Origin: Acidobacteria bacterium 28-9
GTDB taxonomy: Bacteria; Acidobacteriota; Blastocatellia; Pyrinomonadales; Pyrinomonadaceae
NCBI GenBank assembly: GCA_002050355.1
Contig: MWYY01000059.1
Span: forward strand, 27,756 to 91,755
Direction: 5' to 3'
DNA length: 64,000 bases
In this document: piece by piece, positions 1-64,000 of the stretch
Layout of the letters: each line of letters opens with the position of its first letter
Numbering within the stretch: the first letter of the stretch is position 1
Position numbers and translations under genes: made by a program
Notes under the pieces: model-generated
Told to the model about the DNA's origin: nothing
Seen by the model: the letters and a program-made list of their open reading frames with translations, nothing else
Database searches by the model: none

Positions 1-419
1 CCCGAATCTATATTTGCAACAACTGTCGCGGTGCTTCCCGTGGTCAAATCCCACGCGAGCGGCGCGGAAATTTTCTGCATTCCGTAAAGCTCGAAAAATT
101 GAGTGTCGTTTGACGTATTCAAAAGATGATAATAAAAATTCGGCTGAACCGCTTCGATTTCAGGCTTTGATTGATAGAATTTAATCGCTTCAGTCAGAGA
201 CATTTTTGCGGGAAGTTTTACTCTCTGCCATTTCAGTTCGGGAAACTCTTCGGCAACTCTTGCGCCGATTTTAGCGTTGACTTCACTAGCCGCTCTCGAC
301 ACTGTACCGCTTTTATATTTGACGAGCAGTTCGCCGCTCGCGTAGCTTTGCGCCGAAACAGTCTGCGCCGCAAAAAGAAAAATTAACGCGATAAAATAAA
401 TAAAACTTTTGCCCGACAT
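1..419 (-). CDS. Subtilisin-like (S8) serine peptidase, N-terminal part, truncated by window edge
   Basis: Reverse-strand reading from ATG at 419 gives MSGKSFIYFIALIFLFAAQTVSAQSYASGELLVKYKSG...PLAWDLTTGSTATVVANIDSG: signal peptide, propeptide-like segment, then the S8 Asp motif. Not in the ORF track because it is open at the edge. Confidence 0.8.
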   Translation of the reverse strand, partial: MSGKSFIYFIALIFLFAAQTVSAQSYASGELLVKYKSGTVSRAASEVNAKIGARVAEEFPELKWQRVKLPAKMSLTEAIKFYQSKPEIEAVQPNFYYHLLNTSNDTQFFELYGMQKISAPLAWDLTTGSTATVVANIDS

Positions 420-620
420 AGATAAGACCTCTCGGAAACAGTTGGAGTAAAATTTGCGCCGCTTTAGCCGAAGCGCGAAACACAGCGATAAACAAAACTC
501 AGAAACAACTCAAATTTAATTTGTTAAACGGGAGTTTTGGTTAAACAATACTTTCTGATTATAAAATAAACGGGAAAAAATAAACAACTTTTAAACGTAA
601 GACTTGTGAGTAAAAGATTC

Positions 621-698
621 TGGGGCGGCTAGTGGGGCTCGAACCCACGACCTCTTGAACCACAATCAAGCGTTCTAACCAACTGAACTATAGCCGCC
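621..698 (-). tRNA. tRNA-His(GTG), CCA encoded
   Basis: Cloverleaf: GCGGCTA/TAGCCGC acceptor with extra G-1:C73, anticodon loop TTGTGGT, T-arm GGTTCGAGCCC, encoded CCA. Confidence 0.95.
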
Positions 699-869
699 AT
701 AAAAGTTCTTAAAATAAAAAAACTTTCGAAAGTTCTCAATTATTACAGAAAAGCAAAGATTTATTCAAGCTGCGCACGGTTGGATGCAATAATTTTATGA
801 ATCGGACAAAATATTTTTGCCTGTATTTATAAATATTTTTGTTGAGTTTTGGTCACGCATTTTTCAAAT

Positions 870-1487
870 TTACAGGCGAAAATAATTGTAACCGACGCGC
901 ATACCGTGAAGCGCGGCACGCGGCATTGTCAGAACCAAAACGACCGACATTAAGGCATGCGAGATGGCTAATGCGAAAAGATTCGGAACGCGCTGATAAA
1001 CGAATGCCCACATCAAACCGCCGCAAAACGTTGCAATCGTCAGCCAGAAATTCGGCAGGTGCAGCAGTGCAAAAATCATAGCCGCTACAAAAACACTCAA
1101 ATATCCTTTACCGTAAATCTCCTGCGCTCGGCGATTAAAAAACGCCTGCAGCGCGTGTTGCTGAATCAACCCCCAAACGAAGAGCCAGATGTATTTTCTA
1201 AAAAAAGCCGAGCCGAATAAATCATTGTACCGCAAACTTCCGAGCGTCCAGCCCAAAATTGTCAGCGTAATAAAAAACGCCAGCATCGGCAGAGCGAGCA
1301 GGCGAAAACATTCCAGAAAATTATCGAACCGATAACCGATTTCTCTTAACGATTCATTTTTTCGGCGCTGCGAAAAATAAATAACCGCGACTGCAACAAA
1401 AATCGGCAGCGCAAAAATAAAAGGATTTTTTGTAAAGGGAAGTATCAACCATTCAACCGCCAGCGCGCACAGCAAAACGATTGACAT
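870..1487 (-). CDS. CPBP-family (CAAX protease-like) membrane protein; start uncertain
   Basis: Multi-TM protein with LIQQHALQAFFNRR...FALLHLPNFWLT...AISHALMSVVL, a CPBP/Abi layout. The longer ORF to 1631 runs into the tRNA 3' exon, so an internal Met is preferred. Confidence 0.6.
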   Translation of the reverse strand: MSIVLLCALAVEWLILPFTKNPFIFALPIFVAVAVIYFSQRRKNESLREIGYRFDNFLECFRLLALPMLAFFITLTILGWTLGSLRYNDLFGSAFFRKYIWLFVWGLIQQHALQAFFNRRAQEIYGKGYLSVFVAAMIFALLHLPNFWLTIATFCGGLMWAFVYQRVPNLFALAISHALMSVVLVLTMPRAALHGMRVGYNYFRL

Positions 1488-1638
1488 TTCCGCAAGCGGA
1501 CTTGTAGGAATGAGATTTTTTATTTTATTCAACGGCGAAAGGAAAGTTTGAAATTTCTCGTAATTTTGAAAAACAACAATCGCAAACCCAAAATTGAAAT
1601 GCCCCCGGCACGACTCGAACGTGCGACCCACAGCTTAG

Positions 1639-2291
1639 CTTACCTCACTTGGTTTCCCAAGCCACATTTTCCGAAGAAAATATGTTGAAAGTCTGGACTA
1701 TATCTTAGACATTTCAGTCTGAGTGCGTATAGTCTCTACGGCGCCTCGGTGTAATCATCTGCAAAATTTATACCTTTTGCCTGATTGTTTTTAGGTGTTG
1801 CGATGCGAATCGTAAAACACTTGCCGACCGTTTCCGGCTTAAAGTAATAACACTTGTCGGTGTCAGGACAATAAACGCAAAAAACGTCAATCTGTGATTT
1901 ATCAATTTGCTTGCCGTGCGAACCGTTAATGTCAGCCCACCAACTTTTCATCGGTATTTGAACTGAACCATTTACGGCTCGGCGATATTTGACTTGAATT
2001 CTTATAAAACGATTGTCTTTATAAGCCGCCAAATCAAACGGCGCGTGTTCGGTTGCTGGAAACAAAACTACGAATCCTTTTTCAACCAAATCACAGTAAG
2101 CCTTCGCAACTCCCAAATCGCCTTTGTTTTTCGTGTGATGATTTATCATTTCGACTTATTTCAAAGGCTTTCACTAAGTTGCCTCGGTGTTGTCATAGGA
2201 ATTTTATAAAAAATTCCCTTAGATATTCACCGATATAGCACTCTCCACTGTGCGAGTTACTAATTCCCCGCACAGGCTCCTTTTTAGTTTG
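1639..2291 (-). ncRNA. Group I self-splicing intron (653 nt) after U34 of tRNA-Arg(UCU)
   Basis: P1 CUU/GAG with U.G at the splice site; P2 CTGTGCG/CGCACAG; P3 GAGTGC/GCACTC; P7 GACTATA/TATAGTC; conserved AAGATATAGTCC element; intron ends in G. Confidence 0.92.
1736..2149 (-). CDS. Intron-encoded homing endonuclease-like protein, PD-(D/E)XK type (I-Ssp6803I-like)
   Basis: 137-aa ORF wholly inside the intron; DLGVAKAYCDLVEKGFVVLFPATEHAPFDLAAYKDNRFIRIQVKYR fits a PD-(D/E)XK core with D...QxK. Confidence 0.75.
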   Translation of the reverse strand: MINHHTKNKGDLGVAKAYCDLVEKGFVVLFPATEHAPFDLAAYKDNRFIRIQVKYRRAVNGSVQIPMKSWWADINGSHGKQIDKSQIDVFCVYCPDTDKCYYFKPETVGKCFTIRIATPKNNQAKGINFADDYTEAP

Positions 2292-2476
2292 AAGGCTGTT
2301 GCTCTATCCAACTGAGCTACGGGAGCATAAAAAGAACGAATTGCAATCTTAACGACTGTGCAATTTTAAGTCAAATTAGACGGAAAATTAAGATAACAAT
2401 GTAAAATACTAAACCGGACAGCAACGGAAAAAGCCCGAATAATAAAATCCAAACCGTTTCTCGTTTGAATGTAAAT

Positions 2477-3163
2477 TTAAGTAGTTTTAGATTTTGCATT
2501 TTGACTTTCACGCACGACGCTCATCATTTGTTCAAAAACTTCCCGCAAATCAAGCTCGCTCGTGTCAATCACAACTGCGTCCTCGCTTATCGTCAGAGGC
2601 GAGTCTGCGCGCGAAACGTCGCGTTTGTCGCGTAAGTTTATTTCCGCAAGCGTTTCTTTATAAGTTGTGATATGTGCTTTATTCAAATCTTCTTCGTAAC
2701 GCCGACGCGCTCTGGCTTCGGGTTTCGCGGTTAGAAAAAATTTCGCGTCCGCATTAGGAAAAATAATTGTTCCAATATCGCGCCCGTCCAAAACGCAGCC
2801 TTTTTCAGAATTTTCTCCAAGCGTTCTTTGATGTTCGACAAGAATTTTTCGCACCTGTGAAATTGTCGAAACAATCGAAGCCGCTTGTCCGACCGCATTC
2901 GTGCGGATTTCGGCGGAAACGTCGCGCTCGTCTAAAAACACTTTTTGATTTTCCGGCTCGCCGACAAGTTCAATATTTGTATCAGCAGCAATTTCCGAAA
3001 CTTTTTCATTATCGTCAAAATTTATTCCTTTTTCCAAAACAGCCAACCCGACAGCACGATACATTGCGCCCGTGTCGAGATAAAGCAAGCCCAATTCTTT
3101 GGCTAACATTTTGCCAAGCGTGGATTTACCCGCGCCTGAAGGTCCGTCAATAGCGATTATCAT
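2477..3163 (-). CDS. cmk: Cytidylate kinase
   Basis: MIIAIDGPSGAGKSTLGKMLAKELGLLYLDTGAMYRAVG...DGRDIGTIIFPNADAKFFLTA. Confidence 0.95.
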   Translation of the reverse strand: MIIAIDGPSGAGKSTLGKMLAKELGLLYLDTGAMYRAVGLAVLEKGINFDDNEKVSEIAADTNIELVGEPENQKVFLDERDVSAEIRTNAVGQAASIVSTISQVRKILVEHQRTLGENSEKGCVLDGRDIGTIIFPNADAKFFLTAKPEARARRRYEEDLNKAHITTYKETLAEINLRDKRDVSRADSPLTISEDAVVIDTSELDLREVFEQMMSVVRESQNAKSKTT

Positions 3164-3194
3164 TGGTAGTCGGTAGTCAGTAGATTTTTTGACT

Positions 3195-4232
3195 CTAAAA
3201 TTGCTGAATTATTTTCTTTAAAGCTCGCAAAGTTGTTTCAACATCTTTACGCGAAACGTCGTAATGCGTAACCATCCGAATCGAATTTCCGAACGGCGAA
3301 GCTAGAATTCCGTGCTCTTTTAATTTTGCACAAATTTCACTGGACGAAAGATTCGCGTCTGAAATGTTGAAAATCACAATGTTCGTAGCAACCCGTTCCG
3401 CGTCAATCAAAACGCCTTTCAAATTTGCCACACCTTCGGCTAACATTCGGGCGTTTTCGTGGTCAACGTTCAAAATTTTCGGCGTTTCTTCCAAAGCAAT
3501 CAAACCAGCCGCCGCTAAAACTCCGACTTGCCGCATTCCGCCGCCCAGGCGTTTGCGCCAGACGCGCGCTTCTTCGATAAAATCTCGTTTGCCCAAAAGC
3601 ATAGAACCGACCGGCGCACCCAAACCTTTCGACAAACAAAACTGAACCGAATCGCAGTTTTTGGAAAGCTCTGCAACCGATTCATTCAAAGCAGTTGAAG
3701 CGTTAAAAATTCTTGCGCCGTCCAGATGAACGGGCAAATCAAGCGCGTGCGCCCTGTCGCAAATTTCCGCGCATTGCTCGGCAGTCATTACAGTTCCGCC
3801 CGCGAGATTGTGTGAATTTTCCAAACAAATCAAACCGGTCGGGCAAGCGTAATACGGTTGGTTGATGTGTAAAGCGGATTCGATTTCCGCCCAAGTTAAA
3901 ATGCCGCTTCCCGAAGCGCTTTTCACCGGACGAATCAAAACGCCCGCGACTACCGAAGGCGTTCCCATTTCGTAATTGAAAATATGTCCGCGTTCTTCGA
4001 TAATAATTTCATCGCCCGGCTTGGTGTGCAGCTTGACAGCGATTTGATTCCCCATCGAGCCGGTCGGGACAAACAGCGCGGCTTCTTTTCCAAAAATATC
4101 GGCAGCTTTTTGCTGCAATAAATTTACCGTCGGGTCTTCCGCGTAAACGTCGTCGCCGACTTCGGCTTTCGCCATCGCTCGCCGCATTTCGGCGGTTGGC
4201 TTTGTAACTGTGTCGCTTCGTAAATCAATCAT
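3195..4232 (-). CDS. ltaE: Low-specificity L-threonine aldolase
   Basis: [20 protein letters not shown]...[11 protein letters not shown]...[13 protein letters not shown]; internal Met at 4232 chosen over the ORF-track start. Confidence 0.9.
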
Positions 4233-4444
4233 TTTGATTTTGGTTTTTTTAGAATCTTTGCGGTTAAATAAATAAGCGCGAAAATCAAAGCAATCAGAAA
4301 AACCATAACTACCGCCCAACCTAAGGGAGTCAAACTTCTCTTAATTTCGTAAAGACCGAAAGAAACATTGCCTTCACTGAATAACATTAAGCCGAGAATT
4401 GTCACCGTAAAACTCCTTTCGATTGTTAGAACGTAAAAACTCAT
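4229..4444 (-). CDS. Small membrane protein of unknown function
   Basis: One strong TM helix; stop overlaps the threonine aldolase start by 4 bp (coupling). Confidence 0.5.
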
Positions 4445-4759
4445 TTGGCTTTTTATGCCTTTTACCGGTTGCCTATATTCGACGTTGCTTTTACGATTAC
4501 TTCGACTTCACCCAGCGTTTTTCGCGCTTTCAATCGCAACCTTCAAAACTCGATCGTTGTGTAATTCTTCGCGCAGACTGCCTGCGAAATTAAAATTTTC
4601 AGCTTCTTTGACATAATAACAATATCTAAAATCTAAAATTGTTTAGATTTTGCCACGAATCGTGATGAAAGAGAAAGTCCCTTTGGCAGTTGTCTTTGCC
4701 GTTTGCACGCGATTATAATCGGCGGAGTATTTATAAAATATAAAGCCGAAGGAGAAACG

Positions 4760-7057
4760 ATGTCGAAAATCAAAATCGCTTTGATGTTTGTCTTAATTTT
4801 TGTCTGCCAGATTTGCGTAACACACGCGCAGCAAGGCGCGCCCGGCGAGCGGCGCGGAAAAGGCACAATCGTTTTGCGAGCCGCGCAGCTTATTGACGGA
4901 ACGGGCGCAGAGCCGATAAAAAACGGAGCGGTCGTCATAACAGACGATAAAATCGTCGCCGTCGGAAGACGTGAAAGCGTCCGAATTCCCGGCGGCGCAA
5001 GAGTTATTGACCTCGGCGATGCGACTCTGCTGCCTGGTTTTATTGACGCGCACACGCATATCATCGGGCGCGTTCTCGGCGACCCGGAAGGGCAAAATTC
5101 GATTGCGCGTGATTATGAATCATTCGGCGCAATTTTAGGTGTTGGCAATGCGGAGAAAACTCTCCTCAGCGGTTTTACCTCGATTCGAAACGTCGGCGCG
5201 TCGGATTTTCAGGATTTGGCGTTGCGAAAGGCGATAAACGAAGGCTGGATTACCGGACCGCGAATTTTAACTGCGGCGCATTCGCTGGGAATTACGGGCG
5301 GACATTGCGATGAAAACGGTTTTAGACCCGGACTTTTTGACGGCGATTATAAAACAGGAATTGCCAACGGCGTGGAAGAAGTGCGCGCCGCCGTGCGGTA
5401 CCAGGTAAAATACGGCGCGGATTTGATAAAAATCTGCGCGACCGGCGGCGTTCTCTCCGAAGGCGACGCGGTCGGCACGACGCAATACACTTTTGAAGAA
5501 GTAAAGGCAATCGTTGACGAAGCGGCGAAACTCGACGAACGCAAAGTCGCCGCGCACGCGCACGGCGCGGAAGGCATAAAAATCGCAACACGCGCCGGCG
5601 TCGCCTCAATCGAACATGGTTCTTTTCTCGACGAAGAAGGCGCGCGTCTGATGGCGGAAAAAGGAACTGTTCTCGTGCCGACTTTGATGGCTGGCGAAAC
5701 AGTCGAACGTCTTGCAAAAAGCGGCGTGCTGAAAGGTCTGCGCGCGGAAAAGGCGCTTGCTGCCGCTGGTGCGATGCGTAAAGGAATCAGATTTGCCGTC
5801 GCCAACCGCGTTACAATTGCGCTCGGCACGGATGCAGGTGTAATTCCGCACGGCACGAACGGACACGAATTTACGCTGATGGTCGAATGGGGCGGAATGC
5901 GCCCGCTCGATGCAATCGTCGCCGGTACAATGAATGCGGCGAGAATTCCCGGCGGCGCAAGAGTTATTGACCTCGGCGATGCGACTCTGCTGCCTGGTTT
6001 TATTGACGCGCACACGCATATCATCGGGCGCGTTCTCGGCGACCCGGAAGGGCAAAATTCGATTGCGCGTGATTATGAATCATTCGGCGCAATTTTAGGT
6101 GTTGGCAATGCGGAGAAAACTCTCCTCAGCGGTTTTACCTCGATTCGAAACGTCGGCGCGTCGGATTTTCAGGATTTGGCGTTGCGAAAGGCGATAAACG
6201 AAGGCTGGATTACCGGACCGCGAATTTTAACTGCGGCGCATTCGCTGGGAATTACGGGCGGACATTGCGATGAAAACGGTTTTAGACCCGGACTTTTTGA
6301 CGGCGATTATAAAACAGGAATTGCCAACGGCGTGGAAGAAGTGCGCGCCGCCGTGCGGTACCAGGTAAAATACGGCGCGGATTTGATAAAAATCTGCGCG
6401 ACCGGCGGCGTTCTCTCCGAAGGCGACGCGGTCGGCACGACGCAATACACTTTTGAAGAAGTAAAGGCAATCGTTGACGAAGCGGCGAAACTCGACGAAC
6501 GCAAAGTCGCCGCGCACGCGCACGGCGCGGAAGGCATAAAAATCGCAACACGCGCCGGCGTCGCCTCAATCGAACATGGTTCTTTTCTCGACGAAGAAGG
6601 CGCGCGTCTGATGGCGGAAAAAGGAACTGTTCTCGTGCCGACTTTAATGGCTGGCGAAACAGTCGAACGTCTTGCAAAAAGCGGCGTGCTGAAAGGTCTG
6701 CGCGCGGAAAAGGCGCTTGCTGCCGCTGGTGCGATGCGTAAAGGAATCAGATTTGCCGTCGCCAACCGCGTTACAATTGCGCTCGGCACGGATGCAGGTG
6801 TAATTCCGCACGGCACGAACGGACACGAATTTACGCTGATGGTCGAATGGGGCGGAATGCGCCCGCTCGATGCAATCGTCGCCGGTACAATGAATGCGGC
6901 GAAACTGCTCGGAACGGACAAAAACGTCGGTTCGCTCGCTGTTGGGAAATATGCCGACATCGTTGCCGTTCCAAATGACCCGCTAAAAGATATTCGCCGA
7001 ATGGAACGCACTGTTTTCGTGATGAAAAACGGCGTGGTTTATAAAGAAACCAGATAA
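4760..7057 (+). CDS. Secreted amidohydrolase (imidazolonepropionase-like) with a 320-aa internal duplication
   Basis: DATLLPGFIDAHTHIIGRV...GGHCDENG...AAHAHGAEGIKIATRAGVASIEHG...LGTDAGVIPHG; signal peptide; barrel segment present twice. Confidence 0.85.
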   Translation: MSKIKIALMFVLIFVCQICVTHAQQGAPGERRGKGTIVLRAAQLIDGTGAEPIKNGAVVITDDKIVAVGRRESVRIPGGARVIDLGDATLLPGFIDAHTHIIGRVLGDPEGQNSIARDYESFGAILGVGNAEKTLLSGFTSIRNVGASDFQDLALRKAINEGWITGPRILTAAHSLGITGGHCDENGFRPGLFDGDYKTGIANGVEEVRAAVRYQVKYGADLIKICATGGVLSEGDAVGTTQYTFEEVKAIVDEAAKLDERKVAAHAHGAEGIKIATRAGVASIEHGSFLDEEGARLMAEKGTVLVPTLMAGETVERLAKSGVLKGLRAEKALAAAGAMRKGIRFAVANRVTIALGTDAGVIPHGTNGHEFTLMVEWGGMRPLDAIVAGTMNAARIPGGARVIDLGDATLLPGFIDAHTHIIGRVLGDPEGQNSIARDYESFGAILGVGNAEKTLLSGFTSIRNVGASDFQDLALRKAINEGWITGPRILTAAHSLGITGGHCDENGFRPGLFDGDYKTGIANGVEEVRAAVRYQVKYGADLIKICATGGVLSEGDAVGTTQYTFEEVKAIVDEAAKLDERKVAAHAHGAEGIKIATRAGVASIEHGSFLDEEGARLMAEKGTVLVPTLMAGETVERLAKSGVLKGLRAEKALAAAGAMRKGIRFAVANRVTIALGTDAGVIPHGTNGHEFTLMVEWGGMRPLDAIVAGTMNAAKLLGTDKNVGSLAVGKYADIVAVPNDPLKDIRRMERTVFVMKNGVVYKETR
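4983..5942 (+). repeat. Tandem duplication unit, copy 1 (960 bp)
   Basis: Same as 5943-6902 apart from one substitution seen (ctttgatgg at ~5686 vs ctttaatgg at ~6646). Confidence 0.95.
5943..6902 (+). repeat. Tandem duplication unit, copy 2 (960 bp)
   Basis: Direct repeat of 4983-5942, in frame. Confidence 0.95.
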
Positions 7058-7064
7058 TTTTTAA

Positions 7065-7571
7065 ATGATCAGGCATTTCCAAAATCTTCGTCCGAAAATT
7101 CACGAAAGCGTTTTTGTGGCTGAAAACGCGACGGTTATCGGCGATGTGGAAATCGACGAAAATTCCAGCGTTTGGTTCGGCTCGGTTTTGCGCGGCGATG
7201 TCAATTTTATCCACATCGGAAAACGCACGAACATTCAGGACGGAAGCATTATTCACGTTTCGAGCAAAACGCATCCGACGATTATCGAAGACGAAGTAAC
7301 GCTCGGTCATCGCGTAACGCTGCACGGTTGCCATATTGAAACGGGTTGTTTAATCGGCATCGGTGCGATTGTTCTGGATGGCGTTCGCGTCGGGAGAAAC
7401 TCGCTCGTCGCTGCCGGTTCGCTTCTGACGCCCGGCACGGAAATTCCGCCGCGCTCGCTCGTGATGGGAACTCCGGCGCGAGTTAAACGCCAATTAACAA
7501 ACGAGGAGATTTACAATCTGGCTCGCTTTTGGCAGAATTACACAGAGCTTTCTAAAATTTATAAGCAATAA
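7065..7571 (+). CDS. Gamma-carbonic anhydrase family hexapeptide-repeat protein
   Basis: VAENATVIGDVEIDENSSVWFGSVLRGDVNFIHIGKRTNIQDGSIIHV...LGHRVTLHGC: left-handed beta-helix with His ligands. Confidence 0.9.
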   Translation: MIRHFQNLRPKIHESVFVAENATVIGDVEIDENSSVWFGSVLRGDVNFIHIGKRTNIQDGSIIHVSSKTHPTIIEDEVTLGHRVTLHGCHIETGCLIGIGAIVLDGVRVGRNSLVAAGSLLTPGTEIPPRSLVMGTPARVKRQLTNEEIYNLARFWQNYTELSKIYKQ

Positions 7572-7599
7572 TCAAGGTGATCAGGGAGTAATAATATAA

Positions 7600-8421
7600 A
7601 TGAATTTATCCGGTCTGAGCCGCAGCATTAGGCTGTGGCTCATTATTATGATTTTTGGATTTACATACGTTCAGGCGCAAAATTCAACAAACAGTATTAA
7701 AAATTCGACAAAAAACATTGAAAAAGAATCTGCTTTCACAACGAAAGCAACCGATTTTTCATCAAAACAAAGCAAATCAGACGACTTTTCCTCTTCTCTC
7801 GTCCGACCCGAAACCAAAAACCAATACGAAAAACAAACCAGATCAAGCAACAAAGAATGGGGCTTCTACGCCGGTTCTTTTACCGTTCACAAGGATTTAA
7901 AAGGAGAATCGCAAAAAGCGCCCGTCGTGTTATTCGGCATTCGCCACGCCTGGACGACCAAAAATAATCCGAGTCATCGGCTCAGATATTACATAGATTT
8001 TAACCCGCTTATTATAGTCAACTACCGCGAGAGACGACTCGTGCAAACTTCGCCGACGACAACAGCAACTGTCGGCGACCGCAAAACCGTCTTTGGAGTC
8101 GGCTTTACTCCGGTTGGTCTACAGTTTAACTGGCGAAACAGTAAGAAAATACAGCCGTTTATAGCCGGAGGCTTTGGCTTAGCATTGTTTAACAAAAAAT
8201 TTCCCGACAATCGCTCGCCCTTACAGCCAGACAAAATCGGAAATCGCTTTCAGCTTATGCCTGAATTCGGCGCCGGTATTGAGATTCGGAAGTCGGAAAC
8301 CAAAAGCTATTTTATCGGCTATAAATATCATCATTTGTCGAACGGCTACACCGCGCCTCTAAACGTTGGATATAACACAAATATGGTTTACGGCGGGATG
8401 TATTTTCAAAGAGGCGAATAA
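7600..8421 (+). CDS. PagL-like lipid A deacylase / acyloxyacyl hydrolase family protein
   Basis: Signal peptide; C-terminal YKYHHLSNGYTAPLNVGYNTNMVYGGMYF (HxSNG motif). Confidence 0.7.
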   Translation: MNLSGLSRSIRLWLIIMIFGFTYVQAQNSTNSIKNSTKNIEKESAFTTKATDFSSKQSKSDDFSSSLVRPETKNQYEKQTRSSNKEWGFYAGSFTVHKDLKGESQKAPVVLFGIRHAWTTKNNPSHRLRYYIDFNPLIIVNYRERRLVQTSPTTTATVGDRKTVFGVGFTPVGLQFNWRNSKKIQPFIAGGFGLALFNKKFPDNRSPLQPDKIGNRFQLMPEFGAGIEIRKSETKSYFIGYKYHHLSNGYTAPLNVGYNTNMVYGGMYFQRGE

Positions 8422-8591
8422 GTATTTTTGCGAGCGATTTCGGCGGCGGTCTGATCTATATGCTCTCGGAAAATCGCGCCGTCAATTTCGGCTACAAATA
8501 TTTCCACATATCAAACGGAAATATCGGCGGAAAAATCAACAATCCAGATTTCAACGCCATTGTTTTCTACGTTAACTATTCGTTCTTATGA
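8421..8591 (+). pseudogene. C-terminal remnant of a second PagL-like deacylase
   Basis: Frame 3 reads SIFASDFGGGLIYMLSENRAVNFGYKYFHISNGNIGGKINNPDFNAIVFYVNYSFL*; no start or N-terminal part. Confidence 0.75.
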
Positions 8592-8620
8592 AAATAAGCG
8601 TTCTAATGTAAAATCAAAAT

Positions 8621-8655
8621 TTACAAGGCAGTCATCTCGTTGACTGCCTTTTCTA
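8621..8655 (+). terminator. Intrinsic terminator
   Basis: aaggcagtca tctcgt tgactgcctttt. Confidence 0.7.
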
Positions 8656-8680
8656 TTACTGAAATTGTAAAACTTAAGTT

Positions 8681-10174
8681 ATGAGCAAAACACAACCGGC
8701 GCGCGGAATGCGCGATTTTCTTCCCGCCGACATCAGGCGCCGCGAATACGTCATCGGTATTATCAAAGAAGTTTACGAATCCTACGGCTTTGAGCCGCTC
8801 GAAACACCGGCGGTTGAAAATCTTGAAACTTTGACGGGCAAATACGGCGAAGAGGGAAATCAACTGATTTATAAAATCCTCAAGCGCGGTGAAAAACTCG
8901 AACAAAGCACGTCCGAAAAAGATTCGTCCGACCTCGCCCTGCGTTACGATTTAACCGTTCCGCTCGCGCGTGTTATCGCCCAACACAAAAACGACTTACC
9001 GAAATTTTTCAAACGCTATCAAATCCAACCTGTCTGGCGAGCCGACCGTCCGGCGCGTGGACGCTTTCGGGAATTTTATCAATGCGACGTTGACGTCATT
9101 GGTTCGAGTTCGATGATTGTCGAAGCAGAACTTTGCGCGGCAGTGGGTGAGATTTTGCTGAGGTTGGGATTTAGTGATTTTGTTATCAAATTGAATCACA
9201 AAGAAATTTTAACGGGAATTTTGAAAGCTGTTGGCATTCCAACTGAACAGCACATAAATACGCTTGTTGTTTTGGACAAGTTCGATAAAATTGGTGCAGA
9301 AGCTGTAGCTAAAGAGCTTCAACAAATGAGTATTTCAGTTGACAGTGTATTAAAACTGATGAAATTCATTTTGAGCATTTATAAAAGGCAAAAAAAAGAC
9401 CTTAAAGATAGAATTGAAAATATTGAACTTGAACTAGAAAAAGCATACGCAAGTACATCTAGTAAACACAATGACGAATTTAATTTTACTCAACATTCTC
9501 CAGAAAAAATAAATGATATTACTTTTGAACGTATAGCTGGCTTTACTTCAGAAAATGAAGAAGGAGAGAAAGGTATTTCAGAGTTAAAAAAAATTCTTAA
9601 ATTCATCAAAAATCAATATGTTTATAAAAGAATAGAAATTGATCCAAATCTTGCTCGTGGCTTGTCGTACTACACAGGTACGATTATGGAAATTGTTTTA
9701 ACAAGTTCCGATTTTTCGGGAAGTCTCGCTGGCGGCGGGCGTTACGACGGTTTAATCGGAATGTTCGGCAAAGAACAAATTCCCGCGTGTGGTTTTTCGC
9801 TCGGTTTGGAAAGGATTCTGGTCGTGATGGAAGAACGCGGAATGTTTCCTAAGGAGTTGGGCGATAGTTCGGCGGATGTTCTTGTAACCGTCTGGAACGA
9901 AGATTCAATCGGCGAATCGCTTAAGCTCGCCGGTGAATTAAGACAACAGAAATTGCGCGTTCTCGTTTATCCCGAAGCCGACAAACTCGGCAAGCAATTC
10001 AAATACGCTTCACAAATTAATGTTCCGTTCGTCTGCGTTTTGGGCGAGAGCGAACTTGCCGAAAATAAAGTTACGCTCAAAAACATGGAAACCGGCGAAC
10101 AGGAAATAATTGAAAGAGCAGAAGCGGCTTCACGAGTAAAAATTCATAAGCAAAACTCTCAGAGCAAATCGTAA
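8681..10174 (+). CDS. hisS: Histidyl-tRNA synthetase
   Basis: MSKTQPARGMRDFLPADIRRREYV...RYDLTVPLARV...QIQPVWRADRPARGRFREFYQCDVDVIG...GGGRYDGLIG. Confidence 0.95.
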   Translation: MSKTQPARGMRDFLPADIRRREYVIGIIKEVYESYGFEPLETPAVENLETLTGKYGEEGNQLIYKILKRGEKLEQSTSEKDSSDLALRYDLTVPLARVIAQHKNDLPKFFKRYQIQPVWRADRPARGRFREFYQCDVDVIGSSSMIVEAELCAAVGEILLRLGFSDFVIKLNHKEILTGILKAVGIPTEQHINTLVVLDKFDKIGAEAVAKELQQMSISVDSVLKLMKFILSIYKRQKKDLKDRIENIELELEKAYASTSSKHNDEFNFTQHSPEKINDITFERIAGFTSENEEGEKGISELKKILKFIKNQYVYKRIEIDPNLARGLSYYTGTIMEIVLTSSDFSGSLAGGGRYDGLIGMFGKEQIPACGFSLGLERILVVMEERGMFPKELGDSSADVLVTVWNEDSIGESLKLAGELRQQKLRVLVYPEADKLGKQFKYASQINVPFVCVLGESELAENKVTLKNMETGEQEIIERAEAASRVKIHKQNSQSKS

Positions 10175-10235
10175 AGAAATAAAAATGTCACAAAAATTTG
10201 CCTTTGTGGTGTTATCTTAACAAAGGAGAAAAATT

Positions 10236-11387
10236 ATGTTTTATCAATTTTGTTTGAGCGTGGTTCTGGGGATTTTTGTTAGTTTTGCGACAAACTGTTC
10301 GGCTCAGGAAAAATCCGCCGGTGTTGCAGGTTCTCAGGCGACGCAAACCTATGGAAAGATTACCGAAATCGGCAAGTTGAACGAAGCGAGAGCGTCGCAT
10401 ACGGCGACTCGTATGAATGACGGAAAGATTTTAATCGCGGGCGGAATGGAGCGCAACGGCGTGTTCTTTGACGTTGCCGATATTTTCGACCCGAAGATGA
10501 ATAATTTCGCGCGAGCAAAAAACAAAATGAGCGTCGAGCGCGTCAGCCATACGGCGACGCTTTTGCCGAACGGAAAAGTTTTACTCATCGGTGGTTGGTC
10601 AAATCGTGATGTGCCGGAAATGAGCGCGGAGATTTATGACCCGAAGACCGAAAAATTTACCGCGATTAGAAATTTGAATCGCCGCCGTTCCGGTCATACC
10701 GCAACGCTTTTGGAAAATGGCAAAGTTTTAATTACCGGTGGTTTTGACGGAAAAGAGAACTTGAGCGAAGCCGAAATTTTCGATTCACAAAACAATACTT
10801 TCACTTTAATCGGGAAAATGCGCAACGCACGTTCAGTCCACACGGCGACAAAATTAGCGGACGGGCGAATTTTGCTGACGGGGGGCGAAGTAAATCGCGG
10901 GCAGATTTTGTCGAGCGCGGAGATTTTCGACCCGAAAACAAACAATTTTTCTTTGACCAAAGTGATGAATGTCGTGCGCTATAAACACGATTCAATTTTA
11001 CTCGCGGACGGTCGAGTTTTAATTTTTGGCGGCTCTGACGAGCGGGATTGGCGCGGACAACACAAAAGCGCGGAAATTTTTGACGCGGCGACAAATCAAT
11101 TTACCCCGACAGGCGATACGAATTTTGCGCGTTTCAAAATTGACGGAACGGCTGTTTTGCTCAAAGACGGAAATGTATTTGTCGGCGGCGGCGGCGAACA
11201 GGCAGAAGTTTTTAACCCGTTGACCAATACTTTTACGAAAACGGCAGGCGAATTCGGCATCCCGCTTCATTACGCGACCGTTACACTTGTTGACGATGAA
11301 CGAGCTTTGATTGTTGGCGGTTATGGAAACGGCACACGCGAAACGGGACCGATTAGCACAAATCGAGCCTGGATTTTTAAATTGTAA
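10236..11387 (+). CDS. Secreted kelch-repeat beta-propeller protein
   Basis: Repeats of R..HTAT.L.NGKVLI.GG...AEI.DP.T..FT; signal peptide. Confidence 0.85.
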   Translation: MFYQFCLSVVLGIFVSFATNCSAQEKSAGVAGSQATQTYGKITEIGKLNEARASHTATRMNDGKILIAGGMERNGVFFDVADIFDPKMNNFARAKNKMSVERVSHTATLLPNGKVLLIGGWSNRDVPEMSAEIYDPKTEKFTAIRNLNRRRSGHTATLLENGKVLITGGFDGKENLSEAEIFDSQNNTFTLIGKMRNARSVHTATKLADGRILLTGGEVNRGQILSSAEIFDPKTNNFSLTKVMNVVRYKHDSILLADGRVLIFGGSDERDWRGQHKSAEIFDAATNQFTPTGDTNFARFKIDGTAVLLKDGNVFVGGGGEQAEVFNPLTNTFTKTAGEFGIPLHYATVTLVDDERALIVGGYGNGTRETGPISTNRAWIFKL

Positions 11388-11451
11388 TCAGCGTTACTAA
11401 AAAAAACTTGTCGCTTCAGATAATTGAGCAGAATTGGTAAATTTATTGTAA

Positions 11452-11491
11452 TAAAAAAGGATGTCCAAATTTAATTGGACATCCTTTTTTC
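11452..11491. terminator. Bidirectional intrinsic terminator
   Basis: aaaaaaggatgtccaa atttaa ttggacatcctttttt between convergent genes. Confidence 0.85.
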
Positions 11492-11509
11492 GTTTGAATT
11501 TGTTCTATC

Positions 11510-13756
11510 TTAATTTGAGATAGAAGCACTCGTTACAACGTTCTGATTCGGATTGTATGTGTATCCCGAAGCTGAAAGGTTTGTAACATTTATGGTGAAT
11601 GAACCACTTTTTCTGGTCGAGGCTGAAGTAATCGTCGCCTGACCGTTCGCATTAGTTGTTCCTGTAAAACTGCCTGTCGTTAAACCGCTCCAGTTTCCGG
11701 TAACGGTTACGTTGGAACGCGGTGCGCCGTTGCCGTCATGGACTGTGATTACAGCGCGCGCGGATGTATTGCGCCCACTGGTAACAAGCGACATCGAGAT
11801 GCTTTTTACGAAAATTGCTACGCTCGGCGCTTGTTGAACAGTAATGGAAATGCTGCTCGAACCTGTCGCGCCGTTGTTGTCGGTAACGGTTAAAGTCGCC
11901 GTGTAATTTCCGGCAGTATTATAAATATGCGACGGATTGGCTAGGTTTGAAGACGTTCCGTCGCCGAAGTTCCATGAATAACTCGCAATCGTTCCGTCCG
12001 TGTCGTTTGAGCCTTGACTCGAAAAATTAATGGTCAGAGGCGCGTTGCCCGACGTTTTGTCTGCTCCGGCAATTGCGACAGGCGATTGATTAGCAGCCCC
12101 ATTCGCCGTAATAACAACACTGTCCGTATCGGTCAGACCACTGCTATCGGTAACCGTCAAAACTGCCGTAAATGTTCCGGCTGAATTATAAACGTGAATC
12201 GGATTCGGCTCGGTCGAGTTTGCTCCATCGCCGAAATTCCACGAATAGCTGACGATTGTACCGTCCGCGTCCGAAGAATTAACGCTTGAAAAACTGACCG
12301 TCAGAGGTGTCGTGCCCGATGTTGGATTTGCCGAAACTGCGGCGACCGGCGCTTGCGCCCCGCTGACGGGAACCGTTCCTGAAATACTGTATTGTCCGAT
12401 GCTTGCGTAATCCGAGTAACCGGTCGTCAAATCGCCCACGCCGAGACCGTCAATTGTCAGATAATAAACGCCGGCGGATAAAGATTCACTGATGACAGCA
12501 GGCAAACCCGCCGGATTAATAATCGCTATAACGTTGCCTTGGGCGTCGGAAATCCGCGCCTGAATATCCAGATTTCCACCACGAGGCGCAGGATTTACGT
12601 TGATTGTAACTGTACCGTCGCCTGTTGAAAATTGAAAAACATCAACATCGCTTCGGGTCGTAATTACGCCTGACGCGCTGATGCTGCTGCCGTTTAAAAC
12701 GGTTGCGGAGGCGTTTGTATTACCGTAATCGTCAGCAATCACGGGAATTCCATAAGTTTGTATCACAGCCACATCATCCTGCAATTGATTTGCACCCGGA
12801 TATTCGCCTTTGCTCCATTGCGTAACTGGTTTGTAATAACCGACGCCCATAATCGGCGCCCAATCGCCATGACCGGAATAATATCCGGTCGTTGTGCCGT
12901 CGGTATTGGTTTTTCCGTCGTGACTCAAATTGAGGTTGTGCCCGACTTCGTGCGAAGTCGCTTCGGCAATATTTTTCTCGCTGTTTCCGAGACCGGAAGT
13001 CATTACGAAAGCCGGTTTGTAACTTGAGCCGACGCCGTTGAAAGCGCCGACATAAGCGATGCTGCCGATACTGCTGCCCGTGAAATTCGTCGGACTGATA
13101 ACGGCGCGCGTACCGTAAACCAAATCTGAAGAACTGCTGCGGAAAATAGCCGCGTCACCAGGGTCTTGCGTCGTAACATCTACATTAAACGGTGCGTAAT
13201 CTTCCGCCACTCGCTGCCAGATGTATTGAATCGCATCTTGTTCCTGCGTCGTAAAAGTGTTCGGGTCGGAGTCGAGGCTGAACGGGGCAGAATTTATCGG
13301 TTGCCCGCTCGTATAATTTGTATTTCAGGCAGTATTGGACGTTACGTGACCGTTGAAATCGAGATAGATAACCCGATTTGCACCGGGGCGGCTGTGCAGT
13401 TGAAATGTCTGTTCGTATGAAAAAGGCGCGGCTCCTGACGTCACCGGCGCCGCGGCGCTTTCTATAACTTGAAAATCCTCGGTCGCGTCGTCAATATAGA
13501 GCAGAGCGTCCGAATCATCTATATGCAAAGTCCAATCTTCCAAAAACAATTTGCGCAGTTCGTCAGACGATTTGCCGTGTTTTTGAGCAACTGCCGGCAG
13601 ACGGCTGCCTAATTTATCAATAGCTGCCTGCCCGCGAGCAAGTCCTCTGGGAGATGCATTCGGGTTTTGAGCAAAATTGCTTCCGGTAAAAACAGAAAAC
13701 AGTAAAAATAAAATGGCTGCAAACTTTGACAATTTTTTAGCGGCGTAAAAATACAT
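11510..13756 (-). pseudogene. Secreted zinc metalloprotease with PKD domains, interrupted by one in-frame TGA at 13325-13327
   Basis: ORFs 13756-13325 and 13210-11510 share a frame; translation through TGA gives HVTSNTA*NTNYTSGQPINSAPFSLDSDPNTFTTQEQDAIQYIWQRVAEDYAPF. HEVGHNLNLSHDG zinc motif; two PKD domains (SYSWNFGDG). Confidence 0.8.
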
Positions 13757-14101
13757 CGATTATCGGTCTCCTTTGGTAAAATAGCGGACAATTTCCAGTT
13801 GTTGGTTAAGCAGACAAATTGCGGTCTGACACGAAAAATAAATATGATAAACTTCCCGAAAAAGACACAATTTTGCCGAATACAAATTAACGATAAACAG
13901 GAAGTTTACAAAACAAAAGGTGAGAAAAAAACAAATACCCGAATTTCTTGAGAAAACGCAAAAACCCTTGCGGAAGACAAAAAATCAAACTAAAAATTTT
14001 TCAAACTTGGGGTTAAACTATTCGGGTTATTGATATGAGACTTTCCGATACTTTTTGTCGGCAAAAGGTTGCCAACAAATTTTAACAAAAAATTTAAAGC
14101 T

Positions 14102-14689
14102 ATGGAACAAACTTTACAAAACTTTCTTGACGAATCTGTCACCGCTCTTCGCGCATACAAAAAACTTGCCGAAAAAGCGTTGCAGCAAGTGTCGGACGAA
14201 GAATTTTTTAGAACGATTGACGAAGAATCAAACTCGATTGCGGCAATTGTGAAACATATCGGCGGAAATCTCCGCTCGCGCTGGATGAACTTTTTGACGA
14301 CAGACGGCGAAAAGCCGGACAGAAATCGGGATTCGGAATTTATTACGGAAACCGACACGCGCGAGAGTTTATTGAAATTGTGGGAAAACGGTTTTCGAAT
14401 TCTTTTTGAATCGCTTAAATCATTGAAAACGGAGGATTTGAACAAAATCGTTCAGATTCGCGGCGAAGATTTTACGGTTATTAAAGCGATAACGCGTACA
14501 ATGATGCACACGGCTTCGCACGTTGGACAAATAACGCTTTTGGCAAAACATTTTCGCTCTTCCGAGTGGCAAACTTTGAGCATTCCGAAAAACAAATCCG
14601 AGGAATTCGACAGTTGGTTAAAAGAAAAACAAGAAGCGGGAAATTACCTGGAAGTGGCGCAGGCGTTTGCCGAAAAAGATTTAAAGTAG
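14102..14689 (+). CDS. DinB-like / DUF1572-type protein
   Basis: Four-helix pattern with IVKHIGGNLRSRWMNFLTTDGEKPDRNRDSEF and HTASHVGQITLLAKH. Confidence 0.75.
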   Translation: MEQTLQNFLDESVTALRAYKKLAEKALQQVSDEEFFRTIDEESNSIAAIVKHIGGNLRSRWMNFLTTDGEKPDRNRDSEFITETDTRESLLKLWENGFRILFESLKSLKTEDLNKIVQIRGEDFTVIKAITRTMMHTASHVGQITLLAKHFRSSEWQTLSIPKNKSEEFDSWLKEKQEAGNYLEVAQAFAEKDLK

Positions 14690-14740
14690 AAAAAGCGGAA
14701 GGAGAGAGTAGATTCCCGCTCAAAACTCTTTTCTTGAAAA

Positions 14741-15034
14741 TTAATAGCGACCGATATACACGCGGCTGATAAGTCGAGTAGTAACTCTACCGTTCGCTTG
14801 ATATCTGGTCTGATAAGTTTCGCGGTAAATACGTCTGCCGACCCGAACGTTGCGAACGCTGTTGACAACACGGGCGCGACGATTATAACGACGATTGTTA
14901 CGTCTGTTTTGTCCCACTTGAATTTGGATTTGCGGCGCCGCAACGCTATTTGCGGCGGTCGTTTTTGCTTCGGTTGAAAATGCCGTAAAAGCAATTGAAG
15001 TCAAAAGCATTGATAATGTTAATAATTTCTTCAT
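14741..15034 (-). CDS. Small secreted basic protein of unknown function
   Basis: Signal peptide then Arg/Asn-rich QNRRNNRRYNRRARVVNSVRNVRVGRRIYRETYQTRYQANGR. Confidence 0.6.
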   Translation of the reverse strand: MKKLLTLSMLLTSIAFTAFSTEAKTTAANSVAAPQIQIQVGQNRRNNRRYNRRARVVNSVRNVRVGRRIYRETYQTRYQANGRVTTRLISRVYIGRY

Positions 15035-15283
15035 TTTTCATCTCCTGAGTAAAATCTCTAGACGGTTAAACTCATTGAAATTTTATTCGGCGAGTTTTGC
15101 CGCTTATATGTATAGACACTACAAAATTGCCTTTGGTTACTTTTTTCTGCAAGTAATTTATTTCGGTTAAAAGAATTAGCAGCGTGAGGAATAAAATCTA
15201 CTGTCAAACATCAAATAAAATGTGTCGAAACGCCGAATTTATTTAACAGGTAAATTTTGTGCTAATCTGTTATTTCGTTTTTT

Positions 15284-16456
15284 ATGCGCTCAATCTCTAT
15301 TTTAGGTTCAACAGGTTCAATCGGCTGCAATACGCTGAAGGTCATCGAATTTTTGCGCGATGAATTTCGCGTCGTAGCGCTCGGCGCAGGACGAAATACG
15401 GAAAAACTTGCCGAACAAGTTGAGCGTTTCAAGCCGGAACTCGTCGCAGTCGAAACGGAAAATTGTGCGGAAGATTTGCTTCGCAGAATTTCAAGTTCCA
15501 AAATTAAAACTCCAAAAATTGTCGTCGGCGCAAAAGGTTTGATTGAAGCCGCGACGCACGACGAAGCCGAAATTGTGTTTTCGGCGACGGTCGGCGCGGT
15601 CGGATTCGTGCCGACGCTGCGCGCTTTGGAAACAGGAAAAACGGTTGCGCTTGCCAATAAAGAAACGCTTGTTATGGCGGGCGAATTAATGACGAAAGCA
15701 GCGCGTGAAAACAACGCCGAAATTTTGCCGGTAGATTCCGAACACAACGCGATTCACCAATGCCTGCGCGGTGAAAAACGCGCTGAAGTCAAACGTTTGA
15801 TTTTAACGGCGAGTGGCGGACCTTTTCGCACAAAAACTAAGCAGGAAATCGAAAGCGCAACGGTCGAACAAGCCTTGAATCATCCGAGTTGGAAAATGGG
15901 CGATAAGGTTACGATTGACTCGGCTACTTTGATGAACAAAGGTTTGGAAGTCATCGAAGCGCGCTGGCTGTTCGGTTTTTCGGCTGATGAAATCTCGGTT
16001 CTGGTTCATCCCGAATCAATCGTTCATTCTTTGATTGAACTGATTGACGGCTCGATAATCGCGCAGATGGGCGTAACCGATATGCGCCACGCGATTCAAT
16101 ACGCTTTGACTTTTCCCGACCGCAAACAGTCGGAACTTGCGCCGCTCGATTTAACCAAACTCGCGCAATTGAACTTTGAAGAACCGGATTTAGAAAAATT
16201 TGCGTGTCTCGCTTTGGCTTACCGGGCATTAAAAACCGGCGGAACTTTGCCCGCCGCAATGAGTGCCGCCAACGAAATCGCCGTGCAGGCGTTTTTGGAC
16301 AACAAAATTAAACTGTCCGACATTCCGAAAATCATCGAAAAGGTGATGAACGAACACGAAACGAAACCTGTAACAAATCTGGAAACTGTTTTAGAATGTG
16401 ATAATCAAGCGAGACAAGCGGCGTTGCATTTGGCAGCACAAACGGTCGCCGTTTAG
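15284..16456 (+). CDS. dxr: 1-deoxy-D-xylulose 5-phosphate reductoisomerase
   Basis: MRSISILGSTGSIGCNTLKVI...ALANKETLVMAGELM...PVDSEHNAIHQCL...NHPSWKMGDKVTIDSATLMNKGLEVIEA. Confidence 0.97.
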   Translation: MRSISILGSTGSIGCNTLKVIEFLRDEFRVVALGAGRNTEKLAEQVERFKPELVAVETENCAEDLLRRISSSKIKTPKIVVGAKGLIEAATHDEAEIVFSATVGAVGFVPTLRALETGKTVALANKETLVMAGELMTKAARENNAEILPVDSEHNAIHQCLRGEKRAEVKRLILTASGGPFRTKTKQEIESATVEQALNHPSWKMGDKVTIDSATLMNKGLEVIEARWLFGFSADEISVLVHPESIVHSLIELIDGSIIAQMGVTDMRHAIQYALTFPDRKQSELAPLDLTKLAQLNFEEPDLEKFACLALAYRALKTGGTLPAAMSAANEIAVQAFLDNKIKLSDIPKIIEKVMNEHETKPVTNLETVLECDNQARQAALHLAAQTVAV

Positions 16457-16630
16457 AAAATCATCAGCGAAAATTTGACCGGATTTGTTTACACCGAAAA
16501 TTAAATTTGCCGATTTGCCGTCGTGAAATTTGCGTTTGACAAAGGCGGGTTTTACACTTTAGATTGCAACTTGGAGCAGGCGGAAACGCTCTAACGTTTC
16601 AGCCTGAAATTAAAAAGAGAGATTTTATAA

Positions 16631-17992
16631 ATGAGTATTTTAATCGGAATTTTAGCGGTCGTTTTCGTTCTCGGAATCGCCATCAACATCCACGAGTTCG
16701 GACATTTCATTGTCGCCAAACTGCTGGGCATTCGCGTTGACGCTTATTCGTTTTTCGGTTTGGGTCCGCGCATTTGGGGCTTTAAGGTCGGACACACGGA
16801 TTACCGCATCAGCGCGATTCCGCTCGGCGCGTATGTCAAACTTTATGGCGACGAGGGAAGCGGAGCGCTCGAAGGCGCGGATAATCAAGCTGAAGTCGTG
16901 CCGGAATCAGAGCTTTACGAACTGCGTCCGCGCTGGCAGAAATTTCTCGTGATGGTCGGCGGACCGTTTATGAATATTATGCTTGCTCTGGCAATTCCTT
17001 TTGCGCTTGCCTTGATTAATGGCGTTCCCGCAACGCCTTCGCCGATTGTCGAATATGTAAAAGCGGGCGGCGCGGCGGAAAAAGCGAGAATCCTGCCGGG
17101 CGACCGAATCGTCGCTTTTGAAGGCACGGAAAGTCCGACGTGGCAGCGCGTTCAAAACGATTCGATGCTTTCGCCCGAAAAAGAAATTCCGATTGTCGTC
17201 GAAAGAAACGGTCAGCGCATTCCGCTCACGATTTCACCGACAAAAAAGACCGAAGGCGGGAATACGATCGGACTTCTTGATTTTGAACCCGAAGGCGAAA
17301 CCGAGCCGGTCGTCGTTGATTTGGTTCAGGAAGGAATGCCCGCCGCCGAAGCCGGTCTGCAAAAAGGCGATTTAATAAGTTCGATAAACGGTAATCCTGT
17401 GCGCAATCGTGCCGACGCCCGCCAGAAAATTATTGACAATGGGGCGAATCCGATTAAGCTGCGCATCAACCGTAACGACCAGGCACAGGAAATTACGGCG
17501 AACGCCAAAATCGGTGAAGACAATGTGCCAAAGATTGGTATCGGATTCAGCAATCAATACGCCAAAGCGCGTGAACGAGTCGGCATCGCTCAATCCGCCG
17601 CATTTGCCTGGAACTCGAATATGGAAATTTTGCGAATGACCGGAAAGGCTTTCGGACAAGTTTCCAAAGGCGAACGCTCGGCGGGGGAAACTTTTTCCGG
17701 TCCAATTGGAATCGTGCAAATTATCTCGCAAATCGCCAACAGCGCCGGGTTTGAAGGCTTACTTTTTATTTTGGGTTTGATTAGCCTAAATTTAGGCGTC
17801 TTTAATTTGCTGCCGATTCCGATGCTCGACGGCGGGCAGATTATGGTTCTGGCAATCGAAGGTTTTCTCGGGCTGTTTGGCTTGACGCTCTCGATGGCAG
17901 TAAAAGAAAAAATTCAGCTCGTTGGTTTAGCGGCGATTGTGCTGTTGATGGTGTTCACGATTTTCAACGACGTTTCAAGATTCTTCAGATAA
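16631..17992 (+). CDS. rseP: RIP metalloprotease RseP (site-2 protease) with PDZ domains
   Basis: NIHEFGHFIVAKLLGIRVDAYSFFGLGPRIW; NLLPIPMLDGGQIM. Confidence 0.95.
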   Translation: MSILIGILAVVFVLGIAINIHEFGHFIVAKLLGIRVDAYSFFGLGPRIWGFKVGHTDYRISAIPLGAYVKLYGDEGSGALEGADNQAEVVPESELYELRPRWQKFLVMVGGPFMNIMLALAIPFALALINGVPATPSPIVEYVKAGGAAEKARILPGDRIVAFEGTESPTWQRVQNDSMLSPEKEIPIVVERNGQRIPLTISPTKKTEGGNTIGLLDFEPEGETEPVVVDLVQEGMPAAEAGLQKGDLISSINGNPVRNRADARQKIIDNGANPIKLRINRNDQAQEITANAKIGEDNVPKIGIGFSNQYAKARERVGIAQSAAFAWNSNMEILRMTGKAFGQVSKGERSAGETFSGPIGIVQIISQIANSAGFEGLLFILGLISLNLGVFNLLPIPMLDGGQIMVLAIEGFLGLFGLTLSMAVKEKIQLVGLAAIVLLMVFTIFNDVSRFFR

Positions 17993-18007
17993 ACGTCGAG
18001 AAAAATG

Positions 18008-18057
18008 TAATAACTTTATAGCGTTTGTGATAGTGGTTTTTATTTCACAAACGCTAT
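18008..18057. promoter_or_regulatory. 15-bp inverted repeat between rseP and ispG
   Basis: ttatagcgtttgtga ... tcacaaacgctataa. Confidence 0.6.
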
Positions 18058-18074
18058 AATACTTTTTGAAAGTT

Positions 18075-19184
18075 ATGAAAAGAAAATCCAAAGCGGTAAT
18101 GGTTCGTGATATACAAATCGGCGGCGGCGCGCCGGTCGCGGTTCAATCAATGACGAAAACCGACACGACCGATGTTGATGGAACGATTCGGCAAATCGAA
18201 GAAATGGTTGCGGCAGGCTGCGAAATCGTCCGCGTCGCCGTTCCTGACAAAGATGCCGCGATTGCCCTGAAAGAAATTCGCAAACGAACGAATGCTCCGC
18301 TGGTTGCCGACATCCATTTTCATTACAAATTAGCTTTGATGGCGCTCGAAGCCGGAATTGATAAACTCCGAATTAATCCGGGTAATATCGGCTCAATTGA
18401 AAGAGTCAGAGAAGTGGTGCGCGCCTGCGAAACGCAGAAAGTTCCAATCAGAATCGGCGTCAACGGCGGCTCTTTAGAAAAAGATTTGTTGAAAAAATAC
18501 GGCACGGCGACGCCCGAAGCGATTGTCGAATCGGGAGTGCGGCACGTGCGAATTTTGGAAGATTTAGGTTTTACCGAAACGATTATTTCTCTGAAAGCGT
18601 CGGACGTAAATCGAATGGTTGCGGCGTATCGGCTGATGTCGACAATCGTCGATTACCCTTTTCATCTCGGCGTAACCGAAGCCGGAACAGCTTTTGGCGG
18701 AACAATTAAGTCTGCAATCGGTTTGGGGATTTTGCTGCACGAAGGCATCGGCGACACGATTCGCGTATCTTTGGCGGCAGAACCGCACGAAGAAGTGCGC
18801 GTCGGCTGGGAAATCTTAAAGTCTCTGGAACTCAGAAAGCGCGGCGTTACGGTTGTTGCGTGTCCGACTTGCGGGCGTCTGGATATTGATAATTTTGTCG
18901 AAATCGTAACGGAAGTTGAACGTCGTCTGGCGCACGTTGAAGAGCCGCTTCACCTTTCGATTATGGGCTGCGCCGTCAACGGACCGGGCGAAGCGCACGA
19001 TTCGCAATTGGGCGTAACCTTTGGGCGCAACGTCGGAATGATTTTCAAAAACGGCGTTCCGATGCGCCGCGTCTCCGGCGCGGATATTGTCGAAGAATTC
19101 GTCAAGGAAGTCGAGATTTTGCGAAGCGAAGGCGTGCATGCTAAGTCTTTAGTTTCTGAAAATAATCTCGTTCAAATCACTTAA
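18075..19184 (+). CDS. ispG: 4-hydroxy-3-methylbut-2-enyl diphosphate synthase
   Basis: VAVQSMTKTDTTDVDGTIRQIEEM...VACPTCGRLDIDNF...LSIMGCAVNGPGEA. Confidence 0.97.
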   Translation: MKRKSKAVMVRDIQIGGGAPVAVQSMTKTDTTDVDGTIRQIEEMVAAGCEIVRVAVPDKDAAIALKEIRKRTNAPLVADIHFHYKLALMALEAGIDKLRINPGNIGSIERVREVVRACETQKVPIRIGVNGGSLEKDLLKKYGTATPEAIVESGVRHVRILEDLGFTETIISLKASDVNRMVAAYRLMSTIVDYPFHLGVTEAGTAFGGTIKSAIGLGILLHEGIGDTIRVSLAAEPHEEVRVGWEILKSLELRKRGVTVVACPTCGRLDIDNFVEIVTEVERRLAHVEEPLHLSIMGCAVNGPGEAHDSQLGVTFGRNVGMIFKNGVPMRRVSGADIVEEFVKEVEILRSEGVHAKSLVSENNLVQIT

Positions 19185-19198
19185 AATAAAAGGAAAAT

Positions 19199-19297
19199 TT
19201 TTACCGCAGAGACACAGAGATAAAACGCAGAGAAGCGCGGAGTTTTGAAAAATTCTCCGCGCTTCTCTGCGAAAACTCCGCGTCTCTGCGGTAAAAT
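19199..19297. repeat. Long imperfect inverted repeat of the ACCGCAGAGAC type
   Basis: ttaccgcagagacacagagataaaacgcagagaagcgcggag / ctccgcgcttctctgcgaaaactccgcgtctctgcggtaa. Confidence 0.9.
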
Positions 19298-19304
19298 TTA
19301 TTTT

Positions 19305-20339
19305 ATGAAAATAGTTGTGCGCGGAGCAAACTGGGTCGGTGATGCAGTGATGACGATTCCCGCTCTGCGCGCACTGCACGGCATTTTTCCATCTGCGAAA
19401 ATCGCGCTGCACACGCGCTCGTGGGCGAAAGGAATTTTCGAGGACACAGATTTTATCGACGAAATTCTGGTTTTTGAACCGGAAAAATCCGTCTTCAAAA
19501 CCGTTCTTGCGCAAGCGGAAATCTATCGGGAAAAAGAATTCGAGTTAGCCGTCGTGTTTCCAAACTCTTTTGAATCCGCGCTCATCACAAAACTCGGCAA
19601 AGTCTCCGCCAGATTCGGTTACAGTAAAGAAGGCAGAAGTTTTTTGCTGACGGACGCAGTAAAAATTCCCGAATGGAAAAACCAAAAACACGAAGTTTTT
19701 TATTATTTAAATTTGATTGCGGAGATCGAAAATAAATTTCTCGGCACAAAAACCGTTTTAGAAAGCGAGCCGCGATTCGATTTGCAAATTTCGAACGAAA
19801 GAAAAATTCAGGCGCGAACAATTTTGAGAGAAAACGACATTGTTGATTCCTCAAAAAAATTAATCGTCCTTTGTCCGGGTTCGACAAATTCAGAAGCAAA
19901 GCGTTGGCAAACGGAAAGTTACGCCGCGCTGAACGACAAAATTCAAACCCAATTGAACGCAAACGTCGTGCTTATCGGCGCACACAGCGAGTTGGACATA
20001 TCTAACGAAGTAGCGGAAAAATCTCGTTTGAAACCGATTATTTTAACCGGAAAAACCAGTTTAACCGAGGCGACGGCGATTTTGGGTATGTGTGATTTAC
20101 TCGTTTCAAACGATACGGGACCGGCGCACATTTCTTCAGCTTTGGGAACAAAAACGCTTGTAATTTTCGGTCCGACAAATCCAGGGACAACGCAGCCTTG
20201 GGGTTCGGAAATTATTCGCAACGCGGTCGAATGCTCGCCGTGTATGCTGCGCAAATGCCCGATTGACCATCGCTGTATGACCTGGATTTCCGCGGCGGAA
20301 GTTTTTGAAAAAGCAAAAGAAAAATTAAAAACAGATTAA
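19305..20339 (+). CDS. waaF: ADP-heptose:LPS heptosyltransferase II
   Basis: MKIVVRGANWVGDAVMTIPALRAL...LVSNDTGPAHISSALGTKTLVIFGPTNPGTTQPWG...CSPCMLRKCPIDHRCM. Confidence 0.93.
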   Translation: MKIVVRGANWVGDAVMTIPALRALHGIFPSAKIALHTRSWAKGIFEDTDFIDEILVFEPEKSVFKTVLAQAEIYREKEFELAVVFPNSFESALITKLGKVSARFGYSKEGRSFLLTDAVKIPEWKNQKHEVFYYLNLIAEIENKFLGTKTVLESEPRFDLQISNERKIQARTILRENDIVDSSKKLIVLCPGSTNSEAKRWQTESYAALNDKIQTQLNANVVLIGAHSELDISNEVAEKSRLKPIILTGKTSLTEATAILGMCDLLVSNDTGPAHISSALGTKTLVIFGPTNPGTTQPWGSEIIRNAVECSPCMLRKCPIDHRCMTWISAAEVFEKAKEKLKTD

Positions 20340-20345
20340 CATGAG

Positions 20346-20918
20346 ATGAACACGGATAAATCACAGACAAATCCAAAATCCAAAGCTGTTTTCCTCGACC
20401 GCGACGGCACAATTTGCGAAGACGTGAATTATCTTTCGCGTGCCAAGGATTTGCGGATTTTTCCGTTTGTGGCAGAAGCAATTAAATTATTGAATAACAA
20501 CAATTTTCTTGTCATTTTAATCACGAACCAATCCGGAATCGCGCGCGGGTATTTTGACGAAAACACCTTATGCGAAATTCACGAAAAACTCGTTTCGGAA
20601 TTAGCTTTACAGGGCGCGGCGCTCGACCAGATTTACTTTTGCCCGCACAACACGGATGACAACTGCAAATGCCGCAAGCCGAAAATTGGTATGATTGAGC
20701 AGGCAACCGAAGATTTTGCAATTGATTTGGAAAAGAGTTGGACAATTGGCGATAAAGCGATTGATGTTGAGTTAGGCTTTAATGCGGGAACAAAAACCAC
20801 GTTGGTTTTGACCGGTTACGGACGGAAAGAAATTGAAAAAATGAAAAGAAAACCGAATTTGATTACGCAAAATTTATTGGAAGCAGTCGGAGAAATTATG
20901 AATTACGAGGAGACCTGA
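20346..20918 (+). CDS. gmhB: D-glycero-beta-D-manno-heptose 1,7-bisphosphate 7-phosphatase
   Basis: KAVFLDRDGTICEDVNYLSRAKDLRIFPFVAEAIKLLN...QSGIARGYF...CPHNTDDNCKCRKPKIGMI. Confidence 0.92.
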   Translation: MNTDKSQTNPKSKAVFLDRDGTICEDVNYLSRAKDLRIFPFVAEAIKLLNNNNFLVILITNQSGIARGYFDENTLCEIHEKLVSELALQGAALDQIYFCPHNTDDNCKCRKPKIGMIEQATEDFAIDLEKSWTIGDKAIDVELGFNAGTKTTLVLTGYGRKEIEKMKRKPNLITQNLLEAVGEIMNYEET

Positions 20919-21032
20919 AATTCTGCAGTTTATTATTTTACGAATATTTTTCCATTTGCAATTTCTCAAACCTTGCAATTGATGTTTGGCAAAACGTCTT
21001 CTCTCGTAATTCATAATTTTTAATTCATATTC

Positions 21033-21386
21033 TCAAGCCATTCTTCCGAAATCGTCTTCGAGTCTGACAATATCGTCTTCGCCGAAGTAGTCGCCGGTTT
21101 GCGTTTCGATAAAAACGAGCAGCTCTTTCGCGTCCGGGTTTTCAACGCGATGTGCATCGCCAAGAGCAATATCAATAGATTTGCCGGTTTTGACCAGAAT
21201 TTCCTCGTCGTTTAAGGTTACTTTAGCCGTGCCGCGCACGACAAACCAGTGTTCGGCGCGGCGTTTGTGTTTCTGGTAGCTCAGACGCTTTTCCGGCAGC
21301 ACTTCAATTCTCTTAACCTTAAAGCATTCGCCTTCGTCCAGAACCGTATAATTTCCCCATGGGCGTTCATCAAATTCATTTACCAT
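21033..21386 (-). CDS. Cupin protein, mannose-6-phosphate isomerase type II-like
   Basis: DERPWGNYTVLDEGECFKVKRIEVLPEKRLSYQKHKRRAEHWFVVRGTAKVTLNDEE. Confidence 0.85.
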   Translation of the reverse strand: MVNEFDERPWGNYTVLDEGECFKVKRIEVLPEKRLSYQKHKRRAEHWFVVRGTAKVTLNDEEILVKTGKSIDIALGDAHRVENPDAKELLVFIETQTGDYFGEDDIVRLEDDFGRMA

Positions 21387-21679
21387 TTATGATTCACCAT
21401 TTACCATTTTTTCACATTCCGAGATTTTTAATCAAAAACCCGTAAATATCGGCTTGTTCTTCGATTACTTTTGCCGTCGGTTTGCCCGCGCCGTGTCCGG
21501 CTTTGGTTTCAATACGAATCAGAACAGGAGCGTCGCCGGCTTGTGCTTCCTGCAAAGTCGCCGCGTATTTGAAACTATGCGCCGGAACAACGCGGTCGTC
21601 GTGGTCGGCGGTGGTGACTAAAACCGCCGGATATTTCGTTCCCTTTTTAAGATTGTGCAGCGGGGAATATTTATAAATC

Positions 21680-22229
21680 GCCGCGAATTCTTCAGGGTTG
21701 TCGGGCGAGCCGTAATCGGAAGTCCAGTAGCGTCCGGCGGTGAATTTGTGAAAGCGGAGCATATCCATTACGCCGACGGCGGGAAGTGCCGCGCCGAAAA
21801 GTTCGGGACGTTGATTCAAAACCGCGCCGACGAGCAACCCGCCGTTTGAGCCGCCTTGAATGGCAAGTTTTTTGGGACTCGTATATTTAGTGGAAATCAG
21901 ATATTCAGCCGCCGCAATGAAATCATCGAAGGCGTTTTGGCGTTTTAATTTGATTGCCGATTCGTGCCATTCCTTGCCGTATTCGCCGCCGCCGCGCAAA
22001 TTCGCCACCGCGTAAACGCCGCCCATTTCCAGCCACGCCAGACGCGCGACGGAAAAGCCCGGCGTTAAAGAACTGTTAAAGCCGCCGTAACCGTAAAGCA
22101 AAGTCGGGTTCGTGCCGTCCATTTTCAAGCCTTTTTTGTGGACGATAAACATTGGAATTTCCGTTGCGTCTTTGCTTTTATATTTGACTTGTTTGACTTC
22201 GTAATCGGCGGAATTAAATTTGACGTTTC
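21680..22229 (-). repeat. 550-bp tandem duplication, copy A
   Basis: cgccgcgaattcttcagggttg...gaattaaatttgacgttt repeated at 22230-22778. Confidence 0.93.
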
Positions 22230-22778
22230 GCCGCGAATTCTTCAGGGTTGTCGGGCGAGCCGTAATCGGAAGTCCAGTAGCGTCCGGCGGTGAATTTGTG
22301 AAAGCGGAGCATATCCATTACGCCGACGGCGGGAAGTGCCGCGCCGAAAAGTTCGGGACGTTGATTCAAAACCGCGCCGACGAGCAACCCGCCGTTTGAG
22401 CCGCCTTGAATGGCAAGTTTTTTGGGACTCGTATATTTAGTGGAAATCAGATATTCAGCCGCCGCAATGAAATCATCGAAGGCGTTTTGGCGTTTTAATT
22501 TGATTGCCGATTCGTGCCATTCCTTGCCGTATTCGCCGCCGCCGCGCAAATTCGCCACCGCGTAAACGCCGCCCATTTCCAGCCACGCCAGACGCGCGAC
22601 GGAAAAGCCCGGCGTTAAAGAACTGTTAAAGCCGCCGTAACCGTAAAGCAAAGTCGGGTTCGTGCCGTCCATTTTCAAGCCTTTTTTGTGGACGATAAAC
22701 ATTGGAATTTCCGTTGCGTCTTTGCTTTTATATTTGACTTGTTTGACTTCGTAATCGGCGGAATTAAATTTGACGTTT
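22230..22778 (-). repeat. 550-bp tandem duplication, copy B
   Basis: No mismatch to copy A noticed on reading; 1-bp ambiguity at the junction. Confidence 0.93.
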
Positions 22779-24182
22779 GCGGTGCGGAAAACTTCCGATT
22801 TGCCGGTTTTCATATCGTAACGGAAAATCGTCGGCGGGGTTGCGTAACTCGAAAATGTGTAAAAAGTTTCCGTGTCGTCGCGTTCACCGCTGAACCCGCC
22901 TGCCGAGCCGATGCCCGGAAGGTCAACGTTGCGAACGAACTTTCCGTTCAGATCATAAATACGAATCTGAGTGTAAGCATCTTTAAGGTAATTTGTAACA
23001 AATTGATTGTTAATAAAACTAACCGAGCCGAGCGTTTCTTTGGCTTCGGGAACGATTTCTTTCCATACTTTGTCCGCTTTCGAGGTGTCAACCGCGACCA
23101 CGCGACCGCGCGGCGCGTCTTTGTCGGTTTCAAAATAAAACGTCGCGCCGTCGTTGCCGATAAAACCGTAGCTCGATTCGAGTTTATCAACGAGCGGCAA
23201 AACCTTTGAATCGGATTTACTCAAATCTTTGTAATAAATCATATTCTTCGGCGATGTGCCTTTGGAAACATACACAATCAGATATTTTCCGTCCTCGCTC
23301 ACACCGCCGCCGACGCTCATTTCCTTGTCGTCCGCCCGCTCATAAACAAGCACGTCTTCCGATTGCGCGGTGCCGAGCCGGTGATAATAAATTTTTTGAT
23401 TGTAATTCAGACCGGTCAGTTTTGATTTTTCATCAGTTGCGGGAAAGCGTGAGTAAAAAACGCCTTTGCCGTCTTTCGTGAAAGACGCGCCGGAAAATTT
23501 GATGTCTTTCAAAACGTCCGGCAAATCCTTGCCGGTTTCGACATCGCGGAAATGCCATTCAACCCAGTCAGAGCCGGAAGCGGATAAGCCGTAAGCCAGC
23601 AAATTGCCGTCGTCGGAAATCGAGAGACCGTTTAAGGCAACCGTGCCGTCGCTTGAGAGTTTATTCGGGTCAAACAGAACGCGCCCCGCGTCTTTGACGG
23701 ATTTGGCGACATACCAGACCGATTGGTTTTGCAGCCCGTCGTTTTTCGTATAAAAATATTTTCCGCCCTGTTCAAACGGCGCGGAATATCTTTCATAATT
23801 CCAAAGCTCGGTCAGGCGCGCTTTGATTTTTGCGCGTTCGGGAATTTGATTTAAATAGGCAAACGTAACTTTGTTTTGCGCCTCGACCCAAGCCTTCGTT
23901 TCAGCTGAATTATCGTCTTCGAGCCAGCGATACGGGTCTGAAATCTTTGTTCCGTGATAATCGTCCGTTTGTTCGACTTTTTTCGTTTTCGGGTAATCGA
24001 ATTTTGTTTGAGAAGAAGCATCCACTGCAGTAAACATAAAAACAACGAGAACAAAACACAACTTAAACATTAATTCACCCATAATCCACCTCAATAGAAA
24101 GTTTTTTAAGATTATAATTGGCGGTTGACGGAACGCAAAGCGAATAAAGATGCTTTATCGAATAAAAGCGAAAATTGCTTTT

Positions 24183-25373
24183 TTAGCAGAGGACTTTATT
24201 TGAATAAATCGGAGAAAGTTTTCGCAGATTTTCAATTGCTTTCGGCAGAACTTCTAAAACATATTCGACATCTTCAGCCGTGTTGTCTTTGCCGAAACTA
24301 AATCGAATCGCGCCGCGCGCCATTTCATCGTTTTTGCCGAGAGCGCGAATGACGGGCGAAGGCTCTAAAGAACCCGACGAACACGCCGAACCGGTCGAAA
24401 CCGCCACGCCTTGCAAATCGAGATTTATCAGCAGACTTTCGCCTTCGACAAAACGAAAAGATAAATTGGAAATGTGCGGCAGACGCTTTTCCCGGTCACC
24501 GTTAAATTCAAAATCGGAAATGTTTTCGCCGATTGTTTGTTCAAATTTATCGCGCAAATTTTTCAAACGCTCGTTTGTTTCGTTCAAATTATTTTTCGCC
24601 AGCTCGCAAGCCTTGCCCATTGCGACGATGTGCGGAACAGATTCGGTGCCGCCGCGTCGTTCTCGCTCTTGCCGACCTCCAATGTTTTGCGCGTGAAGCC
24701 GCACGCCGCGCCGCACATACAAAGCGCCCACGCCTTTTGGCGCATAAAGTTTATGCGCTGACATCGAAAGCATATCGCAGCCGATTTCTTCAACATCAAT
24801 CTCTGTTTTCCCGATTGCCTGAACCGCGTCCGTGTGAAACCAAATCTTTTTGCCTCCCGCTTTTTCGGCGCGAACAAGTTTTCCGATTTCTTCAACCGGT
24901 TGAATCGTCCCGATTTCATTGTTCGCCGTCATAATCGAAATCAAAATCGTATCTTCACGAATCGCGTTTTTTATATCTTCGATTCTGACGATTCCGTCTT
25001 CGTAAACTGGCAGGTAAGTTACTTCACAACCGCGCTTTTCGAGGTCTTGACAAACTTCTTTGACCGCCGAATGCTCGATTTGCGAAGTAATAATATGTTT
25101 GCCGTATTTTTCGTTCGCCTCGACCAGACCGCGAATCGCTAAATTATTCGCTTCCGTTCCGCCTGAGGTGAAAACAATTTCGGTGGGACGCGCGTTGATA
25201 ATTTCCGCGACTTGATGACGCGCCCGCTCAACTGCCGCCCGCGCTTCCTGCCCGAAAAAATGGATGCTCGAAGCGTTGCCGAACTTTTCAGTCAAAAACG
25301 GAAGCATCGCGCCGACTACTTCCTGATCAACCGGCGTGGTTGCGCTGTTGTCCAAGTAAACTCTACGAAACAT
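24183..25373 (-). CDS. Cysteine desulfurase (NifS/IscS family)
   Basis: MFRRVYLDNSATTPVDQEVVGAM...SGGTEANNLAIRG...MSAHKLYAPKGVGALYVRRG...STGSACSSGSLEPSPV. Confidence 0.95.
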   Translation of the reverse strand: MFRRVYLDNSATTPVDQEVVGAMLPFLTEKFGNASSIHFFGQEARAAVERARHQVAEIINARPTEIVFTSGGTEANNLAIRGLVEANEKYGKHIITSQIEHSAVKEVCQDLEKRGCEVTYLPVYEDGIVRIEDIKNAIREDTILISIMTANNEIGTIQPVEEIGKLVRAEKAGGKKIWFHTDAVQAIGKTEIDVEEIGCDMLSMSAHKLYAPKGVGALYVRRGVRLHAQNIGGRQERERRGGTESVPHIVAMGKACELAKNNLNETNERLKNLRDKFEQTIGENISDFEFNGDREKRLPHISNLSFRFVEGESLLINLDLQGVAVSTGSACSSGSLEPSPVIRALGKNDEMARGAIRFSFGKDNTAEDVEYVLEVLPKAIENLRKLSPIYSNKVLC

Positions 25374-25404
25374 AATTCGATTTTAGCTTAACCGGGCGAA
25401 TGGC

Positions 25405-25460
25405 GGAAATGAGCCAAAAAGAAAAATGGCGAAGGCAATCAAAGCCTTCGCCGTGGTAAT
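25405..25460. terminator. Hairpin terminator-like element
   Basis: ggcgaaggcaatcaaagccttcgcc. Confidence 0.55.
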
Positions 25461-25489
25461 TGGTTTTATAAAACACTTTGTCAATAGGG

Positions 25490-25857
25490 TTCAGTCGTTT
25501 TCGAGCCGCGACTATCTGCCGGTATTAACGAACTGAAGGCAGTCGCCTTGATTACGGAATGTGCGCGGGAAATCAAAACGCATTCCGCCGTCGTTCTCGC
25601 ATCTTTCTTTGTTGATCAGCGATGTCCGGCGCGCATCTCGCCCTTCGTGATTTTCTCCTCGTCAAGGGCAAATGCCGTTGACGGTGTAAGCCGCCCGTAA
25701 ACCAGACGTATCCGTCACTAGTCTGCGCCATCGAATAAACGGAATTTTGCGGTAATTCGTCGTCGGTCGTCCAAGAGTCAAAGCGATACTGCGCCGATGC
25801 CGAGATTAGCGGCATAAACAAACAGAAGATGAAAAGTAATTTCTCGAACAAACGCAT
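25490..25857 (-). pseudogene. Degenerate gene ends: N-terminus of a two-component-propeller protein abutting another secreted protein C-terminus
   Basis: MRLFEKLLFIFCLFMPLISASAQYRFDSWTTDDELPQNSVYSMAQTSDGYVWFTGGL, then loss of family pattern; another frame ends NDGGMRFDFPRTFRNQGDCLQFVNTGR*. Confidence 0.55.
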
Positions 25858-25975
25858 ATCAGTCTCGAAGCATCTAAAAGAATTGAATTTGGGAAAGACT
25901 TACACAAAAAATCTAACTTGCAGAAAGCCCCTTTGACAAGCTAAATTAGAAAATACTTTTATTTTTGAGGGAATA

Positions 25976-27139
25976 ATGGATTTTACAACCAAAGAATTAT
26001 TAAAAAGATACGCGAAACTAGCAATCGGGCAACCGTTTGCGCCGATTTTGTTGAACATTTTAGTTACGTCAGTTTGTGATATGCGCTGCACGCATTGTTT
26101 TTTTACGGATGAACTCGATGATCGTCCGCGTAAAAAACTGCAAATGAAAACCGCGGAGATTGAAAAGATTTCCGAAACTCTTGGCGGCAATCTCGGCGTT
26201 TTGATTCTTGCTGGCGGCGAGCCGTTCACGCGCAAAGATTTGCCTGAAATTTGCAACTCATTTTATCGCAACAACAAACTCGATTCGGTTTATATAATGT
26301 CGAACGGACAAATTCATCCCAGAATTTTTCCCGACGTAACGCGTGTTTTGCAGGAAAATCCAAACCTAAACGTCACGATTGCTCTGGGCATAGACGGAAT
26401 GAAGGACGCGCACGAGAAGATTCGCCGCAAAGAGGGAAGTTGGGACAAAGCGATTCACACGGCGCGAACGCTTAAGGAAATGAAAAAGGAATTTCCGAAT
26501 TTGGACGTTCAAACCTGCACCTGCGTAATGCGTTCAAACGAAGACACGATTTTTGATTGGTACGATTTTCTGAAATACGATTTGAAGCCCGATAAAGTCA
26601 ATATCAATTACATTCGCCCGCCGTCAGCCGACCCGACGGAATTAAATTTTGACCACAATCGCTATGCACAACTATCGCAAATGATTTTGGACGACACGCG
26701 CAACGCGGCGCTGAAGAATAATTACGGCGGCGATGCCGGATTTTTTAAAGCCGCGATTGACCTTTATATGCATGATCTGATTGCCAAAACAAAAGAAACC
26801 GGCGAGCCGCAGATGACTTGTTACGCGGGAACGGCGGGCGCGGTGATTTTTGACGAAGGGACGATTTCATCGTGTGAAAATCTCGAAGCGACGGGTAATC
26901 TGCGCGACTACGATTGGAATTTTCAAGGCGCTTGGAACTCGCCGCAGATGAAAGCGCGTCGCCAGAAAGCCAAATCAGGCTGCTTTTGCACGCACGAATC
27001 GAATTCTTATTACCCAAGTTTGCCGTTTAATCCGAAGCATTTGATACAGATTAAGAAACTCGAACGCCAAATGAAAAAGGCAAGCAGAGAAATGGACAGA
27101 CTTGCGCCGCAAACTGAAGGCGTAACCGTCGAGGCTTAG
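25976..27139 (+). CDS. Radical SAM protein with C-terminal Cys cluster (SPASM-like)
   Basis: CDMRCTHCF (CxxxCxxC), GGEPFTRKDL, C-terminal Cys residues (SSCENLE, SGCFCTHE). Confidence 0.88.
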   Translation: MDFTTKELLKRYAKLAIGQPFAPILLNILVTSVCDMRCTHCFFTDELDDRPRKKLQMKTAEIEKISETLGGNLGVLILAGGEPFTRKDLPEICNSFYRNNKLDSVYIMSNGQIHPRIFPDVTRVLQENPNLNVTIALGIDGMKDAHEKIRRKEGSWDKAIHTARTLKEMKKEFPNLDVQTCTCVMRSNEDTIFDWYDFLKYDLKPDKVNINYIRPPSADPTELNFDHNRYAQLSQMILDDTRNAALKNNYGGDAGFFKAAIDLYMHDLIAKTKETGEPQMTCYAGTAGAVIFDEGTISSCENLEATGNLRDYDWNFQGAWNSPQMKARRQKAKSGCFCTHESNSYYPSLPFNPKHLIQIKKLERQMKKASREMDRLAPQTEGVTVEA

Positions 27140-27166
27140 ATAATAATAAATAAATAAGGAGATAAT

Positions 27167-27589
27167 ATGCGAATTTTTGTTTTCTTTGCAACACTGATTT
27201 TGGGCGTCGGCATTGCTTCAATTTTCAAACCGTCCGTACCGCAAATTCAGTGCAGCGACCATTCAAGCAATTATAGAAACGTGTCTCTTTCGCGTGAACA
27301 GATTAATTTTGGAAACAGAAATTTTTCACAACATGAAGCATCGGAATTAGTCGGAAAGCGTGTTCGCAATCTCAGCAATCTGAGTGCTAAATGTCCAAAG
27401 GATTTTGGTAATTGTTTGAGTCTCAATATCGGTGAAAAGGGTGAAGTCATCGGTGTTTTGCCAAGTATGGATGATACTTATTTGATTGAAATTAAATGGG
27501 ATAATCTGCCTTCTGATAACCGAATCGAACATTCAGGCAGTTTTGTTACGCGCATTGGCAGAGAGGCTTCATTTGAGATAATTCATTAA
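27167..27589 (+). CDS. Secreted hypothetical protein
   Basis: Signal peptide-like N-terminus, good ORF spacing. Confidence 0.5.
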   Translation: MRIFVFFATLILGVGIASIFKPSVPQIQCSDHSSNYRNVSLSREQINFGNRNFSQHEASELVGKRVRNLSNLSAKCPKDFGNCLSLNIGEKGEVIGVLPSMDDTYLIEIKWDNLPSDNRIEHSGSFVTRIGREASFEIIH

Positions 27590-27605
27590 CGATTACCTAT
27601 ATTAA

Positions 27606-28796
27606 ATGCCGCAAACTACACCAAAAATTCTCATTATTTCCTCTGACACGGGCGGCGGACATCGCTCGGCGGCGCAAGCTCTGTCGGATGGTTTGCAGAG
27701 ATTTTGGTTGGGCGAATCGGTTGCTGTGCGCGTCATTCGAGCGGTCGAAGAGTCGCATCGCATCACGGGAAAACTCGTCAACCTTTACAATTGGATTTTG
27801 CGCAACCGGCAGCATTGGATGAAATATGTCTATTGGACAATGAACCGTTTCCGCCCTGAAACGCGCGGGTTTATTCATAAAAGATGTATCGGTTTTTGCC
27901 GCGAGATTTTTGAAAAATGGTGTCCGCACATCGTCATCAGCGTTCATCCGCTGACGCAGCACATTTTTGCGAAAATCCTGAAAGAACTAAATCTATCCGA
28001 ACAGGTTCCGCTCGTAACTGTCGTTACCGATCCGTGTTACGGTTTTTGGAAGGGCTGGGCGTGCGATGACGTTTCGCTATATCTGGTAGCTAATGAAGAC
28101 GCCAAGCGGCAATTGGTTGATTACGGTATCGCGCCTGAAAAAATAAAAATTTCCGGTATGCCGGTGAATGCAAAATTTTGCGAAGTAACCGAAAGAGACG
28201 CACAGGCAGCGCGAAATTCGTTTGGTTTAGACGCGGAAAAATTCACGGTTTTTGTCAACGCCGGTTGGATTGGCGGCGGAAATATTCCGCAGATTTTCCG
28301 CGAACTCGTGCGCGGCGAACTTGACGTGCAGGCGATTTTCCTCGCCGGAAAAAACAAAGAACTCAAAAAAGAAGCGGAAGAATTGGCGAAAACGGCAAAG
28401 TTTCCTGTCAAAGTTATCGGCTATTCTGATGACATCGAAAAATTGATGCAGTCGGCAAACGTGATGATTTCAAAGCTCGGCGGTTTGACGACATTTGAAG
28501 CTCTTGCGTGTCGTCTGCCGATTATTGCCGACGCAACCACGCCGCCGATGCCGCAGGAAGCCGGAACGGTGAATATGATTGCAAGGCGCGGGGCTGGAAT
28601 TCTCTTGAAAAAGGCGACCGATATTGTGCCGGTCGTCCAAAGCTTGCTCAATAATTCTCTAAGATATAAAGAGATGAAAGCGGCAACACTTGATTTATCG
28701 AATCCTAATTCGATGCAGAAAATCATCGAAGAAATCTACGCACTTTTACCCGCCAAACATCAAGTCTCCAATGAAATTCTGCAAGTGACCGCCTGA
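27606..28796 (+). CDS. MGDG synthase / UgtP-like glycosyltransferase
   Basis: KILIISSDTGGGHRSAAQALSDGL...VTDPCYGFWKGWACDDVSLYLVAN...SGMPVNAKF...MISKLGGLTTFEALACRLPII. Confidence 0.88.
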   Translation: MPQTTPKILIISSDTGGGHRSAAQALSDGLQRFWLGESVAVRVIRAVEESHRITGKLVNLYNWILRNRQHWMKYVYWTMNRFRPETRGFIHKRCIGFCREIFEKWCPHIVISVHPLTQHIFAKILKELNLSEQVPLVTVVTDPCYGFWKGWACDDVSLYLVANEDAKRQLVDYGIAPEKIKISGMPVNAKFCEVTERDAQAARNSFGLDAEKFTVFVNAGWIGGGNIPQIFRELVRGELDVQAIFLAGKNKELKKEAEELAKTAKFPVKVIGYSDDIEKLMQSANVMISKLGGLTTFEALACRLPIIADATTPPMPQEAGTVNMIARRGAGILLKKATDIVPVVQSLLNNSLRYKEMKAATLDLSNPNSMQKIIEEIYALLPAKHQVSNEILQVTA

Positions 28797-28854
28797 TTAT
28801 TTTTTCCTCAATGGGCGAATCAAACTTTGGATATCTCTGATTTCGTTAATAATA

Positions 28855-29430
28855 ATGCAAAAAATTGAGGAAAAGAAAATACACATCAAACAAATAACTC
28901 TCTGCACCGCACTCGTTATGTTTTCTACTTTCGGTACTTTTGCACAAAATGAGAAAGTTGAAAGCGTCTATACGAAATTAGATGAAAAATCGTGTAAAAC
29001 TTTGGAGTCTTCAATCGAGAATTCAGGCTGGTATCGCGGCGAATGTCAGGGTGTCGGCGGTTACAAACTTCAAATAACCGAAGGCGACATCAGGCAGTCT
29101 ATTGATGTCCGCGCGCCGAATAAAAGGAAATATGAGCTGAATTTCACCGGCAATGTTTCAGCCGCGTTTTCTTATGTAGGCGCGAAAGCCGAATGGCGCG
29201 TAACGCGCAAAGGCAAAATGCTCGTGCCGATTGCCTTGATTGTTCGATTCGATGCCAGCGAAAATCCAGAAGACGCAACAAAAACTATTTCTTATTTAGT
29301 CGTATCGAAAATCACGAAAAAAGAAATCTGCGTAACGAATGTCGTAAAGCCGGGAGCGAAAGCAAATGAAGAAGCTCGCCAACTCGCCGATATAGCCAAG
29401 ACCAAGCCGTGTAAAAAATCCGAAAATTAA
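28855..29430 (+). CDS. Secreted hypothetical protein
   Basis: Signal peptide and conserved-looking secreted domain. Confidence 0.5.
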   Translation: MQKIEEKKIHIKQITLCTALVMFSTFGTFAQNEKVESVYTKLDEKSCKTLESSIENSGWYRGECQGVGGYKLQITEGDIRQSIDVRAPNKRKYELNFTGNVSAAFSYVGAKAEWRVTRKGKMLVPIALIVRFDASENPEDATKTISYLVVSKITKKEICVTNVVKPGAKANEEARQLADIAKTKPCKKSEN

Positions 29431-29602
29431 ATTTTGCAATTTAATTAGAACAATTTTTTCATGTCGAAACTAAAAGGTTGAAACATAAACAATACCCGTT
29501 TCAAAATCTTGCTCATCCAACTTTCCACTTTTCACCTTTTTGCCTTTTTTCGGCGAATTGCCTAAACTCTCTTTTTGCGTTCTTACGGGAGAAAATAATT
29601 TT

Positions 29603-30352
29603 GTGAATCTTTTATTGGAAGGAAAACGCGCCTTTGTTTCGGGCGGAACCAGAGGAATCGGCGCGGCAATCTGCGAAGTGTTCGCGCGCGAAGGCGCGGA
29701 CGTTGCCTTTAATTACAACTCGCGCGACGATTTAGCCGAGCAGGTCAAAACAAAAATCGAATCCTACGGCAGAAAAGCTCTCACTTACAAAGTCTCTGTT
29801 ACAGACCGCGTTGGAATGAAGCGCGTCGCGCGCGAGATTTTCGAAACGTGGGGCGCAATAAATGTTTTGGTAAATAATGCCGCCGTCAACAAACCCGACA
29901 ATTTTGCGACGACGACCGACAAAAGTTGGGATTGGGTTGTCGATACAAACATCAATAGTCTTTTCGCCGTTACAAAACCTTTTTACAAACAAATGATTCG
30001 AGCGCGCGTCGGCTCGATTTTGAATATCACATCGGTCGGCGCAATCCGTTCGCTTCCGACATCAGTTCATTATGCGACATCAAAAGCCGCGATGATTGGT
30101 TTTACAAAATGCCTGTCGCGCGAAGCCTCGAATTTCGGCATTACGGTCAACGCTATTGCCGCCGGAATTTTCGACACCGATTTGGGCAATACACTTCCCG
30201 AACGCCTTTTGCAAATGCACGATTTCTGGGTGTCGAAAGGAAGACTCGGAAAACCCGCCGAACTCGCCGAATTCGCAGCCTTTATGACAAGCGACCGCAA
30301 CAGTTTTATGAACGGCGAAATCATCATCGTTGACGGCGGCGCGGTAACTTAA
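29603..30352 (+). CDS. Short-chain dehydrogenase/reductase (FabG-like)
   Basis: LLEGKRAFVSGGTRGIGAAICEVFAREGADVAFNY...VNNAAVNKP...HYATSKAAMIGFTKCLSREA; GTG start. Confidence 0.9.
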   Translation: MNLLLEGKRAFVSGGTRGIGAAICEVFAREGADVAFNYNSRDDLAEQVKTKIESYGRKALTYKVSVTDRVGMKRVAREIFETWGAINVLVNNAAVNKPDNFATTTDKSWDWVVDTNINSLFAVTKPFYKQMIRARVGSILNITSVGAIRSLPTSVHYATSKAAMIGFTKCLSREASNFGITVNAIAAGIFDTDLGNTLPERLLQMHDFWVSKGRLGKPAELAEFAAFMTSDRNSFMNGEIIIVDGGAVT

Positions 30353-30464
30353 AAAAGCATCAGCGAATCGTTTGCAATTCGACCGATGCTTTTTAGTATT
30401 TGCGTTCTACGAAATTGTCTCGCGCAAATTATTCCGACGCCGATAAAAACACGCCGTCCGGTTT

Positions 30465-31352
30465 TTACATACTCATTTTCATTTCCGTCTGCCATTTACC
30501 GCTTTTCCAATCAGCAAGCCGCTTTTCGAGTGCGCTCGTGTTCGCCTTCGGATTGGCGGCTTTGGTGACAGTGATGGCTCGTTCGAGAGTCGTTACTGCT
30601 TCAGTTTTTTTACCCGTTTCCGCCAGCAGATAAGATTTAACCGCAAGCGCGCTACCGGTTTCTTTTATCTTGAGCGACGAGTCGAGCCAACCAATGGCTT
30701 CAGCGTAATTCGCCGTCATTTTTTGCGCGTAAATGAAATTTGCTGCGTCAATTGGCGACCGCGTATCATCGGCTTTCAATTTCGATACTTCTCCGCGCAG
30801 ATACGTTAAAGTTCTCGCATTCACATCGCCGACGTTGACTGTAAACGGAACGCTCAGATTTTCCCAGTTGAGAACGACTTTCGCTTCGTTTGCCGTTACA
30901 TCGCCGAATTCGTAAATAAGCGTTTCCTTAAATTTATGCGCTTCGGGTTTTACTTTAACGCGCAGCGCGTCTTTTTTTTCGTCATAACTGAAACTGCCCC
31001 AAGCGTCGTTGGTTTTGTTGAAAATTAAAGTCCATTCGGTCTCGCCCGGAATCGCGTGAAAACCGTATTTTCCCGCCGCGAGCGGCTGCCCGTTTATCGT
31101 AACGTCGCGGTTCGTTTCAAACGTCGTATTTTCGTTCGCGCCTGTGCGCCAGACTTTGCCGTAAGGCACAATATCGCCCCAAATTTTCCGCGCCTTAACC
31201 TTCGGGCGATGATAAACAAGAGCGATGCGCGCGTCGCCGACCGTCTGCGCGATTTCCTGACGCTGTGACTCGCGCGGCAAATTTAACTGCGCAAAAATAT
31301 TTGAAACTGACACTAAAAGTAAAATTCCAAGAAGATAGATTGTTTTTTTCAT
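30465..31352 (-). CDS. Secreted DUF2911-type protein with C-terminal helical repeat
   Basis: LPRESQRQEIAQTVGDARIALVYHRPKVKARKIWGDIVPYGKVWRTGANENTTFETNRDVTINGQPLAAGKYGFHAIPG. Confidence 0.8.
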   Translation of the reverse strand: MKKTIYLLGILLLVSVSNIFAQLNLPRESQRQEIAQTVGDARIALVYHRPKVKARKIWGDIVPYGKVWRTGANENTTFETNRDVTINGQPLAAGKYGFHAIPGETEWTLIFNKTNDAWGSFSYDEKKDALRVKVKPEAHKFKETLIYEFGDVTANEAKVVLNWENLSVPFTVNVGDVNARTLTYLRGEVSKLKADDTRSPIDAANFIYAQKMTANYAEAIGWLDSSLKIKETGSALAVKSYLLAETGKKTEAVTTLERAITVTKAANPKANTSALEKRLADWKSGKWQTEMKMSM

Positions 31353-31466
31353 AATTGTTACTCCTGTAAAGTTGATAACCAAAGAAAATTTAATTACGGG
31401 TAAATACCGTTTTTAAGAATGATGAATTTAGAAACATACTCCAATTCATTATTCCGCATTCATAAT

Positions 31467-31970
31467 TCATTTTTGCTGTTTGTCCGTGGTTTCTAATTTC
31501 TGTTTCGCCTTCTGCACAAAACTTTTTATCATTCCGCCAACTTCCCATTGCATTCCCTGACTGATACGCCTTTCGCCGGCGAGTCCGGCGAGCAGATGAA
31601 GTTCTCGGGCAGAATTGTGGCGAAGTTCGACCGTTTGCGAAAAATGTATGAGCGTTGTATTGCCGCTTTTTTCAATAAAATCAGCCGCGTAACGCAAAAG
31701 ATTTTGTTTTTCATTTGCGCGCGGAATCCACTCGATGCGCTCGTCTGTGTTTTCCCACAGCTCAACCGAAAAAGACTGCTGTATGGCGCCAATAAGCGGA
31801 ATTTTCGCGCGTATCGTCCAGCGCAGTGTTCCGTCGGGGTTTCGGTAAATACTCTCGACATTCGGCATCAATTCAATAAAATTTCGGATGTCGCTGAAAA
31901 ATTCACGAACTTGTTCGATTGAATTTTTAACTTCAAACTTGTCGCTCGTCGCGGCGCGAATCATAAACAT
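31467..31970 (-). CDS. SRPBCC (START-like) family protein
   Basis: KNSIEQVREFFSDIRNFIELMPNVESIYRNPDGTLRWTIRAKIPLIGAIQQSFSVELWENTDERIEW. Confidence 0.7.
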   Translation of the reverse strand: MFMIRAATSDKFEVKNSIEQVREFFSDIRNFIELMPNVESIYRNPDGTLRWTIRAKIPLIGAIQQSFSVELWENTDERIEWIPRANEKQNLLRYAADFIEKSGNTTLIHFSQTVELRHNSARELHLLAGLAGERRISQGMQWEVGGMIKSFVQKAKQKLETTDKQQK

Positions 31971-31976
31971 TGTTTT

Positions 31977-32050
31977 AATGGTGAATGGTGAATGGTAAAT
32001 GGTGAGTGAAAAACAATAATTATCCATTCACCATTTACCGTTCACCAATG
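31977..32050. repeat. Intergenic inverted repeat, AATGGTGAATGG family
   Basis: aatggtgaatggtgaatggtaaatggtgagtg / ccattcaccatttaccgttcacc. Confidence 0.8.
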
Positions 32051-32051
32051 T

Positions 32052-34919
32052 TTAAAAAGTTCCGTTAAACAACAGCGAATTAAAAAACGGTCTGGTTGCA
32101 GTGCGGAAGATTCCCCTGAAAAACGGTTCTTCGGCAAATAAAATGACGTGACCCGAGCCGGTTGGTTCGTCGATAATATACGCCGTGTTCTGGAGTAATT
32201 TCTCAGTGTTGCCTTCCCAGACGAAACCGGAAATCGTTAAAGATTTGCTCGGTTTCGGCTCGAAAAGCAGCGCGTTGGTGCCGTCTTTCGAAAAGCGGAA
32301 AAAATAACCGGATGAAAGCAAAACCGGCAAGCTGTCGCTTTCGAGTCCGTAAGTCAAATACGTCGTGCGGTCAACCGTCGCGCGCATAATTGCGCCCGGA
32401 ATCGCTTCGGGAACTTGTCCGGCGTTTGCCGAAGGCGAAGCAATCGGCGGCAGAACGGGCGCCGCGCCGTCGGATTTATCAGATTTTAATTCGTACGCCG
32501 GGTTCGGTTCGGGTTTGACCTGTTGCTGCCGTCGTTTGTTTTTATTTTTTTCAGGCGCCGGAGAAGGGCTGGTTTCGACTTCTTTGCGTTTATCGGAGTC
32601 TTCGTCTTCAGAAGTTTTTCCTTTTTCATCGTCCTGCTCGCTGCCGACAAGTTTCGCGGATGTGAATCCGACATCTTTGAGCGCGGCAAAAACTGACGCG
32701 CCTTTGACGGTTACAAGCGTTCCGCCGCCGGAAATCCATTGTTTGAGAGACGCGACGCCACTCGCTCCGAGCGCGCTGAAGTAACGACCCGCCGCGCCGT
32801 CGGGCATAATCAAAACCGTGTAATTTTTCAGTGCGCCGCTTTTGATGTTATTGATTGTCAGCGGTGTAAAGTCAACGCCGTAACGGTCGAGCGTCCACCA
32901 AATCGAGCCGTAGCTCGTCTGGTCAACCGTTTCGTCCGCCACCATCGCAAGTTTCGGCGATTGCAGCGAGACGACGTTTTCCGCGCCGACGCCCGTGTCG
33001 CCTTCTTCGTTATAACCCGTATTGACGGCAAAAACATTAACGCCGAGTTGTTTTGCCAGACGATTGACGGCTTCGTGAATGGTTTCGGGATTTCGCGTTA
33101 CGCGCACGACGAAAGTTCCGCGATTATAATTTTTGCCGCCCGCGTTTAACGGCTTTGTAGAGACTGCCACGCGAAAACCTTCTTTTAACAGGCGCAAAGC
33201 CAAAACGCTTGCGCTGTCGGTTTGATACGGGATTACGTAGGCTATCTGTGCGCGTCCCGAAACGCTGCCGCGTTTTGCCTGTTCGAGATAATCGGGCGTA
33301 ACGACGTTTGAATTTATGCTCGGTGCGTCTTCGGTCCAGAAAGCGTCAATGCCGAAAGCGAGCGGCAAATTCCAAGCCGTGATGTCATAAAAACCGTATT
33401 CCTCTTTTTGCGCCGAAGAACCGCGTCTTTCGTTGCGGCGAAACTTTGCCATATTGTCTCGGACAAAAGCGGCGTCCTGCGGCGTTTCCTGTTCGAGAAG
33501 CGCTTTTATAAGCCGCTTTTGCGGTTGGTTCAAATCAATTATGTATGCTCCGGCAGGAAATGTTTGGGCAGTTTTCGGTGCGTTATTTTGCTCGTAACTG
33601 TGTGCGTTTGGAGCGGAAAAAGAAGCGTTTGCTACTTTTACTTCTATTTTGGCGCGCTGCAAAATTTCAATCATTTCCGCAGTTTTTACCGGGTCTTTTT
33701 CCGGCAAAATGACGATGCGTTTGAGGCTTTCGCGTCCGGTTTCTTCAATCGCCGTGCGCCGGAAATCGTAAAAATCCTGTAATCTTTGAGCGCGATTTTT
33801 CGCCAGAGTTTCGAGCGTCGTCAGCGACGCGACATAATGTTTGGCGATTGCCGAGCGCAAAGTCGCAATCGTGCCGTCGTCGCGTGTCCAGCGCAAACCT
33901 TTGAAGCCGCCGCCGTCGGTTTCATACGTCATCCCGATGGCGCCGTTCAAAGCCGGATATGAATCCCAATAACCCGGATAAAAAAGGTCAAAAATATCGC
34001 GCACGTAATAATCCCAGCCGTTCTGGTCGAAACTTCTCGCATTGGCGCGCCCAAACATATCGAGCCATTTATTTGTCTGCGGCTGCGGCAAATTCGGATT
34101 TATCGGCAGCGCGGCGGGCGGGAAAAAATACTGCGAAGGCTGTCCGTGATGGTCAACTAAAACCTGCGGATTCCATTCAAAAAACGCGCGCTGCATATTC
34201 TGCGTTTCCCTCTGAGTCGCGGCGATATTGTCGCGGTTCAAATCGAACCGAAAATGATTTAGACGACCGTAAACGCTCCACGGTTCTCGATGTTCAAGCG
34301 CATTTCGGTCAGCGTTTCCCGTCGCTACAGAGTTATACCAAGTTACGAAACGCTCGTGTCCGTCAGGATTTTCGCCCGGAATAATAAGCGTTACCGTATT
34401 TTTCAAAATGTTTAAAGTGGCAGGTTCGTTCGACGCCGCAAGCTGATAAACAACTTGCATCATCGCCTCAAAAGATGCCGATTCGTTCCCGTGAATCGTG
34501 TAAGCCATCCACGCAATCGTTGGATTTGTCTGCGCGATTTGGTTTGCCTGGCTCACCGATGTTTTTCTCGAATCGGTTAGACGCGCGTTATTTGATTTTA
34601 TTTCATCAAGGCGAGCAATGTTCTCCGGCGCGGAAATCGCAATTATATGCTGCATTCGATGTTCGTTCGTCTCGCCGATGTCGAAAATTTTCACACGGTC
34701 GGGCGCGGCTTTTCCAATCGCTTCGATTACTCGTTCCATCTGCGCGTAATTGGTGTGGAAATCACCGACATCGAAACGTAAAATCGCTTGCGGACGCGGA
34801 ACTTCAGCGCGATACTGACCGCGTGTGTAAAAATCGAATTTTTCTTCTTTTTGCGAAAAGGCAAATTGAGCGAACGCAACAATGACCAACGCGAAAAACA
34901 AAACGCTTTTAACTTTCAT
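32052..34919 (-). CDS. Secreted M14-family zinc carboxypeptidase
   Basis: HGNESASFEAMMQVVYQL...IIPGENPDGHERFV...VDHHGQPSQYFFPPA. Confidence 0.87.
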   Translation of the reverse strand: MKVKSVLFFALVIVAFAQFAFSQKEEKFDFYTRGQYRAEVPRPQAILRFDVGDFHTNYAQMERVIEAIGKAAPDRVKIFDIGETNEHRMQHIIAISAPENIARLDEIKSNNARLTDSRKTSVSQANQIAQTNPTIAWMAYTIHGNESASFEAMMQVVYQLAASNEPATLNILKNTVTLIIPGENPDGHERFVTWYNSVATGNADRNALEHREPWSVYGRLNHFRFDLNRDNIAATQRETQNMQRAFFEWNPQVLVDHHGQPSQYFFPPAALPINPNLPQPQTNKWLDMFGRANARSFDQNGWDYYVRDIFDLFYPGYWDSYPALNGAIGMTYETDGGGFKGLRWTRDDGTIATLRSAIAKHYVASLTTLETLAKNRAQRLQDFYDFRRTAIEETGRESLKRIVILPEKDPVKTAEMIEILQRAKIEVKVANASFSAPNAHSYEQNNAPKTAQTFPAGAYIIDLNQPQKRLIKALLEQETPQDAAFVRDNMAKFRRNERRGSSAQKEEYGFYDITAWNLPLAFGIDAFWTEDAPSINSNVVTPDYLEQAKRGSVSGRAQIAYVIPYQTDSASVLALRLLKEGFRVAVSTKPLNAGGKNYNRGTFVVRVTRNPETIHEAVNRLAKQLGVNVFAVNTGYNEEGDTGVGAENVVSLQSPKLAMVADETVDQTSYGSIWWTLDRYGVDFTPLTINNIKSGALKNYTVLIMPDGAAGRYFSALGASGVASLKQWISGGGTLVTVKGASVFAALKDVGFTSAKLVGSEQDDEKGKTSEDEDSDKRKEVETSPSPAPEKNKNKRRQQQVKPEPNPAYELKSDKSDGAAPVLPPIASPSANAGQVPEAIPGAIMRATVDRTTYLTYGLESDSLPVLLSSGYFFRFSKDGTNALLFEPKPSKSLTISGFVWEGNTEKLLQNTAYIIDEPTGSGHVILFAEEPFFRGIFRTATRPFFNSLLFNGTF

Positions 34920-35004
34920 TAATAAAAATTTCCGATTTACTAGCCTTGAAATTTGCAGAACTTGTTTTAGATATTAAACTGTTAAAGTATAAACACCAAA
35001 GACA

Positions 35005-35202
35005 ATGAAAAGTTTTCACGCAAAAACCTGTCCAAAATGTCATTTGCCGAAATTAAAAAGTTGGCAAGAGCTAACCGACGAGCAAAAGTTTTTAGTCGAA
35101 AGATTGCCTTTGAATACAAAATTCACCCGTGCAGAAAGGAAAAAGCACCGCTTTTGCGAGCGATGCTGGTTTGAAGAAGTTGATAAACAACTCAATGTTT
35201 AA
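35005..35202 (+). CDS. Small zinc-ribbon-like protein
   Basis: CPKCHLPKL...RFCERCWF. Confidence 0.55.
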   Translation: MKSFHAKTCPKCHLPKLKSWQELTDEQKFLVERLPLNTKFTRAERKKHRFCERCWFEEVDKQLNV

Positions 35203-35222
35203 TTGACCGTCTTCGCTTTTAT

Positions 35223-35806
35223 CTAATACTTTTTTTGGTCTCTACGCATAATAACCACGACTTCGCTGCTGCCAAGCAAAGTTTTTCCGACAGTTACGCC
35301 GACATACGAATATCCAGCCGCGCTGCCTTCGTTAATTTCCTTTTCCATCGTCGAGGTTTTGCTCGTTGCGAATAATTTATACTCAAGTTTTTTAAGTTCC
35401 GCTTTTGTATCTTTCTCCGTAATGACTACAATTTCGTCTCCACCTATAAAAGTGTCAAAGACTGCCTGTCCTTTATACTCAAAACCGTTGTCTCCTAACT
35501 CTTGAATTTCTTTCTGCATCGTCGAAGTTTTTGAAGTAGCGAGCAATCTATATTGAAAACGCCCGCTCAAGTCAACGCCGGATTTTTTAGACATAATTAT
35601 CAATACTTCGCTGCCGCCGAATGATGTCATCCCGCCTGAAACACCTTCAAAGCGATAACCGCCGCCAGCCGCTTCCAGCAGTTCTTTCTGCATTGTTGAG
35701 TTTTTTTGGTTGCCAGGACTTTGTATTGAGTTTGTGCAATAACGGAAATTTGAAGCGTCAGCATTATGCCGACGCAAAAAAGTATAATAATTGAAATTTT
35801 TTTCAT
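35223..35806 (-). pseudogene. Secreted protein with three ~50-aa tandem repeats; frameshift at an A7 tract (35701-35707)
   Basis: ATG at 35806 gives MKKISIIILFCVGIMLTLQISVIAQTQYKVLATKK; the next frame gives NSTMQKELLEAAGGGYRFEGV...; one extra A restores LATKKNSTMQKE, matching LATSKTSTMQKE of repeat 2. Confidence 0.8.
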
Positions 35807-35856
35807 TTTAATTTCTCCGATTTTAATTTTAGTAGATTCTCAATTCGTAATCCAGG

Positions 35857-38742
35857 TTAATCCGAGTCTCCGAGAATATTATCAAAAGAAGCGCGAATTT
35901 CGAGGCAGCAAACAGTCAATTTTTCGAGCAAATCTTTTGTTGATGCGAGTTTCATTCGTTTGACAATCGTTTGCAGCGCGCTTTTGTTGGCAAGCGGCAA
36001 TCGCGTCGAACGTCCGACGGTCAAGCGTAGATTGTGGTCTAGCTCGCTCAGAAATTCGTAACCGTTTGTCAGATTTTGAAAATCTTCATCAGTTAAAGAA
36101 TTGTTTTTAAAGAGTTTTTCGAGCGTAAAAATGGTCGAACGATTTTCCGCCGCGTCGGGAACATTGTCTCGAAGCTGCAAAAATCTCGTAGCAAAATAAA
36201 CGTCGAGCATTCCGCCCGCGTCGAATTTTATATCTATTTCAACGCTTTTATGTTTTACAGATTTTTCCTGCTCAAGCCGCTCGCGCATGCGCCGCGTTTC
36301 TTTTTTTAATTCGGCAGCATCGCACTCGATCGCTTTTTGATGAATAATTTTTCTCACGTCATTTTCGACTGATTTTGCCAAATCCAAATCGCCCGCCACA
36401 CCGCGCAGTTTGACGTATGCGAGCCATTCCCAGATTGCCGCGCGCGTTTCCAGATAATTCAAAAAACCAGTTTTGCCCGAACTCGTCGCGCCGTTTTTGC
36501 CGTCGGGACGCAGGCGCAAATCAACGCGATAAACGTGTCCGTCGCGCGTTAAAGCTGAAAGTGCGGTTACAAAAATCTCTACGGCACGAGCATAAAAAGT
36601 TTCAAGTCCCAAATCCAAAGTCCCACGTCTTTTTTGCGTTACGGCAATTTGTCGCGTCTCTGAATCGCTTTTTGTTTGATCCGAGACCAGAGACTTCAGA
36701 TTCGAAACATCTTCGTAAACTAAAACCAAATCCAAATCCGAATTGTAATCCATTCCGCCGCCGCCGAGTTTTCCCAAACCTAAAACGGCGAAAGGGAAGA
36801 AATCATCAATTTTTTCAATTGAAAATCGTCGTTCGAGTTCGCGTTTTGTAACACAGAGCGCAGCTTCGACGCTGGCTACGGCAAGATTGGTTTGCAAACA
36901 TTTGGTTCGCGCTTGAGAAATTTTTTCAAACACATCAAAAACGACGATTTCGAGCAGAAAGCGTGACCACGTTTTTCGCAGAACGGCTAGTTCGTTTTTG
37001 AAATCTTTTTCATTTTCGACAGCAGAAAGAAAAACTTGCCGATAATCTTTCCCGACAAACTCTTCATTTTCGTCGGGTAGAATTTTGATTAAACTCGGGT
37101 TTGCGATTAGCATTTCGCTAAAATGCGGCGTGGTTTCGGTAATTTGTCTGAGTTTATTAGCCGTATTTTCATTCCAGGTAATTTCTACGTCGGATTTTTC
37201 CAGCGAGAAAAACAAGCGCGTTAAAAGTTCGTTTGTTTGAGATTTGTCAACTTTTTCGGACAAAGTTAATACAGACGGGTCTTCTGTTTGCCTGTTTTGT
37301 TTATTGTTTTTTTTAACGTCTGGTTGCTCGTTGCTGCCAAACTTTTCCGCGTTATTTTTTACACTGAAAATTCGCTCAAAAATATGATTGACGTTTGAAG
37401 TATGAAATTTTAGTTTTGCTTCAAATGCTTTCAAATCTTTAAAATTCATTCGACGCGCCGTTAATAATCGTCTTTTCGGGATTTCGGGAATGAGGTGAGT
37501 TTGCAAACCATTTTCCATTTGCAGACGATGTTCCAGAGAACGCAGAAAATAATATGCTTCCGAGAGTTCGGTCAAATCCGTTTCGCTCAATAATTTTCTG
37601 TCTGCCAAACGGCTCAAACTTATCAGCGTATGCGGCGCGCGCAGCCATTCGTCTCGTCCGGCATGAGCTAATTGCAGGGCTTGCGCGATAAATTCGATTT
37701 CGCGGATGCCGCCGCGTCCCAACTTGACGTTAAAGCCTTTGTCGGAAGTTTTTTCAAGATTGATTTTCTCTTTTGAGAGACGAACGTTTTCGAGCGCTTT
37801 TTCAACGGTTTCGGAAGCCGAAAAAACATTCGATTTAACCGTTTCAAAAAACTTTTGAAAAATTTTCGTCTCGCCCGCGCTTGATCTTGAGCGAATCAGA
37901 ACTTGACGTTCCCAAGGCTGCGCGGATTTTTGATAATAATTTTTCGCTTCGTGAACGGATATTGCCAGCGCGCCGACGCGACCGTGCGGACGAAGGCGCA
38001 AATCCACGCGATACGCCGCGCCTTCGCCCATCTGACCGCCGACGAGTTTTGTTACAAATTCGGCAAGTTTGACGAAGTATTCGCGGTTTGTGATTGATTC
38101 TCCGCGCGTGCCTTGTCCGCTCGTTGCGCCGTCGTTTGAATAAAGAAAAAGCAAATCAATATCTGAAGCGTAATTGAGTTCTTTTGAGCCGAGTTTGCCG
38201 AGCGCGACAATGCAGAATTGCGCCGGTTTAGCGCGCTGTTTTTCGTCCGATTCGAGCGGAATGCCAAAACGATTATCGAGTTCCTGACGCGCAATCTGCA
38301 AAGCATATTCTAAAATTGCGTCCGCCAAATTTGAAATTTCTTCAGTTGTTTCGGCGATTGTACCCAACCCGCGAATGTCTTGCAGATAAATCCGCAGAAA
38401 CTCGCGGCGGCGGAAACGCGCGAGTAAAACGTTTGTTTCAATGTCCAAATTTGTCAGTGCAAAGCGCGCCAGCGATTCGAGCAGTTCATCTTTGCCGCGA
38501 ACTTTGGCGGAAATTCTTTGCCGTTCGAGCCACGAAACATAATCGGTATGCTGCAAAATTGTCGTCGCCAGCAAAGAACTGAATGCCGCAAGCGTTAAAA
38601 TATCCGACAGCAAGCCTTTATTTTTAGCAAGTTTTTTGACGGCGGACGGAGATTTCTCCGCAAGCTGTGTATAAAAATACCACGCCCCGTCCGCGTCGGG
38701 CAGATTTTCGGTAAAAGACTCGATGTCGTCGGACGTGAACAT
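35857..38742 (-). CDS. glnE: Bifunctional glutamine synthetase adenylyltransferase/deadenylyltransferase
   Basis: Two nucleotidyltransferase halves: ALGKLGSKELNYASDIDLLFLY and GLGKLGGGGMDYNSDLDLVLVYE. Confidence 0.93.
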   Translation of the reverse strand: MFTSDDIESFTENLPDADGAWYFYTQLAEKSPSAVKKLAKNKGLLSDILTLAAFSSLLATTILQHTDYVSWLERQRISAKVRGKDELLESLARFALTNLDIETNVLLARFRRREFLRIYLQDIRGLGTIAETTEEISNLADAILEYALQIARQELDNRFGIPLESDEKQRAKPAQFCIVALGKLGSKELNYASDIDLLFLYSNDGATSGQGTRGESITNREYFVKLAEFVTKLVGGQMGEGAAYRVDLRLRPHGRVGALAISVHEAKNYYQKSAQPWERQVLIRSRSSAGETKIFQKFFETVKSNVFSASETVEKALENVRLSKEKINLEKTSDKGFNVKLGRGGIREIEFIAQALQLAHAGRDEWLRAPHTLISLSRLADRKLLSETDLTELSEAYYFLRSLEHRLQMENGLQTHLIPEIPKRRLLTARRMNFKDLKAFEAKLKFHTSNVNHIFERIFSVKNNAEKFGSNEQPDVKKNNKQNRQTEDPSVLTLSEKVDKSQTNELLTRLFFSLEKSDVEITWNENTANKLRQITETTPHFSEMLIANPSLIKILPDENEEFVGKDYRQVFLSAVENEKDFKNELAVLRKTWSRFLLEIVVFDVFEKISQARTKCLQTNLAVASVEAALCVTKRELERRFSIEKIDDFFPFAVLGLGKLGGGGMDYNSDLDLVLVYEDVSNLKSLVSDQTKSDSETRQIAVTQKRRGTLDLGLETFYARAVEIFVTALSALTRDGHVYRVDLRLRPDGKNGATSSGKTGFLNYLETRAAIWEWLAYVKLRGVAGDLDLAKSVENDVRKIIHQKAIECDAAELKKETRRMRERLEQEKSVKHKSVEIDIKFDAGGMLDVYFATRFLQLRDNVPDAAENRSTIFTLEKLFKNNSLTDEDFQNLTNGYEFLSELDHNLRLTVGRSTRLPLANKSALQTIVKRMKLASTKDLLEKLTVCCLEIRASFDNILGDSD

Positions 38743-38991
38743 TTATCTACTTTAAGTTAAAATTGTCGGTTATAAAAATTGCAAGAATCTTTACAGCGGA
38801 GATGTTGTGTTTACGCCAGGAAATGAAGAAGTTTTCGACTAATGACGGCGTTATCTTCGTGTCCTTGGGGCAATAAATTACAGGTACTAAATTCGGTCGT
38901 TTTAATATGATTTTCCGCCTTTGACTTTGCGGCAGTTTCATTCTACTTTTCAAAAAGAAATCTAAATTATAAAAATACGAGGAGAACGATT

Positions 38992-39432
38992 ATGAGCAAA
39001 GCAGAATCGGCTGAATTAATTCTAAAACTGTATGATTTGCGACGCGAGACGACAATGCGCGAAGCGAGAAATTGGATGCTGTCATTTTTCCCCGAAAGTG
39101 CGGCGGACGTGATGCAGGCGATTATGAACCCGGAAACGTCGGCGTATTACCGAATGGTCGTAACTTATTGGGATATGGCGGCGTCGTTCGTCAACCACGG
39201 CGCGATAGACGAAGAAATGTTTAACGACACAAACGGTGAACATTTCGTTATATTTTCCAAAGTCGAACCGTTTTTGCCGGAGCTGCGAGAAACGATGGGC
39301 AATCCGAAAATAATGGCAAATCTCGAAAAATTGATTATGCGCCAGCCGGACGCGAAGGAAAACCTTGCCAAAATACGCGAAAGGATGAAAGGCTATATGG
39401 AAGCGCGAAAAGAGATGACAAAAAATGCGTGA
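38992..39432 (+). CDS. Hypothetical protein (helical)
   Basis: Good ORF with GGAG upstream of ATG; YYRMVVTYWDMAASFVNHGAIDEEMF. Confidence 0.6.
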   Translation: MSKAESAELILKLYDLRRETTMREARNWMLSFFPESAADVMQAIMNPETSAYYRMVVTYWDMAASFVNHGAIDEEMFNDTNGEHFVIFSKVEPFLPELRETMGNPKIMANLEKLIMRQPDAKENLAKIRERMKGYMEARKEMTKNA

Positions 39433-39439
39433 GTTTTTT

Positions 39440-39503
39440 AATGGTAAACGGTGAATGATGAATGAAAACTTTCTTACATTCACCGTTTACCATTCACCAT
39501 TAA
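39440..39503. repeat. Intergenic inverted repeat, AATGGTGAATGG family
   Basis: aatggtaaacggtgaatgatgaatg / cattcaccgtttaccattcaccatt. Confidence 0.85.
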
Positions 39504-39506
39504 CAT

Positions 39507-40091
39507 ATGAAAATTTCCTCAGCCGAGTTTGTCAAAAGCGCGTTTAATGAAAGCCATTGGACGACCGACGGTTTACCGGAAATAGCTTTTCTCGGACGTT
39601 CAAACGTCGGCAAATCCAGTCTGCTCAATTCTTTGCTGCAGCGCAAAGGTCTGGCGCGAACGTCGAATACGCCCGGCAGAACGCAGAGCATAAATTATTT
39701 TCTGGTCAACCGGCAGTTTTATTTTGTGGATTTGCCCGGTTACGGCTACGCCAAAGTTTCCAAAACGATGCGCGACGATTGGGGCAAAATGGCGGAATCG
39801 TATCTTGCCGAAAGGCGCGAGCTGGTTTTGTCGATTCATCTTGTAGATTCGCGTCACGAGCCGACGGAACTCGACCGGCAGCTTCACGAGTGGCTTGTTT
39901 TTCACGAGAAACATCACGCGGTAATCGCTACGAAAGCCGACAAACTTTCAAATAACAAACTGCAAAAAAACTTGCAGGAAATAAAACAAACAATGCCTGA
40001 AAGTCCTGTAATTGCTTATTCTTCCCTGACCGGAAAAGGAAAAGACGCTGTCTGGCAGGAAATCGGAAACGCATTAGCGAAAAAAAACTGA
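39507..40091 (+). CDS. engB: Ribosome biogenesis GTPase EngB/YihA
   Basis: IAFLGRSNVGKSSLLNSLLQRKGLARTSNTPGRTQSINYFLVN...FVDLPGYGYAKVS. Confidence 0.95.
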   Translation: MKISSAEFVKSAFNESHWTTDGLPEIAFLGRSNVGKSSLLNSLLQRKGLARTSNTPGRTQSINYFLVNRQFYFVDLPGYGYAKVSKTMRDDWGKMAESYLAERRELVLSIHLVDSRHEPTELDRQLHEWLVFHEKHHAVIATKADKLSNNKLQKNLQEIKQTMPESPVIAYSSLTGKGKDAVWQEIGNALAKKN

Positions 40092-40324
40092 GATATTCGT
40101 TTGATTTATCCGAACGTATTGAGTAATAATTAAAACATTCCCAAAAACTCAGGGTTTTGAAAGGCTCAAAGGGTTTGATTACATTTACAACTGCAACGGA
40201 AATCCATACAAAAATTTCCCCTCAGAGTTAATTATTTCAAAACATTTTACAAGGTTTAATTCGTGCCTTTAATTTCACAAAATTCTCGGAGACTGCATAA
40301 ACCTCAAACAAACGGATAAACACA

Positions 40325-41752
40325 ATGGCAACCAAAACAACTCAAACAAAGACAAGAAAAACGATGAAAGTCGAAGAAAATGGCATAGAGGAAACCGAAA
40401 TACAGGAAAATCCAAACACCGAAATTCAAGCGGAAAAAGATGGCAGAGGAGACGCTGGAGAAGACAGCAATAATATACCTGTTTTCGACCCTGCGGTTAT
40501 TTTAGATTTAGCTCGGCTCAAGGATATGTCTATTTCCGAATTGACTGCGATAGCAAAGGAAATGGGCGTCGAAGGTGCTTCTGGGATGCGAAAGCAGGAA
40601 CTGATTTTCAAGGTTCTCGCCGCGCAGACCGAAAAAAGCGGCTTGATTTTCAGTGAAGGCGTGCTGGAAACTTTGCCCGACGGTTTCGGTTTTTTGCGCG
40701 CGCCGGAATATAACTATCTTCCCGGTCCCGACGACATTTACGTTTCGCCTTCGCAAATCCGCAAATTCGATTTGCGCACGGGCGATACCGTTTCCGGTCA
40801 GATTCGTCCGCCGAAAGAAGGCGAGCGTTATTTTGCGCTTATCAAGGTCGAAGCCATCAATTTTGAAGCGCCGGAACATTCGCGCGAGAAAATATTTTTC
40901 GACAACCTGACGCCGCTCTACCCGGACGAGCAGTTAAATATGGAAACTCCCGAACCGGAAAATATCGCGGCTCGCGTAATAGACCTTGTAACGCCAATCG
41001 GAAAAGGTCAGCGCGCATTGATTGTCGCGCCGCCGCGCACTGGCAAAACCGTTCTTCTGCAAACGATTGCTAATTCCATCACGGAAAACCACCCGGAAGT
41101 TACATTGATTGTTTTGCTTATTGACGAGCGACCCGAAGAAGTTACAGATATGCAGCGTTCGGTCAGAGGCGAAGTTATTTCTTCTACGTTTGACGAGCCG
41201 CCGACGCGCCACGTGCAGGTCGCCGATATGGTTATCGAAAAAGCAAAACGGCTTGTCGAACACAAACGCGATGTCGTGATTCTTCTCGATTCGATTACAC
41301 GCCTTGCGCGAGCGCACAACGCCGTTGTTCCGCCGTCAGGTAAAATCCTGTCGGGCGGTATTGATTCAAACGCGCTGCAGCGCCCGAAACGATTTTTCGG
41401 CGCGGCGCGCAATATCGAAGAAGGCGGAAGTTTGACGATTATTGCCACCGCATTGATTGATACAGGTTCAAGAATGGACGACGTTATCTTTGAAGAATTC
41501 AAAGGAACTGGCAACAGCGAAATTCATCTCGACCGACGTTTAAGCGACAAGCGTTTATTCCCCGCAATTGATTTGCAAAGAAGCGGGACGCGCAAAGAAG
41601 AACTGCTCATCAACAAGGAAGATTTAAATCGAATCTGGGTGATGCGTCGCGTTCTGAATCCGCTCTCGCCCGTCGAGCAAATGGAAGTCGTGTTGGAAAG
41701 ATTGAGCAAAACGAAAGCGAACTCGGAGTTTCTCGCTTCGATGCAAAGCTAA
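40325..41752 (+). CDS. rho: Transcription termination factor Rho
   Basis: [29 protein letters not shown]...[13 protein letters not shown]...[13 protein letters not shown]. Confidence 0.97.
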
Positions 41753-41916
41753 AATTTAGTCAATCGACGAATAGCAAATCGTGAATAGTGTCGTTATAAT
41801 GTCAACGATTTTTCTATTCACGATTTCTTTTTGTCCGTCAACCTTTGAAATTCATCGAGTAAGGTTTTTGAGATGAAACGGTTGAAAAATACATTGATTT
41901 TACCCAATAAATAAAA

Positions 41917-43338
41917 ATGCGTGTTGCCGTTCTAGCTGCGGAAGCAGTTCCATATTCAAAAACAGGCGGTTTGGGCGATGTCGCCGGTGCGCTGCCGAAA
42001 GCCTTGAAACAAATCGGTGTTGATTCAGTTTTAATTACGCCGTGTTATCTGCAAACGAAAGGCGAATACTTGCAGAAAATTGCGCTCGACGATTTGCAGG
42101 TTGATTGGCGCGGCACGAGTTATCGCGCGCGAGTTTTTTATTCGGAAGCAAACGGCTCGCCGACATTTTTGATTGACGCGCCCGAGTATTTTCATCGCAG
42201 TTCGATTTACGGCTTTCGGGAAGATTACGAGCGTTTTGCGTTTTTCAACCACGCCGCGCTAATTTTGCTCGAACGCATCGGCGCGCCGCCAGACATTGTT
42301 CACTTAAATGATTGGCACTGCGGTTTTGCAGCGGTTGAAGTTGCAAAACTGCGTCGTTGGAATTCGTATTGGCGAAACACGCGGACGGTTTTTTCCGTTC
42401 ACAATCTCGCTTATCAAGGCGCGTTTGGAATGGAAGAACTCTGGAAACTCGGTTTCGGCGATGATTTCTCGCGCAACGCCTTCGCCTTTAACGGCGCGGC
42501 TTCGGCTTTGAAAGCCGGACTTGCCGACGCGGATATGCTATCGACCGTTTCGCGGCGCTACGGTTTTGAAATTCAGCAGACGGAAAACGGTTACGGACTC
42601 GATTGGCTGCTGCGGCAAAGAAGCGATCGCCTGTTCGGTATCGTCAACGGCGTCGATTACGACATTTGGAATCCTGAAGCCGACCGCCAATTGCCCGCGC
42701 ATTTCAACCAAAACAATTTTGAAGGCAAACGTGAATGCAAACGCGCGCTTTTGCAAAAGTTTTTTCTGCCCGAAAATCTCGATAAACCGATTTTCGCCAG
42801 TATTACTCGCTTGACTGCGCAAAAAGGTTTTGAATTAATCGAACAAACCGTAGGCGAAATCTTAGCGACGGGCGCTTGTTTCGTCTCGCTCGGTTCCGGC
42901 GAAAAATCTCACGAAGAGTTTTTGCAGAGATTGAGAGATTATGCACCTTCGCAAGTCGGCGTCTTTCGCGGTTACAACGAAGATTTATCACATTTAATCG
43001 AAGCCGGAGCGGATATATTTTTGATGCCTTCGCGCTTTGAGCCGTGCGGGTTAAATCAAATGTATTCATTACGTTACGGAACTATTCCGATTGTCCGCGC
43101 CGTCGGTGGACTCGATGATACAGTCGAGAATTTCGACCGCGTGCGCGGCACCGGAAACGGATTTAAGTTCGCTGATTTTCGCGCCGACAAATTTTTGGAA
43201 AAAATATACGAAGCGATGTTTGCGTATTATGAACCGGAAACGTGGCGCAAAATCCAGCAAAACGCGATGACAGTCGATAATTCGTGGCAAAATGCAGCAC
43301 GCAAGTATGTTGCGCTTTACCAAATGACCAGGCAGTAA
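41917..43338 (+). CDS. glgA: Glycogen synthase (ADP-glucose)
   Basis: AVPYSKTGGLGDVAGALPKALKQIG...HLNDWHCG...GIVNGVDYDIWNPE...MPSRFEPCGLNQMYSLRYGTIPIVRAVGGL. Confidence 0.95.
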   Translation: MRVAVLAAEAVPYSKTGGLGDVAGALPKALKQIGVDSVLITPCYLQTKGEYLQKIALDDLQVDWRGTSYRARVFYSEANGSPTFLIDAPEYFHRSSIYGFREDYERFAFFNHAALILLERIGAPPDIVHLNDWHCGFAAVEVAKLRRWNSYWRNTRTVFSVHNLAYQGAFGMEELWKLGFGDDFSRNAFAFNGAASALKAGLADADMLSTVSRRYGFEIQQTENGYGLDWLLRQRSDRLFGIVNGVDYDIWNPEADRQLPAHFNQNNFEGKRECKRALLQKFFLPENLDKPIFASITRLTAQKGFELIEQTVGEILATGACFVSLGSGEKSHEEFLQRLRDYAPSQVGVFRGYNEDLSHLIEAGADIFLMPSRFEPCGLNQMYSLRYGTIPIVRAVGGLDDTVENFDRVRGTGNGFKFADFRADKFLEKIYEAMFAYYEPETWRKIQQNAMTVDNSWQNAARKYVALYQMTRQ

Positions 43339-43395
43339 AAAGTTAAAAACTAACGGTGGAAAATTTTTCGTAAAATCCAATTCGTAAATTTGTCT

Positions 43396-44118
43396 ATGAT
43401 AAAAGGCGTTGTCAAAAAAATAATTCCCGCATCTTTGATGCAATGGCGCAGGCAACGAATCGCCGCCAAAAGTCAGCAGCGATTTGCCGAAAAATCGGTT
43501 GCCGAAACTTTCCGGGAGGTTTATGAAAACAATATTTGGGGCGGCGCAAAAGGCGAATTTTATTCGGGCGAAGGTTCGACGGAAAAGTATTCGGTAAAAT
43601 ATGCCGAGACGATAAAAAAAATTATTTCTGAAAACGATGTCAAAACAGTCGTTGATTTGGGCTGCGGCGATTTTCGCGTCGGCTCTAAATTCGTTTCAGA
43701 CGATTTCAGCTATATTGGCTGCGATGTCGTGCCGTCTTTGATTGAACATTTAAATAGTAAATTTGCCGGTGAAAAAGTTGAATTCCGCTACGTGAATATC
43801 GTTGACGACGAATTGCCCGTCGGCGATTTGTGCTTGATACGACAGGTGTTGCAGCATCTTTCAAACGCGGAAATCGAAAAAGTTTTACGTAAAGCGCGCG
43901 ACAAATATAAATTTTTAATCATCACCGAACATTATCCGCCGCCTGACGCGCAATTCGAGCCGAATCTCGATATTCCGCACGGACCGCAAGTGCGAACGCA
44001 CTTAAATTCAGCAGTTGTTTTGGACAAACCGCCGTTCAACCTGCAAAATACTGAACTGCTGCTCGATGTCGAAGCAGAGGAAAAATCAAGAATAAAAACA
44101 TTTATCATTTATCATTAA
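43396..44118 (+). CDS. Class I SAM-dependent methyltransferase
   Basis: VKTVVDLGCGDFRVGSKF...YIGCDVVPSLIEHL. Confidence 0.8.
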   Translation: MIKGVVKKIIPASLMQWRRQRIAAKSQQRFAEKSVAETFREVYENNIWGGAKGEFYSGEGSTEKYSVKYAETIKKIISENDVKTVVDLGCGDFRVGSKFVSDDFSYIGCDVVPSLIEHLNSKFAGEKVEFRYVNIVDDELPVGDLCLIRQVLQHLSNAEIEKVLRKARDKYKFLIITEHYPPPDAQFEPNLDIPHGPQVRTHLNSAVVLDKPPFNLQNTELLLDVEAEEKSRIKTFIIYH

Positions 44119-44169
44119 ACATTTACCAGAATGTAAAATGATAAATGTTAATTGTTAAATGATAAATGG
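44107..44169. repeat. Intergenic inverted repeat, ATTTATCATTTATCATT type
   Basis: catttatcatttatcattaaacattta / aaaatgataaatgttaattgttaaatgataaatg. Confidence 0.7.
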
Positions 44170-44173
44170 AATT

Positions 44174-45487
44174 ATGATTATTGTAATTATCGGCGCGCAA
44201 TGGGGCGACGAAGGAAAAGGAAAAGTCGTCGATTTGCTTGCTGACCGTTTCGATATTGTCGCGCGTTATCAAGGCGGGCATAATGCCGGACATTCGGTTT
44301 ATGTCGGTGAAAAAGCATTTGTTCTGCGACTGCTTCCATCCGGAATAATTCACGAAGATAAAACGTGCGTTCTCGGAAACGGTATGGTGATTGACCCGAA
44401 AGCATTTTTCGAGGAAATCGACCAAATGCAAAATCAAGGTATCTCGGTTACACCTAAACGCTTGAAAGTTTCTTCCAGAGCGCATCTTATAATGCCGTAT
44501 CATCGCGCTTTAGACCACACATCTGAAGAACGTCTCGGCAACGAAAAAATCGGCACAACTCTGCGCGGCATCGGTCCCGCTTACGAAGACAAAGCCGGAC
44601 GACGCGGAATTCGCGTTTCAGATGCGCTTTCGCCTGAAGTTTTGCGAATTCGGATTGAGAGAAATTTAGAAGAAGCCAACCGCATCATTGTTCTTTACGG
44701 TCAGCCGCCGCTCTACGCCGACCAGATTTTTAACGAAATCTTTCCACTGGTCGAAAGATTGCGTCCGTTCGTGGCTGAAACTTCGCATTTTTTCGCCGAA
44801 GCGAAAAAACAAAACAAAAAAATTTTACTCGAAGGCGCGCAGGCGACGCTTTTAGATGTTGACCACGGAACTTATCCGTATGTTACATCGTCGAACCCGA
44901 CGGCAGGCGGCGCATCGGTCGGCACGGGAATTCCGCCGCATCACATTACCGGTGTTTTAGGAATTGTCCGCACGTATTTAACCCGGGTCGGCGAAGGACC
45001 TTTTCCGACGGAAATGCTTGACGAGGAAGAAGATATGGCAAATCTAATCCGGCAGCGCGGCAACGAATACGGCTCGGTTACAAAACGCCCGCGCCGCTGC
45101 GGTTGGTTCGACGCGGTAGCGACGCGCTACGCCGCCGAACTTAACGGTTTTAACTCGCTCGCGCTGACAAAACTCGACGTTCTTGACGCGCTCGAAGAAA
45201 TAAAAGTCTGCGTCGGTTACGAAATCGACGGAAAGAAAATCGAAACTTTCCCAGCCGTTTCGCAGGATTTGCAGAAGATAAAACCGATTTATGAAACTTT
45301 AGAAGGTTGGAAATCGGAAACTTTAGGCATAACGAAAGCTGAAGATTTACCCGCAAAAGCGCGCGAATACGTCGAGTTTCTTTCAAATTCAGTCGGCGTG
45401 GAAATCGGTTTAATCTCAACCGGACCCGAACGCGACCAGACAATTATTTTGCCGGATTCGGTAATGGAAAGCTGGTTTAAGAATTAA
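44174..45487 (+). CDS. purA: Adenylosuccinate synthetase
   Basis: IIVIIGAQWGDEGKGKVVDLLA...RYQGGHNAGHSVYV...TTLRGIGPAYEDKAGRRGIR. Confidence 0.96.
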   Translation: MIIVIIGAQWGDEGKGKVVDLLADRFDIVARYQGGHNAGHSVYVGEKAFVLRLLPSGIIHEDKTCVLGNGMVIDPKAFFEEIDQMQNQGISVTPKRLKVSSRAHLIMPYHRALDHTSEERLGNEKIGTTLRGIGPAYEDKAGRRGIRVSDALSPEVLRIRIERNLEEANRIIVLYGQPPLYADQIFNEIFPLVERLRPFVAETSHFFAEAKKQNKKILLEGAQATLLDVDHGTYPYVTSSNPTAGGASVGTGIPPHHITGVLGIVRTYLTRVGEGPFPTEMLDEEEDMANLIRQRGNEYGSVTKRPRRCGWFDAVATRYAAELNGFNSLALTKLDVLDALEEIKVCVGYEIDGKKIETFPAVSQDLQKIKPIYETLEGWKSETLGITKAEDLPAKAREYVEFLSNSVGVEIGLISTGPERDQTIILPDSVMESWFKN

Positions 45488-45600
45488 AAGTTTCTGTGCA
45501 AAATTTATAATGTGAAACTTGCCAACTCAAAACTCTATATGTAAAATCAATGTTTCGGTCGGAAGTTGATGTTTTTATCAAACTTTACTCGATCGATTGT

Positions 45601-45676
45601 GGTCCGATAGCTCAGTCGGTAGAGCAAATGGCTTTTAACCATTGGGTCGAAGGTTCGAGTCCTTCTCGGATCACCA
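45601..45676 (+). tRNA. tRNA-Lys(TTT), CCA encoded; attachment site of the adjacent island
   Basis: GGTCCGATAGCTCAGTCGGTAGAGCAAATGGCTTTTAACCATTGGGTCGAAGGTTCGAGTCCTTCTCGGATCACCA. Confidence 0.96.
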
Positions 45677-45678
45677 TT
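45632..45678 (+). repeat. attL core: 47-bp direct repeat in the tRNA-Lys 3' half
   Basis: cttttaaccattgggtcgaaggttcgagtccttctcggatcaccatt, identical to 60662-60708. Confidence 0.95.
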
Positions 45679-45689
45679 TATTTATAACG

Positions 45690-45720
45690 GTTTAGGGCAA
45701 GTTAAACGCTTGCCCTTTTC
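45690..45720 (+). terminator. Hairpin terminator
   Basis: gggcaagttaaacgcttgcccttttctt. Confidence 0.8.
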
Positions 45721-45756
45721 TTGTTTGAGTGCCTAGTGAGTGCCAACTTCTAAAAT

Positions 45757-46884
45757 TCACGTTCCAAACATCAATTTTTCTATCTTATCGGTTGCCGTTT
45801 TCTGCATCGTCGGTAAGACGTGGCTGTAAGTGTCGAGCGTCAAAACGATTGAAGCGTGTCCTAATCGTTCGGAAACAACCTTTGGGTTTTCACCGGCGGA
45901 CAAAAGCAAAGTTGCCGTTGTATGCCGCAAATCGTAAAGGCGAATTTTCGGCAATCCGGCTTTATCTCGAATCGGTTTGAAATGTCTGCGTAAAAGGTTG
46001 CCGTGAAGCAAAGGCGTTCCGATTTCAGAGGCAAAGACTAAATCGAAAATTTGATAGCTTGCGCCAAGTTTCATTCTTTCTTCAAGCTGGTTGCGTCTGT
46101 GTGCTTTCAAAGCATCTATCAATGAATTTGAAATTGGTATGCTTCGGCGGCTTTTCTTTGTTTTCGGTTCGGTGAAAATAAAACCGCCGCCTTTTTTGAC
46201 AACTAAGGCGCGTCTGACAGACAAAGTCTTGTTGTCAAAATCAACGTCTTTCCATTGCAAGCCAAGATATTCTTCGGGTCGCATACCCGTTTCGATTGCC
46301 AGAAGGAAAGCCGGAAAGTATTTATCATCTTTCGCCGCGTCAAGAAATTTTGTGGTTTCTTCCGGCGTAAAATACATCATTTCGGCTTTCTCACTTCTTG
46401 GCAGTTCGCAAATGTCGCACGGGTTTTGCATCAGCATTTTCCATTTGACAGCTTGCTTTAAGGCAGACGAAAGGACGTTGTGAGCGTGTCGAATTGTCTT
46501 TGGTGAATATCCGGCTTTTTTCATATCATTATAAAGTTTTTGAACTTCATACGATTGAATATCAGAAAGTCTTTTCGCGCCTAACTTCGCTCTGATATGA
46601 CTATTCAATAGCGATTCGTAATTATCGAATGTTCGCGCTCGAAGTTTGTTTTTTGCGACATCGGAAAGCCAACGGTCAAGAAACTCATTCAAAGGCATTG
46701 CCGCCGGTTCGACGAAAACGCCTAAATCTTTTTCGCGTGTTTTCGCCGTCAAGAATTTTTGCGCGTCCTTCTTTGTGCAGTGAATTGTTTTGTTGTAATA
46801 CTTGCGCTTGCCGTTCGCATCGCGTCCGAGAAAGATGCGGATATACCAAGTATTTTCACCGCGTTTTACAATTTGTCCTGTCAT
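45757..46884 (-). CDS. int: Tyrosine-type site-specific recombinase (phage integrase)
   Basis: AP2-like arm-binding N-terminus, SAM-like core, ETGMRPEEYLGLQWKDVDF...LYDLRHTTATLLLSAGENPKVVSERLGHASIVLTLDTYSH. Confidence 0.96.
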   Translation of the reverse strand: MTGQIVKRGENTWYIRIFLGRDANGKRKYYNKTIHCTKKDAQKFLTAKTREKDLGVFVEPAAMPLNEFLDRWLSDVAKNKLRARTFDNYESLLNSHIRAKLGAKRLSDIQSYEVQKLYNDMKKAGYSPKTIRHAHNVLSSALKQAVKWKMLMQNPCDICELPRSEKAEMMYFTPEETTKFLDAAKDDKYFPAFLLAIETGMRPEEYLGLQWKDVDFDNKTLSVRRALVVKKGGGFIFTEPKTKKSRRSIPISNSLIDALKAHRRNQLEERMKLGASYQIFDLVFASEIGTPLLHGNLLRRHFKPIRDKAGLPKIRLYDLRHTTATLLLSAGENPKVVSERLGHASIVLTLDTYSHVLPTMQKTATDKIEKLMFGT

Positions 46885-46900
46885 AGTTTTTATTTTTTGG

Positions 46901-46938
46901 AAAGGACACGCTTTTTTGTTAAAATCGGCGTGTCCTTT
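46901..46938. promoter_or_regulatory. 11-bp-arm inverted repeat in the int 5' leader
   Basis: aaaggacacgc ... gcgtgtccttt, just upstream of the int start. Confidence 0.7.
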
Positions 46939-47012
46939 GGTTTAGTGAATCATTCCTTTCGGATAATGCGGGCTTAGGGAAGTTCTGATATAACTTTTCT
47001 AAGCCTTTGCCT

Positions 47013-47285
47013 TTAGATAGTCGCCGTTTGACGTTGCTTTGCAAGTCCGATGTGCAAACTAAGTGCTGAAACGGCGTGATAGCAAACCAAGCCCTTTTCC
47101 GCGCCTTTGCAACCGCAAGCGACAACCTTTTGACCGCTTTCATCTTTGCGGCAAACAACCGTGTAATAGCCTTTTGAGCCGGAAACTTGGTAACGCCCAA
47201 AGTTCACGAATTGAACACGCGGACGGATTTTCAAAGCCTTTGCAATCGCGGTTTCAAGTTGTGATATGTTTTCCAAAATAAACAT
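47013..47285 (-). CDS. SWIM zinc-finger-like small protein
   Basis: VACGCKGAEKGLVCYHAVSALSLHIGLA fits CxCx(n)CxH. Confidence 0.75.
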   Translation of the reverse strand: MFILENISQLETAIAKALKIRPRVQFVNFGRYQVSGSKGYYTVVCRKDESGQKVVACGCKGAEKGLVCYHAVSALSLHIGLAKQRQTATI

Positions 47286-47412
47286 TTTCTTTTCTTCCTT
47301 TTCTTTGAATTTCGTAATTAACTACAATTAAAGTATAGATAATCATCTAGTGTTTGTCAAAGTCAGAAATAGATATTTGACTAGAGTTTAGAAAAAACTT
47401 ATTCTCTAGTTA

Positions 47413-47613
47413 ATGAAAGCCGAAACAAACAATTTATTAAGCGTTACCGAAACGGCGAAAAGGCTTGGTGTAATTCGACAAAGAGTTTTTCAACTTATTC
47501 AATCAAGAAAACTTCCCGCCGTTATGGTTGGCTCTCAATACGTCATCAAAGAATCTGACCTTTCACTTGTTGCCGTAAGAAAAACAGGCAGACCACCAAA
47601 GGAAAAAAAATGA
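47413..47613 (+). CDS. Excisionase-like helix-turn-helix protein
   Basis: LLSVTETAKRLGVIRQRVFQLIQSRKLPAVMVGSQYVIKESDL. Confidence 0.75.
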   Translation: MKAETNNLLSVTETAKRLGVIRQRVFQLIQSRKLPAVMVGSQYVIKESDLSLVAVRKTGRPPKEKK

Positions 47614-48041
47614 AAAATCTACTGCTAATTATATTTACGTTAATTTTTTCGCTATCGGTTTTCGGTCAAACAGATTTACCAATAATCGGTAAAATTGCAG
47701 ACATTCAAAGCAAGAAAAAAGTTTATATCTCAGCCGAAACAACCGATTCCCGCAATCTAATAGCAAAAGTTTTGGAAAAGGATAAAACGTTGGAAATAGT
47801 ATCAGATGCCGGAAAAGCCGATTTCATTTTAGAATTTAAGCAAGTAAGTAAATCCGCGCCCGTAAAATACGGCGGCGGACAATTTGAAGACGTAGCGGAA
47901 ATGAGCGTGTATTTTTATAATTCCGAAAAACGAAAGGTTATCGCTTGGTCGCAAACAAAAGATTACTTCAAGAAAGGCTGGGGACTTCCAAAATCTAACG
48001 AAAATTACTTAGCGAAACAATTTCTAAAGGCGATTAAGTAA
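47610..48041 (+). CDS. Secreted hypothetical protein, island cargo
   Basis: Signal peptide MKNLLLIIFTLIFSLSVFGQ; 4-bp overlap with the HTH gene. Confidence 0.65.
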   Translation: MKNLLLIIFTLIFSLSVFGQTDLPIIGKIADIQSKKKVYISAETTDSRNLIAKVLEKDKTLEIVSDAGKADFILEFKQVSKSAPVKYGGGQFEDVAEMSVYFYNSEKRKVIAWSQTKDYFKKGWGLPKSNENYLAKQFLKAIK

Positions 48042-48045
48042 AAAT

Positions 48046-48696
48046 ATGAAAAAACTACTACCAATTACATTTTTATTCGTTTTGTCGCTGTCGGTTCTCG
48101 GGCAAAACAATGATAAAGCTCAAACAGATAGGTGGCGCGGTTTAATTCTTGATGAAGCTACGCCTGAACAAGTCTTGGAAAAGTTTAAGAATCCGAAAGC
48201 CGACAAATCCAATCAACCTTTTCGACCTCTTAAATATAACGAATGGTTTGCTGTTAAAAATAACAAGAATTTTCGATTTATTCATTATCAAAATATCGAA
48301 GGCTTCAAAGATGTCAAATTGTTCTTTTTGCAAAATAAACTTGTCGCTATTCAGTTAGAACCTGAAAAACTTGCGGCTGCGTTATTAACGCAAACTTATG
48401 GCGTCAATTTCGAGGTTTTAGTAAGTGGTTTTGAACAAGCAGCCAATTCGCAAGATTATGAGCGCGATAAAGGAAAAGTATATCCGAAAAGTTTTCCAAC
48501 CGTTTATGAAGTAATGAATAAATCAGATAAAAGTTATTTATTTGCTGGAATTGCCAACAACAGTTTTGGCACTATCTTAGGCAAATCAATGGGCGTTGAT
48601 ATTGATGATTCAAATTCTTTGCCCGGCAAAGTTTATATGATTCAGTTAATCAGTCGAAAACTTGAAAGCAGTTCGGGAACAAATCTTTTGAAGTGA
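48046..48696 (+). CDS. Secreted hypothetical protein, island cargo
   Basis: Signal peptide MKKLLPITFLFVLSLSVLGQ. Confidence 0.65.
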   Translation: MKKLLPITFLFVLSLSVLGQNNDKAQTDRWRGLILDEATPEQVLEKFKNPKADKSNQPFRPLKYNEWFAVKNNKNFRFIHYQNIEGFKDVKLFFLQNKLVAIQLEPEKLAAALLTQTYGVNFEVLVSGFEQAANSQDYERDKGKVYPKSFPTVYEVMNKSDKSYLFAGIANNSFGTILGKSMGVDIDDSNSLPGKVYMIQLISRKLESSSGTNLLK

Positions 48697-48735
48697 AACA
48701 ATTAGAAGTTGTTACATTACAGGATAAATAAAAAT

Positions 48736-49245
48736 ATGAAAATCAATGGCACAATTTTGATGATTTTAATTTTTGCGGTTTGTATATTCGGGCAATCAGG
48801 AACGAGCAAAGATAATGACAACAAGCCGAGTACCGTAACTGACAAAAAACAAGCAAAACAAATTGAAAAAGATAGGCTTGAACGACCCGCAAGCATTCAA
48901 ATCAATGCGCCGAAAGATAAGGTTATTCCGTTACTTGTTCAAGGCTTTACTGAACTCAACTTTGCAGTTGACAGCGATTCGGCTTACCGCATTGTCGCAT
49001 CGCGTCCTCTGAAAGGAAAAAATGAACGTATGAGTGCCGGTATGTATGTCGGAGGCATTGCGCGTATGTACATGACGGCAACAATTAACGAAGTATCAGG
49101 CATAACAACCGTGATTTTATCGAGTGCCATTGCCAATGATGCTACTCTCGTAGGCAGCCGTAGTTTTGATAAAAAGAAAAAGAATCGACAAGAAAACGAT
49201 GAATTTCTTGAGAAATTGAAAATCCGCGTTGAAAGTCAAAAATGA
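48736..49245 (+). CDS. Secreted hypothetical protein, island cargo
   Basis: Signal peptide MKINGTILMILIFAVCIFGQ. Confidence 0.6.
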   Translation: MKINGTILMILIFAVCIFGQSGTSKDNDNKPSTVTDKKQAKQIEKDRLERPASIQINAPKDKVIPLLVQGFTELNFAVDSDSAYRIVASRPLKGKNERMSAGMYVGGIARMYMTATINEVSGITTVILSSAIANDATLVGSRSFDKKKKNRQENDEFLEKLKIRVESQK

Positions 49246-49385
49246 TTCATTTTACAAGTGGCGTATCTTTAGCAACCTTCTGATTGCCGAACCGCTCAGT
49301 AACTATGAAGCTACTTTGACTGACAAGGACAAGCAAATGCTCAAATATATGCTTGACTTGGGATTAGCAAACAAAAAATAGAAAT

Positions 49386-49940
49386 TTACTTTTTGGGTAA
49401 ATCAAGAAAATCTCTAAACATTGCAATCTTATTTTCAAGTGTCATTTCAAACTGCCCTTCTGCTGCGGCATATTGGCTAACGTAATCTCTCGCCTCTGCT
49501 TCGGTGAAAGCACATTCTCGAAAAGTTTCGTCAATTGTGGCAATTCGCCACATTAAAAAGTTGTTCGGGAACATCATTTCTGCCAAAGCCTCCGCGTCGA
49601 TTTTTAGTTGTTCACAGATGGTAGTCCAAGCGTCCGAATAGACGAAAAAAAAATAAAGGGCAAGCCGTGAAAGTTTGTCTGATTGTTCTGCCTCAAATTG
49701 ATTAAAGGTCTGCCAATTAGTCCAAGCGTTGGCTTTTTCGATAATTACAATCATCTGCAAATCCAATACTTTTGAATACAAATTTATGAAATCCGCCTTT
49801 TCCCAGAGACTTTTCGGCGAAGCGGACATAATTGCTTCTTCTTCGGATTTATCCTTTCGCACAATGGCAGAGATAAATAACGAATGTCTTTCAATCTTGC
49901 TTAACTCTTTATAGTTTTTTCGTAAAGATTTGATATTCAT
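49386..49940 (-). CDS. Hypothetical protein, last gene of the island operon
   Basis: 4-bp overlap with 49937-50329. Confidence 0.6.
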   Translation of the reverse strand: MNIKSLRKNYKELSKIERHSLFISAIVRKDKSEEEAIMSASPKSLWEKADFINLYSKVLDLQMIVIIEKANAWTNWQTFNQFEAEQSDKLSRLALYFFFVYSDAWTTICEQLKIDAEALAEMMFPNNFLMWRIATIDETFRECAFTEAEARDYVSQYAAAEGQFEMTLENKIAMFRDFLDLPKK

Positions 49941-50329
49941 TTTTGGTTTTCCTTTCGCAAGCTCAAAGCGTTTTCGACAGCTTCTAGCCGCCCTTCCATT
50001 TCGCCAATCTTTAACGCTTCGATGTAGCCGTGCGCGATGGACACAAGCAAGCGTCCGCGCTGGATTGAATTTTGTAACTCAAGCGATTCCTGCAGGGCGA
50101 AATCAAGAATCGTCATCACGTCCGTAATTGTTCGCGTTTCCTTCGGCACAAGGCTTTTATCGGCGACGCTTGGAGTGATTCGCTTTAGTCCGCCGTTTCT
50201 TCGCGCTATTGCTCTTTCTTTGCTTTTGGTTGCGTCGTGCGTAAAGCAAAAGCCGGTTTCACCTGCGGACGCATTGCACGGCTCGCCGTTTCGTTTTTTG
50301 GCTTGGCATTGTTTCTTTGACATAAGCAT
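49937..50329 (-). CDS. Small Cys/His-motif protein of mobile-element type
   Basis: KKQCQAKKRNGEPCNASAGETGFCFTHD zinc-knuckle-like N-terminus and helical C-terminus. Confidence 0.6.
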   Translation of the reverse strand: MLMSKKQCQAKKRNGEPCNASAGETGFCFTHDATKSKERAIARRNGGLKRITPSVADKSLVPKETRTITDVMTILDFALQESLELQNSIQRGRLLVSIAHGYIEALKIGEMEGRLEAVENALSLRKENQK

Positions 50330-50347
50330 TACTTAACTAGGGCTTGC

Positions 50348-51394
50348 TTAACTTTCCGCTTCAAGTTGACCGATTGCCGTTTCTAAGTCATCTATTTCAA
50401 CTATGCCAAGTTGCTCAAGTTCGTCTTGGTAAAGGTCTTGAATCCTTTGCCGTTTCGTTTGAAAACGAGTAACTGCATCTACACCCAGATACTTTTCAAT
50501 CGCCGTGCGAAGTAGTTGCCGGGCAAAAGCCGGAGTAGTAATCATCACATTCGACTCGCATTTTCTCGCGCCGTATTTTTGTAAGTAGTCTTGAACATAC
50601 GGCAACTTGAAATTCCTATGTTTCGGGTCGGCAAGGCTTTCAGCTTGACCTGGTTTCTTTTTTGAGCCTGTTATTAAATTGTCAATCCAAGTGTAGTTTT
50701 GCTGCTGAATAAAATCGTAGTTCAAGGCAACTCGTTCGATAATCAAGTTTTTCGGGTCGTAACCTTTCACGCCGTCCGCCCAAACGACATCTTTGATTTG
50801 CTCAAGGTTATCCCGCATAGCGCTTGAAATTAAAAGTCCGTCCGGGTCAAAATCTCCGCCATACAGCAAAACGCATTTCAAGCCTTGCCGCTCCGCTTCT
50901 CTAAACCGCCGGGCGTATTCGGCGCGTTGCAGAACTGACTGCCAGCCTTTGCCGTTGGCAATCGGTATGCGGTAATCTTTGCAGACGGGCGCGAACAGTG
51001 TTTTCAAATCAACTTTTTCAACTAAGACTTGAACGTAGTAATCTTCGCCTTCCATCCAATCCGGCGCGAAATGACGATAACCGTGCAAAACGTCATCAAG
51101 CATCCGGGCAAGCAATTCTTTTATCGTTTCACCAGACGACGTTTCTACTCCGGCAAAAGCCCGCGCATCTTCTTCGGCAACAAAATTAACCGGGAGTATG
51201 CCTTCTTTGCGGCAAGTGTTAATCGCGTTTTCAACTTTATCGAACTGCGATTTATTAACGTATCCTTCTTGCTCCATTAGGTAGCACCAGCCACGCGCCG
51301 AAACGGAAAAGCCGATTTGAGCGCGTAAATCCTTTAAGACTTCAACTAATTCCAACCTGTCTTTGACATACATTTTCTTATTAAAATCAAGCAT
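50348..51394 (-). CDS. Topo VI-A/Spo11-like protein (winged helix with candidate Tyr plus TOPRIM)
   Basis: VSARGWCYLMEQEGYV...CRKEGILPVNFVAEEDAR then VLVEKVDLKTLF...IANGKGWQS...EYARRFREAERQGLKCVLLYGGDFDPDG (E...DxDPxG). Confidence 0.65.
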   Translation of the reverse strand: MLDFNKKMYVKDRLELVEVLKDLRAQIGFSVSARGWCYLMEQEGYVNKSQFDKVENAINTCRKEGILPVNFVAEEDARAFAGVETSSGETIKELLARMLDDVLHGYRHFAPDWMEGEDYYVQVLVEKVDLKTLFAPVCKDYRIPIANGKGWQSVLQRAEYARRFREAERQGLKCVLLYGGDFDPDGLLISSAMRDNLEQIKDVVWADGVKGYDPKNLIIERVALNYDFIQQQNYTWIDNLITGSKKKPGQAESLADPKHRNFKLPYVQDYLQKYGARKCESNVMITTPAFARQLLRTAIEKYLGVDAVTRFQTKRQRIQDLYQDELEQLGIVEIDDLETAIGQLEAES

Positions 51395-53526
51395 TATTTT
51401 TCTTCACCTCCGGATACATTCTTTTGGCTTTCGCAACCAAACGGACAAAATAAAGTTGTGCCGCCTTTGATTCGCTCTAATGCCAAACCGCAATTCCAGC
51501 AGCTTGTCGAATCTTTTCTTTCGGTTGCATTAAAAGCGTTATAAGCGGTAAAAGGTCTTTCGGTTGTATCGTTTTCGTTTATGCTCAAATGCTCATTACT
51601 ATAAGGCGTGAGCATTTGAGCATTTTCTTGAAATGCCTGATTTTGTTGGCTTTCCGCGTCTGTTTGCGCGTTTGTTCCGTTGTTGCTTAAAAGTGAGTGA
51701 GCATTTTTTGAATAGAGTGTTTTTTCTTTGATTAAGTCACCGCGCTCTCTGGCTGTTTTCAAATTCCGCGTGATAGTCGCTTCCGACATTTCGCCGTCGA
51801 GTTGCTCGTCAATCTCTTTTCGTTTCAGCTTCGCGCCGTCTGCAAATAAATCCAAAAGAGTTTCGTAATTTGAAACGACGAAGGTTTCGCCTTGCCGTTC
51901 AAAAAGTCTGCGGTCTTTGTCGTATTTGAAAATTGTGTCGGCGAACTTTTCGCCTTTGAGTTTCGGGCAAGATAAAATAACTCGTTCGTCGCCGTCCTTA
52001 TCAAGATTGAAAATTGTCCGGCTTTTGTCTGCGAAAGCCGACGCGCCGCGTCCTCTGTGTATGCCTTCTTTAGTTTCGCCGTTTTCGAGTTTGGCTTTAC
52101 CGATGTGATGAGCAGTGAGAACACCGGTGTTTGTTAGCTTTGCGAAACGCTTTAACGGGTGCATCACGTTTTCGATGACTTCGCTGTTATCGTTTTCGTT
52201 TCGTATGGCGAAAGCCGAAGTTACGGTATCTATAAAAACAAAGTCCGCGCCAAAATCATTTATGGCGGCAATAACACGCCGAAAATGTTCCGGCTTATTG
52301 AGTTTCAAATCTTCGTCGCCGAATGATAATTCACAGATAAGAAACAGATTTTCTTCTATCAATTTCTTTTCCGCTTCGACAAAATCCGCCTGCATCTTGT
52401 TTAAATCCGAGCGAAGAAACGTCAAAGTATCTTCGCTGTCAATAACCGCCACGCGGTAACGTAGCCCGCCCGCCGTCAAAGGTTCAAACGGCTTGCCTAA
52501 AACAAGATTCAAGACAAGGTTGCGGATAAGCGTAGATTTTCCGGTGTGTGAAACGGCGTTGAGCAGTCCGTTTTCGCCGCGTCCCAAGCCGCGCACAATT
52601 TCCACTCGTTCGGGCAATTCGATTTTTTGAAGCTCGCCGAATGTGAATCCGACTTTCACCGCGTCCGCGTTTTCGGTTTCTTCAAAATCCGATATGCTTT
52701 CTGCTTCGCGCCTATCCGCATCGCTCGCGCTAATCGGTCGCCAGGCGTCCGCATTATCGGTAAAGATGCAAAGTTTTTCGGCTATTTCGTCAAGACTCAA
52801 ACCATTTTGCTTTTCATTCTCACACCAATTGGAAAAATCTTTGCCGTGCTTTTCGGGCAAAGGTTCGCCCGTGTAAAAATCAAGTGTTTTGAGTGATGCG
52901 ACATTACCGGAAAGCAGTTTGCAAGCGTCGTTTGCTTGCTTTAATCCGGCTTTATCGTGGTCTTGGATAAGGCAAACGTGCGCGGTTTTCAGATAAGCGT
53001 TAAATTCGCTTTTCCAATTCTTGAAGCTCGTTGCCGCAAGTCCGAGCGTCCGCAAATTGTCCGCGTCTTTTTCGCCTTCACAAAGCCAAACGTCCGCGCC
53101 GCGTCCAACCGCTTCGACGAGTTCCGGCAAACGATAAGGAACGCGCCTTGCGCCGTTCAAACTGTAATCAAATCCGCCCTTGTCGTTCGGCTTGCGCTGC
53201 CGAAAGTCTTTCGGTTCATAGCGGACATTTTGATAAAGAATTTCGCCGTGTTCGTCGGCATAATCATAGACGGCAACGATTTTCTTTTGCTGAAAATTAT
53301 TTGTTGCTTGCTTTGGTTTGGCGAACAAATCTTTTAAATCAATGCCCAAAGCCGAAACGATTGCTTGGGCGTCGCAACCGGCAAAGCATTTCAATAAAAC
53401 TTTACCGTCGGATTCTTTGACCGAAAGGCTTTGCTGCTGGTCGTAGTGGCTTGGACATAATGCTGTGCAACCATTGCCGTTTTTCTTGACGTTTTGAAGG
53501 CGCGAAAGAATTTCTTGAAGCGTCAT
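51394..53526 (-). CDS. Primase-helicase (zinc finger + TOPRIM + RepA/DnaB-like ATPase)
   Basis: CTALCPSHYDQQQSLSVKESDGKVLLKCFAGCDAQAIVSALGI; VWLCEGEKDADNL...LIQDHDKAG; LNAVSHTGKSTLIRNLVLNLVLGKPF; VFIDTVTSAFA; TGVLTAHHIGKA. Confidence 0.88.
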   Translation of the reverse strand: MTLQEILSRLQNVKKNGNGCTALCPSHYDQQQSLSVKESDGKVLLKCFAGCDAQAIVSALGIDLKDLFAKPKQATNNFQQKKIVAVYDYADEHGEILYQNVRYEPKDFRQRKPNDKGGFDYSLNGARRVPYRLPELVEAVGRGADVWLCEGEKDADNLRTLGLAATSFKNWKSEFNAYLKTAHVCLIQDHDKAGLKQANDACKLLSGNVASLKTLDFYTGEPLPEKHGKDFSNWCENEKQNGLSLDEIAEKLCIFTDNADAWRPISASDADRREAESISDFEETENADAVKVGFTFGELQKIELPERVEIVRGLGRGENGLLNAVSHTGKSTLIRNLVLNLVLGKPFEPLTAGGLRYRVAVIDSEDTLTFLRSDLNKMQADFVEAEKKLIEENLFLICELSFGDEDLKLNKPEHFRRVIAAINDFGADFVFIDTVTSAFAIRNENDNSEVIENVMHPLKRFAKLTNTGVLTAHHIGKAKLENGETKEGIHRGRGASAFADKSRTIFNLDKDGDERVILSCPKLKGEKFADTIFKYDKDRRLFERQGETFVVSNYETLLDLFADGAKLKRKEIDEQLDGEMSEATITRNLKTARERGDLIKEKTLYSKNAHSLLSNNGTNAQTDAESQQNQAFQENAQMLTPYSNEHLSINENDTTERPFTAYNAFNATERKDSTSCWNCGLALERIKGGTTLFCPFGCESQKNVSGGEEK

Positions 53527-53720
53527 CTTTTCACCTCAAAACGCTTCGAGTATTCGCGCCTGTGTCGGCGCAAGCTGTCCACAAATAAATGCGACAACTT
53601 AAAACAAACGGGACACGCGCCGATGCCTTTAAATCTCACTGAATTGTTTGGAAGTTCGCGCCAACAAAATGAGCAAAGGTATTGACGCGGGAAGCGTGAA
53701 CGTATTTTTTTTAATGTCAT
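53523..53720 (-). CDS. Small zinc-ribbon protein
   Basis: CSFCWRELPNNSVRFKGIGACPVCFKL; 4-bp overlaps with both neighbours. Confidence 0.6.
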   Translation of the reverse strand: MTLKKIRSRFPRQYLCSFCWRELPNNSVRFKGIGACPVCFKLSHLFVDSLRRHRREYSKRFEVKR

Positions 53721-54064
53721 ACTGATACGCGCCTCCGTAAAAACTTTTGAAAATTGTTCAATGCCTTTTCGATAAAGTTGTTTCTGGCAACCTTGCCTTT
53801 GTTTTGAGCAGTAACTGACGCATAACACGCTTTACAGACGGCAAGACAGTTGCTCATCTTTTTAGGCGAAAAACTCTTTTCACAGCCGAAGCAATGATAA
53901 AGACGGATAACCTTTGGCGGCTTTATTACAGCCAAAAGATTTGATTGCAATTTATCTTGCGATTCGGCATAATTAGGCATAGAAAAACAGTTTTGATTGC
54001 CCGTTAAATAATCAAATGTGTTTGTGGGATTGTTACCAGCAATCCCCTCTTTTTTTCTAGTCAT
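53717..54064 (-). CDS. Small zinc-binding hypothetical protein
   Basis: YHCFGCEKSFSPKKMSNCLAVCKACYA. Confidence 0.6.
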   Translation of the reverse strand: MTRKKEGIAGNNPTNTFDYLTGNQNCFSMPNYAESQDKLQSNLLAVIKPPKVIRLYHCFGCEKSFSPKKMSNCLAVCKACYASVTAQNKGKVARNNFIEKALNNFQKFLRRRVSV

Positions 54065-54266
54065 TCAAACCTCCGTTATTTTCCCTTTCTTGATTTCCGC
54101 CGTTTTCGATAAATCGCTCAATCGCTTGCTTTGAGTATCTGTATTGCCTTTCGCCAAGTTTGACCGTCGGCAATAGTTTTCTTCTGGTTAATGAATAAAC
54201 GCGCTGTAAATCAATCTGCAAAACTTCGCTCACATCGTTTGCTGTCAATAATTTTTCAAAACTCAT
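54057..54266 (-). CDS. MerR/excisionase-like HTH protein, first gene of the replication operon
   Basis: LLTANDVSEVLQIDLQRVYSLTRRKLLPTVKLGERQYRYSKQAIERFI; AGGAG upstream of ATG at 54266. Confidence 0.75.
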   Translation of the reverse strand: MSFEKLLTANDVSEVLQIDLQRVYSLTRRKLLPTVKLGERQYRYSKQAIERFIENGGNQERENNGGLND

Positions 54267-54289
54267 TTGTGTTCTCCTAAAATAAAAAA

Positions 54290-54323
54290 TCGGTATGCAG
54301 TAGAGATAAACTCTGCATACCGA
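54290..54323 (-). terminator. Hairpin + T-run in the leader just upstream of the HTH gene RBS
   Basis: Minus strand TCGGTATGCAG-N12-CTGCATACCGATTTTTT then AGGAG. Confidence 0.75.
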
Positions 54324-54377
54324 CAATTTATAAAAAAAAAAACGATGTAGTAGATCGTGTATCTAGCTACAAATAAT

Positions 54378-55514
54378 TTATTTTACTTTTTCTATCGCCA
54401 TTTCAATTTCATCAGCGATTTTGCTAAAGCCGACATCGCGGCATATATTCGCAACTTCCTGTGCTTTATCACGGGTTTTTGCTGTTACCAAACCTCTTTG
54501 ATTTCTCAATTTATCATAAAAGTTTTTTTGGTTTTTTCCGCCGTTCATTACGGCTAATAGTCTTGCGAAAGCCGTAATGTCAATATCTCGCAATGTGTAA
54601 TCCTTATAATGATTGATAAAATTTCGTAATAAAATTACCCACTGTCTTGCAGATAGCGTGATTTTTAGATTTTCGTCTAAGTCTATTTCTTCGGTTGCCG
54701 CCTCTGACTTTACGAACACGGGCGAATTTACATCTAACCACTGCCTTTCAATTTTCGGGTCTTGATTTTGCGCTTGTAAAACTCTTTTTATGTCCGGCAG
54801 AGATTCATCGAACTCCGATTCTCCAAAAAGTTCTTTTTCTCTAAAAGCATTCTTTATTACCGAATTTCTAATGTTGGTAAATTCATCTGAAATAATCTTA
54901 AAAGATTCAGATTTTCTAGAATTTTCAGCATTTTGAAAGTGTTCTAACGGGTTGTCCTTTTGCGATAAATAATTCAAAGCGCAAATCGTAAAATGTATAA
55001 TGTCCAAATTTTGTTCTAAGCTAAGACGCGGTAACGTAAAATCTAAACTTACAAAAGGAACAATTTTATTTTTGCCGTTATTTTCCGGCAATATAATTTC
55101 AACACGCGCCCCTTTGTGCGGCGATTCATCGTCGACTAAAAGGTGTTTCAGTTTTTCTTTAATAGAAACGCTGTTGAATTGATTTGGGTTTATTGGGTCG
55201 AGCGTGAAAGTTGGTGAAAATGAGTTAAACAATCTTATTAGGTCATTTCTGAAAAAAGCAAATCTCAACGTATCTATCGGGTTTCTATCTCTACGAATAG
55301 CAGGCTGAATCTGTTTGCATTGGAAAATAAGGTAGTAAATAAACGCGCTAAACACTTGAGCGTCAAAAAGTGGTTCACCTTCTAAATAATCAAAAATCTT
55401 TCGCGTAAACTCGTCGCAAACATCTTTTCTCAATTCTCCGATTTGCAAGGTATTGTTGAGAAAACGCAAATATCTAATTTGTGAATCTGGTTGTCCGATT
55501 AGTTTCGCTTTCAT
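54378..55514 (-). CDS. Hypothetical protein (378 aa), right end of the first unit
   Basis: Long intact ORF, no recognised motif. Confidence 0.7.
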   Translation of the reverse strand: MKAKLIGQPDSQIRYLRFLNNTLQIGELRKDVCDEFTRKIFDYLEGEPLFDAQVFSAFIYYLIFQCKQIQPAIRRDRNPIDTLRFAFFRNDLIRLFNSFSPTFTLDPINPNQFNSVSIKEKLKHLLVDDESPHKGARVEIILPENNGKNKIVPFVSLDFTLPRLSLEQNLDIIHFTICALNYLSQKDNPLEHFQNAENSRKSESFKIISDEFTNIRNSVIKNAFREKELFGESEFDESLPDIKRVLQAQNQDPKIERQWLDVNSPVFVKSEAATEEIDLDENLKITLSARQWVILLRNFINHYKDYTLRDIDITAFARLLAVMNGGKNQKNFYDKLRNQRGLVTAKTRDKAQEVANICRDVGFSKIADEIEMAIEKVK

Positions 55515-55632
55515 AATTAAATTTTGAGTGCCTATTGAGTGCCAAGTGTGCCGAAATTAGCAAAACTCAAGAAAACCATTATAAACTCAATTATAAAAAA
55601 TGTTGAATAAAACGGAAGTCAAATGAAGTTAG

Positions 55633-55660
55633 CTAAACTCAAGAAAACAAACGGGTAAGA
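55633..55660 (+). repeat. 28-bp right-end arm, copy 1
   Basis: ctaaactcaagaaaacaaacgggtaaga, identical to 60634-60661. Confidence 0.95.
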
Positions 55661-55662
55661 AC

Positions 55663-55707
55663 CTTCGAATCAGAGGGTCGCAAGTTCGAATCTTGCCGGG
55701 TGTACCA
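55663..55707 (+). pseudogene. tRNA-Arg(TCG) 3' half (internal att remnant)
   Basis: CTTCGAATCAGAGGGTCGCAAGTTCGAATCTTGCCGGGTGTACCA from the anticodon loop to CCA with no 5' half. Confidence 0.9.
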
Positions 55708-55721
55708 TTATTTTCAATAAC

Positions 55722-55752
55722 TTAGGGCAACTAATAAAGTTGCCCTTTTCTT
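55722..55752 (+). terminator. Hairpin terminator after the tRNA-Arg remnant
   Basis: agggcaactaataaagttgcccttttctt. Confidence 0.8.
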
Positions 55753-56115
55753 ATTCACACCTATATTAACACCGAAAACTAAGCCAAATTATCAAAGAAC
55801 TGAAAGAGACGGTTTGAGAATAGTCGTTCAAGCCGTTTTTCTTTTGCTCAAAATTGCATATAAACGGCATATAAAGTGCAAGCGATTGGATTCATATAAA
55901 ATATGTTATACTTATCGACGCTGAGTTACTTTCGTACATTCTTATTTGTTTTCCAAAAGAACCAACTTGGGTAAAAGGCGTGTTCTAAGATCCTGCGTTT
56001 TTCTATTATCGGCTATCAAGTTCGGGAGATATGAACAGGTTATTTCTGTGGTCAAAAATGCTATTCATAAAATCTTCAACTATATCGTCTGAGACTTTTA
56101 TCAAGTTATCGTGAA

Positions 56116-56976
56116 TTGAAGCATGAAATAAGGGATGTTTTGCCAATGGGAAAATTTAGCCGCCTTTGCTCGTATCTTTTACCGATTCTTTTGTTTGCCG
56201 TGATTACCGAGGGACAAAGCGCAACGGGTGCCGCTAATGGAATCGATAAAATTCTAACCGAAAAAAAGGACAATAGCAAAAATAATCCGGAAACTGTGGA
56301 AGTCGAAGCCGGTATATCCTTTGAGCATTTATCGAAGGGTTTTGCGCCGTGGAGCGAAATTTATTTGTCAGCTTCCAAAAAATTTAAAAGCCGACGAGCG
56401 GTTTACGGCATTTACCGTCGAACGGAGCGTTTCGGTCAAACCGACAACGAAATGACCGCCGGATTTTATCAGCCGGTTGGCAAACGCTGGACGGTTTTTG
56501 CCGAAGGAAGCGCGAGTCCGACGCATCGAATTTTGCCGAAATTCTCAACGCTTCTGCAAATCGAGCATTCCTTGAAAAAAGGCTGGGGTGCGCAAGCCGG
56601 TTGGCGGCACACTGAATTTAACACGGCGCGGACGAACACGGGCATTTTTACCGTCGAGCGGTATTTTTCAAAGTATCGCGCCGCATACACGCTTTACGCG
56701 ACGAATCTGGCGGGCGTCGGAACTTCCGCCGCGCACCGCGTTCAACTGACGAGATACTACAACGAAAAAAACTCTCTGAATTTAAGCTTCGCCGCCGGGC
56801 GTGAAGTCGAAAATCTGGGCGCGCGCGTTTTACGAACCGACGTGCAGAGCGTCGCTATCGGCGGTCGGCATTGGATAAATCAACATTGGGGTTTGAATTA
56901 CAATTACAGTTTCACCCGGCAAGGCTCAATCTACACAAGGCAGGGATTCAATTTTGGCATTCGATACCGCTTCTGA
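56116..56976 (+). CDS. YaiO-like outer-membrane beta-barrel protein
   Basis: Signal peptide, alternating beta-strand pattern ending in GSIYTRQGFNFGIRYRF. Confidence 0.7.
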   Translation: MKHEIRDVLPMGKFSRLCSYLLPILLFAVITEGQSATGAANGIDKILTEKKDNSKNNPETVEVEAGISFEHLSKGFAPWSEIYLSASKKFKSRRAVYGIYRRTERFGQTDNEMTAGFYQPVGKRWTVFAEGSASPTHRILPKFSTLLQIEHSLKKGWGAQAGWRHTEFNTARTNTGIFTVERYFSKYRAAYTLYATNLAGVGTSAAHRVQLTRYYNEKNSLNLSFAAGREVENLGARVLRTDVQSVAIGGRHWINQHWGLNYNYSFTRQGSIYTRQGFNFGIRYRF

Positions 56977-58051
56977 AAACACCATCCAAATCGTTTGGTG
57001 GATAGGACTTGCAACCAACATCTGCGTCGGTTTAATGATGTTGCAAGTTCTCGCCTTTCGGGGAATCGTCGTTTACAGAGAGCGAAAGCGTCAACGCGCC
57101 AAGAAATTTTGGCAGCCGATTCTGCTTGAAAGCGTTGTGTCCGTTCCGCTGCAAATTTCGCGTTTGAAAAGGTCGGACGCTTACGAATTTCTGACGCTTT
57201 GGAACAATCTGCGCGAATCACTGTACGACAATCAGGTCGAAAAATTAAACGAAACAGCGCGCACGGCTGGAGCGGACATTGCCGCCCGACGTTTTTTAAA
57301 AAAAGGAAACGTCCGCAAGCGCCTGATGGCTGTGAGGATGCTCGGAAATCTGCGCGATAAAGAAAGTTGGGACGCGCTGGAGGAGTTATTGGGTCAAGTG
57401 GACGCGACTTTATCATTCACAGCGGCGCAGGCGTTACTGCAGATTGATGCTGAAAAAGCAGTAAAAATTGTTATGCCGCTTGTCGCTTCGCGGACAGACT
57501 GGACACACGAAGCTATTTCCTTGATGTTCAAAGAAGTGGGGGCTGACGTTATTTCGCTACCTCTCTCGAAAGCGGTTATTGCTGCTTGCCGCAAAAACTG
57601 TCCAGCGCAAGAGGCAGACACTTTGGTACAACACGTTCCTCCTTCGCGTCTGATTCATCTTATGCGCTTTTCTCACCCTCGTTTTGTAACCTATATGGTG
57701 CGCTACATTTTGCTAACAATGACGGACCTGGAAACTATTGCCGCCGCTTTAAAAGTCTCAGATGACCCAGCGATTTTACCGGCGGTGCGCCAATTTCTCA
57801 GCGATGAGCGATGGCAAATTCGTGTCAACGCCGCAAACACCATCGGGCGTACTGGAGGGGCGCAGGACGAACAACTTTTAATTAGCGCGCTGCACGATAA
57901 AGAATGGTGGGTTCGCTATCGCTCAGCGCAGGCACTCGCCAGTCTCCCATCGGTTGATCTAGAAAAATTAGAAAATATAGCTGCCGCGCAAACGGATAAT
58001 TTCGGTCGGGACATTTTACGTCAAGTTATGGCAGAGAGACGGCTCGTATGA
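56954..58051 (+). CDS. Membrane-anchored HEAT-repeat protein
   Basis: N-terminal TM; repeats such as AVRMLGNLRDKESWDALEELL and RVNAANTIGRTGGAQDEQLLISALHDKEWWVRYRSAQALASL. Confidence 0.85.
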   Translation: MAFDTASENTIQIVWWIGLATNICVGLMMLQVLAFRGIVVYRERKRQRAKKFWQPILLESVVSVPLQISRLKRSDAYEFLTLWNNLRESLYDNQVEKLNETARTAGADIAARRFLKKGNVRKRLMAVRMLGNLRDKESWDALEELLGQVDATLSFTAAQALLQIDAEKAVKIVMPLVASRTDWTHEAISLMFKEVGADVISLPLSKAVIAACRKNCPAQEADTLVQHVPPSRLIHLMRFSHPRFVTYMVRYILLTMTDLETIAAALKVSDDPAILPAVRQFLSDERWQIRVNAANTIGRTGGAQDEQLLISALHDKEWWVRYRSAQALASLPSVDLEKLENIAAAQTDNFGRDILRQVMAERRLV

Positions 58052-59784
58052 CATTGATTGATTTTATCGTCGCCGCGCAATGGGGTTTTCTGCTGTTTTT
58101 CGTTTTTCTAAACGGCGGTTATCTGATAACGATTTTTCTCGCATTTCTCAAACTGCCGGATTATTTGCAGCATCAGGTTCTGCGCTACAAACTACCCCGT
58201 GCGCCGGGCGATTTTCTGCCGCCAATTTCACTCGTCATACTGGCTTACAACGAAGAACAGGTTATCGTTTCTTCGATTTATTCCTTGCTGCAACTTGATT
58301 ATCCGACGTTTGAAATTGTCGTCGTCAGCGACGGGTCAAAAGATAAAACTCTCGAAGTTATGCGCGAGGAATTTAGGCTCACCCAATTTCCCGAAGCATT
58401 TCGCTACCGGCTTGCGCATAAACCGGTTCGCACTGTTTATCAATCGACAATTTACCCAAAACTTCGCGTGATTGACAAGGAAAACGGCGGCAGCAAAGCC
58501 GACGCGAGCAACGCCGGATTCAACGGCGCACGATTTTCGCTGGTTTGTCCACTCGATGCTGACACCGTTCTACAGCCTGACAGTTTGAAACTCCTGGTTC
58601 AGCCTTTTCTTGAAAATCCCGAAACTATCGCGGTCGGCGGCACGGTTCGCATCATCAACGGTTGCCAAGTGCAGGACGGGGTTTTAACTCAGAAGGGCTT
58701 GCCGACAAATCTCCTCGCGCTATTTCAAATCGTCGAATATTTACGGGCTTTTCTCTTTGCGCGCGTTGGTTTTGCGGCGATGAACGCGCTGCCTTTGATT
58801 TCGGGCGCCTTCGGGCTGTTTCACAAAGAATCGGTGATAGCGGTCGGCGGATATAAACTTGACGGGCTTGGCGAAGATATGGAACTCGTTATGCGCCTGC
58901 ACAGTCATTTTCGGCTTCACGGAAAACCGTATAGCATCTCGTTCGTAGCTGACGCGGCGTGCTGGACGGAGGTACCAGAAAGTCTGTCCGGTCTGGGACG
59001 GCAGCGAATTCGCTGGCAACGCGGGTTGATGGAAAGTTTGATGAGAAACCGCAAGCTTATGTTTCACCCGAAAAGCGGCTTGCTCGGCTGGTTCTCTATT
59101 CCGTTTATGTTCTTTTTCGAGGGCATTGGCGCGGGGTTAGAAGCCGTCGGTTTTTTGTTTATCATCGCGTCTTACGCATTGGGTTTGATGTCCCTCGACG
59201 CTTTTGTCGCGTTTATAATGCTGGCAATCGGAATGGGTTTACTGCAATCGGTTGCCGCCATTCTGCTCGAAGAAATGACATTTAACACCTATCCGAAAAT
59301 CAGACAATTGCTATGGCTGATGTTTGCCGTTATTGTCGAAAGTTTCGGGTACCGGCAATTAAATTCCCTCTGGCGAATGGTTGGGCTTTTCCGGTGGCTA
59401 TTTGAAACCGAATCAATATGGGGCGAGATGGTGCGTACGGCTTCGTGGACTAGCAAAGCTGTGGGCATCGTGGATTCCAAAAGGCTAAAAGCCATTCCGT
59501 ACTCTTTGCAGTCGAAAGCAGCCGGAACGCCTTTGCTGCGTACAAAATATAATTGGCTGTTTAAAACCGAATCGATATGGGGCAAGGGAGGGGGTATCGA
59601 TTCGCTGACCGTTAAATCTCCCGATTCGATGACTCCTATTGCAATAGATTCCGAAAAACAAAAATCTATCCTTTCCTCATTACCAAAAGATTCGGCGACG
59701 GGGGTCGGTAATGTGGCGACAGTACTGGCAGATGATTTGTGGGAAGAAGCCGTAGATGAAGAAATCGAGCATAAGGAAATTTAA
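58048..59784 (+). CDS. Family 2 processive-type glycosyltransferase, membrane
   Basis: PPISLVILAYNEEQVIVSSIYSLLQLDYPTFEIVVVSDGSKDKT; CPLDADTVLQPD; GLGEDMELVMRLH; LGRQRIRWQRGL; C-terminal TMs. Confidence 0.92.
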   Translation: MTLIDFIVAAQWGFLLFFVFLNGGYLITIFLAFLKLPDYLQHQVLRYKLPRAPGDFLPPISLVILAYNEEQVIVSSIYSLLQLDYPTFEIVVVSDGSKDKTLEVMREEFRLTQFPEAFRYRLAHKPVRTVYQSTIYPKLRVIDKENGGSKADASNAGFNGARFSLVCPLDADTVLQPDSLKLLVQPFLENPETIAVGGTVRIINGCQVQDGVLTQKGLPTNLLALFQIVEYLRAFLFARVGFAAMNALPLISGAFGLFHKESVIAVGGYKLDGLGEDMELVMRLHSHFRLHGKPYSISFVADAACWTEVPESLSGLGRQRIRWQRGLMESLMRNRKLMFHPKSGLLGWFSIPFMFFFEGIGAGLEAVGFLFIIASYALGLMSLDAFVAFIMLAIGMGLLQSVAAILLEEMTFNTYPKIRQLLWLMFAVIVESFGYRQLNSLWRMVGLFRWLFETESIWGEMVRTASWTSKAVGIVDSKRLKAIPYSLQSKAAGTPLLRTKYNWLFKTESIWGKGGGIDSLTVKSPDSMTPIAIDSEKQKSILSSLPKDSATGVGNVATVLADDLWEEAVDEEIEHKEI

Positions 59785-60006
59785 GCAGGATTGCAGATAA
59801 CTACGACAAGATCGTACTGTTTCTAAATAACAATGAAATGGAAAAAAGAGAACACAAAATCACACAAAACACATAGTCAATAAAAAAGAAAAGTCGTGAG
59901 TTTTTAATGCTGATAGCTTTTGGTTTAATGAGTTGAGTTAGCGGTTTACTGTAAGGCTTTGGGCAAAATGAAAACTTCGCCGGGAGGTTCTGGGGTAAGA
60001 ACTTTT

Positions 60007-60261
60007 TTAGAACGAAGCTTTATTTAATTTCGCTACCCTTGCTTCAAGTACAATGTTAGGATGCTCTGACATGATGTTTTCGCGCAGGTAACACCAAACT
60101 TTTTGTTCAAAGAACTCTGCATTTTTGTCTGGGTAGTCCGCCATCCATCGATTTTTTAACGATTGCTTTTCCGATGCCAAAAAAGCGTCTATTTCCTTCT
60201 GCGTTTCCTGCTCTTTTGTTGTGTGTTTTAGCAACTCTAACAATGAGAAGAGGGATTTCAA
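60007..60261 (-). CDS. Small hypothetical protein
   Basis: LLKHTTKEQETQKEIDAFLASEKQSLKNRWMADYPDKNAEFFEQKVWCYLRE; TTG start; possibly part of a decayed gene. Confidence 0.4.
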   Translation of the reverse strand: MKSLFSLLELLKHTTKEQETQKEIDAFLASEKQSLKNRWMADYPDKNAEFFEQKVWCYLRENIMSEHPNIVLEARVAKLNKASF

Positions 60262-60633
60262 AGAACACGGGGCAGGTGTTATTTTTACTTACCGTTGGTA
60301 GAAATGAATCAATCAGAAAGTTTTGTTCAATTAGGCAGTCAGCTATAGTATCGTAGTATGCAAAGGTTGGCGAAAAGGACAAAACTTTCGAAGTGTTAAA
60401 TATATTTTTTGAAATTTGAATGATTATTTGAGCAATAATTCTGAATGAGATTGTCATTATTACCTTCAAAACAGCTAAAAATTAAATTAAAGGCTCTTAA
60501 AATCTCGGTGTCAATTTTATTATTTTGAGTGCCTGTTGAGTGCCAAGTATGCCAAACTTGGCAAAACTCAATAGAACTATTATAAACTGAAAAGTGATAA
60601 AATGCAGGATTAAACGAAGTGAAAAGAAGTTGC

Positions 60634-60661
60634 CTAAACTCAAGAAAACAAACGGGTAAGA
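60634..60661 (+). repeat. 28-bp right-end arm, copy 2
   Basis: Identical to 55633-55660. Confidence 0.95.
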
Positions 60662-60708
60662 CTTTTAACCATTGGGTCGAAGGTTCGAGTCCTTCTCGGA
60701 TCACCATT
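60662..60708 (+). repeat. attR: tRNA-Lys 3'-half, 47-bp direct repeat
   Basis: Identical to 45632-45678. Confidence 0.96.
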
Positions 60709-60809
60709 ATTTGTTGAGAAAAGCGAGTTGTAACACTCGCTTTTTTCTTTTACTCACCCTTTTACTCACCTTTTCAATTAGTTTTTAAGATAAAATATTA
60801 ACATTCAAA

Positions 60810-61097
60810 TCAATACTCGCTGGGTAAAAGTATTGTGCTCGGGTTTCTATCAGCCTCAGTTATTACCCATATATTCACGTCTTTTGACGTTTTGTAAGAT
60901 GAAAGAATGCGATAGCCTTGTTTGACTGATAACTCATTTTCTATTTTATCGTCTTTGCAAACGTCGCCCCAATCGCCCGACTGGTGCCTTGCCAGAAACT
61001 CGGCTGCTGTTTGATTTGAATTCTCTAAAGCCTCTCGTGCGCCAACTGTTAAATAAACACTACCGAGTGAAAACAAAACCTTCGACTCTTTCAGCAT
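60810..61097 (-). CDS. Small hypothetical protein of a plasmid/mobile-element type family
   Basis: FSLGSVYLTVGAREAL...FLARHQSGDWGDV...ENELSVKQGYRILSSYKTSKDVNIWVITEADRNPSTILLPSEY. Confidence 0.75.
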   Translation of the reverse strand: MLKESKVLFSLGSVYLTVGAREALENSNQTAAEFLARHQSGDWGDVCKDDKIENELSVKQGYRILSSYKTSKDVNIWVITEADRNPSTILLPSEY

Positions 61098-61207
61098 TTC
61101 AAGTTTGCGCCGGAACTTTAGCTAAAAGATTCTCCCATCCTTCGGAATGACTTCGACAAAGCATTTAATAAACTTTCGTCTCGTGCTAAAATCTGCTCAC
61201 TTCGGCA

Positions 61208-63670
61208 ATGATTTCAACAAACGAACAAATTGGACGATACAAAATCCGTTCTGCAATTGGAAAGGGCGGAATGGGAGAAGTATTCCTTGCCGAAGATATA
61301 GAACTGGAACGTCTCGTTGCTTTGAAAGTCTTGCCCGAAGATTTAGCAAATGATTCAGACCGTCTTAGACGATTTGCTCAGGAGGCAAAATCTGCCTCCG
61401 CCTTAAATCATCCGAACATCATCACAATTTACGAAATCGGTAAAACAGACTCCACACATTTCATTGCTACTGAATATATTGAGGGAGAAACTTTGCATAG
61501 TCGTTTGAAAAGTGAACCGATGAATTTGAAGTCTGTTCTTGACGTTGCAATTCAGGCTGCATCTGCTTTAGATGCTGCGCATCGTGCAGGAATTATTCAC
61601 CGAGACATCAAACCTGAAAACATAATGATTCGCCCAGATGGATTAGTGAAAATTCTTGACTTCGGGATTGCTAAATTAACTGAGAAAAAGGCGGAGTCAA
61701 TTGACGCAGAAGCAGCGACGGCTATCAATGCCGGAACGACTCCGGGAATGATAATTGGGACGGCAAGTTATATGTCGCCCGAACAAGCTAAAGGAAAACT
61801 AGTTGATGCCAGAAGTGACATATTCAGTTTCGGAGTTGTGCTTTACGAAATGCTTTCGGGAAAGCAGCCGTTTGATGGCGAGAATGCGATGGATGTTATC
61901 GGCTCTATTCTTAATAAAGAACCTGCGCCCATTCAACAACTGATTCCCGAAGTCCCGCAAGAGATTGGACGCATCAGCAGCAAGACGCTCAAGAAAGACC
62001 GTGAAGAGCGTTATCAAACGGCGAAAGATTTGCTCATTGACCTGAAAGATGTAAGGCAGGATTTACAGATTCAGAATCAGTTGGAAAGAACAGCTTCACC
62101 TAATCGAGAAGAATCGAAAACACAAATCTTGGGTGCAACGACAAGCGACGCTGCGCATACGACATCAAGTGCCGAATATGTTGTATCTGAAATCAAAAGC
62201 CACAAAAGCGGCTTTGTTATCGGATTGATTATTTTACTTCTTGCATCAATCGGTTTGGGTTATTGGTTTCTCTCTAATCGTTCTGCAAATACACCGCAAA
62301 TTAAATCAATTGCTGTAATGTCGTTTGTCAACGAAAGCGGAAATGCTGATGTCGAATACTTGTCAGACGGTATGACTGAAACTTTGATTAGCAGTTTGTC
62401 GAATCTGTCGAACCTGAATGTCAAGCCGCGCTCATCGGTGTTTCGCTACAAAGGCAAGGACACAGATTTGCAGACGATTGCCAAAGAATTAAATGTTCAA
62501 GCAATCCTAAATGGGCGTGTCTTCCAGCGCGGTAACGGGTTGACGCTGAGTTTGGAGTTGGTTGACGTATCGCAGGATAAAGTAATTTGGGCGGAACAAT
62601 ATCAACGCAAAACCTCCGACCTTGTTTCCCTGCAAAGCGAGATTGCCCAGGATGTTTTAAGCAAACTGAAAATCAGGCTCACGGGCGCGGATGAACAGAA
62701 ACTGGCAAAAAAATCTACCGAGAATGCGGAAGCCTACCATCTTTATATCCAAGGTCGGTATGAGTGGAACAAGTTTTCATTCGATAGTCTGAAAAAAAGC
62801 ATCCCGCTTTTCGAACGTGCGATACAGAAAGACCCAACCTACGCTCTGGCATACTCCGGTTTAGCGGATTCCTACGTTAATCTCGGCGTTGACTACACTT
62901 CCGCTCACGACACCATGCCACAGGCTCGGGTCGCGGCGATACAGGCAATTGCATTGGACGATTCGCTGGCTGAGGCGCATACCTCTCTAGGGTCATACAA
63001 GATGTTTTACGAATGGGACATTACGGGTGCAGAGGAGGAATACCGCAAGGCTATCAGCTTAGATGCCAAATACGGGAACGCGCGTCATTTTTACAGCCAT
63101 TGCTTGCAGTTTTCAGGAAGGGAAGCCGAAGCAATTCGTGAAATGAAGACCGCCGTCGAGCTTGAGCCTCTCTCGCTTGTCAACAATTCTGAACTCGGCT
63201 GGGCATACTATCTGGCAAATCAGCACGACGCGGCAATCGAGCAGTTACACAAAACCATCAAGTTCGATCCATCATTCTCGAATAGCTACTTCCTTCTTGG
63301 TCTGGTCTATGCGGATAAGGGAAACTATGCCGAAGCAGTTGCAGCATTGCGCGAAGGTCAAAGGCTATCGCCGGACTGGCTTGAACTTCAGGCTGTGCTG
63401 GCATATACCTATGCGTCAGCCGGTGAGCGAGGCGAGGCGGAGGCGTTGTTGACTAAACTGCTGAAATCGGCGGCTGACACATACGTCAATCCTGTCCTCA
63501 TTGCCGGCGTATATGTAGCGCTTGCCGACAATGACCGGGCTATCGCATGGTTAGAGCGTGGTTACAGGGAAAAGTGTTCGTGGATGAGCTGGATAGCGAT
63601 AGAACCGCAGTTGGAGCGGCTGCGACCCGATCCGCGGTTTCGGGATCTTGTCAGTAGGGTGAATAGATGA
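61208..63670 (+). CDS. Ser/Thr protein kinase with TolB-like region and TPR repeats
   Basis: IGKGGMGEVFLAEDIELERLVALKVL...IIHRDIKPENIMIRPDGLVKILDFGIAKL...GTASYMSPEQAKG; TM; C-terminal TPRs. Confidence 0.95.
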   Translation: MISTNEQIGRYKIRSAIGKGGMGEVFLAEDIELERLVALKVLPEDLANDSDRLRRFAQEAKSASALNHPNIITIYEIGKTDSTHFIATEYIEGETLHSRLKSEPMNLKSVLDVAIQAASALDAAHRAGIIHRDIKPENIMIRPDGLVKILDFGIAKLTEKKAESIDAEAATAINAGTTPGMIIGTASYMSPEQAKGKLVDARSDIFSFGVVLYEMLSGKQPFDGENAMDVIGSILNKEPAPIQQLIPEVPQEIGRISSKTLKKDREERYQTAKDLLIDLKDVRQDLQIQNQLERTASPNREESKTQILGATTSDAAHTTSSAEYVVSEIKSHKSGFVIGLIILLLASIGLGYWFLSNRSANTPQIKSIAVMSFVNESGNADVEYLSDGMTETLISSLSNLSNLNVKPRSSVFRYKGKDTDLQTIAKELNVQAILNGRVFQRGNGLTLSLELVDVSQDKVIWAEQYQRKTSDLVSLQSEIAQDVLSKLKIRLTGADEQKLAKKSTENAEAYHLYIQGRYEWNKFSFDSLKKSIPLFERAIQKDPTYALAYSGLADSYVNLGVDYTSAHDTMPQARVAAIQAIALDDSLAEAHTSLGSYKMFYEWDITGAEEEYRKAISLDAKYGNARHFYSHCLQFSGREAEAIREMKTAVELEPLSLVNNSELGWAYYLANQHDAAIEQLHKTIKFDPSFSNSYFLLGLVYADKGNYAEAVAALREGQRLSPDWLELQAVLAYTYASAGERGEAEALLTKLLKSAADTYVNPVLIAGVYVALADNDRAIAWLERGYREKCSWMSWIAIEPQLERLRPDPRFRDLVSRVNR

Positions 63671-63741
63671 TTGTGTGCCAGTCCTAAAACCGGACTCCAA
63701 GAGAACAAGTTTTCAAATGGCTGGAAAGCCATTCAGGATAA

Positions 63742-63843
63742 TGCCGATATGTTAAACGAATTGAACAAACAGGGAATTTTGACTCTTTCCGCAACGACCC
63801 GCGCTTTCAAGATTTGCTGTGGCGCGTTGGATTCAAGCAATGA
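63742..63843 (+). pseudogene. C-terminal remnant of a second kinase-TPR gene
   Basis: In-frame ...FDSFRNDPRFQDLLWRVGFKQ*, parallel to the intact end LRPDPRFRDLVSRVNR*. Confidence 0.6.
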
Positions 63844-63953
63844 GTTTTCAAATTACGGCGCACATAACAATTCAATGGACGTGAGGGCGAAACAGCTTGT
63901 ATCTTGACAATCAGCAGCTTTTCAACTAACTAGGACGCTTGTTAGTTGTCGGA

Positions 63954-64000
63954 AAAGACGATAAAATAGAAAATGAGTTATCAGTCAAACAAGGCTATCG
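63954..64000 (+). repeat. 47-bp inverted copy of 60910-60956, runs off the window
   Basis: aaagacgataaaatagaaaatgagttatcagtcaaacaaggctatcg equals the reverse complement of 60910-60956. Confidence 0.95.

Follow-up and report, generated by a model that had tools for sequence, protein, structure and literature searches.

The window analyzed here is a stretch of 64,000 nucleotides from Acidobacteria bacterium 28-9, and its minus strand carries a tRNA-Arg(UCU) gene whose anticodon is interrupted by a group I intron containing an open reading frame (ORF) for a predicted homing endonuclease (Table 1). The gene lies next to tRNA-His(GUG), and this tRNA-Arg(UCU)/tRNA-His synteny is kept in most relatives, with the intron present or absent. 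Elsewhere in the window, most of the domain of a 784-aa amidohydrolase-like ORF on the plus strand (4703-7057) is repeated in tandem as a long, near-exact internal duplication.

Table 1. Positions of the tRNA genes, the predicted intron helices and the endonuclease ORF in the window.
Feature	Position	Strand	Basis
tRNA-His(GUG)	621..697	-	neighbour of tRNA-Arg(UCU)
tRNA-Arg(UCU) 5' exon, nt 1 to U34	2292..2326	-	ARAGORN on spliced tRNA; intronless orthologues
P1 exon strand CUU (3' end of 5' exon)	2294-2292	-	
tRNA-Arg(UCU) 3' exon, C35 to nt 73	1600..1638	-	
Group I intron, 653 nt, terminal G	1639..2291	-	boundaries set by intronless orthologues and the 46-intron alignment
Internal guide sequence GAG, pairing with exon CUU (U34.G wobble)	2277..2279	-	invariant in 46/46 introns
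P2 hairpin (2275-2269 / 2254-2248)	2248..2275	-	covarying pairs
P3 5' strand (partner 1726-1721)	2238..2243	-	covariation in 5/6 pairs
P4 (2233-2228 / 2189-2184) around P5 (2218-2210 / 2205-2198)	2184..2233	-	P4: covariation alignment
P6 5' strand (partner 1742-1740, also endonuclease C-terminus codons)	2181..2183	-	covariation alignment
PD-(D/E)XK homing endonuclease ORF, 137 aa, ATG to UAG, in P6 loop	1736..2149	-	PF11645, Foldseek, catalytic columns
Endonuclease stop UAG, inside J6/7 of the core	1736..1738	-	common to PDDEXK and most LAGLIDADG ORFs
P7 (1734-1728 / 1702-1696) around P3 3' strand, P8 and J8/7	1696..1734	-	compensatory changes in P7 and P8
P3 3' strand	1721..1726	-	covariation alignment
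P8	1720-1717 / 1710-1707	-	compensatory changes
P9 region (outer 1692-1688 / 1646-1642), two inner hairpins	1642..1692	-	outer pairs covary, inner weaker; hairpins by eye

The interrupted gene and its ribozyme core

ARAGORN made no call on the unspliced DNA of the interrupted gene. When the exons were joined (2326-2292 and 1638-1600), the resulting 74-nt sequence was called as tRNA-Arg(tct), and the insertion point lies between U34 and C35. In relatives, 13 uninterrupted orthologues read CTT/CTAA at this point (slash at the insertion site), and a one-base ambiguity of the junction was removed because the first intron base is T, not C, in some sister introns. An earlier note on this DNA had proposed that the joined exons give a clean tRNA-Arg(UCU) and that the intron sits after U34, the position used in cyanobacterial tRNA-Leu(UAA); both proposals agree with these results, and the intronless sister genes that it suggested looking for are the 13 orthologues.

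The same note had held that a second intact tRNA-Arg(UCU) gene would mark the present copy as dead. A pattern search for such a gene matched only places that were not tRNAs, and in the full tRNA census used instead, none was found among the 41 other tRNA genes of the 86.6%-complete assembly. In the longer ORFs of the window, AGA accounts for 111 of 13,541 codons. Because no other tRNA-Arg(UCU) occurs among the 41 tRNA genes and AGA codons are in use, the host probably cannot do without splicing, with the reservation that a second gene could sit in a gap, since the genome is 86.6% complete.

We built a core alignment of 46 related introns, excluding the ORF and taking the structure from the window copy. 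Standard pairs occupied 96.9% of helix cells, and 306 compensatory cells were found in 22 pairs, compared with 80.6% pairing and an average of 89 compensatory cells in shuffled-partner controls and 35-44% pairing in slid-partner controls. The pseudoknotted core of P3, P7 and P8 holds across the alignment. The U34.G wobble of P1 at the 5' splice site was present in all 46 introns, the listed introns end in G, and P10 comprises at most 2 bp. The pairing and the compensatory changes thus uphold the earlier assignment to group I, which had been based on P1, P2, P3 and P7. At the alternative insertion point U36/A37 (L029, L064 and L070), the guide is GGA for exon UCU, whereas it is GAG for CUU at 34/35, so that guide and insertion site change together.

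Recognition by the Rfam model Intron_gpI (RF00028), which had been put forward as a check, was only partial. The window copy scored 11.7 bits in a looser search, a low value because the ORF interrupts the ribozyme, while two ORF-less sister introns reached 39.5 bits (E 3e-7) and 31.4 bits, significant values that nevertheless fall short of the 50-bit gathering score. At that score no intron was matched in the window or in the ORF-less sisters, and a scan of the genome itself with RF00028 also gave no match. Based on side-by-side alignment and the core tree described below, the intron appears to be of the small bacterial tRNA type and IC3-like.

The endonuclease and the states of its site among relatives

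The ORF fills the P6 loop, and its last codons form the 3' strand of P6; in most intron copies its end at the core reads TTCCG TAG AGACTA. The encoded protein of 137 aa has a PF11645 match (E 8e-39), and a profile of its close homologues matches I-Ssp6803I (2OST; E 4e-4). In a Foldseek search with the AlphaFold model (pLDDT 88), I-Ssp6803I was also the best PDB match (TM 0.74, E 5e-10), in line with the earlier proposal of a PD-(D/E)XK enzyme related to it. Among 82 homologues, the active-site residues of the D...QxK pattern are conserved (D39 in 82, Q52 in 80 and K54 in 81). Position 14 aligns to E11 of I-Ssp6803I, which we take to be the helix glutamate of that enzyme and perhaps a family-defining feature. 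The window protein has V14, and V, A, L, I or T occupies the position in 81 of the 82 homologues; glutamate occurs only in the phage copy L039. The dN/dS of about 0.08 against close copies indicates that the endonuclease is under purifying selection.

The states of the site were sorted in 60 relatives, in which the gene usually adjoins tRNA-His. Four states were observed: an empty site (e.g., G001, G002, G031 and G021), an intron without an ORF (G003, G006, G009, G023 and G017), an intron with a PD-(D/E)XK ORF (G004, G005, G019, G027, G035, G045 and G049), and an intron with a LAGLIDADG ORF at the identical position and with the same UAG end (G014, G015, G032, G048 and G412). PF00961 (LAGLIDADG_1) was above the cut-off in L019, L021, L022 and L024, with the LAGLIDADG motif DLAWLAGIIDGEG. 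The LAGLIDADG endonuclease is unrelated to the PD-(D/E)XK endonuclease and occupies the same place in the intron. Mapping the endonuclease content onto a core tree of 17 acidobacterial ribozymes requires at least 7 changes.

Divergence from two intron-containing relatives, G004 and G027, was compared with that of the adjacent cmk gene. Identity with them is 89-91% over the tRNA and intron and 73-76% on the cmk side. The endonuclease dS between the window genome and these relatives was 0.30 and 0.42, respectively, against 0.83 and 1.36 for cmk. An endonuclease dS about 3-fold below that of its neighbour points to recent horizontal homing, and because both the endonuclease dS and the intron divergence are lower than those of cmk, the pattern would be hard to explain other than by transfer after the species split. 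Alternatively, the intron and its endonuclease may be old in Acidobacteriota and inherited vertically with many losses, as might be suggested by an endonuclease tree that largely tracks phyla and by the retained tRNA-Arg/tRNA-His synteny. However, G001 and G002, which belong to the genus of the window genome, lack the intron, while G027, from another genus, has a copy that is 89-90% identical. Together with the low endonuclease dS and the scattering of endonuclease content over the ribozyme tree, this makes a purely vertical history unlikely.

Distribution of the endonuclease in bacteria and phages

Using protein sequence alone, we scanned 85,488 species genomes, collected the 80 closest homologues and sorted the DNA around each. 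All 80 trace to tRNA-Arg(UCU): 42 are intronic, 36 are free-standing beside the gene, and 2 are decayed copies. Introns at U34/C35 house 40 of the intronic copies and introns at U36/A37 the other 2. Among the free-standing copies, 8 closely precede an intact tRNA-Arg(UCU) and 22 closely follow it (20 from cyanobacteria, one from a Woesebacterium, and L053, which lies on a contig also catalogued as viral); 2 lie beside it on the opposite strand, and 4, all from Bacillaceae, lie downstream of a gene that retains an ORF-less intron. The hosts span about 11 phyla: Acidobacteriota, Actinomycetota, Myxococcota, Pseudomonadota, Bacillota, Bacteroidota, Ignavibacteriota, Chloroflexota, Rhodothermota, Cyanobacteriota and Woesebacteria (from record titles). 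The 80 loci include many close relatives, such as the 20 cyanobacteria, and do not represent 80 independent events. Even so, linkage by chance is untenable because there is only one such tRNA gene per several megabases.

The association extends to phages. In Synechococcus phage Sf-FR1 (55% identity) and Acinetobacter phage Herod (38% identity), the endonuclease gene lies directly 3' of tRNA-Arg(tct). In IMG/VR, 34 of 41 further viral contigs carry the gene at tRNA-Arg(UCU), with 22 copies downstream, 11 upstream and 1 in an intron. Most of the upstream viral ORFs overlap the 5' end of the tRNA, whose own U8-A9-G10 serves as their stop codon. The intronic case comes from L242, a contig of 83.7 kb on which Erf, dNMP-kinase and HNH genes are present and the one terminase model tried found no match; its phage status is based on the IMG/VR assignment and on the Erf and dNMP-kinase genes. 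According to a 2014 review, phage group I introns all lie in protein-coding genes despite the many phage tRNAs (PMC3984707), and the tRNA intron of L242 would be an exception to this statement if the contig is truly phage.

More distant members of the family were also observed. Distant phage PF11645 genes (L165, L166, L167, L171, L172, L253, L254 and L262) adjoin tRNAs for Ile, Asn, Asp, Ser and Arg(acg). Subfamilies with different tRNA targets are only suggested by this, because phage tRNA arrays are dense. In G038, a PDDEXK_5 gene (L177, E 1e-27) lies some 30 nt away from a tRNA-Ala(GGC) on the opposite strand and may encode a related enzyme with a different tRNA target. We rejected the view that all PF11645 proteins are linked to tRNAs, since two acidobacterial genomes, G138 and G308 (L178-L203), each contain at least 13 diverged, scattered PDDEXK_5 genes, a separate expansion of the family. 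Some of these copies share flanking similarity, and only one fetched locus is near a tRNA.

The cyanobacterial free-standing copies (L100, L102-L104 and L106-L121), mostly from Nostocales, follow an intact tRNA-Arg(UCU) at a near-constant distance of about 68 nt, start with TTG and usually have a C-terminal extension; they are perhaps domesticated. Where a free-standing copy adjoins an intact target, it would need some way of avoiding self-cutting, none of which is apparent in the sequence. Mutated, resistant tRNAs beside them were considered and dropped, as the anticodon arms in Nostocales and phages look standard by eye; in some Myxococcota, the arms at free-standing copies do differ, again by eye.

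These arrangements bear on whether the nuclease is a homing enzyme at all. It could instead serve a host or phage function, such as defence, protection of the tRNA locus or recombination, with the intronic copies hitch-hiking. The 20 cyanobacterial genomes, with their regular spacing, long C-terminal extension and intact tRNA-Arg(UCU), would be compatible with such a role, as would the PF11645 genes away from tRNAs in the two distant acidobacterial genomes. However, among solved structures the closest is that of a homing endonuclease, presence is patchy, synonymous divergence is low relative to the neighbouring gene, and an unrelated LAGLIDADG homing enzyme occupies the identical position. We therefore consider a non-homing role quite improbable and homing the preferred reading.

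Known systems, proposed mechanism and significance

This class of intron, this family of endonuclease and this host tRNA are all known already. I-Ssp6803I and the cyanobacterial tRNA-fMet intron likewise combine a PD-(D/E)XK enzyme with a small group I intron in an anticodon loop, and I-Ssp6803I is the closest solved structure, although identity is only about 17%. The tRNA-Arg lineage differs from that system in its tRNA and insertion site, in its lack of the aligned helix glutamate and in its intron-free occurrence. Free-standing phage enzymes such as SegB (PMC13096335) and F-CphI (PMC6083498) perform intronless homing and likewise have their gene parked beside the presumed target, but they belong to nuclease families other than PF11645. 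Unlike them, the tRNA-Arg lineage is both intronic and free-standing at a single tRNA, in bacteria and in phages.

Among other introns, those in cyanobacterial tRNA-Leu(UAA) are likewise inserted after U34 and match in the guide element GAGCC and in the arrangement of P7/J8-7 and P8, whereas the ORF was absent from the four copies examined and they fall on a separate branch of the core tree. This tree, of moderate weight given its roughly 100 columns and midpoint rooting, sets the tRNA-Arg introns apart from the cyanobacterial tRNA-Leu and tRNA-fMet introns with support of 95/97, and the introns of Arg(UCU) at 34/35, Arg(UCU) at 36/37 and Arg(CCU) form one group. The earlier note had seen in the locus the tRNA-Leu insertion site placed in a different tRNA with another type of endonuclease, and one could imagine the tRNA-Leu(UAA) intron jumping to tRNA-Arg(UCU) and acquiring a new endonuclease, given the common position and guide element. 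The tree does not bear this out, either in its separation of the Arg from the Leu and fMet introns or in the clustering of the three Arg types, and we regard such a jump as improbable.

Putative group I introns in tRNA-Arg(TCT) were reported earlier in Beggiatoa BOGUAY and Thiomargarita nelsonii (PMC4853749). The host tRNA is the same, and the gene is therefore not new as a host; the Thiomargarita intron has no room for a 137-aa ORF because the interrupted gene spans 324 nt, and that study assigned neither a structure nor an intron type. In mostly open-access literature, we found no report that links PF11645 PD-(D/E)XK enzymes to tRNA-Arg(UCU), nor one of an endonuclease swap at this site or of intron-free versions.

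Another host of group I introns is tRNA-Arg(CCU), as in Agrobacterium. A tRNA-Arg(CCU) intron was also observed in cyanobacteria (L214, at U36/G37), in the genome (G340) that contains the Calothrix elsteri locus L103. Like the window intron, it sits in a tRNA-Arg anticodon loop and groups with the Arg(UCU) introns; unlike it, it is inserted after U36 and lacks an endonuclease. In G340, tRNA-Leu(UAA) and tRNA-fMet are likewise interrupted by introns, and tRNA-Arg(UCU) is uninterrupted, with a free-standing endonuclease next to it.

That the window copy is a dead relic, with the tRNA unspliced and another gene supplying AGA decoding, is very improbable: the genome is a draft, relatives include broken ORFs (L012/L044, L013/L048 and L096) and two relic loci are known (L087 and L093), but the census found no other tRNA-Arg(UCU) while AGA codons are in use, the core pairs and the U.G wobble are conserved, and the window ORF is intact with a dN/dS of about 0.08.

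Taken together, the comparisons of sequence and predicted structure make it highly probable that the locus is a mobile IC3-like intron with an I-Ssp6803I-type homing endonuclease of a lineage specialized on tRNA-Arg(UCU), an enzyme that is swapped or lost while the ribozyme stays. The precursor tRNA would fold so that the guide GAG pairs with CUU of the 5' exon; as suggested by the conserved anatomy, guanosine would then attack after U34, and joining of the exons would yield a functional AGA-reading tRNA. The endonuclease would cleave tRNA-Arg(UCU) alleles that lack the intron, within the near-palindromic anticodon arm, and the intron and the endonuclease gene would be copied into the cut allele during repair. 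The lineage also exists intron-free, directly upstream or downstream of tRNA-Arg(UCU) in bacteria and phages, where the free-standing form may serve intronless homing. In the intron, the PD-(D/E)XK enzyme would at times be replaced by the unrelated LAGLIDADG enzyme, or lost, and the ribozyme would remain. With less confidence, we favor the broader view that a single endonuclease lineage, intronic and free-standing, has specialized on tRNA-Arg(UCU) across about 11 phyla and many phages, and that phages would act as a reservoir for the repeated gain, swap and loss of endonucleases by a fixed intron chassis.

Genomes with such genes may wrongly seem to lack an AGA-reading tRNA, because tRNA finders and the Rfam default cut-off miss them. 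Homing is usually studied intron by intron. Here, a single orthologous gene in sequenced bacteria is found empty, with a bare intron, or with either of two unrelated endonucleases in the same position; it also shows two adjacent insertion points, each with the guide to match, and intron-free versions of the endonuclease. Because all of these states occur at one gene, the order of the mobility events, namely endonuclease invasion, swap and loss, becomes directly testable.
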